NCBI GenBank assembly: GCA_016871015.1
Contig: VFZX01000004.1
Location: forward strand, 1-60,622
DNA: 60,622 bases
Reading direction: 5' to 3'
Origin: Acidobacteriota bacterium
Lineage (GTDB): Bacteria; Acidobacteriota; Terriglobia; Bryobacterales; Bryobacteraceae
Below are positions 1 through 60,622 of this stretch, piece by piece. A model generated the notes under the pieces. It was not told where the DNA came from. It was given only the letters and a program-made list of their open reading frames with translations, and did no database searches. The translations under genes and the position numbers were made by a program. Each line of letters opens with the position of its first letter. Position 1 is the first letter of the stretch.

Positions 1-109
1 GCCAGTAGGCGAGCAGACTGTTGGATGACATTGAGGCGCCGGCCACCAGGCCGCCGCGGACGATGCATTTTTCGAGGAACTCCCGCCTGAGCAGGTCGAG
101 ACGCGTCAT
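1..109 (-). CDS. Partial N-terminus of a Tat-exported protein
   Basis: Only the first 36 codons lie in the window; the gene continues beyond base 1. The start ATG at 109 is preceded by a strong GGAGGT ribosome-binding site about 10 bases upstream, and a TACCAT -10-like hexamer lies about 22 bases before the ATG. The predicted N-terminus contains LRREFLEKC followed by a Gly/Ala-rich hydrophobic stretch. This is the layout of a twin-arginine signal peptide, so the mature protein is probably exported folded. The family cannot be told from this fragment. Confidence 0.6.
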   Translation of the reverse strand, partial: MTRLDLLRREFLEKCIVRGGLVAGASMSSNSLLAYW

Positions 110-269
110 TTGGATCCCACCTCCGGCTGCCTATGGTAGCGCATTGCCTCAGCGCAGAAGAGAATCTAATCCCTCTGAACTGGAAATTCTCGATCGGATT
201 CGTGCGCGGCCCGTCCCGGAACACTCAGGCCTCGACCGTACGCTCTACTTGGTTTCGCGCGAGTGACCG

Positions 270-1484
270 TCAGATCCACTTCTCGATCCAGGCGAACGCC
301 TCTTCCTGCATCTCCGGCCGGAACGAGTGCGGTACATCGTAGAACGTCCCACGGAACCGCTCAGGAAGCTTGGCCTTCTTGTATATCTCCGTCAGCCGCT
401 CGACCGATCCCTTCATCCCCGCCATCGGAAACAGTTGGTCGCGCGAGCACTGCTGGACCAGCAACGCGCCCGGCGCGATCATCGCCGCCGCGTCGGCGAG
501 TTCCATACGCGGGTACAGGCCCGACACGTAGCACATCCACGTGTGGTTGCGCAGATGCCGGTTCAATTGCTCGTGGAAGAGCGTCATCCACCCGATGACA
601 CAGGCCACCCTGAGGCGCGGATCGGCGGCGGCCAAGTGCGCCGTGCGAAGTCCGCCGATTGAAAGCCCGATGCAGCCGAGGCGTTTGGGATCGGCCTCGG
701 GCCGCGACGCCAGATAGTCGAGGCAGCGCTGGTCATCCCAGACGAGCATCCCTGGCCAAGTGGCGCCGGCGGAGAAGATGGTCTTCGCCGTCAGGTGCTC
801 GTAGATCGAACAGGCTGCATTCACCGCGCCCCGCCACTGCGCGGATCCCGCCGCGTGCTGCGCAATCGCGCGAACCTGCGGCTGGACCATCGGCGGAACC
901 GCCGCGGCATCCATCGACTCCACCCTCAGCCGGCGCTCGCCGAAGTAGAACGCGTCGGAGAACGCTACGATGAATCCGCGCTTGACGAGTGCCTCGGCGA
1001 ACGGACGCCCGTAGACCTGATTGCGGAATTCCACCAGATCAGCCGCATCGCCGGGCGAACTCAGTACCTTCTCGTGGCCCCACACGTAACGCCCACTGTG
1101 GCAGTGCATCACCAGCACCGCGGGCAGGCGCGAGGAGCGGTTGTCCGGCACCAGGACCCGCAACGGGATTTGATAGGCCGCGGTGGCGGGCAGCCGCACC
1201 GTTTCGATCGAGAATCCGTCGCGCGGCTCCCGGTGGATCACTTCCGCCGTTCCTGCCGCCCGCGCCGGTGAATAGCTCAGGCGGCTTAAGAACTCCGGCC
1301 GCGCCGCCTTCTTCCATGCGTCGAGCTTTTTCCACCGGCCGTCCAGAAACGACAGGTCACGCGGGTTCTGCCCGCTGATCCACTCGAGGGACGGGAACAG
1401 ATTCCCAACGTCGCTTTCCGCGGCCCGCGCCGCCGTCGCCAACATCAACGGCATCAGGCCACGGCGGGAAATCGATTTGTGCAT
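270..1484 (-). CDS. Exported alpha/beta hydrolase (dienelactone hydrolase/acetylxylan esterase-like)
   Basis: A 404-residue protein with a Tat-like leader (SRRGLMPLM, then Ala-rich to about residue 22). The serine-hydrolase nucleophile elbow GLSIGG is at residues 273-278 (Ser275). A likely acid is Asp349 in SRDQ and a likely base is His386 in YDVPHS, which is the correct order for an alpha/beta hydrolase triad. Family knowledge suggests esterase activity on a carbohydrate or lactone ester; the substrate is unknown. The start ATG follows CAGGAG almost directly, with GACAAT just upstream. The gene is transcribed divergently from the 1555 operon across 70 bases. Confidence 0.8.
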   Translation of the reverse strand: MHKSISRRGLMPLMLATAARAAESDVGNLFPSLEWISGQNPRDLSFLDGRWKKLDAWKKAARPEFLSRLSYSPARAAGTAEVIHREPRDGFSIETVRLPATAAYQIPLRVLVPDNRSSRLPAVLVMHCHSGRYVWGHEKVLSSPGDAADLVEFRNQVYGRPFAEALVKRGFIVAFSDAFYFGERRLRVESMDAAAVPPMVQPQVRAIAQHAAGSAQWRGAVNAACSIYEHLTAKTIFSAGATWPGMLVWDDQRCLDYLASRPEADPKRLGCIGLSIGGLRTAHLAAADPRLRVACVIGWMTLFHEQLNRHLRNHTWMCYVSGLYPRMELADAAAMIAPGALLVQQCSRDQLFPMAGMKGSVERLTEIYKKAKLPERFRGTFYDVPHSFRPEMQEEAFAWIEKWI

Positions 1485-1554
1485 CTCCTGATTGTCGCTC
1501 CGGTTGCCCCAGTTGGACTACAATGTCATTTCGGCGGGAGGCCGACACGACTCT

Positions 1555-2607
1555 ATGAAGCGAATTCTCATTACGACCATGTTTGCCGGTTTGCTGGCGC
1601 TTGGCTGGACCCTGGGATCCCAGCCCGCCACTGCGCAGGGCGGCCCGGCCAGCGGACAGGGCAAGTACAAGTTCAAAGTCCTGTTCACATCGAGCCATCT
1701 TCCTCAGGAAGCTCAAGCAGTACTCAAGGGCGCGCACGGCGGATTCGTCACCGACCTGCGCGCCGGCAAGGGCGAGACCTATTTCGCGCTCAAGGGCGCC
1801 GGGATCATCCAGATCTCGAAGGATCTCAAGAGCACGCGCATGATGCCCACCCCTGAAGAGATGAAGGGCACCAACATGCACAACGCCAATATTTGGAACG
1901 CGCCGGATGGCAAGACGTACCTGCTGTTCCCCGGCAATGAGTCGCAGACGGTGTTCATCGTCGGCATGGACGGCAAGCTCGCCACGACACTCAAGGCTCC
2001 CGCCACAAGCGATGATCTCGGCAACCCCGGCGCGCACGCCTACTTCAGCCAGAAGGGGCCGTTCATCCCCACCGACATGGATCAGCTCGACGGACTGATG
2101 TATGTGAGCACCGGCTACTCGAAGCTCGACATGGTGCTGACGGCCAAGCTCTCGGTGAAGCCGGTCCGCGCCACCTGGCACGACCTCGCTTGGGGCGGAA
2201 AGGGCACGGGAATCGGCCAGTTCGGCACCGGCCACGGGATCACGGTCAAGGGCCGCAGGATCGATGTCGCCGACCGTCCGCACTCTGAGATCGACCGGTT
2301 CAGCCGGCACGGCCAGTACCTGTCGACGCTCTCGCTTCCCAAGGGCTCGTTCCCCTGCGACATCCACTACCTGGGCAACTACGCCGCAGTCGGCGCTCTG
2401 CATGGACCCGACCGGACGAAGGGCGCGCCCGTCTATTTGCTCGAAAACGATGAGCTCGTTTCGACCATCATGCCCAAGGAAGAGCTCGGGCTCGCCAACT
2501 TCCAGCACATCCACAACACGATCATCCGCGAGCTGAACGGCAAGCTGTACCTGATCGTGCAGGCGTGGAACCCGGGTGACTTCGCCATCCTCGAACAGGT
2601 CAGCTAA
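1555..2607 (+). CDS. Exported beta-propeller-like protein, function unknown
   Basis: A 350-residue protein from ATG 1555. I chose this over an upstream in-frame start because a clean signal peptide begins here (MKRILITTMFAGLLALGW, cleavage near ATAQ). The body has repeated blocks such as DGKTYLLFPG, DGLMYVSTGYS and NGKLYLIVQAW, separated by 40-60 residues and spaced like blades of an NHL/six-bladed propeller. No catalytic motif is visible. A TACAAT hexamer lies at 1519-1524 and GGGAGG is about 13 bases upstream of the ATG. It heads the operon that continues with the PPIase six bases downstream, so a periplasmic binding or scaffolding role is possible. Confidence 0.7.
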   Translation: MKRILITTMFAGLLALGWTLGSQPATAQGGPASGQGKYKFKVLFTSSHLPQEAQAVLKGAHGGFVTDLRAGKGETYFALKGAGIIQISKDLKSTRMMPTPEEMKGTNMHNANIWNAPDGKTYLLFPGNESQTVFIVGMDGKLATTLKAPATSDDLGNPGAHAYFSQKGPFIPTDMDQLDGLMYVSTGYSKLDMVLTAKLSVKPVRATWHDLAWGGKGTGIGQFGTGHGITVKGRRIDVADRPHSEIDRFSRHGQYLSTLSLPKGSFPCDIHYLGNYAAVGALHGPDRTKGAPVYLLENDELVSTIMPKEELGLANFQHIHNTIIRELNGKLYLIVQAWNPGDFAILEQVS

Positions 2608-2613
2608 GCGCGG

Positions 2614-3465
2614 ATGGCCCTGCGAATCAACGGCGAATACCTCGCCTCAGAGGTGCTGCGCGAAGAGGAGCGCCTGATCCGCCCGCAACTCCGCGAAGCG
2701 ATGCAGGACGACGAGCCCCGCGTAGTCGAGCAGCGTGTGAAGGAGTGGGCGCGGGAGAACGTGATCGAGCGTACGGTGCTGCGCCAGGAGGCGCGCAAGG
2801 ATCCAACGCCCGTGCCCCAGGATGAGCTAGACCGCATGTTTCACGACGTGCGCGAGCAGAGTCCGAATCAGTCGGGATGCCTGCTGCCCGGTACCGACGA
2901 ACAGGTCCGGGGAGAGCTGGAGATCCGGTTCCGTGTCGAGCGGCTGCTCAAGTCCGTCACGGATAAGATTGGGCCCCCCAAAGGCAAGGACATTTCGGAC
3001 TTCTACCTGAAGACGAAGGACCAGTTCACGGCTCCGGAGTCGATCCACGCGGCACACATCGTCAAGAACGTCGGCGACGGAGTGGACGAGTCCGAAGCAG
3101 GTGCGGCGATCGAGGAAGCGTTGCGCGAACTGGAGGCGGGCGCTGGATTCTCTGAGCTTGCAGACCGCGTCTCCGATTGCCCCGGCCGTGGCGGCGACCT
3201 CGGCTTCTTTCCGCGCGGTGAGATGGTGGAAGAGTTCGACCAGGTTGTGTTCGCGCTCCAACCCGGCCAGCGCAGCGGAATCTTCCGGACGATGTTCGGC
3301 TATCATATTGCGCAGGTCTATGAGCGCAAGCCGGCGGGACTGCGGAGTCTCCACGAAGTGAAGGACCAGATTTCGGAGACCCTGCACCAACAGAAACGCC
3401 AGAAGGCGGTGGAACAGTTCCTCGACCGCCTGATGAGTGGGGCTAAGGTGGAGGACGCCGAGTGA
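2614..3465 (+). CDS. Parvulin-type peptidylprolyl isomerase
   Basis: A 283-residue protein with an acidic, helical N-terminal region (about 1-130, SurA/trigger-factor-like) and a parvulin (PpiC-type) domain at about 143-240. The domain has the typical sequence order HAAHIV, FSELADRVSD, GGDLGFFPRGEMV, FDQVVFAL and GYHIAQV. Parvulins catalyse cis-trans isomerisation of Xaa-Pro bonds and act as folding helpers. No signal peptide is visible, so a cytoplasmic location is more likely than periplasmic. It overlaps the next gene, a formylglycine-generating enzyme, by four bases. A role in folding sulfatases or the maturase is inference from position only. Confidence 0.85.
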   Translation: MALRINGEYLASEVLREEERLIRPQLREAMQDDEPRVVEQRVKEWARENVIERTVLRQEARKDPTPVPQDELDRMFHDVREQSPNQSGCLLPGTDEQVRGELEIRFRVERLLKSVTDKIGPPKGKDISDFYLKTKDQFTAPESIHAAHIVKNVGDGVDESEAGAAIEEALRELEAGAGFSELADRVSDCPGRGGDLGFFPRGEMVEEFDQVVFALQPGQRSGIFRTMFGYHIAQVYERKPAGLRSLHEVKDQISETLHQQKRQKAVEQFLDRLMSGAKVEDAE

Positions 3466-4454
3466 AGCCGGAATTCAAGCTGTTTGCGGACGCCGGGGTG
3501 CCCCACCCGTGCTGCGTGCCGAGCAAACAGCGCGCCGTGCGGCTGACTGAGTCCGTCGCGGCTTCGGCCAGCAGGATCCGCGCCGCAACCGGCTCGACCG
3601 GGGGGATGATCAAGCTCGACGGCGGCAAGTTCTGGATGGGCACCGATTCCGACGAGGGCTTTCCGCAGGACGGCGAGGGTCCGGTCCGGGACGTGGTGCT
3701 GGATCCGTTCTTTATCGACCGCCATCCGGTGACGAACGATCAATTCGCCGAATTCGTGAGAGCCACTGGATACGTCTCAGAAGCTGAGCGGTTCGGGTGG
3801 TCGTTCGTGTTCCAGGGCCACATCCCGGCCGATTTGTATCCTCGTCTGGTGGACGACACGGCGCCTCGCGTCAACTGGTGGTGCAAAGTGAATGGGGCGT
3901 ACTGGCGCGCGCCCGAGGGGCCCGGGTCCAACGTTGGCACGCGCGGCAACATTCCGGTGACACACATGTCATGGAACGACGCCGCTGCCTTTGCCGGTTG
4001 GGCCGGCAAGCGTCTGCCGACGGAGGCCGAGTGGGAGTACGCGGCTCGCGGCGGTCTGGAGCAGCGCGCGTATCCGTGGGGCGACGAGTTGGAACCCGGT
4101 GGACGCCACATGTGCAACGTCTGGCAGGGACAGTTCCCGGTGGAGGACACGGCCGCGGATGGTTACGCAGCGCCATGTCCCGTGGATGCATTTCCCGCCA
4201 ATGGATACGGGCTGTTGAGCGTGTCGGGCAACACCTGGGAATGGTGCGCCGACTGGTTCTCGCCGAGCTATCACGTGACGGCGACGCGGCACAATCCGGT
4301 GGGTCCGGAATCCGGCGTCGAGCGCGCCATGCGAGGCGGATCGTACCTGTGCCACAAGTCCTATTGCAACCGTTACCGCGTCGCGGCGCGGACCAAGAAC
4401 ACGCCCGACAGCGCGACGACGAACATCAGCTTCCGCTGTGTCCGTGACGTGTAG
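3462..4454 (+). CDS. Formylglycine-generating enzyme (sulfatase maturase, SUMF1 type)
   Basis: A 330-residue protein starting at a GTG inside the PPIase stop (GTGA overlap). The FGE-sulfatase fold covers about residues 48-330. Near the C-terminus it keeps the hallmark RGGSYLCHKSYCNRYR, so both catalytic cysteines of aerobic FGEs are present (Cys297 and Cys302), followed by NTPDSATTNISFRC. Such enzymes oxidise the Cys of a CxPxR or CxAxR sulfatase motif to formylglycine using copper and O2. The N-terminal VPHPCCVPSK stretch is also typical of bacterial SUMF1 proteins. The stop abuts the sulfatase start directly (TAG then GTG), so maturase and client are probably translationally coupled. Confidence 0.93.
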   Translation: MKPEFKLFADAGVPHPCCVPSKQRAVRLTESVAASASRIRAATGSTGGMIKLDGGKFWMGTDSDEGFPQDGEGPVRDVVLDPFFIDRHPVTNDQFAEFVRATGYVSEAERFGWSFVFQGHIPADLYPRLVDDTAPRVNWWCKVNGAYWRAPEGPGSNVGTRGNIPVTHMSWNDAAAFAGWAGKRLPTEAEWEYAARGGLEQRAYPWGDELEPGGRHMCNVWQGQFPVEDTAADGYAAPCPVDAFPANGYGLLSVSGNTWEWCADWFSPSYHVTATRHNPVGPESGVERAMRGGSYLCHKSYCNRYRVAARTKNTPDSATTNISFRCVRDV

Positions 4455-5702
4455 GTGATCACCCGCAGAGGACTGCTGGCGGCGCTGGCGGCGCGTCCCT
4501 CGGGCCGGATGAACGTCGTGGTCATCCTCGCCGACGATCTCGGCTACGGCGACCTGGGTTGTTTCGGGTCCGTAATCAATCGAACGCCACACCTGGACCG
4601 GCTGGCCGCCGATGGGCTGCGTCTGACGCATCACTATTCGGGTTCGCCGGTTTGTTCGGCGGCGCGTGCGAGCCTTCTCACTGGGCTCGTGCCAGAGCGG
4701 ACAGGCGTCACCGGAGTCCTGCGCGAGGAGCATGACGAGGGCGGCCTGCGGCTGGGGATCAAGACTATGGCGGATCACTTCCGCGCCCAAGGCTACAAGA
4801 CCGCGTTGATTGGGAAGTGGCACTTGGGGATGAAGGGCGCCTACCGCCCGGATCAGCGCGGATTCGATTCCTTCTGGGGATTCCTGAACGGCACGCTCGA
4901 CTACAACACGCACCTGTCGGCCGGTGGAGGCGGACGGGGCACCCGCACCACGTACGAGAACGGGACTCCGCTGAAGCTCGACGGATACTTGCCGGAGTTG
5001 CTCGCAGCCAAGGTTGTGGAGTTCGTCGAGTCGCACCGCGACCGCCCGTACTTCCTCTACCTCGCGCATCCGTTGCCGCATCTGCCTTTGCAGGTGCCGG
5101 CGCGGTGGCTGAATCCGGCGCAGAAGGGACAACAAGCGGTCTACTCGGGAATGGTGGCTTGCCTGGACGGCTGCGTGGGACAGCTCCGCGCGGCGCTCGA
5201 ACGGACCGGGCAGTGGGAGCGGACCATTGTGGTGTTCGCTTCAGATAACGGATGGGTGAAGAGCCGCACGCCGACGGTCGCGGCGTATGGAAGCAACGGT
5301 CCGTTGCGCGGCGGCAAGTACGAGCTGTTCGAGGGCGGGATCCGGACGCCGTGTATCGTGCGATGGCCGGGAGTGACACGTGCGGGATCGGTGTCCAGTG
5401 CGGTGTCCTGGTTTCCGGACTGGGTCCCGGCGCTGGCGGGCGTGAAGACCACTGACGGCCGCGACATCAGGAAGCAGCTTTCCGGCCACGTTGGTGACAA
5501 CAAGCGGACTCTCGTGTGGCGGTTCGAGGACTCCCTCGTGAAGACACCCCCGAGTGTCGCGGTCCGGCAAGGGAGGTGGAAGTACTTGCGGGTGGGAACG
5601 GAGCGGTTTCTCTTTGACCTCGACGCCGACCCGGGCGAGGCGCGCGACGTGTCCCGTGAAAACCCCAGCGTGATCGAACGCTTGGTGCGAGCCGCCGACT
5701 AA
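4455..5702 (+). CDS. Arylsulfatase, Cys-type
   Basis: A 415-residue sulfatase of the alkaline phosphatase superfamily, starting at GTG 4455 directly after the maturase stop. The metal-binding ILADDLGYG is at about 24-32. The signature Cys-Ser-Ala-Ala-Arg is at 67-71, with LLTG following, so Cys67 is the predicted formylglycine. Ala in the third place is a tolerated variant of CxPxR. Downstream GKWHLGM and FASDNGW motifs are intact. The leader (TRRGLLAALAA) looks like a shortened Tat signal without a clear cleavage site before NVVVILADD. It hydrolyses sulfate esters; the substrate is unknown. Length is slightly short for the family. Confidence 0.92.
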   Translation: MITRRGLLAALAARPSGRMNVVVILADDLGYGDLGCFGSVINRTPHLDRLAADGLRLTHHYSGSPVCSAARASLLTGLVPERTGVTGVLREEHDEGGLRLGIKTMADHFRAQGYKTALIGKWHLGMKGAYRPDQRGFDSFWGFLNGTLDYNTHLSAGGGGRGTRTTYENGTPLKLDGYLPELLAAKVVEFVESHRDRPYFLYLAHPLPHLPLQVPARWLNPAQKGQQAVYSGMVACLDGCVGQLRAALERTGQWERTIVVFASDNGWVKSRTPTVAAYGSNGPLRGGKYELFEGGIRTPCIVRWPGVTRAGSVSSAVSWFPDWVPALAGVKTTDGRDIRKQLSGHVGDNKRTLVWRFEDSLVKTPPSVAVRQGRWKYLRVGTERFLFDLDADPGEARDVSRENPSVIERLVRAAD

Positions 5703-5710
5703 GAGGCTGA

Positions 5711-5725
5711 TACAATTTTCAGCAG
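5711..5725 (+). promoter_or_regulatory. -10-like TACAAT close to the start of the 5726 gene
   Basis: TACAAT at 5711-5716 is nine bases before ATG 5726, with no Shine-Dalgarno between. It lies just downstream of the sulfatase stop. It may give a second, near-leaderless transcript for the cytochrome/DUF1553 and DUF1501 genes inside the operon. Confidence 0.4.
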
Positions 5726-8659
5726 ATGCGTGCGATTCCGCTTCTTGCCGCCTCAGCCGTTCTGGCCTCCGCCGCCGTCGAGTTCAACCGCGACGTCCGG
5801 CCCATCCTCGCCGACAAGTGCCTGACCTGTCACGGGACGGACGCCGTCAATAAACGCATCCCGTTGCGCCTGGATTCCGAAGCCGCGGCCAAGGCCGACC
5901 TCGGCAGTGGACGCCGCGCGATCGTCCCCCATCAACCGGCGCAGAGTGAGCTGATCCGCCGCGTGACCGCGCCCGACCGCGCGCGCCGCATGCCTCCCGC
6001 CGCTACCGGACACACGTTGAGCGAGGCGGAAGTCGAGACGCTCCGCACCTGGATCGAAGAGGGCGCCAAGTGGGAGAAGCACTGGTCGTTCATCCCACCT
6101 CGCCGCACCGCAACTCCGCCGGGCATCCATCCGATCGACCATTTGGTGCGCCAGCGGTTGGACCGCGAAGGCCTGCGGCCCCAGGCGCCAGCTTCGCGCG
6201 AAACCCTGATCCGCCGTGCGTCGCTCGACATCACCGGACTCCCGCCTTCTCCCGCCGAGATCGCCGCCTTCCTCGCCGACCGCTCTCCCAAGGCCTATGA
6301 ACGCCTGCTCGACCGGCTGCTCGCCTCGCCCCGCTACGGCGAACGGATGGCGGCGCGCTGGCTCGACGCCGCGCGTTACGCCGACACCAACGGATACCAG
6401 TTCGACGGCGAACGTGTCATGTGGCGCTGGCGCGACTGGGTGATCGACGCCTTCAACGCCAACCAACGCTTCGATCAGTTCGTCACCGAGCAGATCGCGG
6501 GCGACCTGCTCCCCGGTGCGACCCTCAACCAGCGCATCGCCACCGGATTCAACCGCAACCATCGCGCGAACACCGAGGATGGCATCATCGCTGATGAGTA
6601 CGCGGTGGAATACGTGGTGGACCGCGTTGAGACTGCCTCGACCGTGTTCCTGGGCCTCACCCTCGGCTGCGCGCGCTGCCACAACCACAAGTACGACCCC
6701 GTGACGCAGAAGGAGTTCTACCAGTTCTTCGCCTTCTTCAACAATGTCCCCGAACTTGGCCGCGCGATGAAATATGGAAACTCGCCGCCCGTGGTGGCCG
6801 CGCCGACTCGTGAACAGCAGGCGCAGCTCAAGTCCCTGAACGCGAAGATCGCCGCGGAAGAGCGCGCCGTTCAGGGCTACGAAACGGAATATCGCGCCTG
6901 GGACGCCTCCGCTCCGCAAGCTCGCTGGACGCCCGCCACCGGGCTGCACAAGGCCTTCGCGCCGGGCGAAAAGGAAGCGGCCGGCGGGTTTGACAATGAT
7001 GACCGGTTCTCGTTTTCGATCTGGTTCCGCGCCGATGCCGTGCCGGACGGTCCGTTGTTCACGCGGATGACGAACTCCGAACACGGCAGAGGTTACGGAC
7101 TCTATGCGCGGAACGGACGATTTCACGCGCACGTCACCAGTGACTACGAAGATGACGCGATCCGGATCGACTACGCCGAGCCGCTCGAAGCCGGCCGTTT
7201 GCATCACGCCGTGTTCACCTACGATGGCATGCGTATGGCCTCAGGGCTCAAGCTCTACCTGAACGGGCGCGAGATCAATCCGAACGTCACCAAGGACACC
7301 CTCTACCGGCCGTTCCGCAACGCCGGACGCGCGTTTACAGAACCCTTCCGCGTTGGAGCTGGCAACGGGAAGAACAGCAGTTTCAACGGTGGAGTCGAGG
7401 ACGCCCGTGTGTGGAGCCGTGTGCTCGCCGCACAGGAGATCGTGGCGATGAGCAATCCCACGAGCAGCAACGCCCGCCGCTGGCAGTACCTGGATCAGTT
7501 CGCAAGCCCGGCCGTTCGCACAGCGTGGAAACGGCTAGCCGAATTGCGGTTTGAGCGCGAGCGCCTTGAGCACAGCTTCCCCACCGTGATGGTGATGGCC
7601 GAAAGTCCCACGCCGAAGCAGACGCACTTGCTGATCCGTGGAGCATATGACAAGAAGGGTGAAGTGGTGACGGCGGGAGTGCCCGCAGTCCTCCCTGCCC
7701 TGCCCGATGGTGCGCCACCAAACCGGCTGGGACTCGCACGATGGATGGTGTCGCCCGAAAATCCGCTGCTCGCGCGCGTGACGGTGAATCGCGTGTGGCA
7801 GATGCTGTTCGGCGCCGGGCTCGTGCGCACGGCGGAAGACTTTGGCCTGCAAGGTGAGTGGCCGTCACACCCGGAACTGCTCGACTGGCTGGCCACCGAG
7901 CTGGTGCGGTCCGGATGGGATCTGAAGCACACCGTCAAGCAGATCATGATGAGCCGTACATACCAGCAAAGCTCGCGCGCGCCCGAGGAACTGGTACAGC
8001 GCGATCCGGACAACCGGCTGCTCGCGCGGGGACCGAGGGTCCGTCTGGCGGCGGAGATGCTGCGGGACCAGGCGCTGGCGGTGTCCGGACTGCTTCACGA
8101 GAAGCTCGGCGGTCCTTCGGTGAAACCGTACCAGCCCGCCGGGTTGTGGAAGGACCTCATCATGCAAGACATGGAGTACGTGCAGAGCCAGGGTCCGGAC
8201 CTCTATCGCCGCGGTCTCTACACCTTCTGGAAGCGCACCGTCGCGCCGCCCATGATGCTCAACTTTGACGCGGCCAACCGCGAGGCTTGTGTGGTGCGCG
8301 AGAGCCGGACCAATACTCCGTTGCAGGCCTTGAATCTGATGAACGACGTGACCTTCGTCGAAGCGGCGCGCTTCACGGCGCAACGGATGATTCTTGAAGG
8401 CGGAGCGGACCGCGCCTCACGGTTACGGCACGGATTCCTTCGCGTGCTGGGCCGCGCTCCCACGGCCAGCGAGTTCGCGGTGGTGGAAGGAAGCCTCGCC
8501 TATCATTTCGACTATTTCGCGAGCGAGGACGCGGCGCGGAGGTATCTGTCAGCCGGCGACACACGGCCCGATCCGCGGATCGCGCCACGGGAGCTTGCTG
8601 CCTATGCCGCGGTGGCGAGTCTGCTGATGAATCTCGACGAGGCGGTGACCAAGGAATGA
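5726..8659 (+). CDS. Planctomycete-type cytochrome c / DUF1549 / LamG / DUF1553 protein
   Basis: A 977-residue exported protein (signal peptide about 1-17). A PSCyt1 heme domain follows with CLTCH at 32-36 and a candidate axial Met in RMPPA. DUF1549 spans about 130-335 and contains a second CxxCH (CARCH, 315-319) in GCARCHNHKYDP. A LamG/concanavalin-like domain fills about 420-575 (FSFSIWFRAD, LYLNGRE, NGGVEDARVW). DUF1553 occupies about 660-940 and includes ESRTNTPLQALNLMND. The family is exported and in these phyla is nearly always paired with DUF1501, as here with a four-base ATGA overlap. An electron-transfer or carbohydrate-related role is proposed for the family but not proven. Confidence 0.9.
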   Translation: MRAIPLLAASAVLASAAVEFNRDVRPILADKCLTCHGTDAVNKRIPLRLDSEAAAKADLGSGRRAIVPHQPAQSELIRRVTAPDRARRMPPAATGHTLSEAEVETLRTWIEEGAKWEKHWSFIPPRRTATPPGIHPIDHLVRQRLDREGLRPQAPASRETLIRRASLDITGLPPSPAEIAAFLADRSPKAYERLLDRLLASPRYGERMAARWLDAARYADTNGYQFDGERVMWRWRDWVIDAFNANQRFDQFVTEQIAGDLLPGATLNQRIATGFNRNHRANTEDGIIADEYAVEYVVDRVETASTVFLGLTLGCARCHNHKYDPVTQKEFYQFFAFFNNVPELGRAMKYGNSPPVVAAPTREQQAQLKSLNAKIAAEERAVQGYETEYRAWDASAPQARWTPATGLHKAFAPGEKEAAGGFDNDDRFSFSIWFRADAVPDGPLFTRMTNSEHGRGYGLYARNGRFHAHVTSDYEDDAIRIDYAEPLEAGRLHHAVFTYDGMRMASGLKLYLNGREINPNVTKDTLYRPFRNAGRAFTEPFRVGAGNGKNSSFNGGVEDARVWSRVLAAQEIVAMSNPTSSNARRWQYLDQFASPAVRTAWKRLAELRFERERLEHSFPTVMVMAESPTPKQTHLLIRGAYDKKGEVVTAGVPAVLPALPDGAPPNRLGLARWMVSPENPLLARVTVNRVWQMLFGAGLVRTAEDFGLQGEWPSHPELLDWLATELVRSGWDLKHTVKQIMMSRTYQQSSRAPEELVQRDPDNRLLARGPRVRLAAEMLRDQALAVSGLLHEKLGGPSVKPYQPAGLWKDLIMQDMEYVQSQGPDLYRRGLYTFWKRTVAPPMMLNFDAANREACVVRESRTNTPLQALNLMNDVTFVEAARFTAQRMILEGGADRASRLRHGFLRVLGRAPTASEFAVVEGSLAYHFDYFASEDAARRYLSAGDTRPDPRIAPRELAAYAAVASLLMNLDEAVTKE

Positions 8660-10050
8660 CACAAACACGCCGCGAATTGTTCCGGCTGGCGACGGGCGGG
8701 ATCGGGTTCACCGCGCTGGCTGACCGTCTGATGGCGGACCCAGTATCGGCGGCGCCGCATTTCGCGCCACGGGCCAAGCGCGTGATTTATCTTTTTCAGC
8801 ACGGCGGCCCCTCGCAGCTTGACCTGTACGACTACAAGCCGGCGCTCACCCGCCTCCACGGAACGGAGCTTCCGGACAGCGTCCGCATGGGGCAGCGGCT
8901 CACGGGAATGACGGCCTTTCAGGCGAAGTTCCCCACAGCGCCATCGATTTTCAAGTACGCGCAATACGGACCGGACGGAATGTGGTTGAGCGAGATCCTG
9001 CCGCACACGGCTCAGGTAGCTGGAGAGATCTGCCTGATCCGGTCGATGCACACGGAGGCGATCAATCACGATCCCGCGGTGACGTTCTTCCAGACGGGAT
9101 TCCAATTGGCGGGGCGGCCGTCGATTGGCTCGTGGATCTCCTACGGGTTGGGCTCGGAGTGCAGCGATCTGCCATCGTTCGTCGTGTTCGTCTCGCAAGG
9201 CAAGGGCGCCTCGCAAGCGCTCGCCGACCGCCAGTGGGGCAGCGGATTCCTGCCGACCCGCTACCAGGGGGTGAAGTTCCGCGCGGCGGCGGATCCGGTG
9301 CTGTACCTTTCAAACCCCGATGGATACTCGTCCACGGCGAGGCGGCGCTACCTGGATGATCTCGCACGGTTGAACGGGATCAAGCTCGCCGACAGCGGTG
9401 ATCCGGAGATCGCGACGCGGATCAACCAGTATGAGATGGCGTTCAAGATGCAGTCTTCGGTTCCGGGACTCACCGATCTGTCGGATGAGCCCGAGTCGAC
9501 GTTCCGGATGTACGGTCCGGACTCGCGCACACCGGGATCCTACGCCGCCAACTGCATTCTGGCGCGGCGGCTCGCTGAACGCGGGGTGCGGTTCGTCCAG
9601 TTGTTCCATCGCGGATGGGACCAGCACGGCAGCCTGCCCCGCGATATCCGTCTGCAGTGCCAGCAGACGGATCAGCCTTCCGCGGCGCTGATCACGGACC
9701 TCAAACAGCGTGGACTGCTCGACGATACACTCGTGATCTGGGGCGGCGAGTTTGGGCGGACGGTATACTCACAGGGGACGCTGACGGCGGCGGACTATGG
9801 ACGCGATCACCATCCGCGCTGCTTTGCGATGTGGATCGCTGGTGGCGGTGTCCGCGGCGGGCTGACGTACGGCGCGACGGACGACTTCAGCTATAACGTC
9901 GTTGAGAATCCCGTGGACGTACATGATTTGCACGCGACCGTCCTGCATTGCCTGGGAATGGATCACACGCGGTTGACGTTCAAGTTCCAGGGCCGGCATT
10001 ACCGGCTGACGGACGTCAAAGGGCGGGTGGTAAGGGAGCTGCTGGCATGA
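8656..10050 (+). CDS. DUF1501 domain protein
   Basis: A 464-residue protein overlapping the preceding stop by four bases. It has a Tat leader (QTRRELFRLATGG). The characteristic start of the domain, IYLFQHGGPSQLDLYDYKP, is at about 45-63. Later blocks are INHDPAVTFFQTG, RRLAERGVRFVQLFHRGWDQHG, WGGEFGRT and GRDHHPRCFAMW. DUF1501 proteins belong to the alkaline phosphatase-like superfamily and resemble sulfatases without the CxPxR loop; no such motif is seen here. It is the co-exported partner of the DUF1549/DUF1553 protein. Substrate and reaction are unknown. Confidence 0.9.
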   Translation: MTQTRRELFRLATGGIGFTALADRLMADPVSAAPHFAPRAKRVIYLFQHGGPSQLDLYDYKPALTRLHGTELPDSVRMGQRLTGMTAFQAKFPTAPSIFKYAQYGPDGMWLSEILPHTAQVAGEICLIRSMHTEAINHDPAVTFFQTGFQLAGRPSIGSWISYGLGSECSDLPSFVVFVSQGKGASQALADRQWGSGFLPTRYQGVKFRAAADPVLYLSNPDGYSSTARRRYLDDLARLNGIKLADSGDPEIATRINQYEMAFKMQSSVPGLTDLSDEPESTFRMYGPDSRTPGSYAANCILARRLAERGVRFVQLFHRGWDQHGSLPRDIRLQCQQTDQPSAALITDLKQRGLLDDTLVIWGGEFGRTVYSQGTLTAADYGRDHHPRCFAMWIAGGGVRGGLTYGATDDFSYNVVENPVDVHDLHATVLHCLGMDHTRLTFKFQGRHYRLTDVKGRVVRELLA

Positions 10051-10548
10051 TCACGGCGCGCCGGGAAGTCGAGATCCGGACGAACGTCACTTGGGCCGAG
10101 TACAGACAAATCTCCAATGACGCCCATCGAGGCCGGATCGACGACATTGGACGGTGAAGACTTGGCCAGGGGCTTCGAACCTGACTCCGCCTTCTATTTC
10201 CGAAACGCCCGGCGAGTTGCCGGTAAAGGCGAAATCGAGTTGCCGGGCGCCCCCCCGCCCGATCTGGTGATCGAGGTGGACATCACAAGCTCTTCCTTGC
10301 GCAAGCTCCCGCTCATGGCGGCGATGGGCATCCCGGAAGTCTGGAGGTTCGACGGCGGCGTGCTCACGATCCTCCGGCTTGAGTCCGGCTGCTACCGCGA
10401 TGCGAACGCCAGCATATGGCTTCCGCCGCTGACGGCCGAGGACGCGACACGCCTCGCGCACCTGGCGATGTCAACCGTCCGGCCCATCGAGTGGCGGCGC
10501 GCCGTCGCGGACTGGTTCGAGCGCGCTACCCGCCCGAAATCGCTGTAA
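10047..10548 (+). pseudogene. Uma2-family (DUF820) endonuclease gene with internal deletion and frame change
   Basis: The first frame starts at ATG 10047, overlapping the DUF1501 stop, and encodes a normal Uma2 start (REVEIRTNVTWAEYRQI) before stopping at 10157. The remainder of the family runs in another frame from about 10117 to 10548: EAGSTTLDGEDLARGFEPD, PPDLVIEVDITSSSLRKLP and MGIPEVWRFDGG. The segment normally between these parts (about 50-60 residues, with YDRGVLEIMSP-like sequence and the first catalytic acid) is missing. The second part could be translated alone from ATG 10117 (143 residues) and keeps the E-x-D core, but would lack part of the PD-(D/E)xK fold. The 3' end overlaps moaD on the other strand by 23 bases. 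Confidence 0.75.
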
Positions 10549-10789
10549 CGAAGTGAATCTCGCTCGCCGGCCCCACCGGCTCCAGCGCCCCCATCGGACA
10601 CACCTCGCCGTCCACCGCTACGGACACGTTGGGACGCAACCGCCCGCCATCCATCAAGCGGTCGCGCATCCCTGGATAGAGTGATTCCAGATTCTCGATT
10701 ACGTCCCGAACCGACTGGCCGCTGGCCTCCACCCGGTCCACCCCGCCCGACAGCGGACGCAGCAGCGTGGGAATGAAGACCACCGCCAT
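10526..10789 (-). CDS. MoaD/ThiS-family sulfur carrier protein
   Basis: An 87-residue protein that ends in Gly-Gly, the C-terminus that is adenylated and thiocarboxylated in MoaD/ThiS carriers. The beta-grasp pattern fits: SVRDVIENLESLYPGMRDRL, then LRPNVSVAVDGE, then SEIHFVTAISGG. It starts two bases after the Mo-subunit stop and is the last gene of the molybdenum hydroxylase operon. A dedicated role in molybdopterin synthesis or in sulfuration for the neighbouring enzyme is likely, but the MoaE partner is not in the window. The gene's 3' end overlaps the opposing Uma2 remnant. Confidence 0.85.
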   Translation of the reverse strand: MAVVFIPTLLRPLSGGVDRVEASGQSVRDVIENLESLYPGMRDRLMDGGRLRPNVSVAVDGEVCPMGALEPVGPASEIHFVTAISGG

Positions 10790-10791
10790 CT

Positions 10792-13035
10792 CTACTTGGA
10801 CCAGATCGCTTCCATCACCGCCGGCGGACTCATCGGGAGACGCCGCATCCGCACACCGGCGGCACGGTAGATCGCGTTGGCGAGCGCAGCCGGTGGCGGA
10901 ACGATGTTCGCCTCGCCGACCCCCCGAACGCCGAACGGATGGCCTGGATTCGGAACCTCGACGATGATCGTTTCGATCATCGGGAGATCAAGCGAGGTCG
11001 GCATGCGGTAGTCGAGCAAGCTCGAATTCATCATCATCCCGTCGCGGCTCATGTAGTACTCTTCGTTGAGCCCCCAGCCGATCCCCTGGACGCTGCCGCC
11101 CTGCATCTGTCCCTCGACGTAGCTTGGGTGGATCGCCTTGCCGGCATCCTGAATCGAAGTGAAGCGCAGGACCGTGGTTTTTCCGGTCTCCGGGTCGACC
11201 TCGACATCGGCGATTGCGGCTGAGAACGACCCTCCCACGCCCCGTGGATTCACGGTCGCGCGGCCCACCACCGGCCCGCCGGTTTCGCCAACCTTTGCGG
11301 CCAGTTCCTTGAATGTCGCGGAATGGCCATTGCAGCGGAAGCTCCCACGCCCGGCTTCCACTTTGTCCGGTACAGTCTCCCACAACTTCGCCGCGCGCTC
11401 CTTCATTTGCCGGATGACGTCCCCGGCCGCCTCGCACGCCGCCATGCCGGTCGAAAACGTCACGCGGCTTCCACCCGTGACAGCGGTGAACCCCACGGAG
11501 TCGGTGTCCACAACCGATGGATGCACATCCTCGACCGGGATCCCAAGCACCTCAGCCGCCTGCATCGCGACCGACGTGCGCGTGCCGCCAATGTCGGTCG
11601 AACCCTCGACCAGATTCACCGTGCCGTCGGCGTTCACGTTGATCGTGCAGCTCGATGGCAGCCCCACGTTGAACCAGAAGCCCACCGCCACGCCGCGGCC
11701 GCGGTTCGGACCCTCGAGCGGCGACTGGTAATGTTCGCTGCCGCGCACGGCCTCCAGCACTTCGACACAGCCGATGCGCTTGAACTTGGGTCCGTCGGCG
11801 CGGCGCGTGCCTTCCTTGGCGGCGTTTCGCAACCGGATCTCCACCGGATCGATCCCCAACTGCTCAGCCAGCTCATCGATGACCGTCTCGGTGGCAAACG
11901 CGGCGTTGGTTGCACCGGGCGCGCGGTAGGCGGCGGTGCTCGGCTTGTTGACGACAACATCGAATCCGTCAATGGTGACGTTCGGGATATCGTAGGCGGC
12001 GAACACGCACATTCCGCCTGGTCCGACCATGGCTCCGGGATACGCGCCAGCCTCATAGGCGAGGTAGGCCTCCGCGGCGACCAGCTTGCCGTCACTCGTC
12101 GCGCCGATCTTGACGCGGATATAGGATCCAGGCGTCGGTCCCGTGCCCTCGAAGACGTCCTTGCGCGTCATCAGGATCTTCACCGGCCGCCCGGTCTTCC
12201 TCGATAACAGCGCCGCGACGGGTTCGAGGTATACCGGGATCTTGCCGCCGAAGCCTCCACCGATCTCCATTGGCGTCACACGGATCCGCGACTGCGCGAT
12301 GTCGAGCACGCAGGCCGTGGCATCGCGCACCACGAACGACCCCTGCGTCGAGCACCAGATGTGCACGCGCCCGTCGTTGTTCCACAGGGCCGTGGCGTTG
12401 TGCGGCTCAATGTAGCCCTGGTGGACCGTGGCGGTCGAGAATTCGCGCTCGATGACCACATCGGTTTCCGCGAATCCTTTCTTGGAATCTCCCAGAATAT
12501 GCCGGAAATGTTCGGAAATATTCGACCGTCCCTGCGCTTTTTCTCCCAGTTCCGCCGTCCGCAGACCGTCATGGAGGATGGGGGCGTCCGGCTGCATGGC
12601 TTCAGGCGCCGTGAGGACGCACGGGAGCGGCTCGTACTCGACTTCAATGAGCTGCGCTGCCTCTTCCGCGATGTGCGCGGAGGTAGCCGCGACACCGGCG
12701 ACTGCGTGGCCGCGGTAGAGCACCTTGCCCGAGGCGAGGACGTTGCCGCGGACATAGGCGAGCGGAGTTGCGCCCTCGCCGAAGTCGACCAGTTTGTCGG
12801 GCGCAGGCGGAAAATCAGCCGCGGTGACGACGGCCTTCACGCCCGGATAGGCGAGCGCCTTGGCGGTGTCGATCCGCACGATGCGCGCGTGGGCGTGCGG
12901 GCTGCGGAGGATGGCGCCGTGCAGCAGCCCTGCCATTTGGAAGTCGGCGCCGTACAGCGCGCGCCCGGTCACCTTGTCCGCACCGTCGTGGCGGACGGGC
13001 CGCGTGCCAACTACCTGGTATTCGGTCTTCGTCAT
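10792..13035 (-). CDS. Xanthine dehydrogenase-family molybdopterin-binding subunit
   Basis: A 747-residue large subunit of a molybdenum hydroxylase. The GGGFGG cofactor loop is at 259-264. The active-site loop reads AAYRAPGA at about 368-375. The base Glu708 lies in GVRGVGEANIVPPPAA. The loop differs from AYxCSFR of form I CO dehydrogenase and from AYRGAGR of form II, so CO is an unlikely substrate; an aromatic, purine or aldehyde compound is more likely. The start overlaps the [2Fe-2S] subunit stop by four bases (ATGA), and MoaD follows two bases after the stop. The gene order FAD, Fe-S, Mo is that of CoxMSL-type operons. Confidence 0.92.
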   Translation of the reverse strand: MTKTEYQVVGTRPVRHDGADKVTGRALYGADFQMAGLLHGAILRSPHAHARIVRIDTAKALAYPGVKAVVTAADFPPAPDKLVDFGEGATPLAYVRGNVLASGKVLYRGHAVAGVAATSAHIAEEAAQLIEVEYEPLPCVLTAPEAMQPDAPILHDGLRTAELGEKAQGRSNISEHFRHILGDSKKGFAETDVVIEREFSTATVHQGYIEPHNATALWNNDGRVHIWCSTQGSFVVRDATACVLDIAQSRIRVTPMEIGGGFGGKIPVYLEPVAALLSRKTGRPVKILMTRKDVFEGTGPTPGSYIRVKIGATSDGKLVAAEAYLAYEAGAYPGAMVGPGGMCVFAAYDIPNVTIDGFDVVVNKPSTAAYRAPGATNAAFATETVIDELAEQLGIDPVEIRLRNAAKEGTRRADGPKFKRIGCVEVLEAVRGSEHYQSPLEGPNRGRGVAVGFWFNVGLPSSCTINVNADGTVNLVEGSTDIGGTRTSVAMQAAEVLGIPVEDVHPSVVDTDSVGFTAVTGGSRVTFSTGMAACEAAGDVIRQMKERAAKLWETVPDKVEAGRGSFRCNGHSATFKELAAKVGETGGPVVGRATVNPRGVGGSFSAAIADVEVDPETGKTTVLRFTSIQDAGKAIHPSYVEGQMQGGSVQGIGWGLNEEYYMSRDGMMMNSSLLDYRMPTSLDLPMIETIIVEVPNPGHPFGVRGVGEANIVPPPAALANAIYRAAGVRMRRLPMSPPAVMEAIWSK

Positions 13036-13517
13036 GGACGGGCCTCCTTCATCTCGCGCGCGGCCTGCTGGACCGCGCGAATGATCTTGTCATAGCCGGT
13101 GCACCGGCACAGATTGTTCGCGAGCCACAACCGGATCCGCGCCTCGGAGGGCTCGGGTTCCTGTTCGAGCAGAGCCTTCGCGGCTACCAGGAATCCGGGT
13201 GTGCAGATGCCACACTGAAGCGCGGCATTTTCGAGAAACGCTTTTTGGAGCGGGTGCAGTTCCGTGCCCCGGGCCAAGCCCTCGACCGTACCGATTTGGG
13301 CGCCCTCGGCCTCGACGCCGAGCACGAGGCACGATGTGACGATCCGGCCGTCCATCTCCACCGTGCAGGCGCCACAGTTGCCGTCGTTGCAGCCCTCCTT
13401 GGTACCGGTCAGGTTGCACAGGTCGCGGAGGCATTCGAGCAGACTTTGGCGGGGTTCGCAGAGGAACTCGGCCGGCTCGCCGTTAATCGCCGTTCGGACA
13501 TGGACTTTTGACTGCAT
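13032..13517 (-). CDS. [2Fe-2S] subunit of molybdenum hydroxylase
   Basis: A 161-residue small subunit. I place the start at ATG 13517 because GGGAGG lies six bases upstream and the ATG shares one base with the FAD subunit stop (TAATG). The N-terminal plant-type ferredoxin cluster ligands appear in GTKEGCNDGNCGACTVEMDG plus a later Cys in VTSC. The C-terminal four-helix cluster has LQCGICTPG and NNLCRCTGYDKI. It passes electrons from the Mo centre to the FAD subunit. Translation is coupled to both neighbours by overlaps. Confidence 0.93.
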   Translation of the reverse strand: MQSKVHVRTAINGEPAEFLCEPRQSLLECLRDLCNLTGTKEGCNDGNCGACTVEMDGRIVTSCLVLGVEAEGAQIGTVEGLARGTELHPLQKAFLENAALQCGICTPGFLVAAKALLEQEPEPSEARIRLWLANNLCRCTGYDKIIRAVQQAAREMKEARP

Positions 13518-14377
13518 TAGTGCACCTCCCGGGCCGCGGCTTCGAGCGCCCGGCGTGTGAGCACGGCGCACAGGTGGCGGCGGTACTCGACGGTGCCGCG
13601 CATGTCGGTGATCGGGGAGGCGGCGGCCCGCGCGGCTTCGGCGGCCTGATGGAACGCCTCCGGACCCGGAGTCTTGCCGGCAAGTGCTTCACCCGCGGCG
13701 CGGGCAAACAGCGGGACCGGGGCCACCGAGGCCAGCGCCACCCGGGCCTCGCGAATCACGCCATCCTGGATCCGGAGGGAGACGCCCGCGCCCGCCACCG
13801 CGATGTCCATCTCGTTGCGGGGTATGAACCGCAGGTAGTGCGCGGCGAATCCGGGTGCCGGAGCAGGGATCCTCAGGCTCACCAACAGTTCCCCGGCGCC
13901 GAGCAAATTGCGGCCCGGAGCAGTACAGAACTGCTCCACCGCAACGGTGCGCCCGCCACCCGGACCAGCGAGCCGGCACTGGGCTCCGAGCGCGATCAAC
14001 AGTGGTACGGCATCGGCGCTCGGCGCGGAATTGCACAGGTTGCCACCGATGGATGCACGGCCCTGGATGGCGGTCCCGCCGATGAGTCCGGCGACTTCGG
14101 CCAGCGAGGGATACGCGGAACGGACCGCGCGGTCCCCATAGATCCGGTAGCACGGAACCGCGGCGCCGAGCGTGAGTCCGGCCGCCGGGTCGAAGGACAG
14201 CTCATTCAGCTCCGGAATCCGCTTGCCGTCCACCACGAGTCCGCATGTACGGCGGCGGGACCGTATCTGGACGAGAAGGTCGGTGCCGCCAGCCAGAATT
14301 CTGGCGTCTGGACGGCCATCCAACAACGAGACGGCTTCCGCCACGGAGCGGGGAGCCGCATAGTCAAACCATTGCAC
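13517..14377 (-). CDS. FAD-binding subunit of molybdenum hydroxylase
   Basis: A 286-residue subunit from GTG 14377, with AGGAG nine bases upstream. FAD pyrophosphate loops are visible as LAGGTDLLVQIRS near residue 32 and ASIGGNLCNSAPSADAVP near 110. The C-terminal CO dehydrogenase flavoprotein domain is at about 180-280. It is the first gene of a four-gene minus-strand operon and accepts electrons from the [2Fe-2S] subunit. The TACCCT and TACTTC hexamers some 30-50 bases upstream are possible -10 elements. Confidence 0.92.
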   Translation of the reverse strand: MQWFDYAAPRSVAEAVSLLDGRPDARILAGGTDLLVQIRSRRRTCGLVVDGKRIPELNELSFDPAAGLTLGAAVPCYRIYGDRAVRSAYPSLAEVAGLIGGTAIQGRASIGGNLCNSAPSADAVPLLIALGAQCRLAGPGGGRTVAVEQFCTAPGRNLLGAGELLVSLRIPAPAPGFAAHYLRFIPRNEMDIAVAGAGVSLRIQDGVIREARVALASVAPVPLFARAAGEALAGKTPGPEAFHQAAEAARAAASPITDMRGTVEYRRHLCAVLTRRALEAAAREVH

Positions 14378-14440
14378 GAAGGAAGTCTCCTGCGGGAAGT
14401 AGACTTCCAGGGTACAACGGCGGCCGGACGGCGCGCGCCG

Positions 14441-15058
14441 TTATTTTCCGCCGCCCGCAATCACCGGTTCACCCGGCGTGCGGGGAGTCCAGGGATCGCG
14501 GTAACCCACCTTGCGGACCGCAACGTTTGACTTAATCGAGATCGCGTTGATTACATACGTCTGGGTCGGCTTGTTGAATTGGAAGAAGCTCTGCTCAGGG
14601 ACGCCGTTGCGGTTGTGCGTGATCATCAAGAGATCCATGTTCCCGGTGGGAAGCGAGAACGACATGTGGGGCATGTGGGGCTTCTTCATGCGCCCTGCAA
14701 ATCCAAAAAAGCCGCCCTTTTTCGCCGGCTCGGGCGCCGGCGGCGCCGCGGCCTTCACCTTGGCGGGCTTACGGGGACGCGGAGGCGGCGGGACCTTGCC
14801 GAACTGCAGGTCGGTGATCGAACGGTATGGAATCCGGATCTCCTCGCCGTCCAGCGTCGAAAAAACCATCTCCTTGCGGCCGTCAAGCAGAAGGTTCCCC
14901 TTGCGCTGGAACGGCTGGTCGCCATCGGCGGGTTTGGTGATCCAGCGCACGTCGGACACCTCGATCGGCTGCCAAGCGGTGGCTTTAATAGGTGTGGCAC
15001 CTCCCTGGGGAAGGGCGGGAAGTGTAGAGAATAGAAGGATGGGGAGGATACGGGCCAT
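14441..15058 (-). CDS. Exported protein of unknown function
   Basis: A 205-residue protein with a short signal peptide (MARILPILLFSTLPALPQG). The N-terminal half has a mixed beta pattern (LLLDGRKEMVFSTLDGEEIRIPYRSITDLQFG) that resembles PH-like or YopX-like beta units. A Pro/Lys/Ala-rich linker (about 90-115) follows, then a basic Met/His patch (RMKKPHMPHMSF) and a second beta region with LLMITHNRNG and FFQFNKPTQTYV. The second half could form one folded domain with the first, interrupted by the linker. I do not recognise the family. Its ribosome-binding site lies inside an inverted repeat (separate entry). Confidence 0.6.
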   Translation of the reverse strand: MARILPILLFSTLPALPQGGATPIKATAWQPIEVSDVRWITKPADGDQPFQRKGNLLLDGRKEMVFSTLDGEEIRIPYRSITDLQFGKVPPPPRPRKPAKVKAAAPPAPEPAKKGGFFGFAGRMKKPHMPHMSFSLPTGNMDLLMITHNRNGVPEQSFFQFNKPTQTYVINAISIKSNVAVRKVGYRDPWTPRTPGEPVIAGGGK

Positions 15059-15061
15059 GGT

Positions 15062-15093
15062 CGGACTCCTGGGTAATGATCGTCAGGAGTCCG
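15062..15093 (-). promoter_or_regulatory. 10-bp hairpin that buries the ribosome-binding site of the 14441-15058 gene
   Basis: CGGACTCCTG (15062-15071) and CAGGAGTCCG (15084-15093) on the plus strand form a perfect 10-bp inverted repeat with a 12-base spacer. Read on the minus strand, the downstream arm CAGGAGTCCG contains the Shine-Dalgarno AGGAG and ends three bases before the ATG at 15058. Folding would occlude the ribosome-binding site. This suggests translational control of the exported protein, by unfolding, by a ligand or by a bound protein. Which of these applies cannot be told from sequence. Confidence 0.6.
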
Positions 15094-15148
15094 CCGGTAC
15101 TTTAGCAGTCCAATGAGGTATGACATTCTCAACGCTGGGCGGCCGTGA

Positions 15149-15161
15149 TACCATTCGGATC
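15149..15161 (+). promoter_or_regulatory. Leaderless-type promoter of the Uma2 gene
   Basis: TACCAT at 15149-15154 is followed by seven bases and then ATG 15162, with no Shine-Dalgarno. The spacing places the predicted transcription start at the ATG itself. This also decides between ATG 15162 and an in-frame ATG at 15120, which would lie upstream of the -10. Confidence 0.45.
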
Positions 15162-15767
15162 ATGAATCTGGCGCTGCCAGAAATGGCCCAAGACCCTCCT
15201 TTGGTCGTGCCAGGCCCGGTGCTATCCGGCGAGGAACTCCTTGCGCTCTGCAGTGAACATGAGGATCTCGAGTTCGAAACCAATTGCCATGGGGAACTGG
15301 AGGTCATACCCAATACAGGAGTCGGATCGAGTGTCCGGAATGGAAGCCTGACTGCCCAGTTGGTCGTCTGGGCGGAAGCCACCGGACTCGGCGCAGCTTG
15401 TGATTCAGGCGCGCTGTTCCTGCTCCCCAATGGAGCGAGGCGGTCGCCCGATTCGGCTTGGATCAGTCCGTAACGTATCGCGTCGCTGCCCGAGGACTGC
15501 GGTGCGATCTGGCCCATTTGCCCGAATTTTGTTATTGAATTGCGATCAAAATCCGACCGGACTGGACGGCTCATTGAGAAGATGGAAGAGTGGCTGGCCA
15601 ACGGCGCGGAGCTCGGCTGGCTGGTGGATCCATACGAACGGACCGTTACGATTTTCCGGCCAGACACGCAGCCTCAGGTGCTCGACAAGCCAGACTTGCT
15701 CCGCGGTGAAGGGCCTGTTGAAGGGCTCACAATTCGCTTTGCGAGGCTTTGGGCGGTCAAGGATTAG
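15162..15767 (+). pseudogene. Uma2-family endonuclease gene broken by one stop codon
   Basis: The reading frame is that of a Uma2 (DUF820) PD-(D/E)xK protein throughout. Before the stop it has LEFETNCHGELEVIPNTG and ARRSPDSAWISP. A TAA at 15471-15473 stands where the family usually has Glu (WISPER), so a single G-to-T change (GAA to TAA) explains it. After the stop the frame continues unbroken: RIASLPEDCGAIWPICP, NFVIELRSKSDR, KMEEWLANGAELGWLVDP, to the normal end at 15767. The catalytic E-x-R/K region lies after the stop, so the truncated product should be inactive. A sequencing error is the alternative. Confidence 0.85.
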
Positions 15768-15847
15768 CATCAAGAGTCGCATAGAGCCCCTTCCAATCGC
15801 CCATTGCCCCTTGAGCGGCCCCACCAATTGTAGTACGCTGGCGGAAA

Positions 15848-17260
15848 ATGACTCCACGTGGAACCTTTCTCCTCGCCCTCACCGCTGCCGCCCTCTCTGC
15901 CCAGCCCCTCGACGTCGCCCTCAATAACGGCCGTGTCATCGATCCGGAGTCGAAGCTCGACGCCATCCGCTCGGTCGGGATCCGCGGCAAAAAGATCGTC
16001 TCCATCTCCAAGAACCCGCTCCGCGCCGCCACCGTTATCGATGCCACCGGACTCGTCATCTCCCCCGGCTTCATCGATCTCCACTCCCACGGCCAGACCC
16101 CGGAAAACTATCGCTACAAGGCCCGCGACGGCGTCACCACAGCCCTGGAAATGGAAATCGGCGTCTACCCAGTCGCGGCCTGGTATCAGGAACGCACCGG
16201 AAAGGCCCTGGTCAACTACGGCGCCACCGTCAGCCATCCCATCGCCCGGATGAAGGTGCTCGGCGACACCGGCGTCTGGCTTCCCCGTGACAAGGCCATC
16301 TCCGCCACCGCAACTCCCGCCCAGCACACCGCCACCCTCGACAACCTCCGCACCGGACTCCGCGAGGGCGGCCTCGGCATCGGATTCGGGATCGGCTACG
16401 TCCCCGCCTGCACCCAACAGGAGATCCTCGAAGCCTTCGGCGTCGCCGCCGAATTCAAGCGGCCGGGCTTTGTCCACACCCGCGACGGACGCGCCAAGAT
16501 GGTCGAGAGCCTCCAGGAAGTGATCGCCAACTCCGCCGTCACCGGGGCGGCCCTGCACGTCGTCCACATCCAGGCCTCCTCAGGCAAGTGGATTGAGACC
16601 GCGCTGAGCATGGTCGACGGCGCGCGCGCCCGCGGCCTCGACGTCACCATGGAAGCCTATCCCTACACCGCTGGCCAGACGCAGATCGAGTCGTCGATCT
16701 TCGACCCCGGCTGGCAGGAAAAGCTCGGCGCAGACTACAACGACCTCGTTTGGGTCAAGACCGGCGAGCGGCTCACCAGGGAGAGCTTCGACCGCTACCG
16801 CAAGATAGGCGGTTCGATCGTCACCTTCACCAACAAGGAGGAGTTCGTTGACAAGGCGATCGCGCACCCGCAAGTGATGATCGCAAGCGACGGCATGATC
16901 TACGACGGCCAAGGACACCCGCGCGGCGCCGGAACATACGCCCGGATCCTCGGCGTCTACGTCCGCGAACGCAAGACCCTGTCCCTCATGGACGCCATCG
17001 CCAAGATGAGCCTGCTGCCCGCGCGCCGGATGGAAGCCTACACACCGTCGATGCGCAACAAGGGCCGGATCCGGGTGGGCGCCGACGCCGACCTTGCCGT
17101 GCTCGATCCCGCCCGTGTCATCGACAAGGCCACCTACACACAGCCGAACCTGTACTCGGAGGGCATCCCCCATGTGCTTGTGGGCGGGACATTCGTGGTC
17201 CGCGACAGCCGTTTAGCCGACGGTGTCCTGCCCGGCGAGCCTATTTTGGCGGGGCGGTGA
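15848..17260 (+). CDS. Exported amidohydrolase, N-acyl-D-amino-acid deacylase-like
   Basis: A 470-residue protein with a signal peptide (MTPRGTFLLALTAAALSAQ). The amidohydrolase start VALNNGRVIDPES is followed by the metal-binding LVISPGFIDLHSHG at about 73-86. The interior GVTTALEMEIGV, HVVHIQASSG, EAYPYTAGQT and ASDGMIYDGQGHPRGAGT match D-aminoacylases and related enzymes of the urease superfamily. The C-terminal KGRIRVGADADLAVLDP rebuilds the beta-sandwich domain. Likely reaction: hydrolysis of an N-acyl-D-amino acid or similar amide in the periplasm. Its 3' end overlaps the opposing gene by 20 bases. Confidence 0.88.
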   Translation: MTPRGTFLLALTAAALSAQPLDVALNNGRVIDPESKLDAIRSVGIRGKKIVSISKNPLRAATVIDATGLVISPGFIDLHSHGQTPENYRYKARDGVTTALEMEIGVYPVAAWYQERTGKALVNYGATVSHPIARMKVLGDTGVWLPRDKAISATATPAQHTATLDNLRTGLREGGLGIGFGIGYVPACTQQEILEAFGVAAEFKRPGFVHTRDGRAKMVESLQEVIANSAVTGAALHVVHIQASSGKWIETALSMVDGARARGLDVTMEAYPYTAGQTQIESSIFDPGWQEKLGADYNDLVWVKTGERLTRESFDRYRKIGGSIVTFTNKEEFVDKAIAHPQVMIASDGMIYDGQGHPRGAGTYARILGVYVRERKTLSLMDAIAKMSLLPARRMEAYTPSMRNKGRIRVGADADLAVLDPARVIDKATYTQPNLYSEGIPHVLVGGTFVVRDSRLADGVLPGEPILAGR

Positions 17261-18764
17261 CGCCCACCGGCTTCTCGCCCTTCCGCACCTGATCGAAATA
17301 CTGCTGGACGTAGTGCTGGTATTCAAGCGGCACCTCGTCGCGATGGATTTCGCTGCCCGCCTCACGGTGCACGGCCTGCCGTTGCGTGTAGCTGGTCCGC
17401 AGGTTCTGCTGCTTGTTGTTGGTGACCTCCACCATCACGTCACCAGCCATGTTTTGCGCGCGCTTTCCGAACACTTCGGTGAGCTTTCCCATGGCTGCGA
17501 GCTGCTCGGCATCACGCAGGTCCTTGCTACCGTCTTGCTTGCCCATGCCGGACTTGGCATCGGTCGGCGTACCTGCGTCGGCGGTCTTGTCGTTGCTCTT
17601 CCCCTGGCCCGCCTGTGCCTGTTGCTCGCCCTGATTGGCGTCCGCGTCGGGATCGTCGCTCGGGGTTCCCTTCCCCTGCTGCTGGCCCTGCCCCTTCTCG
17701 CCCTTCTGGCCCGAACCGGACTGCTCACCCGGCCCTTTCTGCTGCTGGCTGCCCTTCTGATTTGATGCCTGCTGCTGCCCCTGATTCGGGATTTTCATCT
17801 TGTTCATCAGGTTGGCCATCGCGTCGCGCATCTTGTCCATCAGCGACTGATTCGGATCGTTGCCACCCTGCTTGGCGTTCTGGGCCGACTGCTTGTCGCC
17901 CTGGTCCTGCATCCCGCCCTTGCCGTCCGGACCGCCTTCCTTGCCACTCTCGCCGGACTTCTCCATCCCTTCTTCGCCGGCTTCTTCGAGGTCGTCTCCG
18001 GCCTGGTCGCCCGCCGACTTGATCTGGGACTGTTTGGACTGCGCCATGTCCTTGGTGTCGATCCCGGCGTTGACATCGGGCGTTTCGGACTCCGAAAGCG
18101 CCTCCTCACCAGCTTTCTCAAGGTCCGGCTGTTTGGTGGCGCCGGATTGATCCAGCGGGATCGTGAGCGGATCCTGGCCGGGGCGCTTGGGCTGCTTGCC
18201 CCGGACCGCCACTTCTTTCGTGGGCTGGAAGAAGTCGGCCACCGCCTCGACGATCGGCGCGCGGAGATCGAGGGTCCCGAGCACCCCGTGCCGGATCAGG
18301 AACAACGCGCCTGCCGCGGCCAACAGCGCCGCAGCCGGATAAAGCTGCCGCGGGACGCGCAGCGGCATCGCCTGCGACACAGGAACCGCCGCCGCCAGCC
18401 GCTCGGCGCCCGACTGCTGGGCTTCGAGAAAGTCCGCCGAGCTCCGGCTCGATGCATCCGGCTGCAGGAAGTGATACGCGGTCGACAGGGTGTCGGACAA
18501 GCGGAGCCGGCTGTCGACTGTCTGGGCCACTGAATAGGGCGACGGCAGCGTCCGCATGGTGCGCCACGCCGCGATCCCGGTGCCTACGCCGAACAGCACC
18601 ACTGGCCAATACCATGCCAGCAAATCCGTGCCGAACAACAGGAGCGCCAGCGCACCAGCCAGTGCCGCCGCCGCGCCAACCGAAGTCTGCTCCCAGACCA
18701 GATTCAAAAGAGCCCGGCGGCGGGCCTGGGTGATCAACGTGTGGAGGGCGGGGGCGGCGGTCAA
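17241..18764 (-). CDS. Large membrane protein with Gln/Gly/Lys-rich central region
   Basis: A 507-residue protein, probably starting at TTG 18764. The N-terminal 150 residues hold a tandem hydrophobic pair (about 30-68) and a third membrane segment (about 142-160, LYPAAALLAAAGALFLIRHG). Residues about 190-440 are low complexity, dominated by Gln, Gly, Lys, Asp and Ser, and interrupted by a helical DKMRDAMANLMNKMKIPNQ. The C-terminal 70 residues are folded-looking and end with VPLEYQHYVQQYFDQVRKGEKP. I do not recognise a named family. It follows the HNH gene by 12 bases and may share its transcript, although TAGGAT/GATAAT just before the TTG could be its own -10. Confidence 0.7.
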   Translation of the reverse strand: MTAAPALHTLITQARRRALLNLVWEQTSVGAAAALAGALALLLFGTDLLAWYWPVVLFGVGTGIAAWRTMRTLPSPYSVAQTVDSRLRLSDTLSTAYHFLQPDASSRSSADFLEAQQSGAERLAAAVPVSQAMPLRVPRQLYPAAALLAAAGALFLIRHGVLGTLDLRAPIVEAVADFFQPTKEVAVRGKQPKRPGQDPLTIPLDQSGATKQPDLEKAGEEALSESETPDVNAGIDTKDMAQSKQSQIKSAGDQAGDDLEEAGEEGMEKSGESGKEGGPDGKGGMQDQGDKQSAQNAKQGGNDPNQSLMDKMRDAMANLMNKMKIPNQGQQQASNQKGSQQQKGPGEQSGSGQKGEKGQGQQQGKGTPSDDPDADANQGEQQAQAGQGKSNDKTADAGTPTDAKSGMGKQDGSKDLRDAEQLAAMGKLTEVFGKRAQNMAGDVMVEVTNNKQQNLRTSYTQRQAVHREAGSEIHRDEVPLEYQHYVQQYFDQVRKGEKPVGVTAPPK

Positions 18765-18776
18765 TGTATTATCCTA

Positions 18777-19307
18777 CTACTCGTAGAAGAGGTATTTCTG
18801 CCAGTGCTCTTCGCTTCTAGCCAATAGACGCATGAGATGGCGGCTGGTGTGCAAGCTGAACGGACGCGGCGGCCGCAGCAGCTTGAGCCCCGCCTCTTCC
18901 GGAGTCCGGCTGCCCTTACGGTTGTTGCAGGAGTGGCAGCAGGCAACCAGATTCTCCCAGGTGGTCTCCCCGCCGCGCGACCGCGGGACCACGTGGTCGA
19001 GCGTCAGCTCGCTCGCCGGAGAGGTCTTGTGGCAATACTGGCAGGTGTACTTGTCGCGCATCATGATGTTCTTGCGCGATAGCGCCCGCGCCTGGTGTGG
19101 AATCCGCCGGTACTCCAGCAGCCGGATCACGCTCGGCACCGCGTGGACCGCGCGCGACGAGTGCAGGCTGTGCGCCGAAGTAGCCTCGGTCGCAGCGACA
19201 CCCTTCAGCACCAGGACCAGCGCACGCCGCGCGGCACAGATGTTGACGGGCTCATAGCTGGCGTTCAACACCAGCACGGGCTGCTGCATTCGAAGGGGAC
19301 TGGCCAT
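18777..19307 (-). CDS. HNH endonuclease
   Basis: A 176-residue protein, started at ATG 19307 two bases after the ComF stop rather than at a longer upstream start that lies inside comF. After [20 protein letters not shown] at the N-terminus come the HNH/Zn elements: [39 protein letters not shown]. These give two CxxC zinc ligands and the catalytic DH. This family is widespread as a stand-alone chromosomal HNH protein of unclear role in DNA repair or processing. It lies between comF and a large membrane protein on the same strand. Confidence 0.9.
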
Positions 19308-19309
19308 GT

Positions 19310-20104
19310 CTAGGATGCTCCTGTTTTTGCCGGGGGAACACGCCGGTCTGCTCTCGCTAACGTCACTACACTCACATGCGCCGCGCCAACTCTTTTCAAT
19401 GCCCGGGAACAAGCGCGCGCGGTTGCTCCCGTCGTCAACACATCATCGATCAGTAAAATCCGCTTTCCTTCCACCCGCCTGCCGCGGCGTCCCACGAACG
19501 CTCCGCCACGATTGCGCTCCCGCTCAGCCAGCGACAGGCCTGACTGCCGGATTCCGTACTCGCGCCGTAGCGGCATCTCGACGGGGATTCCGGTCCGGCG
19601 GCTCAGTTCGCCCGCCAGCAACGCGGCCTGGTTGAACCCGCGCCTGTAGCGCCGCCACCAGTGCATCGGCATCGGAACAATCGCGTCGAACCGCTTGTCC
19701 CGCGGCAGCGCCTTCGAGAGCAGAATCCCGAGCGGACCGGCCAGTGTCTCGATCCGTCCGTATTTGAACTCGTGGATCAACTGGCGCAGGACGCCCTGGT
19801 AGCTGCCGTACGAGAACGCGGAGTCGAACCCCGTCTGGCCCTCGCGGCAGGCCGCGCACAACCCCGAAGCGTCCAGCGACCACTCCTCGAGAAACGGTGC
19901 CCGGCACTGGACACAGGCCACTCCCGGATTCCAGGCTTCGACACTCTCCAGGCACGCGGCACACACGGGCACGCGCGAGATATCGCGCAACGGCTCAGCG
20001 CAGATCCGGCAATCGTCGGGATAGATGGTCCCGGCAACCCAACCGGCCGCGGATTCAGCTAAGGAAGCCCATGATACCGAGAAGATCCACCTCCTGGGGG
20101 TCAC
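19310..20104 (-). CDS. comF: ComF-family phosphoribosyltransferase-like protein
   Basis: A 264-residue protein from GTG 20104. The N-terminal zinc module has CRIC, CAAC, CVQC and CAAC pairs (about residues 32-90). The phosphoribosyltransferase domain has [29 protein letters not shown] and the PRPP loop [14 protein letters not shown] near 220-233. ComF is associated with DNA uptake and recombination in competent bacteria, though many homologues have other or unknown roles. A consensus TATAAT is at 20109-20114 (minus strand), only four bases before the GTG. The next gene, HNH, begins two bases after its stop. Confidence 0.9.
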
Positions 20105-20108
20105 TCAC

Positions 20109-20114
20109 ATTATA
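20109..20114 (-). promoter_or_regulatory. Consensus -10 hexamer of comF
   Basis: TATAAT on the minus strand, the only perfect consensus -10 that I saw next to a gene start here, four bases before GTG 20104. No good -35 is seen at 17 bases. Because the spacing to GTG is short, the transcript would begin at or just inside the GTG codon, so the comF start may be slightly downstream. Confidence 0.45.
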
Positions 20115-20160
20115 CACAAGGAATGATTGGGGCCGGTGAACCCAGCGCCAGGGATAGTGG

Positions 20161-20823
20161 TCAGCCGCTGATCTTGCCTTCGAGTGCCGCCGACTGCCTG
20201 CCGTCACATTGGCGGCGGACCGTCTCGAACTCGCCGCCCAGCAGCCTGCCGTCCGGCATCATCCAGGCGTCGCCCGGATTCCGGCGGCGCCGCTCGACGC
20301 GGTACCACAGGCCGTTGGTCCGTGTGAACCAGACGTCGTCCGATTCCCGGATGACCGGGTCCGCGGACGGGCCTTGGGGACGCCTCCGGAACCACTGCGG
20401 CCGGTCGTGCTTTGCACGGCGCAGGATCCCGGTGAGCGGGTGCACGTACAAGCCCCAGACCGGTCCGCTGATCGTGAAGTAGCTCGCCCAGACCTCTCCG
20501 TGGTGCATGTAGGTGTTCACACGGACGAAGTCCGGGACGTGCTGCAGCACGTGGAATCCGGTTACCGACCGGGCGTCGATGCCAGCGACAATCTCCTGGT
20601 AGACCTTATTCCAGGGCCGGTTGACCTGCTTCTCGATGAACCGCCGCAACGGCGCCAGATTCTCGTTGAGCGTCTTCCCGTCATCCCGGCGGATCCGCCG
20701 CGGAACTCGGTCAAATTCCTCGAAGTCGGCCTGGTTGGAGACACGGAGCCGCGTCGCATGATTGGGCATGCGGGACCCGATGCGCGGACGCTCGACGATC
20801 ACTTTGTGCATGTCGCTTCGCAT
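20161..20823 (-). CDS. Conserved protein of unknown function (MRSDMHKVIVERPR type)
   Basis: A 220-residue, strongly basic protein without signal peptide or membrane segment. It starts MRSDMHKVIVERPRIGSRMP, followed by Arg/Asp-rich sequence, LAPLRRFIEKQVNRPWNKVYQEI, IDARSVTGFHVLQHV and WYRVERRRRNPGD. From memory, similar proteins with the same MRSDM-KVIVERPR start occur in planctomycetes and acidobacteria, with no known function. The conserved RPWNKVYQEI and HVLQHV blocks suggest a real fold. It sits alone behind a palindrome (20857-20882). AGGAG lies about 20 bases before the start and TACAGT lies upstream of that. Confidence 0.65.
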   Translation of the reverse strand: MRSDMHKVIVERPRIGSRMPNHATRLRVSNQADFEEFDRVPRRIRRDDGKTLNENLAPLRRFIEKQVNRPWNKVYQEIVAGIDARSVTGFHVLQHVPDFVRVNTYMHHGEVWASYFTISGPVWGLYVHPLTGILRRAKHDRPQWFRRRPQGPSADPVIRESDDVWFTRTNGLWYRVERRRRNPGDAWMMPDGRLLGGEFETVRRQCDGRQSAALEGKISG

Positions 20824-20856
20824 AGGTCAGTTCCAATGGAGGGCTCCTCGGACAAC

Positions 20857-20882
20857 TGTACACCACTTCGATGAGGTGTACA
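20857..20882. promoter_or_regulatory. 26-bp palindrome between antiporter and 20161-20823 gene
   Basis: TGTACACC (20857-20864) and GGTGTACA (20875-20882) are perfect 8-bp inverted arms around ten bases. It lies five bases after the antiporter stop and upstream of the unknown gene's start. The left arm overlaps a possible -10 (TACAGT) for the unknown gene on the minus strand. There is no T-run after it on the minus strand, so it is a poor intrinsic terminator; an operator for a dimeric repressor is the other reading. Confidence 0.5.
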
Positions 20883-20886
20883 AGCC

Positions 20887-21888
20887 TTATGCGAAAATTC
20901 TATAAACTAAGTACCCAACATAAACTGACATCAGCAATGCTCCTTCGCCCCTCGTGATTGTCCTCCCGCTCCGGATCGCGAGAGGCAGAAGAAGCATGCT
21001 GAGCACTGCCATGACGGCCAGATCTAGCTGTCCGCCGGGCGGCACCGCCACCGGACTCAGCACCGCCGCCAGCCCGCCAATCGCGAGCAGGTTGAAGATG
21101 TTCGAGCCCACCACGTTTCCCAGCGCGATGCTCGAGTTGCCCGCCCGCGCCGCGATCACGCACGTAGCCAGCTCCGGCAGTGTGGTGCCAATCGAGACGA
21201 CGGTCAGCCCGATCACGTTCTCGGGCATCCGGAATGCCCGCGCCAGGTCCACGGCTCCCTCGACCGTCCAATCAGCTCCAACGGAGACGCCAACGAGTCC
21301 AAGTGCGGCGATCACCAGTTGCCGCCCGGCGGGGCGGTTCTCGAACTGTTCACCCTTGTCCTCGACTCCGCGGACCCCTTCGATCGCGCGGCACGCAGCG
21401 GAATAGATCGCCGTGTAGTACAGGAAGATCGCGAACAGCAGCAGGAGGATCAATCCATCGCTGCGGCTCAACAAGTCGGCCCCCGCGCGGTTGATCGGCC
21501 GGTCCAGAGCCAGGATCAGCAGCGCCGACGCGGCCACCCACAGCATCGGGATCTCGCGCGTGATCAACGTTGTCTCAACGTCAAGGGGCCGGATCAACGC
21601 GGTGACGCCAAGCACGAATCCAACGTTGACGATGCAGGATCCGATGATGTTGCCGAACGCGAGCGCCGTCTCTCCGCGCCACGCCGCGACCGAGTTGACT
21701 ACCAGCTCCGGCGTTGAGGTCCCGAAGGCCACTACGGTCATTCCGATTACCAGCGGCGAAACGCCCAGGGCGGAAGCCACCGAGGCGATCGCACTCACGA
21801 AATACCGCGCGCTGAATAGGAGAACCGCCAGACCAGCCACGAATACGAACGCACTGGCCCACGGCCAGCCGTCCACCATCTCCATCAT
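20887..21888 (-). CDS. Calcium/sodium antiporter (CaCA family, YrbG-like)
   Basis: A 333-residue inner-membrane protein with about ten membrane segments. The two family alpha repeats are plain: VIGMTVVAFGTSTPELVVNSVAAW with LAFGNIIGSCIVNVGFVLG in the first half, and VIGLTVVSIGTTLPELATCVIAAR with IALGNVVGSNIFNLLAIGG in the second. GTSTPE and GTTLPE carry the ion-binding Glu. A charged loop (about 180-210) separates the halves. The start is set at the ATG 21888 cluster (MMEM) because a -10-like TATTGT lies seven bases upstream; further upstream codons overlap the divergent gene. Confidence 0.9.
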   Translation of the reverse strand: MMEMVDGWPWASAFVFVAGLAVLLFSARYFVSAIASVASALGVSPLVIGMTVVAFGTSTPELVVNSVAAWRGETALAFGNIIGSCIVNVGFVLGVTALIRPLDVETTLITREIPMLWVAASALLILALDRPINRAGADLLSRSDGLILLLLFAIFLYYTAIYSAACRAIEGVRGVEDKGEQFENRPAGRQLVIAALGLVGVSVGADWTVEGAVDLARAFRMPENVIGLTVVSIGTTLPELATCVIAARAGNSSIALGNVVGSNIFNLLAIGGLAAVLSPVAVPPGGQLDLAVMAVLSMLLLPLAIRSGRTITRGEGALLMSVYVGYLVYRIFA

Positions 21889-21907
21889 CCCCGATACAAT
21901 AACATAC
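21889..21907. promoter_or_regulatory. Shared bidirectional leaderless promoter (antiporter / amidohydrolase)
   Basis: Only 19 bases separate ATG 21888 (minus) from GTG 21908 (plus). TACAAT at 21895-21900 is seven bases before GTG 21908. On the other strand TATTGT (21901 to 21896) is seven bases before ATG 21888. Both hexamers are the same base pairs read in opposite directions. Neither start has a Shine-Dalgarno, so both mRNAs would be leaderless. Confidence 0.55.
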
Positions 21908-21973
21908 GTGACTCGCTGAACCCTGATCGCGGCCGCGGGCGCCACGCCGCTCGCCGCCCAGTCCCCGGTCCCT
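21908..21973 (+). other. Signal-peptide region of the amidohydrolase carrying an in-frame TGA
   Basis: From GTG 21908 the frame reads M-T-R, TGA (21917-21919), then TLIAAAGATPLAAQSPVPV and straight into VIDTHIHLFD of the enzyme. Changing TGA to CGA restores MTRRTLIAAAGATPLAAQ, a textbook Tat leader. A single C-to-T change, or a base error, is the simplest explanation. If real, the enzyme would have to start downstream (CTG 21923 or GTG 21974) and would stay in the cytoplasm. Confidence 0.7.
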
Positions 21974-22825
21974 GTGATCGACACCCATATCCACCTGTTC
22001 GACCCCACCCGTCCGCAAGGGGTCCCCTGGCCGCCCAAATCGAACACGCTGATCTACAAGCCCACTTATCCGTCGCACTTCCGCGCGCTGGCCACCAAGC
22101 ACGGCGTGGTTGGAGCGGTGATGGTGGAATGCAGCCCCTTGTTCGAGGACAACCAATGGGTCCTCGACGTGATCGCCAAGGACACTGTGATGACCGGTAT
22201 GATCGGCAACCTCGAACCCGCGGACAAGGACTTCGGAAAGCAGTTGGAAGGTCTCCGCAAGAACCCGCTCTATCTCGGGATCCGCTATGGCGACCTGTGG
22301 GGGCGCAGCATCCACGCGCAGAGCACCAACCCGGCCTTCCTCGCCGGCCTAAAAGAGCTCGCCTCACACGGCCTGGTGCTCGACACCGCCAATCCGAAGG
22401 CTGAGTTGATGGAGGACATCCTCCGCATTTCGGACAAGATTCCGAACCTCCGCATCGTCATCGACCACCTTCCCAAGATGGAGCCCCAGCCCGGGGACGC
22501 GACTCTGGCGGAACTCCACAAACGGCCCCAGATTTTCGTCAAGATCTCGGCGGTGCTGCGGAAGTCCGGCGACAAGGTCCCGCAGGATGTTGCCTTCTAC
22601 AAGGACCGTCTCGACCGCCTGTTTGCGGCCTTCGGCGAGGACCGCGTCCTTTACGGCAGCGACTGGCCCAACAGCGAGCCCCTCGGGACCTACAGCCAGG
22701 TGTTCGGAATCGTTCAGCGCTATTTCTCCGGCAAGGGCGCGAAGATCGCGGAGAAATACTTCTTCCGCAATTCGCAAAAAGCCTACCGCTGGATCAAGCG
22801 GGACCCGAAGCAAACTCTCGCATAA
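21974..22825 (+). CDS. Amidohydrolase family 2 protein (metal-dependent hydrolase)
   Basis: A 283-residue body from GTG 21974, starting VIDTHIHLFDPTRPQG, where HIH is the metal-binding pair of amidohydrolase_2 enzymes. Further family features are VGAVMVECSPLFEDNQWVL, RIVIDHLPKMEP (third His) and RVLYGSDWPNSEP (catalytic Asp). The family includes 2-pyrone-4,6-dicarboxylate lactonase and related lactone or decarboxylation enzymes; the substrate is unknown. The true start is probably GTG 21908, but a TGA interrupts the leader (separate entry). The 3' end overlaps the opposing DUF885 gene by 32 bases. Confidence 0.85.
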   Translation: MIDTHIHLFDPTRPQGVPWPPKSNTLIYKPTYPSHFRALATKHGVVGAVMVECSPLFEDNQWVLDVIAKDTVMTGMIGNLEPADKDFGKQLEGLRKNPLYLGIRYGDLWGRSIHAQSTNPAFLAGLKELASHGLVLDTANPKAELMEDILRISDKIPNLRIVIDHLPKMEPQPGDATLAELHKRPQIFVKISAVLRKSGDKVPQDVAFYKDRLDRLFAAFGEDRVLYGSDWPNSEPLGTYSQVFGIVQRYFSGKGAKIAEKYFFRNSQKAYRWIKRDPKQTLA

Positions 22826-24526
22826 CAGCTTCCCGCAGCACGTTCGGAGGGAGCAGCCCCTGATCGAGCACGAAGTCGTGGAAACGCTTGGCATCGAACT
22901 TCGGCCCGAGCTTCTTTTCCACCTCCCTGCGGATCTCCATCAACCGGACATAGCCGTAGAAGTACGAGGTGGCCTGGCCCGGCGCGCGGAAGGTGTACCG
23001 GTCGGTCTCCTGCTTGGCCATCGCCTTCGACGTCACCACGTCCTCTTCGAGCACCCGCTGGGCCTCTTCCACTGTGATCTTGCCCATTTGCAGCTCCGGA
23101 TCGAGGAACGCCCGGGCCGCACGCATCAGCCGGAAGTCGAGCGAGACCAACTGTCCCTCGAGCGGCATGAAGGGCAGCATGATCGCTTCGGCGTACAATC
23201 CCCATCCCTCGACGTTGGCACTGTTGAACGCAAAGATCGCGCGCGCGTTGGACACGCCACGCTCCACCATTTTGGCGAACTGCATCTCGTGTCCCGGCCG
23301 GAGTTCGTGGGCCGCCAGTGACCAGGATGCGGCGGAATACGTGAAGTCGTCGTACTGCAGCGCACCTTCCTTGGCCGCGACGCTCAACGGCAGCACAAAC
23401 TCGCCCATCTCTCCGCGATTTCCGATCAGCCGCGGCGGACGCATGTTGGGCGCCGGACTCGCGGCCGCTTCCGCCGGAGTCGCCACACGGATCCGGGCAT
23501 CGCGTGTGGGCAACGTGACCAGGTTTTCGCGCCGCACGATCTCTTCGATCTGCCGCAGCCGGTCGCGATAGTGAGGCAGAATCGCATTGCCGGTGAACTG
23601 CTCCTTCTTAAGCTCGCGCATCACCTGGCGATAATCGGTGAAACTCCAGCCCCGTTGCTTGGCCAGCTTCGCCGCCACGGCCTGCATCTCGGACTGCAGT
23701 TCCACAAACGAAGCGCGGGCCATCTTGACCAGTTCTTCTGGCTTCATATCCACGCCGTAGCGTTCGAGCGCCAGCCCGTACAATGCCGGATGGCGGCGGA
23801 ATCCGGTGCGGGAACGCGGCAGAATCTCAGCCTTGAGGAATTCGTTGTGCCGGGCGAACTGGCCGCGCAGGGTGCTCAGCGCGTCCTGGTAGCCATCGAT
23901 CTTGTACCGGGCAAAGAGCTGGCCGATCCCATCCAGGTAAGCGCCGGACTGCTCGAGGTTCTCCTCGACTTCACCGCGGAACGGAGCCTCGAGTCCCTTC
24001 TTGGCGAGGCCCTCGCGGGCCCGTTCCTCGGCGATGACTGTCGCCGGGCGGTAGCCGCTCTCCATCCCCGCGTAACGCTTCAGCCGCACCAGCGCGGCCT
24101 TCCGCCGCCCGGGCGCGACCTGGTCATCGAGCAGCACCCGGATCCCGCCGAAGATCTGGCCCGAGAGTCCGGAATAGGAAGCCAGCGTGTGTTTGTCGGA
24201 CAGCTCCTGCGCGCGGATGTTCCTCGCCGCCGCGTCGATCATGATCTGGAGATCCTGCCGGACGAGCGGGTCGTCCTCCTCGTTCAGCCGGCGGCGCAGC
24301 TCGGACACAGCCTTGCGTGCGGCGGCCTGCTGGGCATCGCGCGCCTTGACGGTGAAGTCGGTGATTGCTCATCGAGCCCGTCAATTCCCATGGAACCGGC
24401 GCCCTCGGGGGAGAATTTAGCGGCAATTTCGAGCAAGACTCGCGCATGCTCATTGCTTTTGTCGACCCACGCCGGGGCGGCGGCAAGGCACAGGGATCCC
24501 AGTAGCGTGATTGCAACCTGACGCAT
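22794..24526 (-). pseudogene. DUF885 peptidase-like gene with a one-base frameshift
   Basis: The first frame (from ATG 24526) encodes a signal peptide MRQVAITLLGSLCLAAAPA and the mature start WVDKSNEHARVLLEIAAKF. At about 24364-24367 (minus-strand CAATCACC) the frame is lost. Adding one A gives DEQITDFTVKARDAQQ and restores the continuous family sequence through SELRRRLNEEDDPLVRQD to the stop at 22794. The second frame holds the DUF885 hallmark AAHELRPGHEMQ, an HExxPGH zinc-peptidase-like motif, and the later FNSANVEGWGLYAE. DUF885 proteins are exported and thought to be metallopeptidases. An indel error is possible; otherwise the gene is newly dead or only an internal start (24308) is used. 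Confidence 0.85.
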
Positions 24527-24564
24527 ACTTCATATGCTAGCGCGGCGGACTCTCAGCCTTGACG

Positions 24565-25896
24565 CTACCGCCGTCCCCACAGCGGTTCCACCATCTCACG
24601 GTTCATCCCGTCCAGCACCCCTCGCAGCCGCGCCAGGACCTCAGGGTGCCCCGCGGACTGGTTCGTGGTCTCCCCCGGGTCCCGGCTCAAGTCGAACAAC
24701 TCAAATTCCGCTTTCGCCTGCCCGCGCGCGGCTTGCCGGACAACCTTCCAATCCCCCTGCCGGAGCGCGAGATTCTGTCCGTAACGCCAGAAGAGCTGCG
24801 CGTGCGGATCCCCCGTCCGCTTGCCTTCGAGGTACGGAACCAGATCCGCTCCATCCAGGTTCGTGGGCAGCTCCGCACCGGCTGCCGCGAGCACGGTGGG
24901 CACGATGTCGAGCGAGCTCACGGGGCGCTCGTACACTCTTCCCCCGCGAATCCGGCCCTTCCACTGCATGGCAAACGGGACCCGGATCCCGCCCTCATAC
25001 AACTGTCCCTTGAACCCCCGTAGAGGCTTGTTCGACGAGGTGAGCTCGGCGGTGGGTCCGCCATTGTCGCTCAGGAAGAAGACCAGAGTGTTGGCGGGCA
25101 GCTTCTTGAGAATCTCGCCGATCGAGCGGTCCATCGCCGACAGCAGCCCCGCGAACACGCGGCGGTGGAGGTCCGCGATGTGCGCAAAGCGCCGCGTGTC
25201 AGCGAGCGCCGCCTGCATCGGACTGTGGACCGCGTTGTAAGGAACATAGAGGAGGAACGGCTCGCGCCCCTTGGCGTTCAGAAACCGCAGCGCCTCCCGC
25301 GTGAGGGCATTGGTGAAATACTCCTTCTCGACCAGCGGCTCATTCCCGCGCCGGACCGGGTTTTCCTCGTCATACGGCGGCTCCGGATTTCGGAGGTGAG
25401 ACTCGACTCCTTCGTACGGCGGCGGAACGTAGTAGTGGCCCTCGTACAGGAATCCGTAAAACTCGTCGAATCCGCGCTTCTGTGGAAGGAATTCGCCGGA
25501 TCCGCCGAGGTGCCACTTGCCGATGCAGGCGGTCCGGTAGCCTAGCTTCTTGAGCCGCTCGGCGAGTGTCAGCTCACGCAGCGGCAGCCCCACGCCAGGC
25601 TCTGCGTTCTGGCGTCCGATGGCGTTCAGCTCATGTCCGAAGCGCGTCTGGTAGCGTCCGGTGATGAGTCCGGCGCGCGAGGGACAGCAGAACGGCGCGG
25701 TGACGTAGCCCTGGGTAAAGCGGACTCCATTGCGGGCAATGGAGTCGATATGCGGAGTCGGAATCTCCGGATTTCCCTGGAATCCGGTCTCGCCGTAGCC
25801 CAAGTCGTCGGCAACAAAGATGACGACGTTGGGCGGGGACGCAGCGGAGGCAGAGAGGGCGCCGAAGCAGGAGGAGAGGAATGCACGCCGATGCAT
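24565..25896 (-). CDS. Sulfatase (arylsulfatase A-like), Cys-type
   Basis: A 443-residue sulfatase started at ATG 25896, where a Tat-like leader begins (MHRRAFLSSCFGALSASAAS); an in-frame GTG at 25911 is the alternative. Metal site: VVIFVADDLGYGETG. The signature Cys-Cys-Pro-Ser-Arg is at 70-74, with GLITGRYQTRFG following, so Cys70 is the predicted formylglycine. CIGKWHLGG, YVPYNAVHSPMQA and FFLSDNGGPTAEL are intact. RDPGETTN near the C-terminus is usual for arylsulfatase A-like enzymes. It is transcribed away from the outer-membrane receptor at 26047 and probably acts in the periplasm on sulfated carbohydrates. Confidence 0.93.
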   Translation of the reverse strand: MHRRAFLSSCFGALSASAASPPNVVIFVADDLGYGETGFQGNPEIPTPHIDSIARNGVRFTQGYVTAPFCCPSRAGLITGRYQTRFGHELNAIGRQNAEPGVGLPLRELTLAERLKKLGYRTACIGKWHLGGSGEFLPQKRGFDEFYGFLYEGHYYVPPPYEGVESHLRNPEPPYDEENPVRRGNEPLVEKEYFTNALTREALRFLNAKGREPFLLYVPYNAVHSPMQAALADTRRFAHIADLHRRVFAGLLSAMDRSIGEILKKLPANTLVFFLSDNGGPTAELTSSNKPLRGFKGQLYEGGIRVPFAMQWKGRIRGGRVYERPVSSLDIVPTVLAAAGAELPTNLDGADLVPYLEGKRTGDPHAQLFWRYGQNLALRQGDWKVVRQAARGQAKAEFELFDLSRDPGETTNQSAGHPEVLARLRGVLDGMNREMVEPLWGRR

Positions 25897-26021
25897 TAGA
25901 GTGCCGGACACCTCCGAGCTTTTGAGGCTGATCTTCGGAGGCATGAGCCATGATACGTCAACAATGGCCTCGAATCGTAGACGCACCTCGGTCCCGCGGT
26001 ACTGCCGCCTCGCCACTGCTG

Positions 26022-26041
26022 TATAGTTGATCCTCAAGGAG
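26022..26041 (+). promoter_or_regulatory. -10 and ribosome-binding site of the 26047 receptor
   Basis: TATAGT at 26022-26027 is a good -10 and AAGGAG at 26036-26041 is five bases before ATG 26047. This gene therefore has a conventional short leader, unlike many first genes here. Confidence 0.55.
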
Positions 26042-26046
26042 ACATC

Positions 26047-29000
26047 ATGGCCTCAAGAGGGTTCATCCTGGCGGTCTGCGCCACGCTCACTCTCCATTCC
26101 CAGGACAACGGCGTCCTGACCGGTACCATCACCGATACGACTGGAGCGGTAGTCGTGGGCGCCGCGGTCAGCGCGGTGAACACCGCGACGAACTTCGAGT
26201 CGACCGCATCCTCGAACTCCGAGGGACTGTACCGGATTCCCTTCCTGCGCCCCGGAACCTACCGAGTCCGGATTGCAGCGGCCGGCTTCAAGAGTTTCCT
26301 GCGCGACAACGTCGAGCTGCGTGTTGGGGCGACGGTCCCGGTCAACGCCGTGATGGAGCTCGGCGCCGTGGCCGAGTCGGTTCAAGTCACCGCCGCCGTG
26401 CCGCTGCTCGAGTCGGAGACCTCCTCCACCGGCACCGTAATCAGCGGCGAGTTCTTCCAGCGGATGCCGCTCTACCAGCGCCACTCGCGCGCGCTGCTCT
26501 ACCTGACTCCGGGCGTCAACGTCAGCGGACTCGGCTACGCAGGCTCGCTCGGCGGATTTTCGATCAACGGCGGCGCGACCAGCAACATCGGCTTCTTCGA
26601 AGACGGCATGTACGGCGTCCAGCCGAGCGGCACCAACACCACCGACACGATCCTCAGCACGATCGAGGAAGCCAAAGTCATCACCACCGTGCTCCCGGCG
26701 GAATACGGACACTCGGCCGGCGGTGCCATCGTGATTGTCAAGAAGAGCGGGACCAACCAGCTCCACGGCGGCGGCGGGACACTGTTCCGCGAGGGTCCTA
26801 TGCAGCACCGCCGCTTCATGCAGGCGGCGCGCTTTGAGCAGACCGGCAACAGCCTCCACTTCTACCAGCCGGACTTCAACGTCAGCGGACCCGTCTACAT
26901 CCCCAAGCTCTACGACGGCCGCAACAAGACGTTCTTCATGTTCGCCGGACAATACCTGATGGAACGCCAGGGCGAGCAGATCTCCTGGAGCGTCCCCACC
27001 GCCGAAGAGCTCGGCGGCAACTTCAACTACGGCGGCCGGTCCGGCGTCAACGCCATTTACGACGCGCGCACCACTGCGTTGAACAATGGCGTTTGGTCGC
27101 GGCAGCCCTTCCCCGGCAACATCATTCCTCGGGCCCAGTGGGACCCGGTAGCCACCAGGTTCCTCAGCGAAAGAGTATGGGAGCTGCCCAATCTGCCGGG
27201 CACGCCGACCGCCACCGGCGCCACTGGTAATGTCCAGTTGCCGCGTCAAAAAACGGTCGACTGGGCCAACTACAGCCTGCGTGTGGACCAGCAATTCGCC
27301 AACCGCTTCAAGATGTTCTACAACTGGAGCTTCAACACCCGGACCGCGTTCACCCCCAACCTCGACGTCGTCAACCTCCTCTACAACTCCTCCCAGCGGA
27401 CCTCCAAGGACGCCCAGACCACCACCGGCATCGGCGCCACCTACACGCTCAGTCCTTCGATGATCAGCGAGACGCGCATCAACTACTACCGCTTCCGCAA
27501 CGACACCACCTGGCCCGGCTATGGCACCGACTTCGGCAAGCTGCTCGGCATCCCCAATGTCGGCGCGGGCAGCATGCCCGTGGTCACCGGGATCCCGAAC
27601 GTCGCCAACCCGAGCCTCAACGTCGAGGAGACGATCAACTTCCGCGAGGACGTGAGCAAGCTCTCCGGCAAACACGCCTTCAAGTCCGGCTACGATCTGA
27701 TGCGCCTGCGCCGCAACAACTACACGCGCGACAACAATGCCGGAACCTTCAACCTGGCGGGCACGAACGGACTGAACCCCAACGGCGCCTCGATCCCGAA
27801 CACCGGCGGCAACGCACTCAGCCAGTTGATGGTGGGCGCGGTGTCGAGCTTCACGCTCACGACGAACCTGCTCAGCAACCTGCCGCGCAACTGGATCCAC
27901 TCCTGGTATATCCAGGACGACTGGAAGGCGCTCCCCAACCTCGTTCTCAACTTCGGAGTGCGGTACCAGTTCCAAAGCACTCAGAACAACAAGTACGGCC
28001 AGGTGTCGAGCTTTGATCCCACCGGCGCGGACAACATCGTGCCCGGCGCGCGCGGCGTAATCATCCACCCCAAACAGCTCCACAAGCAGGACTGGAACAA
28101 CTTCCAGCCCCGCGCCGGACTGGCCTGGACCCTTCCGAAGAACCTCGTCCTGCGCGCCGGATTCGCGCTGTCGACGGTCGACGAGCGGCTCCCGGTGGCG
28201 CCGACCGAGGAATACGGCTCGGCCACAGCGCGCATCGACACTCCCAACGGCGACTTCCGCCCGCGTTTCCAGATCAGCCAAGGTCCGCTGGCTTCCCTGC
28301 TCCAGTTTCCCGTGATCCGTCCCGACGGCACAATTCCCTTTGCCGGCGCCAACCTCGGCGGACGCGGCGCGACGCTGGTCGACCGGAATCGCAAGGCGCC
28401 GTACACGATGAACTGGAACTTCGGGATCCAGCATGGATTCGCGACCAACTACCTGGTCGAGGTCACCTACACCGGCAACGCCGGCGTCAATGGATTCGAA
28501 AACCGCGAAATGAACGGCATCGACTACGACTGGGCGAACAACCTGCGGCTCACCAACCCGGCCCAGTTCAGCGCCCTGCAGAGCAACTCCCAGGTCTTCC
28601 GGCCGTATCCGAATTTCGGTGGGATTAGCTTCCGGACCAACGGCGCCCGCTCGAACTATCACGCGGGCACCGTAAAGCTCGACAAGCGCGTGTCGCATGG
28701 GCTGTCGCTGCTGACCTTCTACACCTACTCGAAGGGCATCGATTCCGCGGCCGCGAACAACCTGATCCGGCGCAGCGTCGACCGTGCCGAGAGCGCCAAC
28801 AACCGCACGCATCAGTACACCGGCAGCATGACCTATGAGTTGCCGCTGGGCAAGGGGCGCAAGTGGCTCAACCGCGGCGGCTGGATCAACGCGGCTTTCG
28901 GCGGATTCGACATGGTCTACCTGTACCGGATCTCGAGCGGCGACTCCCTGACCTTCGGATTCGGCGGCAGCCCCTTCCAGTACATGCCGGGCGTGGTAGC

Positions 29001-29430
29001 TACCCGCGGCGGCCGCCCGAACTCCACGGGACAGCGCGCGCGTCTCCGCGACAACTGGACCGACATCGGCGGCGACCGGTTTGTGCAGGCCAACCAGAAC
29101 GGCCTGATCGAGTCAATGAGCTACTTCGCGTATCCGGCGGCGTTCACGCAAGGCAACGTTGGCCGCAACACCTTTGACCGGCAGCGGTTTATTGATACGC
29201 AGTTTTCAGCTTCCAAGGAGTGGAAGATTAAGGAACGCGCCACGGCCGAGTTTCGCTTCGACTTCCAGAATCCGTTCAAGTGGTATAACCTGTCGGCGCC
29301 GAACGCGACTGTCAACTTCACCAATCCGGCGGCGTTCGGCAAGGTGTCGACGAGCACGTCGGACGAGGGTACGACAGCGAACGCCGGCGGACAGGGCTTG
29401 ATGAACATCACCCTGTCGTTCCGGTTCTAA
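26047..29430 (+). CDS. TonB-dependent receptor-like protein with carboxypeptidase-regulatory domain (Oar type)
   Basis: A 1127-residue outer-membrane protein. Signal peptide about 1-19, then a CarboxypepD_reg/Cna-B-like domain (about 22-105: GVLTGTITDTTGAVVVGAAV, SSNSEGLYRIPFLRPGTYRVRI, FKSF). A plug region follows (about 125-235, with VISGEFFQRMPLYQRHSRALLYLTPG and FSINGGATSNIGFFEDG), then a long beta-barrel. It ends ITLSFRF, with a terminal aromatic for BAM insertion. Such proteins are expanded in Acidobacteriota and related to SusC/Oar receptors; they probably import oligosaccharides. The divergent sulfatase suggests sulfated glycans. No SusD partner is present. Confidence 0.9.
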   Translation: MASRGFILAVCATLTLHSQDNGVLTGTITDTTGAVVVGAAVSAVNTATNFESTASSNSEGLYRIPFLRPGTYRVRIAAAGFKSFLRDNVELRVGATVPVNAVMELGAVAESVQVTAAVPLLESETSSTGTVISGEFFQRMPLYQRHSRALLYLTPGVNVSGLGYAGSLGGFSINGGATSNIGFFEDGMYGVQPSGTNTTDTILSTIEEAKVITTVLPAEYGHSAGGAIVIVKKSGTNQLHGGGGTLFREGPMQHRRFMQAARFEQTGNSLHFYQPDFNVSGPVYIPKLYDGRNKTFFMFAGQYLMERQGEQISWSVPTAEELGGNFNYGGRSGVNAIYDARTTALNNGVWSRQPFPGNIIPRAQWDPVATRFLSERVWELPNLPGTPTATGATGNVQLPRQKTVDWANYSLRVDQQFANRFKMFYNWSFNTRTAFTPNLDVVNLLYNSSQRTSKDAQTTTGIGATYTLSPSMISETRINYYRFRNDTTWPGYGTDFGKLLGIPNVGAGSMPVVTGIPNVANPSLNVEETINFREDVSKLSGKHAFKSGYDLMRLRRNNYTRDNNAGTFNLAGTNGLNPNGASIPNTGGNALSQLMVGAVSSFTLTTNLLSNLPRNWIHSWYIQDDWKALPNLVLNFGVRYQFQSTQNNKYGQVSSFDPTGADNIVPGARGVIIHPKQLHKQDWNNFQPRAGLAWTLPKNLVLRAGFALSTVDERLPVAPTEEYGSATARIDTPNGDFRPRFQISQGPLASLLQFPVIRPDGTIPFAGANLGGRGATLVDRNRKAPYTMNWNFGIQHGFATNYLVEVTYTGNAGVNGFENREMNGIDYDWANNLRLTNPAQFSALQSNSQVFRPYPNFGGISFRTNGARSNYHAGTVKLDKRVSHGLSLLTFYTYSKGIDSAAANNLIRRSVDRAESANNRTHQYTGSMTYELPLGKGRKWLNRGGWINAAFGGFDMVYLYRISSGDSLTFGFGGSPFQYMPGVVATRGGRPNSTGQRARLRDNWTDIGGDRFVQANQNGLIESMSYFAYPAAFTQGNVGRNTFDRQRFIDTQFSASKEWKIKERATAEFRFDFQNPFKWYNLSAPNATVNFTNPAAFGKVSTSTSDEGTTANAGGQGLMNITLSFRF

Positions 29431-29448
29431 CTGAATCCAGTACAAACC

Positions 29449-31382
29449 TCACTTCACCGCCGGCGCCACGGGCAGGACCATGTGGGAGGGAAACCGCGCA
29501 CTATGATGCACCGTGTTGTCCTGCGTCACCATGCGCGTGTTCTTTCCGAGCGGCTCGCCCGTGCCGGGGTTAACGTCGAACCGGGGGAAGTTGGAGCTTG
29601 AGATGTCTACGCGGATTCGGTGCCCCTTCTTGAAGACGTTGGCCGTCGGAAAAGGGGCGATCGTGAACTGATATACCTGAGCGGGCGTGAGCAGCACCTG
29701 GTGATTGCGGGTAGCGCGATATCGTCCGCGCACGATGGCGTCGGTGATGTTCAGGTCGAATCCCCCGGGCCACGTCGTGCTGGGTGGGTACACGTCCACC
29801 AGCTTGGCCGTGAAGTCGGTGTCGGTCCGGTTCGTCGAGGCGTGCAGTGTGACGGTGATGGGGCCGATCACCGTCAGGTCCTCAGTCAACGGCTCCGTCT
29901 GGAAGACCACCACGTCGCTCCTGGCTCTGAGTGGCATGAACGGCGCGGCCGACGGCGGGAAGCGTGGGTCCTCGCGCTGGTCATAGGCTCCATCCTTGAG
30001 GCGGGCTGACGATCCCCTCCGATCGTGGGCACTGGGTGTGCGGGGTCGAAAGTGTAGGTGGTGGAAGAAGACGCGGCGGCGGGTTTCACGGGTGACAAGG
30101 CGCCGTTGCCATGGAAGTAGTAGTTGACGAGCCTCGTTCCCGGCACCGGCCAACTCGGGTAGTCTCGCCAGGTTCCACCATGGAATAGCCGCCCATCGGT
30201 GTCCTTGTGGCCGTCACCGAGTCCCATGACGAACAGCCGCACCGGTGATTCGGATTCCACTCCGGTGCCGAGCCCCTTCAGGAAGTGGTCGAACCACCGG
30301 ATGTGGAACGCCGTCTGGAAATCAGGGATCGCCGCTTCGGCGCCGAACGCCACGTCGCCCGCGAACGGGCGGAGGTTGCCGCTGTGCGTCCACGGTCCCA
30401 CCAGGAGCCGCTGCGGCGTCCTGTTGCGACGCCTAAGCTCGGAGAAGTTCTGGAAGGTCCCCGCAAGGAAGATGTCGTACCAGCCTCCCACGTGGAGCAT
30501 CGGGATGTCTGCCGTTTCGTCATAGTGCTCTGACCAGTTCACCATCCGATCCTTCCAGAAGGCGTCGTAGTCGGCGTGCTCGAAGAAGTCCAGGTACCAC
30601 GCCTCGTAGGTGGGCTCGATGCTCAGCGGGTTCAAACCGCGCTTCATCGGCTGCAGGGCGTACCACGTCTCCACCTTCTCGCGCTCCAGCAGCGCTTTCA
30701 CCTCCGGGCGCTTGGCGTCGGCCAGCAGATGTGTCCATGCCCAAGTGAGCTGGCGCCCCATCTCGTAGGTGCCACGGTAGCGAACGCCGTGGTCCCAACC
30801 GTTCGCGAGGCCGCCCATATTGAGCAGCAGCGCGGCCAGCGCAGGCGGCTTGAGCTGTGCCGCTCCCGCCTGCGAGTGCGCGGCAAACGACTGTCCCCAC
30901 ATCCCCACCTTTCCATTTGCATACGGCTGCCGCGCCAGCCACTCGATCGCGTCGTAACCGTCGGTGGCGTCGGCCGGCTGCACCTTGAGGAAAGACCCTT
31001 GCGAGGTGTAGCGCCCGCGCAGGCTTTGCACCGCCACCACGTAGCCCCGCTGCGCGAAGTAGCGAGCCGAGGCAGCCAGCGTTTCCCGCGCGTACGGCGT
31101 CCGGTTCAGCAGGACGGGGAGCTTGGACGTCACCACACCGCCGTTCGCCACGGGCCGGTACAGGTCGGTTGCCATCAGCTTGCCGTCACGCACCGGGATC
31201 ATCACATCCCGTGTGACGATCACGCTGCCGTATTGCGCGGACGCCGGCGCCTGTGCCACGAGCACGAGCGCCATGACCGTGCTCACAATGCCAAAGCGCC
31301 GCAGCGACACGTCCTGGACGGCGCGCGTGGCGCGCTCGAAAGTGGCAGTCTTCAAACGGACCCTCCGCCGCCGGGCAGTCAT
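29449..31382 (-). pseudogene. CocE/NonD hydrolase (X-Pro dipeptidyl-peptidase-like) gene with a one-base frameshift
   Basis: The upstream frame (start about 31382; the leader ends near QAPASAQYG) runs to a shifted tail. It contains the CocE N-domain RDVMIPVRDGKLMATDLYRP and the nucleophile region GKVGMWGQSFAAHSQ. Frame changes at the minus-strand G-run GGAGGGGATCG (C-run 30014-30017). One extra G gives PTIGGGSSARLKDGAYDQRED and joins the second frame, which has the C-terminal jelly roll (DVVVFQTEPLTEDLTVIGPI, HRIRVDISSSNFPRFDVN, MVLPVAP). The homopolymer makes either slippage in sequencing or real decay likely. Intact length would be about 640 residues. It is related to the intact copy at 35723-37315. 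Confidence 0.85.
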
Positions 31383-31484
31383 GTCTGTGTTACGAAAGCA
31401 ATAGCCGTCGGCGAACGCTCACCGTAGCCTACCACATGGCCGGGGAAACACATTCGGAACCGGCGCGTTGGGCGTGTAAAGCGT

Positions 31485-31829
31485 CTACGAATGCGCCGGA
31501 TTCTCAACCGGAGGCGCGTACGGCATCCTCGGGGGCTCCGGCTGCACCGGCAGGATAATCCAAGCCAGGATGTAGGCGATCACCCCGGGCACCACCGGCG
31601 TGCAGAAAGTCCCCACCACCCACAACAGCCGCACCAGCGTCACGTCGGAGTTGAAGTACTCCGCCATTCCGGCGCAGACTCCGGCAATCTTTTTGCCTTC
31701 CAGCCGCCGGTACATCCGCTTCGGCGGAGCCGCTGGATGGACGGGCTGCGTGCCGGGAACCGCGCCCCCGCACTGCGAACAAAAGCGTGACTCGTCTCCC
31801 ATCTGGACGCCACACTGAGTACAAAACAT
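31485..31829 (-). CDS. PspC-domain protein with N-terminal zinc ribbon
   Basis: A 114-residue protein. The first 22 residues form a zinc ribbon (MFCTQCGVQMGDESRFCSQCGG, with CxxC pairs). The PspC domain follows (about 38-95): YRRLEGKKIAGVCAGMAEYFNSD, then a hydrophobic helix VTLVRLLWVVGTF, then PGVIAYILAWIILP. PspC proteins are small inner-membrane proteins tied to the phage-shock envelope stress response. AGGAAGGG about eight bases before ATG 31829 supports the start. It is a single gene between two unrelated minus-strand units. Confidence 0.88.
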   Translation of the reverse strand: MFCTQCGVQMGDESRFCSQCGGAVPGTQPVHPAAPPKRMYRRLEGKKIAGVCAGMAEYFNSDVTLVRLLWVVGTFCTPVVPGVIAYILAWIILPVQPEPPRMPYAPPVENPAHS

Positions 31830-31922
31830 TGTTTACCCTTCCTCTCTTCGCAGGAGGCTACGGAGCCCGGATGAAAAATGTTCCATGAATCTGGCCCCGG
31901 CGGGCGACGCCGGATACCAGCA

Positions 31923-33344
31923 CTACTGCTCCTTGACGCACACCTGCCGGATCGCCTCCAGCTTCGCGTCACTCAAGTAGCCGTACCGGTTCACCCACAC
32001 GCCGTGCCGCGACGCATTCCACGCCACCCCCATCCGCCTCCGGAAATCGTCGAGCGGACCGTATCCATGCGCCAGCGCATACACCGGCGTGGACCCGGCC
32101 GCGATCTGCGCCTCAACGATCTTGCGCGTTTGGGCACGCTCTCCCACCGGATGCGCCTGGTCCGGTTCGGGATAGACGTAGTCGCGCAGCGTAGGCAGCC
32201 CCGCATCGTCGGCGATATCCACCAAGCGCACCAGCGCCCGCGTGAGCAGCTTTTCATCCAATGCCGGGTTTGCCCGCAGGATCACGTCGCCGTAGAACCG
32301 CAGCATCACCGGCCAATGCATCGTGTACAGCTTGACACTGATGGCCGAGGCGTTCTTCGCGAACCGTCCGTAGTCGAGCCCCGACACCAGCGACCACGGC
32401 GGCGGAAACGCGTTCGGCACCAGTTCGATCCGCTTGCCGCCCGCCTCGTCCATCGCCTTCCGGAACGCGGCGATCAGTTCCTCGGCCAGGATCGCCTTGA
32501 AGCGCAGCCAGTCGAGCAGCACCGGCTGGTCCTTGAGCCAGTGCAGCAGCCGGTAACGTCCGCCGTCGGCTTCCGCCCAGGGGAGCAGGTCGGCGTTGGT
32601 GAGTCCGCCGTGGATTTTCGTGTAGAGCGCGCCCGCCGCGCGCCGCATGCGGTCAAAATCGAATCCCAGGCGCGTGGCCGCGGCTTCAGCGTGCGGACCG
32701 AAGTCCAGAAAAATGTCGTCGAGGAAGTAGGGCGGATACTCCGGCCAGTCGACACGCAGCCCGGCGGCATCCGGATACGCCTGCACCAAGTCCTTCAACA
32801 ACGCGCAATGATACGCCACGATATGCGGACTCGCCAGGCTGCCGTTGTTCGCCAGCCTTTGCGGCGGGATCCGCCCGTCGGGCAGCAGCGGACGGTCGTC
32901 GCCCTGCGGCCCGCCGAACTGGACCCGGTATCCCGGCGGGATCGCCGCCTGCACCTGCAGGTAGACCTTCAAATGCCGCGCCTGGGCCGCGCGGATGAAG
33001 TTCTTGAGCACCGGTCCTTGTTTGCGGGTCAGCTCGGCCGGAGGCGGCGGCTGATAGCGGAGTCCATGATACAGCCGCGTGTTTGGAGCAAAGCCCGGCG
33101 CAGTCTTGACGAAGAGCTCGCGCCGTCCCCACAGTGTCCGGTCGAGCAGCCGGACACTGCCCGCGCCCGCGTCGATCGGCGGCTCGCGCGACCCGGACTT
33201 CTCATCGGAAGGCTCCATCACATACGGCGAGGTCGCAACCGCGGTGGCGCCCGCCTTGTGGACCAGATTGTCAAGGGTCCGTTCGATACCTTCGTGCTGA
33301 ATCCACTCGGGCATCATCGTGATGCCGATGAAATTGCGTGGCAT
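31923..33344 (-). CDS. Putative TIM-barrel glycoside-hydrolase-like protein, family not recognised
   Basis: A 473-residue protein without an obvious signal peptide. The sequence alternates strands and helices as in a TIM barrel: NFIGITMMPEW, KVYLQVQAAIPPGY, AGLRVDWPEYPPYFLDDIFLDFG, KRIELVPNAF, ISVKLYTMHWPVMLRFYGD and TPVYALAHGYG. The acidic pair in DWPEYPP and a late Glu/Asp cluster are candidate catalytic groups. No named family can be assigned safely. It lies five bases after a VOC protein on the same strand, so the two are probably cotranscribed. A GC stem (31897-31913) follows the stop but has no T-run. Confidence 0.6.
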   Translation of the reverse strand: MPRNFIGITMMPEWIQHEGIERTLDNLVHKAGATAVATSPYVMEPSDEKSGSREPPIDAGAGSVRLLDRTLWGRRELFVKTAPGFAPNTRLYHGLRYQPPPPAELTRKQGPVLKNFIRAAQARHLKVYLQVQAAIPPGYRVQFGGPQGDDRPLLPDGRIPPQRLANNGSLASPHIVAYHCALLKDLVQAYPDAAGLRVDWPEYPPYFLDDIFLDFGPHAEAAATRLGFDFDRMRRAAGALYTKIHGGLTNADLLPWAEADGGRYRLLHWLKDQPVLLDWLRFKAILAEELIAAFRKAMDEAGGKRIELVPNAFPPPWSLVSGLDYGRFAKNASAISVKLYTMHWPVMLRFYGDVILRANPALDEKLLTRALVRLVDIADDAGLPTLRDYVYPEPDQAHPVGERAQTRKIVEAQIAAGSTPVYALAHGYGPLDDFRRRMGVAWNASRHGVWVNRYGYLSDAKLEAIRQVCVKEQ

Positions 33345-33349
33345 CTATG

Positions 33350-33727
33350 TCAGAATTCCGGCGGAAACGCAATTACGGACACCGGCACGCCGTCCGGATC
33401 GCGCCAGACGCCCATCTTGGCGCCGAAGTCCTGCATCGCCACCGGCTCCATCACCGGAACTCCCGCCGCCTCCATCTTTGCGGCGAAGGCGTCGATGCCG
33501 CTCACCACGAACCCGCAATGCATGTGTCCGGCGGGAATCTGGTTACGCTGGACTTCGGGGACTGTACCGGGCGCGGCCTTGTGCAACGCCAAGGTGCAAC
33601 TGCCCGTGTCTAACTCGCTCCACTCGGGCGACTCCATCTTCAGTTTGAGGCCGAGCCAATCGCGATAGAACGCGACGCTCTTCCCCATGTCGCTGACGAA
33701 AACGATCGCGTAGGAAAGGTTGGTCAT
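33350..33727 (-). CDS. VOC-family protein (glyoxalase/dioxygenase superfamily)
   Basis: A 125-residue single-domain vicinal oxygen chelate protein. It begins NLSYAIVFVSDMGKSVAFYRDWLGLKL, the standard first beta-alpha-beta unit. Further on are TCTLALHKAAPG and HMHCGFVVSGIDAFAAKMEAAGV; the late half matches the metal-ligand strand (GFVV) and FRDPDGVPVSVI-like end (WRDPDGVPVSVIAF). Function is undetermined; members include glyoxalases, resistance proteins and dioxygenases. It leads a two-gene unit with the TIM-barrel protein. Confidence 0.85.
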   Translation of the reverse strand: MTNLSYAIVFVSDMGKSVAFYRDWLGLKLKMESPEWSELDTGSCTLALHKAAPGTVPEVQRNQIPAGHMHCGFVVSGIDAFAAKMEAAGVPVMEPVAMQDFGAKMGVWRDPDGVPVSVIAFPPEF

Positions 33728-33763
33728 GGATGCCTGCTACCGGGGGATGATAGCATGGCCCCA

Positions 33764-34699
33764 ATGACCAGGCGAACCCTGTTGCAATACGGCATCACCG
33801 CCACCGCGCTGGCGCAGACCCCGCCGCCACCGTTGAGCCTTGAGGAACACGGCCCGCTCGTGATCGAGCGTGCGAGGCCAGGTAAACCGCACACGGGCAA
33901 GGTGCTGGCGGCGATTCAGCCGCACTCGGACGACATTCCGATCTTCGCCGCCGGAACCTGCTTCAAACTCATGGACGAGGGCTACACAGGCGTCCTGATC
34001 CGCGTCACCAACGACGACATGGCCGGACCCGGAGGAATCGCGCAGACCGTCACCGCGAATGAGCGCGACAACTTCGCCGTTGCCCGCGTGATGGGCATGA
34101 AGCAGGTCTTCGACCTGAACTACAACAACCACACGATGGACAACATCGCACGTTCCGAGCTGCGGGCGCGGTTCATCTTTCTGTTCCGGCTGCTGCGTGT
34201 CGACACCGTGATCACCTACGATCCGTGGGGACACTACGAAGAGAACCCCGACCACTACGTCACATCGGCCTGCGTCGAGGCGGCGGCCTGGATGGCGGCT
34301 GGATCCAAGGACTACCCCGAGCACTTCGCCGCCGGACTCAAGCCGAAGAGCATCACCGAAAAGTACTACTTCGGCCGCTTCCAGCAGCGTGTGAACCGCA
34401 TCGTCGACATCACGTCAACCGTCGAGCGGAAGGTGGACGCCAACCTCGAGAACATCGCCCAGGGTCCGGCTGGACACAACGGCGTCCGATTGCGCGACCG
34501 GCTCGCACGCGAGGGCAAGAAGCTCGACCTGCTGCCCGCCGACGACCGGACCGCCAACCGCAACTACATCCGCGAGTTCGTCCTGGCGCGCGACCGCGAG
34601 ACCGGACGCCGGCACGGGATCGAGTACGCCGAGCAGTTCCACTACATCGGCCCGGAGGAGAGCCGGGTCGAGCAGTACATCCGCCGCAACGCCAAATAG
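33764..34699 (+). CDS. PIG-L family deacetylase
   Basis: A 311-residue protein. ATG 33764 is preferred over ATG 33755 because the Tat-like leader MTRRTLLQYGITATALAQ begins there and TAGCAT (33751-33756) is seven bases upstream. The zinc motif PHSDD is at 53-57 (AHPDD in most members), with a likely third ligand in ENPDHYVTS. Members deacetylate N-acetylglucosaminyl compounds such as LmbE and MshB substrates. The signal implies a periplasmic sugar or aminosugar substrate. The stop is three bases from the opposing gene's stop. Confidence 0.85.
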   Translation: MTRRTLLQYGITATALAQTPPPPLSLEEHGPLVIERARPGKPHTGKVLAAIQPHSDDIPIFAAGTCFKLMDEGYTGVLIRVTNDDMAGPGGIAQTVTANERDNFAVARVMGMKQVFDLNYNNHTMDNIARSELRARFIFLFRLLRVDTVITYDPWGHYEENPDHYVTSACVEAAAWMAAGSKDYPEHFAAGLKPKSITEKYYFGRFQQRVNRIVDITSTVERKVDANLENIAQGPAGHNGVRLRDRLAREGKKLDLLPADDRTANRNYIREFVLARDRETGRRHGIEYAEQFHYIGPEESRVEQYIRRNAK

Positions 34700-34702
34700 C
34701 GG

Positions 34703-35719
34703 CTAACGCCGTTCCAGAAATCCCAGCAAGCCTTCCTCCGCCTGTTCCAGTGCAGGCAGCGATTCACGCTGCTGGACCCGGATCCCAGCCGCCTGAAGTG
34801 GCGCCAAGGCATGCTTGATCTCAGCGTCCTTCACGAAGATCCGCTCCGGAAGGCCACGAGCCTTCCGCACTGCGCCGAGCAGGATCTCCGCCGCAAGTTC
34901 CCCGTCAGTCTTCTCCGGCCCTGCCGCCTGGACTTCCAGGACATACCCCGAACGCTGATCCACCGCAATCGCCACTCTCAGCACGGCTGCACGCTCATTC
35001 TTTCCGCCCACGCTGCTCGCGGTCCAGGCAACTCCCAATTCAAGACGGCCATCGGAAGGACGGTGGGCCTTGAGTTCTTCGATCATCGAATCCGGGATCT
35101 TCTTCACGGGCGCCGGAGTGGAATCCGGGAGGTCCTCGACCGTCAATATGAATCCACCGTCTTCCCGCCGGATGGTAGGATAGTGGCCCGGCCATCTCCG
35201 GGACTGGCCCCACGCGTAGTTGACGGCGCGCAGACACTCCAACAGCGTCTCCCCTTCCGGCTGGTTGACCGGATGAGGATGGTAACGGGGCCGGAAGCTA
35301 TGGAACAAGGGCCGCCGTCCGGATCCCGCTTTCAATCCAAGAGCGGCCAGCATACTTTTCTCCTCGGCCCGCATGTCCTTGGCCAGTTCGAATGACACAG
35401 CCACCGCATCATTGTTGCTGAAGAACGTCTTGATGTCATGTCCAAAGGGCCTCGCCTGCTGCGCCTCGAAGTGGGCCAAGCCGCGCTCGCCGCGGTAGGC
35501 GATCAGCGAGAAGTGTTCGCCCATCGCGCCGGTGATCGTGCAGTAGCGGCTCTCCTCAGGCAGCACGACCCGGAAAAGCTCCCTCTCCGAGATCTGCTCC
35601 CAGGGAGCCAGCTTTTGCAGGATCTGGCTCTCCTGAACCAGTTCCACCGCGGTAGCCCGCGTCAAGGGAGGTTCGTCGCCGATCATCCGGGCGAAGAATA
35701 CTTGTGTGTCGTCGGCCAT
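34703..35719 (-). CDS. Conserved protein with DUF7309/DUF6930-like domains
   Basis: A 338-residue cytoplasmic-looking protein, no signal peptide. Residues about 20-150 (QILQKLAPWEQISERELFRV, HFSLIAYRGERGLAHFEAQQ) and 200-330 (VDQRSGYVLEVQAAGPEKTD, GLPERIFVKDAEIKHALAPLQAAGI) look like the two-part DUF7309/DUF6930 architecture known from SEC-C-type proteins, though I recall this only from memory. It starts three bases after the CocE hydrolase stop and is the third gene of that unit. The function is unknown. Confidence 0.6.
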   Translation of the reverse strand: MADDTQVFFARMIGDEPPLTRATAVELVQESQILQKLAPWEQISERELFRVVLPEESRYCTITGAMGEHFSLIAYRGERGLAHFEAQQARPFGHDIKTFFSNNDAVAVSFELAKDMRAEEKSMLAALGLKAGSGRRPLFHSFRPRYHPHPVNQPEGETLLECLRAVNYAWGQSRRWPGHYPTIRREDGGFILTVEDLPDSTPAPVKKIPDSMIEELKAHRPSDGRLELGVAWTASSVGGKNERAAVLRVAIAVDQRSGYVLEVQAAGPEKTDGELAAEILLGAVRKARGLPERIFVKDAEIKHALAPLQAAGIRVQQRESLPALEQAEEGLLGFLERR

Positions 35720-35722
35720 GAT

Positions 35723-37315
35723 CTATTTGACCACTGGAGCGATAATGCGCGAGGAGTGCCGTCCGCCGTGCAGCACCGTGTTGCGCGCCACGAGCATTCG
35801 CTTGGCAGGTGCGATCGTCAACGGCTCGCCCGTATTCGGATTTGGCTCGTAGAAATCGGCGCCTGTACTGGCGATCGTGACGCGGATCCGGTGGCCGGCT
35901 TGGAATACCTGGCTCAACGAGCCCAAGTCGAACGCGACCTTCTCGATTTGCCCGGGCCGCATCATCACTTCACGCTCAAACCCATGCCGGTACCGCGCGC
36001 GGCGGATCGAATCGACGATCAGGATCGAGCGCCCGTCCGGATAAACATCGCTGATGCGCGCGATGAAATCGGTGTCCGGCGCGGACGAGGTGACCCACAG
36101 CTCGGCCTGGACCTTGCCGGTCCACTCGACTGGTTCCACCAGCACGGGCGTGGTGAATGTGCGCACATCCGGGTGCTGCTCAAACGACCGCGCGTCCTGG
36201 CCGCCTGGAAACGACCGGCTGAGAATCGGTGCAGGACGGTTCGGGTCCGCGATGAACGCGGTCTTCCCTTCCCGGACTGGTGCGTCGAGCGCCAACCCGC
36301 CATCGGCGCCGAGGTAATAGCTCGCCGCACGCGCCGGAACCGGCCAGTCTTTGGCGGTCCGCCACTCGTTGACGCCCATCACGTAGTAGCGCACGATGGG
36401 GTCGCGATCGACGCCGTTCGCTTTACCCTTCAAGTGGAAGTCGAACCACCGGATCATGTGATCGTAGAGGTCCACCTTGGCGTTGTCCGGATACTCGATG
36501 TCGCCGATCTTGGAATTGATCTTGTTGCCACCGTGCAGCCACGGTCCAAGGATGAGCTGCTGGCGGCCGCGTGATGCGGGTCCGCCGCGGTGCTGCCGGC
36601 CGATGAAGCTCTGAATCGAGCCCACGCTCATGAAGTCGTACCAGCTTCCCACGGTGTAGGAGGGCACGTTCATCTTGTGGAAGAACCGCGTGCAATCCTC
36701 ATCCTTCCAATACGCATCGTAGGTGGGATGCTGGAAGATCTCTTCCATCCACCGCGCGTTGTCAGCCGGATTCCGGCACATGGCCGCCATGGCCTCAAAC
36801 CGGCGCGGACGCGTGGTTCCGCCAATCCGGTAGCCCTCATGATACAGGCTCAGGCCAGTGTCGATCATGTACTGAGCAACCAGGTGCGGAGGCTGCGTCA
36901 CGGCCAGAAAATTCTGCGCATAGCCGGCCTGCGAACCTCCGAAAGTTCCGATCTTGCCGCTCGACCACGGCTGCTTCGCCAGCCACTCGACCGTATCGAA
37001 ACCGTCCTTCAGCTCACCCCACCCGAGCGCCCGGTATCCGTTATAGACGCCCTCGGAAAGCTGCGTCCCACGGAAGTTCTCGGCCGCCACAACATAGCCG
37101 TGCGACGCGAGTCTCCGGTAGGTCTGCCTGGTGCCCTGTGCCGTGAGACTGGCATAACGCTGCTCATAGAGCACGGGCCACGGACCCGGACCTTCCGGGA
37201 TGTAAAGGTACACCGACAGCTTCACGCCGTCTCGCATTGGCACCATCACGTGCTGTTCCTTGACTGCCTCGGCGCTGAGCAGCAGGGGAATCGCGGCCGC
37301 CAACCAGCGCGTCAT
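35723..37315 (-). CDS. CocE/NonD family hydrolase, exported
   Basis: A 530-residue intact relative of the broken gene at 29449-31382. Signal peptide about 1-18 (LAAAIPLLLSAEA). N-domain QHVMVPMRDGVKLSVYLYIP; nucleophile elbow GKIGTFGGSQAGYAQ; C-terminal jelly roll with VEWTGKVQAELWVTSSAPDTDF and the end NTVLHGGRHSSRIIAPV. Members cleave X-Pro peptides, cocaine-type esters or acyl groups; the substrate is unknown. GGAGGT lies just before the ATG, which overlaps the stop of the UxuA-like gene by four bases (ATGA). Confidence 0.88.
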   Translation of the reverse strand: MTRWLAAAIPLLLSAEAVKEQHVMVPMRDGVKLSVYLYIPEGPGPWPVLYEQRYASLTAQGTRQTYRRLASHGYVVAAENFRGTQLSEGVYNGYRALGWGELKDGFDTVEWLAKQPWSSGKIGTFGGSQAGYAQNFLAVTQPPHLVAQYMIDTGLSLYHEGYRIGGTTRPRRFEAMAAMCRNPADNARWMEEIFQHPTYDAYWKDEDCTRFFHKMNVPSYTVGSWYDFMSVGSIQSFIGRQHRGGPASRGRQQLILGPWLHGGNKINSKIGDIEYPDNAKVDLYDHMIRWFDFHLKGKANGVDRDPIVRYYVMGVNEWRTAKDWPVPARAASYYLGADGGLALDAPVREGKTAFIADPNRPAPILSRSFPGGQDARSFEQHPDVRTFTTPVLVEPVEWTGKVQAELWVTSSAPDTDFIARISDVYPDGRSILIVDSIRRARYRHGFEREVMMRPGQIEKVAFDLGSLSQVFQAGHRIRVTIASTGADFYEPNPNTGEPLTIAPAKRMLVARNTVLHGGRHSSRIIAPVVK

Positions 37316-38376
37316 CCGACCTCCTCGTTGGCGCGCCGCAGCAGCGCCCGCATGTAGGAAATGATGTAGGACGTCCCCGCGCGCGGCATGCCGCCCGAAT
37401 CACCCGACAACCGCGGAACGTGATCCGGCTCGGCTGCGCCGGTGAACTTCACTTGCCGCAGCGCCTTCATGATTTCGTACATGTCCATGTAGCCGTCATC
37501 GGGGAACGTCTCAACGAAATGCGGCAGCGGAGACGACACGTTTCGAAAATGCACTTCGAAGATCTTGCCGCGTCCGCCGAAGTCCTTGATCATCTCAAAC
37601 ACGTTCTTGCCCATCTTGTCGCCGCCTTCCATCCAAGTTCCGGCGCAGAAGGTCAGGCCCCAGTTCTTGCTTCCGCCGGAAATCTGCTCGGCGCGTTTGT
37701 ACCCGTCGTAGCGGACAAACAGCTTGGCGACGCCATTCATCTTTGCGATCGGCGGATCGTCGGGGTGCAGGGCGAGCTTGACACCCGCCTCCTCGGCCAC
37801 CGGAAGCACGGCTTTGGTCAAGTAGCTGTAGTGCGACCAAATCTCCTCGGCGTCGTATTCGCGCTCAAAAGCCTGCTTCTCAACCTTCGCTCGGAAGTCG
37901 GCGAGATTGAACTCGCGCGCGGTGTATCCGCGCCGGACCACGTGGTTGGTCGTATACGTGTTGGCGGGATGGAAATCGTACGATGCGATCGGAATCCCAA
38001 GCTTTCCGCAGTCGCGCAGGAACTGCCGGTAGGTCTCGATATGCTTGTCGCGGCCCGGACGCCCGAGCTGGACGTCGAGTTCGCGGTAGGCGTAGTGGAC
38101 ACCTGAGAAGATCCGGATTCCATGCTTCTCAAAGCGCTTCTGCAGCGCCGCCAGCTTGTCCAGAGGTGTATGAGTTGTTCCGAACTCGACCCGCGCCCAC
38201 TTGAGCCCGATCTGCTGCAGGAACAGCATTTCGTCGTCGGTGATCGTGTTGCCGTTTAGCCGGTGAGCGATCTTGGTGTTGCCATCGGCGTATTCTTCGA
38301 TTCGCGGCTTCCCGCCCGGAAGCGGAGACGCCAGAGCAAGCGAACCAAGCTTGAGCCATTCCCTGCGCGTTTTCAT
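37312..38376 (-). CDS. Mannonate dehydratase-like protein (UxuA family), Tat-exported
   Basis: A 354-residue protein starting at ATG 38376; an in-frame GTG at 38379 is also possible. Tat leader KTRREWLKLGSLALASPLPG. UxuA-like TIM barrel features: WARVEFGTTHTPLDKL, RIFSGVHYAYRELDV, VKLALHPDDPPI, GLTFCAGTWMEGGD, EVHFRNVSSPLPHFVETFPDDGYMDM and AEPDHVP. UxuA dehydrates D-mannonate in hexuronate breakdown, normally in the cytoplasm. Export is unusual, so the real substrate may differ. It heads a three-gene unit and is divergent from a TonB-type receptor. Confidence 0.85.
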   Translation of the reverse strand: MKTRREWLKLGSLALASPLPGGKPRIEEYADGNTKIAHRLNGNTITDDEMLFLQQIGLKWARVEFGTTHTPLDKLAALQKRFEKHGIRIFSGVHYAYRELDVQLGRPGRDKHIETYRQFLRDCGKLGIPIASYDFHPANTYTTNHVVRRGYTAREFNLADFRAKVEKQAFEREYDAEEIWSHYSYLTKAVLPVAEEAGVKLALHPDDPPIAKMNGVAKLFVRYDGYKRAEQISGGSKNWGLTFCAGTWMEGGDKMGKNVFEMIKDFGGRGKIFEVHFRNVSSPLPHFVETFPDDGYMDMYEIMKALRQVKFTGAAEPDHVPRLSGDSGGMPRAGTSYIISYMRALLRRANEEVG

Positions 38377-38379
38377 CAC

Positions 38380-38397
38380 GTTTGATAATATCCCATC
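38380..38397. promoter_or_regulatory. Shared bidirectional leaderless promoter (UxuA-like / receptor)
   Basis: The intergenic region is 18-21 bases. It contains GATAATATC. On the plus strand TAATAT (38386-38391) is six bases before GTG 38398. On the minus strand TATTAT (38390 to 38385) is eight bases before ATG 38376, or five before GTG 38379. There is no Shine-Dalgarno on either side. Confidence 0.6.
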
Positions 38398-41300
38398 GTG
38401 ACCCGAATGATCTCAAGACTCTCACTCGCCGCCATCAGCGCCGCCACCGTGGCACTCGCTCAACCGAGCGCGCTCTTGACCGGCACTGTTGTGGATCCGT
38501 CCGGAGCGGTGGTGGCCGGCGCCGAAGTCGTCTGCCGCAATTCTCAGACTGGACTCACGCTGAAGGCTGCCACCAGCGCCGAAGGACTCTTTCGATTCCC
38601 CGATCTCCCGATCGGTTCCTACGAAGTCACCGTGACGCACGCAGGCTTCGAGCAGCATGTGCGCACCGGGTTGACCATGCTCACGGGCCGCAGCACGGAT
38701 CTCCGCGTCCAGCTCCAGGTCAGCGGTGAACAACGGCGCGTCACCGTTACGGCGCCGTCGCCCGTGGTCCAGCCCACGGCGTCCGAGGTCCAGGTCTCAA
38801 TTGACGCGCGCAGCGTCCGGGAGTTACCCCTGAACGGCCGGAATCCATTGCAGCTCCTCTCGCTCACCGCCGGCAGCGTGGACACCGGCGGGCGGAACGG
38901 CGGCTCGCTCAACTTCCAGGCCGCGAACAACCAGGTGGCGGTTAACGGCAATCGCGGCACCGACAACACGTTCGAGCTGGACGGGGCGGCCTACACCGAT
39001 GTCCACTTCGGGTCCGCGCCCGTGCTTCCAAGTCCTGACGCGCTCGAGGAGTTCACCATCAAGTCGTCGAACTTCAGCGCCAGCCAGTCCGGCGCCGGAG
39101 CGAGCGTGCAGTTCGCCACCCGCGCGGGCACAAACGAATTCCACGGATCGCTGTTTGAATTCCTGCGGAACAACCGGCTCGACGCCCGGAATTTCTTTGC
39201 CTCGCGCTCCACCACGTTCAAGCGGAACCAGTTCGGGGGCACTTTCGGCGGCCGGATCATCAAGGACCGCACCTTCTTCTTCGCCTCCTACCAGGGAACC
39301 CGGGTCATCGGCGGCGCCAATCCCACGACAACGGTTCTGGCGTCGGCGCCCCTCCGCCGCGGCGACTTTTCCGGGTTCTCCCGGACCCTCGTCGATCCCC
39401 TCAGCCGCGCGCCATTCCCCGGCAATCAGATTCCAGCCAACCGGATGGACCCGGTGACGCAGAAGGTTCTCGCACTCATCCCGGTTCCGGCGCAGCCCAC
39501 TGGTATCGCCACCCTCGCGACCAGGCCCCGCACCGATCAGGAAGATCACCAGGTGTCCATCCGGATCGACCACAACTTGTCGTCCAAAGACCGGTTGACA
39601 GGACGGTATTTCCTCGACAATTTCGATTTCCAGAATCCCAGTAGCGCCCTCCCGGACTTCTACGCCGTCGTCAAGTACCGCAACCGGAACTTGCTGATTA
39701 GCGAAACGCACACTTTCAATCCGAACCTGCTCTTCGTGGGATCGTTCAGCTACACCGGCGTGCCGCGGACTTCCGGCGGCAACCCGGGCGTGCCCTCCAT
39801 GCAGTCGTTCGGCGCGAATGTACCGCCCGCGGTCCAGGGGCTGAAGACGGAGTTGCGAGTCACCATCACCGGCTACGCCGCGCCGTTCAGCGGTCCGCTC
39901 ATCGACGTGCGCCCGAGCACCTACGAGTTTCGCGGCCGGTTTAACTGGAACCGCGGCCGCCACGCGCTCCAATACGGAGCCGATGTCCGCCGCAACGGTG
40001 AATACGCGCTCACTCCCGCCCAGGCGCAAGGCGGCTGGACCTACAACGGATCCCGCACTGCCGCTGCGAATATCCCCAATTCCGGAGATTCGTTCGCCGA
40101 CTTCCTGATCGGCCTGCCTTTCCAGTTCGCCCAGCAGGGAGCCTCGCCGCAGGACATCCGCGAGATCCACTGGCTGCCCTGGATCCAGGACGACTGGCGG
40201 ATCCACTCGCGGCTGACCCTGAATCTCGGTCTCCGCTGGGAACCTTGGCTGCCTCCGATCGATGATGCCGCGCCACAGGTCGGCTTCCTTCCGGGGGTGC
40301 AGTCGCAAGTCGCGCCGGATGCTCCCCTGGGACTCGTCTTCTCGGGCGACCCTGGCCTCCGGCGGTCGATCCTCCGCGAGGACTGGAACAATCTCGCTCC
40401 CCGCGTGGGCTTCGCCTGGGACGTGACCGGAACAGGCCAGACCATCGTCCGCGGCGCATACGGAATCTTCTACCGTCCGGTCGGCATGAACATCCAACGG
40501 TTCTCTGGAAACACAGCCACGTTCCGCGGCCTCGTCATCCAGATCGCAAACCCTCCCAGCACCGCCGATCCCTACCAGGGCTACCCAGGCGGGAACCCCT
40601 TCCTCACCTGGAAGCCGCCCACCAGCCCCGACGAGTTGAAGACCTACCGGTTCCCGCGGCCGAGCTCCACATCCGGTCTTGAGCCGGACACCCCGGCAAG
40701 CTACGTGCAAACGTGGAACTTTACTGTCGAACGCCAGCTCCGCCCGGACCTCGGGGTTTCCGCCGCCTACGTCGGCAACCACATGATCAAAGGGACCAGT
40801 TCCACGGAGGGCAATCCCGCCTTGTTCGGTCCTGGTGCATCCGCCGCCAACGTGAACGCGCGGCGGCCATTCGCGGGCATCGCGTCGCTGCAAATGGTCC
40901 GGGCGTTCCAATTTTCCAACTACCACTCCGCGCAATTCAACGTCACCAAGCGCGCAGCGGCAGGACTCAGCGTGTTGGGGAACTATGTATTTTCCAAGTG
41001 CCTGGACAACAATTCCGGGACCATTGGCGGCGTTTCAGTGATCAATAAGCTCAATCCCAACCGCGACTACGGACGATGCGACTTCGACATCGCTCACGTC
41101 GGCAACATTTCGTTTCTGTATGATGTTCCAAAGATCGTTTCCCTTCAAGGCATCGCCGGGCGGATCATCAACCACTGGCAGGTGAACAGCATCTTCAGCA
41201 TTCGCGGCGGATTCCCATTCTCGGTTCAGAGCGGCCGCGACAACGCCCAGTCCGGCCCCACAACGAACTCGGGAGTGAACGATCTGGCCGACCAGATTTC

Positions 41301-41628
41301 GGCCCAGTCCGGACGGCCTGCCGGCGCGGATCAGATTCAGAGCTGGTTCAATACAGCGGCCTATGTCCAAAACGCCGCGGGAACGTTCGGAAACAGCGGC
41401 CGGAATGCTCTCAAGGCTCCCGGGGCGTTCGTGTGGGACTTTGGATTGGTCAAGGGGATCCCGGTGACCGAGCGGGTCCGCGCGGAGTTCCGGTTTGAGG
41501 CTTTCAACTTCATCAACCACACCAACCTCGGAGGCCCGGTGGCCTCGCTCGCGTCTCCGCTATTCGGGCGGATCCAGACGGCCGGTGCGCCGAGAATTCT
41601 GCAGTTGGCTCTCAAGATCGCGTTCTGA
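38398..41628 (+). CDS. TonB-dependent receptor-like protein with carboxypeptidase-regulatory domain (Oar type)
   Basis: A 1076-residue outer-membrane receptor from GTG 38398 (ATG 38407 is the alternative). Signal peptide about 1-20, then a CarboxypepD_reg domain (LLTGTVVDPSGAVVAGAEVV, SAEGLFRFPDLPIGSYEVTV). The plug region follows (SIDARSVRELPLNGRNPLQLLSLTAG, RNGGSLNFQAANNQ, VNGNRGTDNTFELDGA), then the barrel, ending LQLALKIAF. The motif RELPLNGRNP is shared with acidobacterial Oar-like proteins. It is divergent from the UxuA-like gene, suggesting uptake of uronates or related oligosaccharides, by inference. The TonB box is not obvious. Confidence 0.9.
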   Translation: MTRMISRLSLAAISAATVALAQPSALLTGTVVDPSGAVVAGAEVVCRNSQTGLTLKAATSAEGLFRFPDLPIGSYEVTVTHAGFEQHVRTGLTMLTGRSTDLRVQLQVSGEQRRVTVTAPSPVVQPTASEVQVSIDARSVRELPLNGRNPLQLLSLTAGSVDTGGRNGGSLNFQAANNQVAVNGNRGTDNTFELDGAAYTDVHFGSAPVLPSPDALEEFTIKSSNFSASQSGAGASVQFATRAGTNEFHGSLFEFLRNNRLDARNFFASRSTTFKRNQFGGTFGGRIIKDRTFFFASYQGTRVIGGANPTTTVLASAPLRRGDFSGFSRTLVDPLSRAPFPGNQIPANRMDPVTQKVLALIPVPAQPTGIATLATRPRTDQEDHQVSIRIDHNLSSKDRLTGRYFLDNFDFQNPSSALPDFYAVVKYRNRNLLISETHTFNPNLLFVGSFSYTGVPRTSGGNPGVPSMQSFGANVPPAVQGLKTELRVTITGYAAPFSGPLIDVRPSTYEFRGRFNWNRGRHALQYGADVRRNGEYALTPAQAQGGWTYNGSRTAAANIPNSGDSFADFLIGLPFQFAQQGASPQDIREIHWLPWIQDDWRIHSRLTLNLGLRWEPWLPPIDDAAPQVGFLPGVQSQVAPDAPLGLVFSGDPGLRRSILREDWNNLAPRVGFAWDVTGTGQTIVRGAYGIFYRPVGMNIQRFSGNTATFRGLVIQIANPPSTADPYQGYPGGNPFLTWKPPTSPDELKTYRFPRPSSTSGLEPDTPASYVQTWNFTVERQLRPDLGVSAAYVGNHMIKGTSSTEGNPALFGPGASAANVNARRPFAGIASLQMVRAFQFSNYHSAQFNVTKRAAAGLSVLGNYVFSKCLDNNSGTIGGVSVINKLNPNRDYGRCDFDIAHVGNISFLYDVPKIVSLQGIAGRIINHWQVNSIFSIRGGFPFSVQSGRDNAQSGPTTNSGVNDLADQISAQSGRPAGADQIQSWFNTAAYVQNAAGTFGNSGRNALKAPGAFVWDFGLVKGIPVTERVRAEFRFEAFNFINHTNLGGPVASLASPLFGRIQTAGAPRILQLALKIAF

Positions 41629-41636
41629 GACTCAGC

Positions 41637-41987
41637 TCACCGCGGCCGTTTCTTCCCCTTCGCCGCGGCGGCGTTCTTCTCCACCCGTCCCTTCCAGGCC
41701 GTCCGCAACGCGCCGGTCAGGACCTCTTCGCTCGCTTCAGCCAGCCGGATATGCGTCATCCCCATCCGGCCCCATCCGCCGTGGATCGCGAGGAACACCT
41801 CCGGCATGTCCGCGATAAAGCTGGCCTGCTGATCCGGGGTCAGCACAAGGTTCCCGTAGCCCTGCTTCACCGAAGCGAGCGTGGCAAAGATCCGGCCGCG
41901 GACGCGGAAATCCACGGCGCCCATGTGCGAGCTCTCTTCGACGCCCTCAAAGCTCAGGGCGATACGGCGGAAGTCGTCCGGTGTCAC
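41637..41987 (-). CDS. MmcQ/YjbR family DNA-binding-like protein
   Basis: A 116-residue protein of the MmcQ/YjbR (CyaY-like fold) family: MTPDDFRRIALSFEGVEESSHMGAVDFRV, then ATLASVKQGYGNLVLTPDQQ and LAIHGGWGRMGMTHIRL. The C-terminus is rich in Lys/Arg/Ala (KNAAAAKGKKRPR), suggesting nucleic acid contact. The biological role is unknown for most members. Its start overlaps the stop of the amidohydrolase at 41984 by four bases, so the two are coupled. Confidence 0.88.
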   Translation of the reverse strand: MTPDDFRRIALSFEGVEESSHMGAVDFRVRGRIFATLASVKQGYGNLVLTPDQQASFIADMPEVFLAIHGGWGRMGMTHIRLAEASEEVLTGALRTAWKGRVEKNAAAAKGKKRPR

Positions 41988-43231
41988 TTCTTGCGGCCGC
42001 CTCGGCCCGGCTCGTTGCGGTAGTAGTCACGCCACTCGAGGCTCGCGAGTCCGTTCAGGTCGTACACCACGCGGCCATCGCGGACCGTCATCTCGCACAG
42101 GATCTTCTTGGTTCCCTCCTTGCGCGCGAGCCGGACATCCAGGTAGCCGAACTTGCCGTCGATCTCGCGCAGCACGGCGATGTCGGCTCCCGCGCCTTCG
42201 CTCAAGTTTCCATACTGCGGACGCTTGATCACCTGCGCCGCACGCCAGCTCGACATCCGCACCACCTCCTTCAGCGGCACGCCCTCCGACCGGATCTTCG
42301 ACATCATGTTGGTCATGTCCTTCATGCCCCCGTTCATCGACCCGGTGTGGAGATCGGAGGAAATCGTATCCGGCGGAAAGTTCTGCTGGAACGCCGCGCT
42401 GGCCACGTTCCAGGCGAAGCTGCCCGATCCGTGTCCCATGTCGAAGATGATGCCCCGCTTCCGGCCCTCGAACATCGCCGGATTGATCTTGCCGTCTGGC
42501 AGCAGTTCGTCGCGCAGTCCGGAGAACGCGTGTGTGTAAATGTCGCCCGGCCGGAGCTTCTCCATGAACAGCGCGCGGATGGGCCGCTCCGGATGGTTCG
42601 ATCCGAAGTCGACCATCACCGGAATGTCGGCGAGAGTCCCCGCTTTGACGGCGTTTTCGACCGCGGTCCAGTCTTTGTGGCGGTAGTGCGCCGTCTTTAC
42701 ACCCACCACGATCTGCGGGTGCTGCTTGGCCATCTCGGCCAGCGGCTCCGGCTTCATGTCCGATGCGTCGTGCTCGTTCTCGCCCTGCATGCCGTTCGCC
42801 GCGATGTTGATCAGCGCCAGGACCCGCGTCTGGGACCGGTCGATGACGCGCTGCTTGAAGTCGGGGAAATTGCGAAACCCGGAGGTGCCCGCATCGACAA
42901 CGGTGGTCACGCCGGACTCGAAGGTGAAGCCGTCGGGATAGACGCTCTGGTCGCCGGTGAGGTCGCGGTTACCCGTGCCGGTGTACACGTGGACGTGGAT
43001 GTCGATGAGTCCGGGCGTGACGTAAAGTCCGCTGACGTTGGCCACGCGCCGGGCTTGCGATGCTGGAATGTCGGCGGCCACGCGGGCGATCGTCCGTCCG
43101 GAGATCGCAACATCGCGCGGTCCGTCAATGTTGTTCCTGGGATCGATGACATGGCCGCCCTTGAGCAGCAGGTCATAAGTCTGGGCATGGACCAACCCAG
43201 TGGCAAGGATGAATGCGGACAACCGGATCAT
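41984..43231 (-). CDS. Exported amidohydrolase/deacetylase family metallohydrolase
   Basis: A 415-residue amidohydrolase with a signal peptide (MIRLSAFILATGLVHAQ). The fold starts LLLKGGHVIDPRNN; the metal site is LYVTPGLIDIHVHVY. Other family blocks: SGVTTVVDAGTSGFRNF, KPEPLAEMAKQHPQIVVGVKTA, PVMVDFGSNHPERP, IFDMGHGSGSFAW and SSDLHTGSMNGG. This matches the deacetylase/dihydroorotase-like group. The substrate is unknown, probably an N-acetyl compound. ATG 43231 has TACAAT six bases upstream and no Shine-Dalgarno, a leaderless arrangement. Confidence 0.88.
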   Translation of the reverse strand: MIRLSAFILATGLVHAQTYDLLLKGGHVIDPRNNIDGPRDVAISGRTIARVAADIPASQARRVANVSGLYVTPGLIDIHVHVYTGTGNRDLTGDQSVYPDGFTFESGVTTVVDAGTSGFRNFPDFKQRVIDRSQTRVLALINIAANGMQGENEHDASDMKPEPLAEMAKQHPQIVVGVKTAHYRHKDWTAVENAVKAGTLADIPVMVDFGSNHPERPIRALFMEKLRPGDIYTHAFSGLRDELLPDGKINPAMFEGRKRGIIFDMGHGSGSFAWNVASAAFQQNFPPDTISSDLHTGSMNGGMKDMTNMMSKIRSEGVPLKEVVRMSSWRAAQVIKRPQYGNLSEGAGADIAVLREIDGKFGYLDVRLARKEGTKKILCEMTVRDGRVVYDLNGLASLEWRDYYRNEPGRGGRKK

Positions 43232-43243
43232 TCCGGCATTGTA
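43232..43243 (-). promoter_or_regulatory. Leaderless-type promoter of the 41984-43231 gene
   Basis: TACAAT (43243 to 43238, minus strand), then six bases, then ATG 43231. No Shine-Dalgarno precedes the ATG. Confidence 0.5.
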
Positions 43244-43261
43244 CCGAATGCCGGCCGGCGG

Positions 43262-44050
43262 CTATGGAGTTGTCAGACTCGCGCGAAATCCGCTCATGCG
43301 TCCGGCCAGCACCGCCATCTCGAAACGGAGGCGCGCTGCCAGGTCCCAGCGGACCCCGTACATCTTCAGGATCTCGCCCGGCAGGAAACCCAGCGGCGTA
43401 GGGCCGCGCTTCATCAACGAGTGAACCAGCTCACGCGCTGCCTCGCTGGTTTCGAGCGCCTCATTCTCGATCGCCCCAAGGAATCCATCCAACAGTCCGC
43501 TCCAGAACGCGGGCCACTCCTGGTACGGAATTCCGATGGCCACGCCGAGCTTCTTGATGTCCTCGTAATACCGGGCGAGTTCGTTGCCGCGGAACCGCCG
43601 CGCGCCCTTCTCGAATTGCCGCACACTCACAACGGTGAGCGCCGATAGCAGCCACTTCAGGCGCACGGTCCCGCCGCCCTGCTCGCGGACCCGGCGCGCG
43701 GCTGCGGCTGCGCCGTCCATGCCGCTGAACAGAATCTGGCGGATGTCCTCGAGCGTCCTCCGCACCCAGTCCCGGTCTCCACCCGCGCCCGGGTGTGAGA
43801 GATGAAGGATCGTCAACGGCGCAAGCAGGTTCGCTTCAACAGCCGGCTCGCGCATGACCATCCACATCGCGCTTCCGGGCCCGAAGATTCCGTCCGCGCC
43901 GCCCTCCGATCGCGCGCGGACCCATTCCATCGCTGCATCAAAGTCGAGGCCGGTGTAGTTGACCCGAACCGGGTCCGGCGAGATTCCGGCAGGCGCGCGG
44001 CGCCCTGCGAAGAGTGGCGATCCTGGCTGCCTGGCTGCGGATATGCTCAT
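43262..44050 (-). CDS. DUF2236 / MpaB-type oxygenase-like protein
   Basis: A 262-residue protein started at ATG 44050, because GTGGAGG lies eight bases upstream; a longer frame would begin at the ribosome-binding site itself. Features of the DUF2236 (MpaB/latex-clearing-related) family: FDAAMEWVRARSEGGADGIFGPGSAMWMVMREPAVEANLL, and HLSHPGAGG where the family usually has AHP. Later: YEDIKKLGVAIGIPYQEWP and EILKMYGVRWDLAARLRF. Members bind heme through conserved His residues and are proposed oxygenases. A TTATAG hexamer about 15 bases upstream is a possible -10. Confidence 0.65.
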   Translation of the reverse strand: MSISAARQPGSPLFAGRRAPAGISPDPVRVNYTGLDFDAAMEWVRARSEGGADGIFGPGSAMWMVMREPAVEANLLAPLTILHLSHPGAGGDRDWVRRTLEDIRQILFSGMDGAAAAARRVREQGGGTVRLKWLLSALTVVSVRQFEKGARRFRGNELARYYEDIKKLGVAIGIPYQEWPAFWSGLLDGFLGAIENEALETSEAARELVHSLMKRGPTPLGFLPGEILKMYGVRWDLAARLRFEMAVLAGRMSGFRASLTTP

Positions 44051-44180
44051 GATTTCGGCCTCCACTTCTATAAGCGTAAAAAACGGGTGATTGGGATCAC
44101 TCTGCTGTCATCAATCTTGACGCCTCACGCCTGGGATGTGTTGCATACGGTGTAAAGTTTTGGTGAAAGTGCCGCTGTGG

Positions 44181-44193
44181 TACCGTAGACGCC
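44181..44193 (+). promoter_or_regulatory. Leaderless-type promoter of the metallophosphoesterase
   Basis: TACCGT at 44181-44186 and seven bases to ATG 44194, no Shine-Dalgarno. Confidence 0.4.
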
Positions 44194-45153
44194 ATGCGCC
44201 TACTCACATCGGTTCTGCTCGCCGCCCGCATGATCCAAGCCGCGGCGCCATGCACACTCGGCCCAGACCGCGACCTGGGCGATGTCACACCCGGGCTGGC
44301 CTCGGTCCGCGTCGTGGCGTTCGGGGACTTCGGCGACCCGAAGAATCAACGTGCGCAGGAAGGCGTCGCCGCGAGGATTGCCGCCGTCCACGCCAGCCGC
44401 GCGTTGCAACTCGGCCTGACACTTGGGGACAACTTCTACCGAAGCGGCGTCAGCAGCGTGCGCGACTCCCGCTACTGGCTCGACATTTGGGAAAAGGACT
44501 ACGGCCAGAAGCTCAAGATCCCGTTCTACCCGACGCTTGGCAACCATGACTACCGCGGCAAGGAGCAGGCCCAGATCGACTACACAAGCCAGTGCACGGG
44601 CGCGTTTCCGGGCGAATGCAGCCAGACGTGGAAGATGCCTTGCGACTACTACACCTTCGCCGCTGGACCAGTCCGGTTCTTCGCGCTCGATACGGACACC
44701 GATAGCTCCGAGTACCGCGCGCCATTTCACTTTCCGGGGTCCTGGAAGGATCCGCCGCGGCAATGGCTGGAAGCACAGCTTACCCGGCACGCCTCGGCGC
44801 GGTGGAAAGTGGTTTACGGCCACCATCCTGCGTACACGGACGGCGAGCACCACAATCAAGGCCGCGTCCGGGAGATGCGCGAGAAGCTCGTCCCCATCCT
44901 GAAGAGACACGGAGTGCAGGTCTACATCTCCGGCCACGACCATGACCTTCAATACCGGCGCGTCGACGGGATCCACTATCCGGTGATCGGAGGGGGCGGG
45001 CGGAAGCTGAGGGACAGGGAGAAGACTGAGGCGGAGTTCTACCAGTCCGAGCATGGATTCATGGTGCTGGAAGCGGGTCCATCCAACGCCAAGATCGACA
45101 TCTACGGCGCAACGCCGGGCGGGGCTGCGCTCAAGAGCGTGACGCTACCGTGA
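44194..45153 (+). CDS. Exported metallophosphoesterase (purple acid phosphatase ACP5-like)
   Basis: A 319-residue protein with a signal peptide (MRLLTSVLLAARMIQAAA). All metallophosphoesterase metal motifs are present in order: VRVVAFGDFGDP, LGLTLGDNFYRSGVSS, FYPTLGNHDYRG, VVYGHHPAYTDGEHHN and VYISGHDHDLQYRR. The order and GDNFY and HDHDLQ forms fit tartrate-resistant acid phosphatase type 5. These are secreted di-iron phosphatases with broad phosphomonoester activity. The last nine bases overlap the opposing HExxH gene. Confidence 0.92.
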   Translation: MRLLTSVLLAARMIQAAAPCTLGPDRDLGDVTPGLASVRVVAFGDFGDPKNQRAQEGVAARIAAVHASRALQLGLTLGDNFYRSGVSSVRDSRYWLDIWEKDYGQKLKIPFYPTLGNHDYRGKEQAQIDYTSQCTGAFPGECSQTWKMPCDYYTFAAGPVRFFALDTDTDSSEYRAPFHFPGSWKDPPRQWLEAQLTRHASARWKVVYGHHPAYTDGEHHNQGRVREMREKLVPILKRHGVQVYISGHDHDLQYRRVDGIHYPVIGGGGRKLRDREKTEAEFYQSEHGFMVLEAGPSNAKIDIYGATPGGAALKSVTLP

Positions 45154-46020
45154 GCGGCGTTTCAGCATCCACCGGTAGTCCGACTCCAGAATGATCTTGC
45201 GCGGATCCCGCATCTCGACGATATCCCGCATCGCGGCGGCTTTGTCCTTTGCCCGGCGGTAGTAGCTTGCCACGATTTCCGATCCCGCCCAGTAGCCCAT
45301 GTCCGGCGGCGGGCCGCCTTCTTGCATCTCGCCGCTATAGAGCCAGCCTTCATAAAGCATCGGCGAGGAGGCGGCGAGCCTCCGGAAGATCTCCTTCCGG
45401 CGCGGGCGGCACCACGCAGCGGTCTCGGGCTTGGTGGAGGCGCCGGTGATCCGCTCGGCGATCCAATCGGCCGCGCCCTCGCGCAGGCAGGCGACGGCTA
45501 GCGCGGGTTCGTTCACTTCCACCTGATGGAGGTGGACGGCTTCATGCACCGCCGCCGCTACGATCCGTTCCGGAGGCGCCAACGCCCAATGGTGCCATCG
45601 GGTCAGACCGGTCATGTCTGTCTCCGGCCCGCGGGAGAACATTTCGGCGGAAAGGAAGACCCGGCCTGCCGTAGCCCGGCCGGCCAGGCTCGCGCGTCCC
45701 ATTCCCAATGTCACCGGCACGGGATCCGAGGGGTACAGATCGCGGAACCGCCGCAGGGCCGCTTCAATCGCGTCCGTCATGGCGGCCGCACGCCGCGATC
45801 CCGGCTCAGCCGACGCGTAGAATCGCGGGTACATCTTGAGCGCCTGGACGAAATATTCCGGGTGTCCTGCCGCCGCCAGATACTGCTTCCAGGCTGGCGA
45901 AGCCTTCGCATAATAGCGAACCTGGGTCTGCTGCGGATCCCGCCCTGCTGCCTGAAACTCCCGCCAGAACAAGTCCACGTCGCCCACCTGGACCTGAAGC
46001 GCCACCACCAGTGCGAGCAT
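45145..46020 (-). CDS. Exported HExxH metallopeptidase-like protein
   Basis: A 291-residue protein with a short hydrophobic N-terminus (MLALVVALQVQVGDV; a weak signal). A zinc motif HEAVH is at 159-163 (AAVHEAVHLHQVE), followed 17 residues later by Glu181 in CLREGAADWIAE. That is the gluzincin-like pattern HExxH...E found in DUF2268-like proteins. No catalytic proof exists. ATG 46020 shares its A with the TAA of the ABC ATPase gene, so it is cotranscribed with an ATPase and an esterase. Confidence 0.7.
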   Translation of the reverse strand: MLALVVALQVQVGDVDLFWREFQAAGRDPQQTQVRYYAKASPAWKQYLAAAGHPEYFVQALKMYPRFYASAEPGSRRAAAMTDAIEAALRRFRDLYPSDPVPVTLGMGRASLAGRATAGRVFLSAEMFSRGPETDMTGLTRWHHWALAPPERIVAAAVHEAVHLHQVEVNEPALAVACLREGAADWIAERITGASTKPETAAWCRPRRKEIFRRLAASSPMLYEGWLYSGEMQEGGPPPDMGYWAGSEIVASYYRRAKDKAAAMRDIVEMRDPRKIILESDYRWMLKRRSR

Positions 46021-46808
46021 TACCAGGCGTGGAAGTAGCCGTCGCGCCGTTCCACGTCGACCGGCGTTTCGAACAGCCCCGACAAGGCCTCAGACGACAG
46101 TACCCGCTCCTTCGGCCCGTCGGCGAACACCTTTCCCGCCTTGAGCAGGATCACGCGCCGCATCTCAGGGATGATGTCCTGCAGATGGTGCGTGACCAGG
46201 ATCACGCTTGTGCCCTGAGCGATGATCCGCCGCATCAGGTCCCGCAGCTCGTGAACCGCATGCAGGTCCAGGCTGTTGGTTGGCTCGTCGAGGATCAGCG
46301 ATTTCGGCTTATGGACCAGCGCGCGGCCGATCACCACGCGGCGGGCCTCCCCGGAGGACAACTCATCCACTGGGCGTTCCGCCAGGTGCTCGATTTCAAG
46401 CAGGCCGAACACTTCCCGCGCGCGCGCCTCCATCTCCTCCGTCACCACGTGGTTCGGCCAGATGCCGATCGAGCTGTGGAAGCCGGACAGCACGATCTCC
46501 ATCGCCGGATAGTTCTTCGTGCAGAGCTGGACCATGTCATAGGACACGATCCCCAGCATCGGCCGCAGCTCGAAGATGTTCCACCGGTCGCGGCCAAGGA
46601 TCTTGAGCGAGGAATCGGGCGCTGCCGGATCCGGGTATAGCTCGCGGGTGATCGTCTTGATCATGGTCGACTTGCCGCAGCCGTTGGGCCCCAGGATTGC
46701 GACGTTCTCTCCAGATCCGATCGAGAAGTTCAACCCATCCAGCACGGCGCGGCCCTTCCGCCGGACGACGACGTTCCGGTACTCAATCAACGCGGGCGGC
46801 TGACTCAT
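46020..46808 (-). CDS. ABC transporter ATP-binding protein
   Basis: A 262-residue ATPase. Walker A: LGPNGCGKSTM at about 39-49. Signature: LSSGEARRVVIGRAL. Walker B: LILDEPTNSLD, with the switch His in VTHHLQD. It lies between an esterase and an HExxH peptidase, overlapping both. No permease gene lies next to it; the ABC-2 permease at 52204 is too far away and in another unit. The partner is unknown; it resembles the ATPases of the molybdate/iron YlmA-like group. Confidence 0.9.
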   Translation of the reverse strand: MSQPPALIEYRNVVVRRKGRAVLDGLNFSIGSGENVAILGPNGCGKSTMIKTITRELYPDPAAPDSSLKILGRDRWNIFELRPMLGIVSYDMVQLCTKNYPAMEIVLSGFHSSIGIWPNHVVTEEMEARAREVFGLLEIEHLAERPVDELSSGEARRVVIGRALVHKPKSLILDEPTNSLDLHAVHELRDLMRRIIAQGTSVILVTHHLQDIIPEMRRVILLKAGKVFADGPKERVLSSEALSGLFETPVDVERRDGYFHAW

Positions 46809-48037
46809 TCGGTCCGGTTCAGTTCCTTAATCCGGAAGAACGGCCGGCTCTTCTCCGCCGGATCCATGGTGAACTCCTGGCTCGTCTTCGCCGGATCATA
46901 GTCGCGCCACAGCCAGATCATCTCTTCCGGCAGCTCGGCGTGGCCGCCGTTGCGCGAGTGGGTCCCGTTGCCCCACACCATCTTGAAATCGTATTCGCGG
47001 AGCTTGAGCGAATTGGCCATGGCCAGGTTGGTACCGGGCCAGCTTCCGTGGTTGTTCTCCAGATCGCCGTAGCCGTCCTGCAGCCAAACCCGGATGTTGC
47101 GCTTGGTGTCCTTGCGGATCTTATACGGATACACATTGCCGCCGTCGAGCACGCCAGGCTGCCACTGGATCGAAGTGAAGCTGCCGATCCGGCTCAACAC
47201 GCGGGTGAACAGTTCCGGATGGGTGTAGGCTGCATTGAACGCACAGATCCCGCCGGAGGAATCCCCCGCGATAGCGCGGCTGTAGCCGTCGGTACGCAGG
47301 TTGTACTTCTTGGCGACTTCCGCCAGGATCTCGTCACGCAGGAACCGCGGATAGCGGTCATCCATCGTGTCGTACTCGATGCTCCGCATGCGCTGCTGGG
47401 CCACCAGGCCCGGCGATACGAGCACCTGGATGATCACCGGGATTTTCTTCTCATGCGTCAGATTGTCGAAAACGACCTGCGCGCGCGAGGGCAGTTCGCG
47501 GTTCACCAGCACCTCGCCGTCCTGCCAGACCATCACCGCAGCCGGAGTTGAAGGGTTGTACTGCGCTGGGACGTAGATCCAGTAGTCGCTCTTCATCCCC
47601 TCATAGATCTTGCTCGTGTGGACATGCTTGCCGTCGAGCTTGCCCTGCGGGACGCCAGCTTTCGGATACGAGTACGGACCCCACGCGGGGACGTCGGTCG
47701 CGCCCCCGAACGGCTTGCCGTCGACCATGTAGCTGTAGTTGTGGGTGCGGCCCGTCTGGAGCTTGGCCGTCGTCCACCAGTATCCGGCCTTGGCCTTGCG
47801 CATCACGGGTCCAGGGGAATCGTTCAGGAGCAGGGTGGGTTTGGCCGCGGCGTCGACAACGAAAAGAAAGTCCGGACCCTGGCTGGCCGAGGCGGTCCCT
47901 TTGGCGACGCGTCCGGCGTCGAGTGCCGGCTTCAACTCGGGACTCCCGGACTTGGCTAGCTTCAGAAGATCCTCGAACGGCGGGCTCTGCGCCGAAGCGA
48001 TCCATGCGGATGCGGCGAGGCAGCATGTCAAACGCAT
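46805..48037 (-). CDS. Exported esterase (enterochelin esterase/Fes-like alpha/beta hydrolase)
   Basis: A 410-residue protein started at ATG 48037, where the signal peptide MRLTCCLAASAWIASAQS begins. An early beta-sandwich region (PDFLFVVDAAAKPTLLLND, YSYMVDGKPFGGATD) precedes the esterase domain. The nucleophile is in YSRAIAGDSSGGICAF. Fes/IroE-like esterases cleave siderophore or feruloyl esters. The last His may be in GNGTHSRNGGHAEL. A TACCCT hexamer lies eight bases upstream. The stop overlaps the ABC ATPase start by four bases. Confidence 0.82.
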   Translation of the reverse strand: MRLTCCLAASAWIASAQSPPFEDLLKLAKSGSPELKPALDAGRVAKGTASASQGPDFLFVVDAAAKPTLLLNDSPGPVMRKAKAGYWWTTAKLQTGRTHNYSYMVDGKPFGGATDVPAWGPYSYPKAGVPQGKLDGKHVHTSKIYEGMKSDYWIYVPAQYNPSTPAAVMVWQDGEVLVNRELPSRAQVVFDNLTHEKKIPVIIQVLVSPGLVAQQRMRSIEYDTMDDRYPRFLRDEILAEVAKKYNLRTDGYSRAIAGDSSGGICAFNAAYTHPELFTRVLSRIGSFTSIQWQPGVLDGGNVYPYKIRKDTKRNIRVWLQDGYGDLENNHGSWPGTNLAMANSLKLREYDFKMVWGNGTHSRNGGHAELPEEMIWLWRDYDPAKTSQEFTMDPAEKSRPFFRIKELNRTE

Positions 48038-48092
48038 AAAGGGAGAGGGTAGCACGGGCCGACGACCGGGTACGTGGACAGCGAGTTCGGGC

Positions 48093-48104
48093 TAAACTGC
48101 GACG
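48093..48104 (+). promoter_or_regulatory. -10-like TAAACT before the antitoxin remnant
   Basis: TAAACT at 48093-48098 then six bases to ATG 48105; the leaderless-type spacing seen elsewhere, which suggests that the remnant had a genuine promoter. Confidence 0.35.
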
Positions 48105-48501
48105 ATGCCGCGTCAGGTCGAGGCAGTTTACGAACAGGGTGTCCTGCGCCCCCTTGAACCCCTCCCGCTGAAAGACAATCAACGGGCTGGTTGTCCCGCG
48201 AACCCGTGGAAGACCGGACGAGGAGTTGCGCTGGATGGATCCCGGCTGGTGGCGCATGGGGAAGACCTGGTGGAAGTCAGAGACGCGGCGCGGGCCGCAG
48301 GCGTCGACGACCCGCTTTTCGCGCGGATTCCGAGAGACAGGGATATTCCTTTTGGCGGCTGGTAGATTGCATCGGATCGAGTTCGCCCACGAACACGACT
48401 ACGCGAACGCCAGCGACCGGATCACTCTGCCGGTCCTGCTTCGTCCGGGGAAGGATCGCGTCCGGGTAGTGGCCGGTATCGACACCGGAGCCTCGTTCTG
48501 A
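48105..48501 (+). pseudogene. Remnant of a DUF104 antitoxin and a retropepsin-like aspartic protease
   Basis: The start is a clear DUF104 antitoxin: MPRQVEAVYEQGVLRPLEPLPLKDNQ. The next family sequence is found in shifted frames: LSREPVED in one, and DEELRWMDPGWW in the other. In that last frame it goes on to HRIEFAHEHDYANASDRITLP and VVAGIDTGASF and stops at 48501. DTGAS is the catalytic motif of retropepsin-like proteases, which I recall often follow DUF104 genes; here the protein ends two residues after the motif. At least two frame changes and a truncation are needed, so the locus is probably dead. Confidence 0.6.
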
Positions 48502-48543
48502 TCCACCACGACAGCAAGGTGTATTTGGCACCTTGTTAGGCCG

Positions 48544-49740
48544 TCACAGCCACCTCGGATGATCCGCCCCCTGCCCGTTGACCCCCATCGTCAGCATCCG
48601 CTCGCCGGACCCATCCCTCCCTACAATCCACAGACCCGGATTCTCCCCCACCCCCGCCCGGCAGAAAAGGATCCGCTTCCCGTCCGCCGACCACTCGCCA
48701 CGGAAGTCCCACCGGCCTTCTCCCGGCGCGGTCACCTCCCGCTGCTCACCCGTGGCCGGATTCACCGCGCACAGCCAGGTCCCGCCGGTGGCCTGCTCCG
48801 GGAGCAATTCACGGTTGAAATGGTCGCGGTCCGGGCGGCCCACCTGATACTTCCACGGTGGACGCGCGCCCGGCGTCCTCCGGTTGAACAGAATCTCGCG
48901 GCCGTCCGGAGACCAGCGCGGGACATTCGACCCGCTGCCCGGATTCTCCCGCCTTCCGAACGACGCCGCGAACCAAGCCGCATAGCCGCTGGTCAGCCCG
49001 CGCTGGCCGCGCCCGTCCGGCCGGACGATCCACACGTCGGACCAGTCATGGCCCGGGTCGTTCTTCGAATCGCACACCTGGTAGCACAACCACTGGCCAT
49101 CCGGGCTCCACTGCGGTCCGAAATGGAGCATTCCCGGCGCCGCGGCGGCCTCCACCCGCCCCGAGCCGTCCGTGTTCATCACCCCAATCCGGTAGTTGGC
49201 GTGGAACGCGATCCGCTTCCCATCCGGGCTCAACGCGACCCCGTAGACGTACTCGCCCTTTCCTGTCAGCGCGCGCGGATTCCGCCCATCAAGCTCAATC
49301 TGATGCAGAACCTCCTTGCCGTCCAGGACGACGGTGGCCAAAAGCCGGTCCCCGCCTGGCAGGATGGCCGCTGGCTGATAGAACGGACCCAACCGCTGCT
49401 TGTGAGCGATCTCGGTCAACCGGCCAGACTTCAAGTCATACGTCCACAGATGCGTCCGGCTCCGCGGGTAGAAGATCTGGAACGGCTGCGTTTTCCAATC
49501 CTCATTCATCTCGATGCTCATCAGCAGCAGCCTGCCGTCCGGGAACCGGCCGTAGACACCCCATCCGGTGTGATCCGGACGACCGAAGTCGAGGACCTTG
49601 AATTCCCCGCCCCGGGTACTCATCAGAGCGGTCTTGCTTGGCGCTCCAAAATTGCCGGATGGTCCCCGAAGCCGGAAGGCGAACTCGGGTTGAGGCGCTC
49701 CACTGGCGAAGGCGGCGAGAAGGGCCCGGCGGCTGATCAC
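48544..49740 (-). CDS. TolB-like WD40/PD40 beta-propeller protein
   Basis: A 398-residue protein from GTG 49740, with a Tat-like leader (VISRRALLAAFASG). Repeated PD40 blades: YGRFPDGRLLLMSIEM, LPGGDRLLATVVLDG, LSPDGKRIAFHANYRIG, WSPDGQWLCYQVCD, WSPDGREILFNRRT and WSADGKRILFCRAG. They form a six-bladed propeller; no catalytic groups are seen. It is exported and resembles oligogalacturonate-lyase-like or TolB-like propellers, but function is not assignable. A TATACT hexamer at 49752-49747 is six bases before the start, a leaderless-type promoter. Confidence 0.78.
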   Translation of the reverse strand: MISRRALLAAFASGAPQPEFAFRLRGPSGNFGAPSKTALMSTRGGEFKVLDFGRPDHTGWGVYGRFPDGRLLLMSIEMNEDWKTQPFQIFYPRSRTHLWTYDLKSGRLTEIAHKQRLGPFYQPAAILPGGDRLLATVVLDGKEVLHQIELDGRNPRALTGKGEYVYGVALSPDGKRIAFHANYRIGVMNTDGSGRVEAAAAPGMLHFGPQWSPDGQWLCYQVCDSKNDPGHDWSDVWIVRPDGRGQRGLTSGYAAWFAASFGRRENPGSGSNVPRWSPDGREILFNRRTPGARPPWKYQVGRPDRDHFNRELLPEQATGGTWLCAVNPATGEQREVTAPGEGRWDFRGEWSADGKRILFCRAGVGENPGLWIVGRDGSGERMLTMGVNGQGADHPRWL

Positions 49741-49752
49741 CACGCCAGTATA
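49741..49752 (-). promoter_or_regulatory. Leaderless-type promoter of the 48544-49740 gene
   Basis: TATACT (49752 to 49747, minus strand) then GGCGTG and GTG 49740; a second GTG at 49743 is in frame. No Shine-Dalgarno. Confidence 0.5.
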
Positions 49753-49786
49753 GCGCTTCTTGACAACAGGCGAATAAAAAGCGAAA

Positions 49787-50803
49787 ATGCAGCCTGTGGA
49801 GCAGAATTTGATCGGGATCGCCAAACTGGCTCACCAGGCCCCGCCGCTCGAAACCAAGCGGACCGCCGAGTACCGCCAGCTCGGCTCCTACAGCTTGCTC
49901 AACCGCGCGCCTCCGCACACTCCGTTCTTTGAGTGGACCATCAATCCTTACCGCGGCTGCGAGATCGGATGTAAGTATTGCTACGCGCGTTACACGCACG
50001 AGTTCATGGAGCTGCGCGATCCCATGGCGTTCGAGCAACTGATCTTCGCCAAACAGTGGAATCCAGCGGCCTTCGCCAAGGAGCTGCGGCGGGTCAGGCG
50101 CGGCGACCGCATCGCGATCGGGACCGCGACCGATCCCTATCAACCCGCCGAGCGGCGCTACGGGCTCACCCGGTCGCTGCTGGAGGTCTTCGCGGCGCGC
50201 CATGGATACCGGCTGGGGATTACGACCAAGAGCGATCTGGTCCTGCGCGACTTAGATCTCCTGCAGTCGGTCGCGCGGACCAACCAACTCACCGTGCACG
50301 TCACCATAACGGCAATCGACGCCGGACTCGCCCGCAAGATCGAGCCTCGCGCGCCACGCCCGGATCTGAGGCTCGGCGCGGTCCGGAAGCTTGCCGAGGC
50401 GGGGATCGAGACGGGCGTATTCTGCTGTCCGGTGCTGCCGTTGATCAATGACAGTGACGCCGGGATTTCGGCGCTTGCCCAGGCGGCGAAGGAGGCAGGG
50501 GCGCGGTTTCTCGCCGGAAACACGCTTTTCCTGAGAGAGTCCGCGGCGCGGGTGTTTCTGCCGTTTCTCGACGCGGAGTTCCCCCATTTGGCCGGCCGCT
50601 ACAGAGCACGGTTCGCAAAGGGAGCATTCCTGCACGGCGCCTATCCGGACCTGATCGCACGCCGCTTCGAACGGGCGCGGGAGAGATTCGGCTTTGTGCG
50701 TGAGCCCTCGACGCGGGAGACCGCGCCGTGGCAGGCTGAGGATCAGCTTGAGTTGTTCCCCGAGGTCGATGGCGCGCCCGGTGTTAAGATGTCACCGGCA
50801 TGA
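49787..50803 (+). CDS. Radical SAM protein, spore photoproduct lyase-like family
   Basis: A 338-residue radical SAM protein. Cluster motif: INPYRGCEIGCKYCYARYTHEF, with Cys58, Cys62 and Cys65 (CxxxCxxC) in the form of the SplB/Rv2578c-like group. Also DRIAIGTATDPYQPAERRYGLTRSLLE and TKSDLVLRDLDLLQ, as in that family. It contains one 4Fe-4S cluster that makes a 5'-deoxyadenosyl radical. The target is unknown; true spore photoproduct lyase is not expected in an acidobacterium. No ribosome-binding site is apparent ahead of ATG 49787. Confidence 0.88.
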   Translation: MQPVEQNLIGIAKLAHQAPPLETKRTAEYRQLGSYSLLNRAPPHTPFFEWTINPYRGCEIGCKYCYARYTHEFMELRDPMAFEQLIFAKQWNPAAFAKELRRVRRGDRIAIGTATDPYQPAERRYGLTRSLLEVFAARHGYRLGITTKSDLVLRDLDLLQSVARTNQLTVHVTITAIDAGLARKIEPRAPRPDLRLGAVRKLAEAGIETGVFCCPVLPLINDSDAGISALAQAAKEAGARFLAGNTLFLRESAARVFLPFLDAEFPHLAGRYRARFAKGAFLHGAYPDLIARRFERARERFGFVREPSTRETAPWQAEDQLELFPEVDGAPGVKMSPA

Positions 50804-50815
50804 ACCAAGCCGCCC

Positions 50816-52198
50816 TCAGACGTACTTCGCCCGCCAAGCCGCCAGTTCCTTACCCAGCCTCTCCCGGACCGTCAAATACGCCGCGTTCTCGTACTCGTTC
50901 TTCTTCTCCCTCGGATCCGTCCGCAGGTCATAGAACTCTCCCGGACCCTTCCCGCCATCCCGCACGACGAGCTTGTAATAACGGTCCCGCGCCATTTCCG
51001 TATTGCGGAAGTGTCCGAACACGGTTCCAGGCCACACGTCCCGGCGATCGAGTCCCCGGCCCGAAGCGATCGGCCAGTAGCTCCGGCCGCACAGGTTCCG
51101 GTCCGGGGGATCCACGTCCGCCACATCGCACAGCGACGGAACCAGGTCGTAGAAGCTGACCAATTCCGGCCGGACCGCCTCCACCGGCGTCTTGCCCTGC
51201 CAGGCCCAAATCATCGGGACCTGCATCACTTCCTCGTACATGTTAATCGGATCCGACGCCAAGCCTTTGCTCCACAGCCCGTGGCGTCCAAGCAGGAATC
51301 CGTTGTCGCCCGTGAACACGATCAGCGTGTTGTCGCGGAGCCCCTTCTCGTTGAGCTTCCGCAACAGCGCCGGGATCTGGTCGTCGAGAGCCGTGGTTGA
51401 GGCCGCACACTTGCGCAGATTCCCGACCGTGTCCTTCAGCAGATCCTTTTCCCGAAGCGCGTTCGGCGCCGGTGTCTCCCAGCCCACCGTTTCGAAGTTG
51501 GTGTTCTGGTACATGTCGTAGTACTTCTGCGGATGTCCGGTGTAGGGCGTGTGCGGATTGAAATAGCTCGCGGTCAGGAAGAACGGCTTTCCCGCCTGCT
51601 GCTGGTCGAGGAAGCTGAGCGCGCCCCGCGTTGTGATCTCTGTCAGATAGCCGGACTCTTTCTTCTGCTCCCCATTGAGGTACATCACCGGATCCTGGTA
51701 GGGACTGCTGCCGCCATCAAACGTGTAGGCATAGGAATACCCATGGCCCGGCTTGGTGTCCCCTCCCATGTGCCACTTGCCCACGTATCCGCAGTTGTAG
51801 CCGGCCCCAGCCAGGACGTCTGAGATCATGGTCTCCTTGGCGAATGAGGCGGGAGGCTCCTTCTGCCCCTGCGGAGGCGAATCGACCGGCCTCGGCGTGA
51901 GGAAGTCGTGGATCCCGTGCTGCCGTGGAACCCGGCCGGTGAACAGCGTCGCGCGGCTCGCCGAGCAGATCGGCGTCACAACGAAGTTGTTCGCGAAACG
52001 CGTGCCCGCGCGGGCGAGCAGATCGATGTTCGGTGTGCGGATCTCGCGGTTGCCGTAGCAGCCAAGCATCCAGGCGGCAAGGTCGTCGGCCAGGATCAGC
52101 AGGATGTTCGGACGCGTGGGCGCGGCGGCCTGCTTACGGTTGCGCTGGGCCAGCAACGGCGCGGCGGCGGTGTGGAGGAAATGTCGGCGGTTCAGCAT
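50816..52198 (-). CDS. Sulfatase (arylsulfatase A-like), Cys-type
   Basis: A 460-residue sulfatase from ATG 52198. Tat leader LNRRHFLHTAAAP. Metal site LLILADDLAAWMLG. Signature Cys-Ser-Ala-Ser-Arg at 78-82 with LFTGRVPRQHG, so Cys78 is the predicted formylglycine. YVGKWHMGGD, FLTASYFNPHTPYTG and FTGDNGFLLGRHG are intact. The DGGKGPGEFYDLRTDPREKKNEY end is typical. It is the last gene of a minus-strand unit, six bases after an ABC-2 permease. Likely target: a sulfated carbohydrate. Confidence 0.93.
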   Translation of the reverse strand: MLNRRHFLHTAAAPLLAQRNRKQAAAPTRPNILLILADDLAAWMLGCYGNREIRTPNIDLLARAGTRFANNFVVTPICSASRATLFTGRVPRQHGIHDFLTPRPVDSPPQGQKEPPASFAKETMISDVLAGAGYNCGYVGKWHMGGDTKPGHGYSYAYTFDGGSSPYQDPVMYLNGEQKKESGYLTEITTRGALSFLDQQQAGKPFFLTASYFNPHTPYTGHPQKYYDMYQNTNFETVGWETPAPNALREKDLLKDTVGNLRKCAASTTALDDQIPALLRKLNEKGLRDNTLIVFTGDNGFLLGRHGLWSKGLASDPINMYEEVMQVPMIWAWQGKTPVEAVRPELVSFYDLVPSLCDVADVDPPDRNLCGRSYWPIASGRGLDRRDVWPGTVFGHFRNTEMARDRYYKLVVRDGGKGPGEFYDLRTDPREKKNEYENAAYLTVRERLGKELAAWRAKYV

Positions 52199-52203
52199 TT
52201 TCG

Positions 52204-53010
52204 TCAGAGTACGTCGGCGAAGCCCCTTTTCAGGTGGCGGAAAACAAGCCCTCCCAGAATGAACGCGCTGAGGCTCCATCCGAGCAGGATGATGGATTCC
52301 TCAAGGTCCGGCGGGCGCGACGAGAGAATCGTATCACGGTAGGCGCGCACCAGGAAGGCCATCGGATTGTAGTCGAGCAGGAACTGGAACCGCTCCGGAT
52401 AGTCGCCATCGTACACGAAGATCGGGGTCATCCAGAACCAGACTTGCAGGAAAACCGTCATCGCCTGGGCCACGTCGCGAAGGTAGACCTGGAGCGCGGA
52501 CACCACCCAGCCCACCCCCACCGCGAACAGCCCCGTCAGCAGCACGTAGCCCGGGAGCAGCGCCAGGTTCCAGCTCCAGTGATTGAGCACGAGAGCGGTT
52601 GCGCCGAGCAGCAGCGTCAACGTGATCAGGTGGTTGAGCAGCGAGGAAAAGAAGAGGGAGACCGGAATCAGCTCGGACGGAAAGATCGTCTTGGTGATCA
52701 GGTTGGCGTGGTCGACCATGGAAGTCGACGACCGCATCACCGTTTCATTGAAAAGGAACCAGGGCAGATAGCCCGCGAGCAGGAAGAGGGTGTAGTTCTG
52801 TGTGACTTCGCCCTTTGGCAACTGGATCTTGGCGCAGAACTGGAACACGAAGGTCCAGCAGGCGATCATCACCACCGGATGCACGAATCCCCACAGCCAA
52901 CCGGCCGCCGAGCCAACGTAACGCTGCTCGAAGTCGCGGCGGACCATTTGGTAGAGCAGCGCACGCCGCTCGACAAGGTTCGTGAGGAAGAGCCGCCCGG
53001 GGAGCCTCAA
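52204..53010 (-). CDS. ABC-2 type transporter permease (O-antigen/polysaccharide export-like)
   Basis: A 268-residue inner-membrane protein with six hydrophobic segments. It starts with the amphipathic LVERRALLYQMVRRDFEQRYVGSAAGWLWGFVHP, typical of Wzm/TagG/KpsM-type permeases. Features LPWFLFNETVMRSSTSMV and DLAL-like MTPIFVYDGDYPERFQFLLDYNPMAFLVRAYRDTI are also characteristic. The partner ATPase (Wzt-like) is not adjacent. The neighbours are a sugar isomerase upstream and a sulfatase downstream, so this may be an orphan permease or use a distant ATPase. Confidence 0.88.
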   Translation of the reverse strand: MRLPGRLFLTNLVERRALLYQMVRRDFEQRYVGSAAGWLWGFVHPVVMIACWTFVFQFCAKIQLPKGEVTQNYTLFLLAGYLPWFLFNETVMRSSTSMVDHANLITKTIFPSELIPVSLFFSSLLNHLITLTLLLGATALVLNHWSWNLALLPGYVLLTGLFAVGVGWVVSALQVYLRDVAQAMTVFLQVWFWMTPIFVYDGDYPERFQFLLDYNPMAFLVRAYRDTILSSRPPDLEESIILLGWSLSAFILGGLVFRHLKRGFADVL

Positions 53011-53014
53011 CAGA

Positions 53015-53869
53015 TCAGGATAGCGCTTTGCGGCAGTACTCGAAGCACTTCCGCACTTCGGCCGTGGTGTCGGCGCCCTTGTACTCGTACTCGATGTTGG
53101 CCGGAATGCTCAGCTTCTTCTCGCGCAGCACTGCAAGCACCTGCTTGATCGGCGTGTCGCCCTGGCCGAACTCGGTGTTGGGGCCCTGGTTCTTTTTGCG
53201 GTCCTTGATGTGGAGCGTCACGATCTTGGCGTGGTTCTCGGTGAGGTAGTCCACCGGATCGAAGTTGGCTGCGGTGAAGTGGCCGATGTCCAGGTTCACG
53301 CAGATGTACTCCGACGTGCCGTTCATGGCACGGGCGAAGTCGTCCGGTGTGGCGAACTCGTTGTCGTGGATCCGTGAGTGGTTGTGCATCCCCACCCGGA
53401 TCTTGTACTTGGCGGCAAACGGATCGATCTTTTTGGCGGTCGAGACGTTCGAGGAAGCCGTGATCACCTTGACGCCCATCGCACGGGCCATTTTGAACCC
53501 CTGTTCAATCTCCTCGGATGTAAAATTATCGCGAAAGCTGTAGTTGTAGGCGTAGAGTTCGATTCCGGCAGCGTCGTATTTCTTCCGGACTTTTTTGAAG
53601 ACCGAAAGGGGCGTTTCGAGCCGCCACTTGGTCAGCGCCTCACCCCGAAGTCCTTTGGGTTCAACGTGTCCGCTGAACATCTCCACCGTGCCGATCCCAA
53701 TCTCCTTCATTGCCTGGAGGGCAGCGTCGAGGTCCATATCGCGAAACGAATACGACTGCGCTCCCAGGCGCACGCCGTTGACTTTCGAATTGATCTGCGC
53801 GAAAGTACTAGTAGCTGTAGCGGTGGCGCCTAAAGCGATCGATGAGAATCGTCTGCGCGTGATCATCAT
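53015..53869 (-). CDS. Sugar phosphate isomerase/epimerase-like protein (TIM barrel), Tat-exported
   Basis: A 284-residue protein started at ATG 53869, with GGAGG four bases upstream and TATGAT about 24 bases before that as -10. Tat leader [16 protein letters not shown]_endonuc_2-type TIM barrel: [75 protein letters not shown] and [11 protein letters not shown]. Metal-binding Glu, His and Asp are visible (EMF, HNH, DIGH, EYEY). Members are isomerases/epimerases of sugars, such as xylose or hydroxypyruvate. It heads the isomerase/permease/sulfatase unit. Confidence 0.87.
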
Positions 53870-54006
53870 GCGGCCTCCGTAAAACAAACATCATACCATT
53901 GGCTATGGGGCCGATGATTATCATGGCTTCGGAAAAGAAACGCTCCGCAATGATCCGCGCAAGGGCGGATTGCCGCAGACTCTGGTGAAGAGGGAGAAGG
54001 AAGTAG

Positions 54007-55590
54007 ATGCTTGTACGTTTTTTGCCGGCGGTGATCCTGGCAGCGGCGCTTGAGGGCGGTTCGCTGTTGAGGAACAGGGTCACTGGACAGCCGCTGCGGC
54101 TGAGCGGCACGGCGATTACGTTTAAACTGAGCCGGACGGTGCACTTGGCCGGTGGGGATTCTGGTGTGGATCCCCGTGATTCAGCCGGCAACGTTCACAC
54201 AGCGGTCGCAGCCGCGGCGCGCGCATGGGCGGAAACAAACCGCCTCACAATCAATCTGGAGCTCACCGATCAGACAACGATTCAGCCGGGCGATTCGATC
54301 ATCACCTTCGTGGACCCCTCCCTTTTCGACCAGGGCATCTGCGACCGTGCCAACTTCGTTGCCTGCGCCGTTCACTGGTATCTGCCCGATGGCCGGGTCG
54401 TGGGCGTCAGCATCGCTTTCAATCCGTACAAGAAGCATTCGGCCTCCGGATTGCGGGGGACCCACGACATTGGACTCACAGCGCTCCACGAGATCGGCCA
54501 CGCGATCGGACTCGACCACTCGCCGATCCTCGACTCAGTGATGCAGGCGGGTCTCGAAGTCGACATTCCGGGCGCGGAACCCTTCTTCCCAGTCCGCGAG
54601 CTGTCCCGCGACGATATCTACACGGTTGCGTCTGCCTATCCGGAGTTGCCGGTCGAGGTTGGGCGCATCACCGGAACCGTCCGGCGCGGCGGCGAGCCCC
54701 ATCCGCTCGCCATCGTGCTTGCCGTGGACAGCTCAGGCCGAATCGTTCAAGGCGCCAGTACCGCGCAGGATGGAACCTACACCCTGCCAGTCCCGCCCGG
54801 GGAAGTCACGCTGGCCGTGATCCCGGTGCCCGACCGGGCCTCTTTCGCCCCTTGGTTCTGGACCTCCGACGGCGGCAAGGCGTCCGGACCTGAGACGATT
54901 TCCGTTTCCGCCGGGCAGACCCGGACGGGTACCGACTTCGGCATCGGAGAAGGAGGCGCGCTGTCGGTCCGGACGGTCGGCTACGTGAACGTGGATACCT
55001 ACCTTGGCTACGCAGCGGTCACCTTCGCCCGCGGCCAAAGCGTGGTGTTCGGCGTGTCCCGGAACAACGCCGAGGGCCCGGCAACGATGGAGATTTCCCC
55101 CCTCTTGGGTGAACTCGAGGGTGCGCCGGCCACCTTCCCCGGTGCGGCCAGAATCGCGCTTCAGGGCCTCAAGATCGCGGCCGGAGCTGAGCCCGGACCC
55201 TATCCGGTGCTCGTAAAGACGGGTAATCTTTCCGTCTTGATCGCGGGCGGGCTCCGCGTGGCAGTCGCCGCTAACGTTGAGGGCGTGCGGGACGAGAATG
55301 GCGCCACCGATGCGACGTTCCGGCCGGGCCAGAAGTTCACGATTTTCGGGACCGATCTGGCTCATCGCGACGGGACAGGTTCTCCCCTGTTGCCCGGCGG
55401 CCCGCTCCCGACGCAAGTGGCTGGAATCTCGGTCCGGGTGGCCGACCGCTTCGCACTGATTGAGTCAGTGTCCAGTTCGAGCATCGTTGCAGTGGTGCCC
55501 GATGGGATCCAGGGCGAGGAAGCCGACGTGGTCGTGCATGCCGGCACCACCGTGCAGAGCAAAGCGGTGAAGATCAAGTTAGGGCAATAG
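54007..55590 (+). CDS. Exported matrixin-like metalloprotease with Solibacter-type C-terminal domain
   Basis: A 527-residue protein with a signal peptide (LVRFLPAVILAAALEGG). The catalytic zinc motif HEIGHAIGLDH is at 161-171, with the Met-turn at about 179 (DSVMQAG); these define a metzincin of the M10A matrixin type. A regulatory-like domain follows (about 215-315, GRITGTVRRGGEPHPLAIVL, DGTYTLPVPPGEVTLAVIP). The C-terminal region (about 430-527, GQKFTIFGTDLAHRDGTG, VPDGIQGEEADVVV) resembles the Solibacter C-terminal domain (TIGR03437). GGGAGAAGGAAG precedes the ATG. The 3' end overlaps the opposing gene by 12 bases. Confidence 0.88.
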   Translation: MLVRFLPAVILAAALEGGSLLRNRVTGQPLRLSGTAITFKLSRTVHLAGGDSGVDPRDSAGNVHTAVAAAARAWAETNRLTINLELTDQTTIQPGDSIITFVDPSLFDQGICDRANFVACAVHWYLPDGRVVGVSIAFNPYKKHSASGLRGTHDIGLTALHEIGHAIGLDHSPILDSVMQAGLEVDIPGAEPFFPVRELSRDDIYTVASAYPELPVEVGRITGTVRRGGEPHPLAIVLAVDSSGRIVQGASTAQDGTYTLPVPPGEVTLAVIPVPDRASFAPWFWTSDGGKASGPETISVSAGQTRTGTDFGIGEGGALSVRTVGYVNVDTYLGYAAVTFARGQSVVFGVSRNNAEGPATMEISPLLGELEGAPATFPGAARIALQGLKIAAGAEPGPYPVLVKTGNLSVLIAGGLRVAVAANVEGVRDENGATDATFRPGQKFTIFGTDLAHRDGTGSPLLPGGPLPTQVAGISVRVADRFALIESVSSSSIVAVVPDGIQGEEADVVVHAGTTVQSKAVKIKLGQ

Positions 55591-57111
55591 CTCGAAGATC
55601 CGGATCCCGGCGGACTCGTGCAACAGGCGCCAGCGCGGGTCCTCCGTAATGCGCCTTGACCAGGCAATGCGCTCGCCGTCGCGAAGGTCGAGTTCGTAGT
55701 CCCATGGCGTCATGTACAGGTAGCGGGCTCCGTGACGCCGGGCGGTCTCTTTGACTTGCGAGAAATAGGCCTGGACGGGATCCGGCTTCCGTGCATAACC
55801 GAGCTGCGGCGGCAGCGGCATCCCGATCGCGTGGCGTCCGGTGAATAGTGCGAACCGGCTCTCCTGGTAGGCAACCGCGATGGCGTCTTGCGGAAGCCGG
55901 GTCCTGGCCCAATCGAGCGCATTCTGCTGGATCCGGCCCCGTTCCCGCTGCTGGGCGAGGATCGACGGAAAGTACCCGGTCAATGACTCCGCCGTGCCTG
56001 CCGCCCAAAAGCATCCGGCAGCCGCCATCCCACCAAGGACTGCTCCGGAAACAACCCGGTCGGCCACCCCCGCCCGGCGCCACAGACCAAGCATCGCCCG
56101 CGCGACCGCCTCTCCGCACTCCCAGATCCCCCGCAGCAGAAGCGGTAGAAGTGGCAGCAGGAACCGTTCATTCGGAGAAAAGTTCCAGGGCAGCAGCATT
56201 GCCAAATAGACTGCGGCGAACACTGTGTACAAGCTGAGTCCTTCCCGCTGTGTCCATCGGACGATTCCGTACACGGCCAGGAGCGCCAGCATGGTCTTCC
56301 GGTAGGACACTGTGATCGAGTCTCCCGCGTCAAACCACAGCAGACTCCCCGCGGAGAGCAAGGCCGTCTCAAGGTTCGATTGCACGACTCCCAGAATTCC
56401 CGCAGGATCGAAACTCGCCGCGAGGTAGCCGGAATAGTCCGTGTAGAAGCTCATCTGGATCGACGGATCCCGGGGGTTTCGAGCACCGCTCCACCATTGC
56501 CACAGCAGGACCGCGGGCAGCATCGACACCGTAAACCGCGCCGCATCCCGCCACCTGCGCTGGAATAAGTACCACACCGGCCCGGCCACCAGCAGCCCCA
56601 GCGAAGCCGACCGGATCAACACCGCGAGTCCCGCCACGGCGCCCGCCACTGCCGGAAATCGAGCCGACAGCGCGAACACGGCCATCAATACGCACATTCC
56701 AGCGGTCTCCGACATGAGGCTCGCGCCGTAGAACAGCGAGACCGGGTTAACGGCGGCGGCGGCCGCGATCCAGCGGTTCCACTGAGCGGTGACGGCGGAC
56801 TGCACCGCGTATAACACCGCCCCCACCACCGCGGCCAAAGCCAGATTCGCAGGAAACTCCGGCCACGCGCGCCAGATCCATTGCAGCAGCCACGGATATC
56901 CGAAAGGATATTTAGTCTGCCACGGCTCCCCGGGAAGGCCCGGAATTTTGTGGCCGTCCCCCTGGGCCCAGGCCTTGGCCGACGAGAAGTAGATCGCGTC
57001 ATCGAGCAAAAAGCCGAAATGCGGAACATCGCGCGCCTGCCAAAAATACCATCCGGCGGCTGCCGCAGCGGCGGTGGCAAGCAGGCCGAATCCGGCGCGG
57101 TGTGGCATCAT
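55579..57111 (-). CDS. Membrane glycosyltransferase-like protein (GT39/ArnT type)
   Basis: A 510-residue inner-membrane protein with ten or more hydrophobic segments. The first extracytoplasmic loop contains the DD pair (FGFLLDDAIYFSSAKAWAQGDG, Asp37-Asp38) where ArnT/PMT enzymes carry the catalytic acid. YPFGYPWLLQW and PNERFLLPLLPLLL are also family features. The C-terminal 130 residues form a soluble domain (LDWARTRLPQDAIAVAYQESRFALF). It would transfer sugar from a polyprenyl carrier; acceptor unknown. It is divergent from the cytochrome operon across only 20 bases. Confidence 0.8.
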   Translation of the reverse strand: MMPHRAGFGLLATAAAAAAGWYFWQARDVPHFGFLLDDAIYFSSAKAWAQGDGHKIPGLPGEPWQTKYPFGYPWLLQWIWRAWPEFPANLALAAVVGAVLYAVQSAVTAQWNRWIAAAAAVNPVSLFYGASLMSETAGMCVLMAVFALSARFPAVAGAVAGLAVLIRSASLGLLVAGPVWYLFQRRWRDAARFTVSMLPAVLLWQWWSGARNPRDPSIQMSFYTDYSGYLAASFDPAGILGVVQSNLETALLSAGSLLWFDAGDSITVSYRKTMLALLAVYGIVRWTQREGLSLYTVFAAVYLAMLLPWNFSPNERFLLPLLPLLLRGIWECGEAVARAMLGLWRRAGVADRVVSGAVLGGMAAAGCFWAAGTAESLTGYFPSILAQQRERGRIQQNALDWARTRLPQDAIAVAYQESRFALFTGRHAIGMPLPPQLGYARKPDPVQAYFSQVKETARRHGARYLYMTPWDYELDLRDGERIAWSRRITEDPRWRLLHESAGIRIFELLP

Positions 57112-57131
57112 AGTGTCAATCCCAATCGCAT

Positions 57132-57926
57132 ATGTGGCGGCAAACCTTCCTCATCCTCACCACCGGCGCGCTTCTGCTTCCAGCCGCCGAGCCTGAAAAG
57201 CCAAAGAACCCGGCCATCGGAAATCCTGAAGCGATCGCGGCAGGTCAAAAGCTGTTTGGCGCCGGTTGCGCCGGATGCCATGGGACCAGCGGCGAAGGCG
57301 GACGCGGACCCAAGCTCCGCAACCGCGCCGTCTGGCACACCCTGGACGACGACGGAATCTTCAAAACCATCAAACGCGGCGTTCCCGGCGCCGACATGCC
57401 AGGCTCGAGCCTGGAGGACGAAAAGATCTGGCAACTGGTGGCCTTCGTCCGTTCGATCAACTCCCCGGCCATCGAACAGAACGTTCCTGGGTCTCCCCAA
57501 GCCGGAGAAGCAATCTTCTGGGGCAAGGGCGGATGCGGCAACTGCCACCTCATCCGCGGCAAGGGCGGAATGCTCGGACCCGATCTGAGCAACGTCGGCG
57601 GACTCCGGCCCGTGGAGCAGATCCGCGAGGACATTCTGACTCCCGACAATGACGGATACGAGACCTACCGGCGTGTCACCGCGGTCACCACGTCCGGGCG
57701 CAAGATCGAGGGCGTGCTCAAGAACCGGACCAACTACTCGCTCCAAATCCAAGACGCTCAAGGCAACCTCCATATGGTATCGACCGCTGGACTCCGCGAG
57801 ATTACGCTCGAAAAGAAGTCGCCGATGCCCAAGGACTTCAAGTCCAGGCTTTCCCGTGAGGAATTCCGCGATCTGGTTGCGTTCCTGTCGCGGCAGAGCA
57901 TGCGTCCGGCTGAGGGAGGAAAATAG
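57132..57926 (+). CDS. Diheme c-type cytochrome with heme-binding C-terminal domain
   Basis: A 264-residue exported protein with a signal peptide (WRQTFLILTTGALLLPAAE). First heme: CAGCH at 46-50, with axial Met in ADMPG near 89. Second heme: CGNCH at 135-139 in GEAIFWGKGGCGNCHLIRGKG. The C-terminal region (about 155-255; REDILTPDNDGYETYRRV, TSGRKIEGVLKNRTNYSLQIQD) matches the planctomycete/verrucomicrobial heme-binding domain, with Met in SPMPKDF as candidate ligand. It is the first gene of an operon with a PQQ dehydrogenase two bases downstream and is its probable electron acceptor. Confidence 0.9.
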   Translation: MWRQTFLILTTGALLLPAAEPEKPKNPAIGNPEAIAAGQKLFGAGCAGCHGTSGEGGRGPKLRNRAVWHTLDDDGIFKTIKRGVPGADMPGSSLEDEKIWQLVAFVRSINSPAIEQNVPGSPQAGEAIFWGKGGCGNCHLIRGKGGMLGPDLSNVGGLRPVEQIREDILTPDNDGYETYRRVTAVTTSGRKIEGVLKNRTNYSLQIQDAQGNLHMVSTAGLREITLEKKSPMPKDFKSRLSREEFRDLVAFLSRQSMRPAEGGK

Positions 57927-57928
57927 CG

Positions 57929-59530
57929 ATGAAAGCACTGGCAATATTGCTCGTGGCCGCCGCGCTCAGCGCGCAGGTCAAGTACGAAGACATCCTGAAG
58001 GGACCGGGCGCGAACTGGATCACCTATGCCGGCGGCTACAGCGGACAGCGTCACAGCTCGCTGACCCAGATCTCGACCGCCAATGCAGGTTCGATCGTCC
58101 CCAAATGGGTTTATCACGTTCCCAAGGCGAGTGGACTCCGGACACATCCGCTGGTCTACAACGGCGTGATGTACATCACCAACACGAACCGTGTGATCGC
58201 GCTCGACGCCCGCACCGGACGGCAGATCTGGGAGTACTTCGACCCGAAGGCGAAAAAGGACGGCGTCAATCGCGGCGCCGCGGTTCTGGGTGACAAGGTC
58301 TTTTTCGTGACCTCGGACGTCCATTTGGTGGCGCTAGACCGCCGCAATGGCGCGCTCCTCTGGCAGACCAAGTACGGCGACCCGGACAAGGGCCAGAACG
58401 CCACTCTCGCGCCGCTCGTCGTCAAGGACAAGGTGCTGGTCGGCAACGCGGGCGGGGACACCGGCATGCGCGGGTCCCTGGTGGCGATCAACGCCAACAC
58501 CGGAAAGGAGGACTGGCGGCTATACACGATTCCAGCCAAGGGCGAGCCGGGATCGGAGACCTGGAGCGATCTCCACGAATGGGGCGGCGGAGCGACGTGG
58601 CTCACCGGCACATATGACCCCGCGTTGAACCTGATCTACTGGCCCACCGGCAATCCATGGCCTGACTTCTACGGCGGCAACCGGAAGGGTGACAACCTGT
58701 ATTCCGCGTCAGTACTCGCAATCGATGCCGATACCGGGAAGATGAAGTGGTACTTCCAGTTCACCCCGCACGACGTCCATGACTGGGACGCACAGGCTTG
58801 GCCCGTGCTGGTGGATCTCCCGTTCCGCGGACAGCAGCGTAAGCTCATGCTGTACGGCAACCGCAACGGCTTCTACTATGTCCTGGACCGGGTGACCGGC
58901 GAGTACCTCCACGGGACCAAGCTGGTCGACCGCGTCGACTGGGCAAGCGGGCTGGACGACCGTGGCCGCCCGGTTCTGGTGGCTGGCAAAGATCCTACCA
59001 TCACGGGCAACGTGTCCTGCCCCGGGGTGCGCGGCGCGACAAACTGGATGTCGCCCTCGTTCAATCCGGCCACGGGTCTGTTCTACATCATGACGCTCGA
59101 GCAGTGCGATGTCTATTCGGCGTCGACCAAGGAGCCCGAACCGATGAAGGGATTCTCGGGCGGGGGCGCGGGGCGGAATCCGGAGAGTCCCGGACGCTTC
59201 GTGCTCCGCGCGCTGGAGCCAACCACCGGGAAGCGGCGCTGGGAATATGCGATGTCGGGCAAAGTGGACGCCTGGCCGGGGACACTATCTACGGCCGGCG
59301 GCGTGATCTTCTCCGCCGACGATGACGGCCACCTGGTGGCGTTCGACGCGCGCAACGGCAAGGTGCTCTGGCACTTCCAGACGGGCGAGACAATCAACAC
59401 GTCTCCGGTAACCTTCGCCGTCGACGGCAAGCAGTACGTCTCGATCGCCTCCTCGACCGCGATCTTCACGTTCGGACTGTTCGAACCCGCCGCGCCGGTC
59501 ACTCCGCCCGTGGTCAAGGAAGTGCCGTGA
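57929..59530 (+). CDS. PQQ-dependent dehydrogenase (PQQ-binding beta-propeller)
   Basis: A 533-residue protein with a signal peptide (MKALAILLVAAALSAQ). Eight-bladed PQQ propeller repeats: NRVIALDARTGRQIWEY, HLVALDRRNGALLWQTKYG, GSLVAINANTGKEDWRL, SVLAIDADTGKMKWYFQFTPHDVHDWDAQAWP, GFYYVLDRVTGEYL, LRALEPTTGKRRWEYAM and HLVAFDARNGKVLWHFQTG. LIYWPTGNPWPDFYGGNRKGDN is typical of quinoprotein alcohol dehydrogenases. It oxidises an alcohol or sugar in the periplasm and passes electrons to the cytochrome next to it. The substrate is unknown. Confidence 0.9.
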   Translation: MKALAILLVAAALSAQVKYEDILKGPGANWITYAGGYSGQRHSSLTQISTANAGSIVPKWVYHVPKASGLRTHPLVYNGVMYITNTNRVIALDARTGRQIWEYFDPKAKKDGVNRGAAVLGDKVFFVTSDVHLVALDRRNGALLWQTKYGDPDKGQNATLAPLVVKDKVLVGNAGGDTGMRGSLVAINANTGKEDWRLYTIPAKGEPGSETWSDLHEWGGGATWLTGTYDPALNLIYWPTGNPWPDFYGGNRKGDNLYSASVLAIDADTGKMKWYFQFTPHDVHDWDAQAWPVLVDLPFRGQQRKLMLYGNRNGFYYVLDRVTGEYLHGTKLVDRVDWASGLDDRGRPVLVAGKDPTITGNVSCPGVRGATNWMSPSFNPATGLFYIMTLEQCDVYSASTKEPEPMKGFSGGGAGRNPESPGRFVLRALEPTTGKRRWEYAMSGKVDAWPGTLSTAGGVIFSADDDGHLVAFDARNGKVLWHFQTGETINTSPVTFAVDGKQYVSIASSTAIFTFGLFEPAAPVTPPVVKEVP

Positions 59531-60198
59531 TCGAGGAGATCGCGGACGGCCGTACGGACTTGGTCTTCGAGTATCTCGCGGCAGGCAATCCTGCCACTCC
59601 CGAGCTCCTGGGCCACTGTGCTTACTACGGCGATGTCAGCGCGCTAAAGCACCTTCTGGCCAATGGAGCCCGGCTGGACTGGCTGGGCGAGAATCTCGAC
59701 CTTAACGCAGCCGCCTATCACGGACACTGGAGTCTGTGCCGTTACCTGCTCGACCGCGGCGCCGATCCCAATCTCCCGCTGGCGGACACCGGTGAGGTTC
59801 CGCTGCACGCGGCAGCTTCGAAATCCCATCCGCGCTACATCCTGGTGGCGCGGGTGCTCCTCGATTTTGAGGCAGATCCCAACCGGGCCACGATTCCCGG
59901 TGTCGAGACCGGATCCTTCATGCGGGATTGCCGGACCAAGGGTGAGACTCCCCTCCACCGCGCCGCGGCCTTCTGTGACGAGGAGATGATCGACCTCCTG
60001 ACCGGGGCCGGCGCCGATATCATGGCGCGCGACGCCCAGGGCGACACACCTCTCAGTTGGGCAAGCTGGTATGGGCGGCCGGGCGGTATCCTGCGGCGGC
60101 TCTGTTACGGCGGACACCGGGTCAACGAGGCTTATGACAGTCCTTCGGGTGGCATGGAGGGATTCCTCCGGGGCACCCCGCATCTCAGGCGGAAATAG
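59527..60198 (+). CDS. Ankyrin-repeat protein
   Basis: A 223-residue protein, with its GTG overlapping the dehydrogenase stop by four bases (GTGA). It has ankyrin repeats throughout: LGHCAYYGDVSALKHLLANGARLD, NAAAYHGHWSLCRYLLDRGADPN, PLHAAASKSHPRYILVARVLLDF, TPLHRAAAFCDEEMIDLLTGAGADI and TPLSWASWYGRPGGILRRLC. There is no signal peptide, so it probably stays in the cytoplasm, unlike the two exported proteins upstream. A protein-binding partner is likely but not identifiable. Confidence 0.88.
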   Translation: MIEEIADGRTDLVFEYLAAGNPATPELLGHCAYYGDVSALKHLLANGARLDWLGENLDLNAAAYHGHWSLCRYLLDRGADPNLPLADTGEVPLHAAASKSHPRYILVARVLLDFEADPNRATIPGVETGSFMRDCRTKGETPLHRAAAFCDEEMIDLLTGAGADIMARDAQGDTPLSWASWYGRPGGILRRLCYGGHRVNEAYDSPSGGMEGFLRGTPHLRRK

Positions 60199-60282
60199 CC
60201 GCTACGGCTTGCACTCGCCAGTACAGACCGTCTCGGAAATCTTCGTCAGCGGACCCAGCTTGCCTGAATCAAGCTCTGGCCG

Positions 60283-60622
60283 TGTGCGAACCGGAGACAT
60301 CCTTGACAAGTGTGCCGGTGGGCGGTTGACACAAACGAAGGGTAACCGGGGGACAGCGGTTAAGCTGGGGGATGCCCTGGCGAGAGGTGAGCCGCATGGA
60401 CAGCAAGGTCGAGTTTATCGAAGATTGGCAGGCAAACGACCTGTCATTTTCAGAATTGTGCCGGAAACACGGGATATCGAGGCAGACCGGGTATACGCTG
60501 GTGGACCGGTTCCGTGTGGAGGGCTGGGATGGCCTGCAAGAGCGGAGCCGTGCCCCCCACCACAGTCCGGCCGCCATGGAGGAGGGCACGCGTGAGGAGT
60601 TGATCGAACTGCGGATGCAGCA
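60283..60622 (+). mobile_element. Left end of an IS481-type element, cut by the window
   Basis: The element is taken to start near TGTGCGAACC at 60283; TGT ends are usual for IS481. The region between carries GGAGACATCC and GGTAACCGGGGGACAGCG, as I recall them for this family, followed by the transposase start at 60372. The right end lies outside, so the exact boundary and target duplication cannot be shown. Confidence 0.55.
60372..60622 (+). CDS. IS481-family transposase, N-terminal part
   Basis: ATG 60372 opens a frame with no stop to the end of the window, at least 83 residues. It reads MPWREVSRMDSKVEFIEDW, then DLSFSELCRKHGISRQTGY, DRFRVEGWDGLQERSRAPHH. This is the helix-turn-helix start of IS481-type transposases (MPWxE..., FSELCRxxGISRxTGY, ...ERSRAPH). 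The DDE catalytic domain lies beyond the window. Downstream of the ankyrin gene it may be a recent insertion that ends the operon. Confidence 0.85.
   Translation, partial: MPWREVSRMDSKVEFIEDWQANDLSFSELCRKHGISRQTGYTLVDRFRVEGWDGLQERSRAPHHSPAAMEEGTREELIELRMQ

Follow-up and report, generated by a model that had tools for sequence, protein, structure and literature searches.

Two previously described kinds of promoter come closest to the locus considered here. The first comprises the Warman/Grainger bidirectional promoters (PMC12825309, PMC10268837), in which a -10 element is shared between the strands and a start-site spacing of 18 bp is commonest, with spacings of 10 and 23 bp also common and slight deviations tolerated. 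The second comprises the leaderless TANNNT promoters (PMC3160421), described also for Deinococcus-Thermus (PMC12340547). A 21-nt intergenic gap between a UxuA-like gene and a divergent gene for an Oar-like outer-membrane receptor, located in the window (the whole analysed stretch of 60,622 nt; Table 1), probably combines the two kinds. Similar to the Warman/Grainger promoters, the -10 readings on its opposite strands overlap, the distance between its predicted start sites lies within the published range of 10-23 bp, and other sites in the source genome have offsets equal to the reported spacings of 18 and 23 bp. Unlike in those promoters, the predicted starts are the start codons themselves, so the entire intergenic region would be core promoter; furthermore, the 4-bp offset of the focal hexamers is not among the preferred offsets, and transcription of the focal gap is predicted from sequence. 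The gap resembles the leaderless promoters in having the same hexamer at the same distance from the start codon and no room for a Shine-Dalgarno sequence, whereas here two such promoters face each other and overlap. A term search of the Deinococcus-Thermus paper (PMC12340547) returned no mention of divergent or bidirectional arrangements, and no description of a leaderless bidirectional pair was found in the literature, which is weak evidence in that most subscription papers lay outside the search.

The minus-strand side of the gap is led by the UxuA-like gene, which starts at ATG 38376, with GTG 38379 directly upstream and in frame, and whose product has, as judged by eye, an apparent export signal with an RR near the N-terminus. 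We infer that this gene and the overlapping hydrolase gene belong to one transcription unit. The original prediction had called the minus side a sugar-acid enzyme unit, a description that does not fit, as the unit consists of the UxuA-like, S15-type hydrolase, and DUF7309/DUF6930 genes and contains no recognisable sugar-acid operon. On the plus strand, the receptor comprises 1076 aa if counted from GTG 38398 and 1073 aa from ATG 38407. As a side observation, the receptor query returned approximately 420 first-look candidates in the source genome, only the best of which were scored, and the receptor family looks very large.

Table 1. Positions of the genes, hexamers, and comparison sites (coordinates refer to the window; d, spacing in nt between the initial base of the hexamer and that of the start codon).
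Feature	Position or loci	Strand	Details
DUF7309/DUF6930 gene	34703..35719	-	ORF; 3 nt downstream of the hydrolase gene
S15/CocE-type hydrolase gene	35723..37315	-	PF02129/PF08530; ORF; 4-nt overlap with the UxuA-like gene
UxuA-like TIM-barrel gene, 354 aa	37312..38376	-	PF03786, 140.9 bits; ORF
Intergenic gap, proposed bidirectional leaderless promoter	38377..38397	both directions	21 nt, including the alternative minus start GTG 38379
Minus -10 hexamer TATTAT	38385..38390	-	d = 14 to ATG 38376, 8 nt between; PWM score 7.56
Plus -10 hexamer TAATAT	38386..38391	+	d = 12 to GTG 38398, 6 nt between; PWM score 6.55
Oar-like outer-membrane receptor gene	38398..41628	+	PF25183, 725 bits; PF13620; gene call
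Second site named in the original prediction	21889..21907		TACAAT on +, 21895-21900; TATTGT on -, 21901-21896; both d = 13
UxuA/MsrA loci of genus g55	L198, L199, L201, L202, L203, L205, L217, L219, L220, L221		ten loci, several of them same-species duplicates

The gap reads CACGTTTGATAATATCCCATC, is flanked by TTTTCAT on the left and GTGACC on the right, and shrinks from 21 to 18 nt if GTG 38379 rather than ATG 38376 is taken as the minus start. Both hexamers and spacings that had been predicted, TAATAT before GTG 38398 and TATTAT before ATG 38376, are present as described; they overlap by 5 bp within the A+T block ATAATAT (38385-38391), and the minus hexamer has d = 11 to GTG 38379, with 5 nt between. 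Both strands of the gap carry TANNNT approximately 12 nt before a start codon, within or near the peak of d = 12-15 found across the genome. The plus hexamer is preceded by TGA (38383-38385), forming an extended -10, and contains an in-frame TAA (38386-38388), so that no plus start before GTG 38398 is usable; the next candidate is ATG 38407. As read from the sequence, the segments between the -10 and the start codon, CCCATC on the plus strand and CAAACGTG on the minus strand, are without a Shine-Dalgarno motif. Two details count against the hexamers: their position 4 is T, the rarest base there (6% among aligned sites), and the base at -18, by direct reading, is G and not T on both strands. 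The hexamer offset of 4 bp places the predicted start sites approximately 20-22 bp apart (20 at ideal spacing) compared with the commonest 18 bp, and the start codons are 22 bp apart, or 19 bp if GTG 38379 is used. Depending on whether GTG or ATG is used on each side, a leader of 3-9 nt could precede the coding sequence in either predicted transcript.

To place these hexamers in their genomic context, 1.25 Mb from the largest contigs (the window plus 60 stretches) of the source assembly (8.66 Mb, 720 contigs) were analysed. The named relatives of its UxuA-like gene are for the most part Acidobacteria, Bryobacterales, and Bryobacteraceae assemblies, which points to Bryobacteraceae as the probable family of the source genome. 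A simple codon-usage gene finder yielded 947 genes covering 89% of the sequence as coding; the starts are therefore predicted ones, and were first set by coding score and start-codon type alone, with the upstream sequence ignored. TANNNT peaked at d = 12, 13, 14, and 15 (39, 34, 31, and 30 genes, respectively, against roughly 2-15 at other distances), and after removal of stretch overlaps it occurred at d = 12-15 in 134 of 919 predicted starts (14.6%) vs 20.2 (2.2%) in control windows. The 151 best sites, aligned on the hexamer, displayed a TAYAAT preference and TG at -3/-2 (G in 58% at -2), with no -35 element visible; the T, A, and T anchors of this set are a product of site selection, while the TG and the downstream preferences are not. 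Training of the -10 matrix used this very sample, with the window included, and the plain TANNNT count is independent of the matrix; the score threshold of 4.5 bits, like the other thresholds and the start tolerance, was the analyst's choice. Judged from sequence, this TANNNT/extended -10 pattern is that of leaderless promoters, and it matches published estimates for Acidobacteria, in which 13.3% of genes on average were estimated to be leaderless (PMC3160421).

For a gap of the focal length (21 nt), chance alone places a TANNNT at d = 11-16 on each side in 1.0% of cases under the genome's upstream composition and in 6.4% under shuffles of the focal gap. With a chance of 1-6% per gap, the focal site alone is only suggestive, and the weight rests on the genome-wide pattern. 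Alternatively, only one direction could be a real promoter and the other reading chance symmetry, in which case the second gene would be transcribed from another site or carry a short leader. Shuffles of the gap's own composition give a correctly placed TANNNT in 15-18% of cases per side, TG precedes the plus hexamer only, and the receptor could start at ATG 38407, the choice of the coding-only gene caller. Even so, we regard this alternative as unlikely: both hexamers exceed the 4.5-bit threshold, there is no other non-coding room immediately upstream of either gene for a promoter, and 18 of 42 other orthologs of the UxuA-like gene keep a scoring leaderless-type -10 (d = 11-16) close to the aligned start, a count in which several candidate starts were tried per gene, raising the chance level.

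Other readings of the gap were considered as well. A consensus -35/-10 scan identified TTGATA/AATGAT, which extends into the receptor gene, and, on the minus strand, TTGAGA-18-GATATT; a canonical -35/-10 promoter is not preferred, with GATATT scoring -1.0 by the genome's own matrix and no -35 visible in the aligned set, though polymerase may make a -35 contact on the minus side. In addition, GATAATATC is almost perfectly palindromic (GATAWTATC), and the genome contains 11 copies of it compared with 2 of the reversed control, as might be expected for the operator of a dedicated regulator rather than a promoter element. We consider such an operator very improbable, as local gene calls put several of the ten remaining copies within predicted genes, the copies have no promoter context in common, and what the compact gaps described below have in common is the TANNNT layout, not GATAATATC. 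As a repeated operator, GATAATATC was consequently rejected for want of any context common to its other copies. Within the window it is present in a single copy, and allowing up to one mismatch gave 2 matches vs 2.9 expected, i.e., the word is not enriched.

Compact gaps with scoring hexamers on both sides (d = 11-16, gap 10-45 nt) recurred in the source genome: with starts up to 8 score units below the best allowed, they separated 11 of 123 divergent pairs, compared with 0.17 for dinucleotide shuffles. Stricter starts gave 10 vs 0.47 (within 4 units) and 5 vs 0.24 (coding-best only), and the plain TANNNT count gave 11 of 121 divergent pairs vs 0.78 in mononucleotide shuffles; the focal gap was among the 11 in both counts. 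The hexamers overlap in 8 of the 11 compact gaps, 6 of these with an offset of 1 or 6 bp, for which ideal spacing gives start-site distances of 23 and 18 bp, respectively, compared with the focal offset of 4. In a second genome of the same genus (G002, 400 kb), 2 of 41 divergent pairs qualified vs 0.08 expected, a small sample, and in similarly small samples no compact both-sided gaps were found among 48 pairs of a family member (G010), 35 of an order member (G040), and 51 of E. coli K-12. Plasmid samples of Deinococcus, whose phylum has many leaderless genes, yielded 1 of 56, again a small sample and one in which plasmids may misrepresent chromosomes. Compact double-leaderless gaps look like a by-product of many leaderless promoters combined with tightly packed divergent genes in the genus. 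We tentatively suggest, with somewhat less than even confidence, a genus-wide organisation in which approximately 9% of divergent pairs (about 75 when extrapolated to 8.66 Mb) would be separated only by one core promoter; on the same footing, this core region might span 20-36 bp, often with a single shared -10 and with upstream contacts lying in the neighbour's coding sequence.

The original prediction also named a second site of the same design (Table 1), and there the layout was confirmed: the hexamer starts are 6 apart, which would give start sites 18 bp apart at d = 12, and the minus ORF from ATG 21888 is open. The plus gene, an amidohydrolase-like one, makes the site a doubtful leaderless example, for the frame opened by GTG 21908 has TGA as its fourth codon (VTR*TLIAAAG; 21908-21919). 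In seven homologs, the position of this TGA holds the second arginine of an RR-containing N-terminus. The TGA may be a real interruption or an error of sequencing; alternatively, the gene has a later start.

Considering these results, the 21-nt gap is probably a leaderless bidirectional promoter, and this part of the original prediction stands as the best reading, given that the spacing matches the genome's -10 peak on both strands and that the layout recurs. The full account, which we consider likely, has the housekeeping sigma factor using the gap as a core promoter in both orientations, with a -10 on either strand and leaderless mRNAs. Polymerase carrying this sigma factor would recognise the gap as a core promoter and read ATAATAT as a -10 on either strand, with TAATAT and its upstream TG directing transcription of the receptor gene and TATTAT that of the UxuA-like operon. 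RNA polymerase would bind in one orientation at a time, transcription would start at, or a few bases from, each start codon to give leaderless mRNAs, and contacts upstream of the -10 would fall inside the coding sequence of the partner gene. The hexamers, their spacings, the positional enrichment, the recurrence above shuffles, and an equivalent element in another genus were computed; we infer the sigma factor, transcription both ways, the exact start sites, and competition between polymerases.

That equivalent element was found in several species of genus g55, where the UxuA-like ortholog is divergent, across a gap of 24-28 nt, from a gene that we take to encode MsrA from its GCFWCLE motif; the partner genes are homologous among the loci (Table 1). 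The ten loci contain five distinct junctions. All of these have an unchanged TGATGATAT with TCT or GCT after it but vary in their flanks and spacings, and each start still lies 12-15 nt from its own hexamer despite the changed spacings. An equivalent core is thus kept in another genus, facing a different partner. Separately, in loci L191 and L192 of yet another genus, the UxuA-like ortholog is divergent from a gene of 373-387 aa at a distance of about 40 nt, with a scoring -10 before the UxuA-like gene in L192. The focal pair itself had no conserved counterpart among the UxuA and receptor orthologs examined, and in the family and order samples, with neighbours taken from our own gene finder, none of the 42 other UxuA orthologs had a divergent receptor neighbour.

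The two flanking genes had further been predicted to be linked in expression through a single element, which on this reading would have evolved to co-express an outer-membrane receptor and a sugar-acid enzyme unit. The divergent arrangement with overlapping -10 readings is what such a link would look like, but the evidence from relatives and from the rest of the genome makes it highly implausible. Within the family sample, none of the UxuA orthologs is arranged divergently with a receptor gene; receptor-like genes lie upstream of the UxuA ortholog in the same direction in three loci (L013, L017, and L196), and upstream of the best receptor ortholog (L206, 63%) there is a short gene call on the same strand instead of a divergent UxuA-like gene. 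In the source genome (G000), 36% of divergent genes had TANNNT at d = 12-15 with flexible starts, and 17 double-sided leaderless pairs were found vs 15.6 expected under independence of the two sides; in 10 of the 17, the gap measured 21-36 nt. Double-sided pairs are therefore not in excess, selection for pairing as such is unsupported by this count, and it is the shortness of the gap that stands out. Moreover, in five other compact pairs both partners had Pfam matches, i.e., they are real genes, with no obvious common pathway (SAICAR synthetase, for instance, is paired with a PCP_red-domain protein, and in another case an S41 peptidase is the partner of a DUF72 protein), so that the partners look functionally unrelated. 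Such promoters also bind one polymerase at a time (PMC12825309): in those bidirectional promoters of E. coli that were studied, binding in one orientation blocked the other, basal activity did not suffice for competition, and one side could be repressed when the other was strongly activated (PMC12825309). With only one polymerase bound at a time, a shared element need not co-activate both genes, and by analogy the focal element by itself would not coordinate the two. The receptor-enzyme link should accordingly not be carried forward.

For annotation, the genome-wide pattern favours start codons located 12-15 nt from a -10 over those chosen by coding score alone. If transcription is confirmed, the genus would offer many natural minimal bidirectional promoters, without leaders and almost without intergenic DNA, and would allow a direct test of how polymerase chooses its orientation at a shared -10 and of the leaderless translation of both products.
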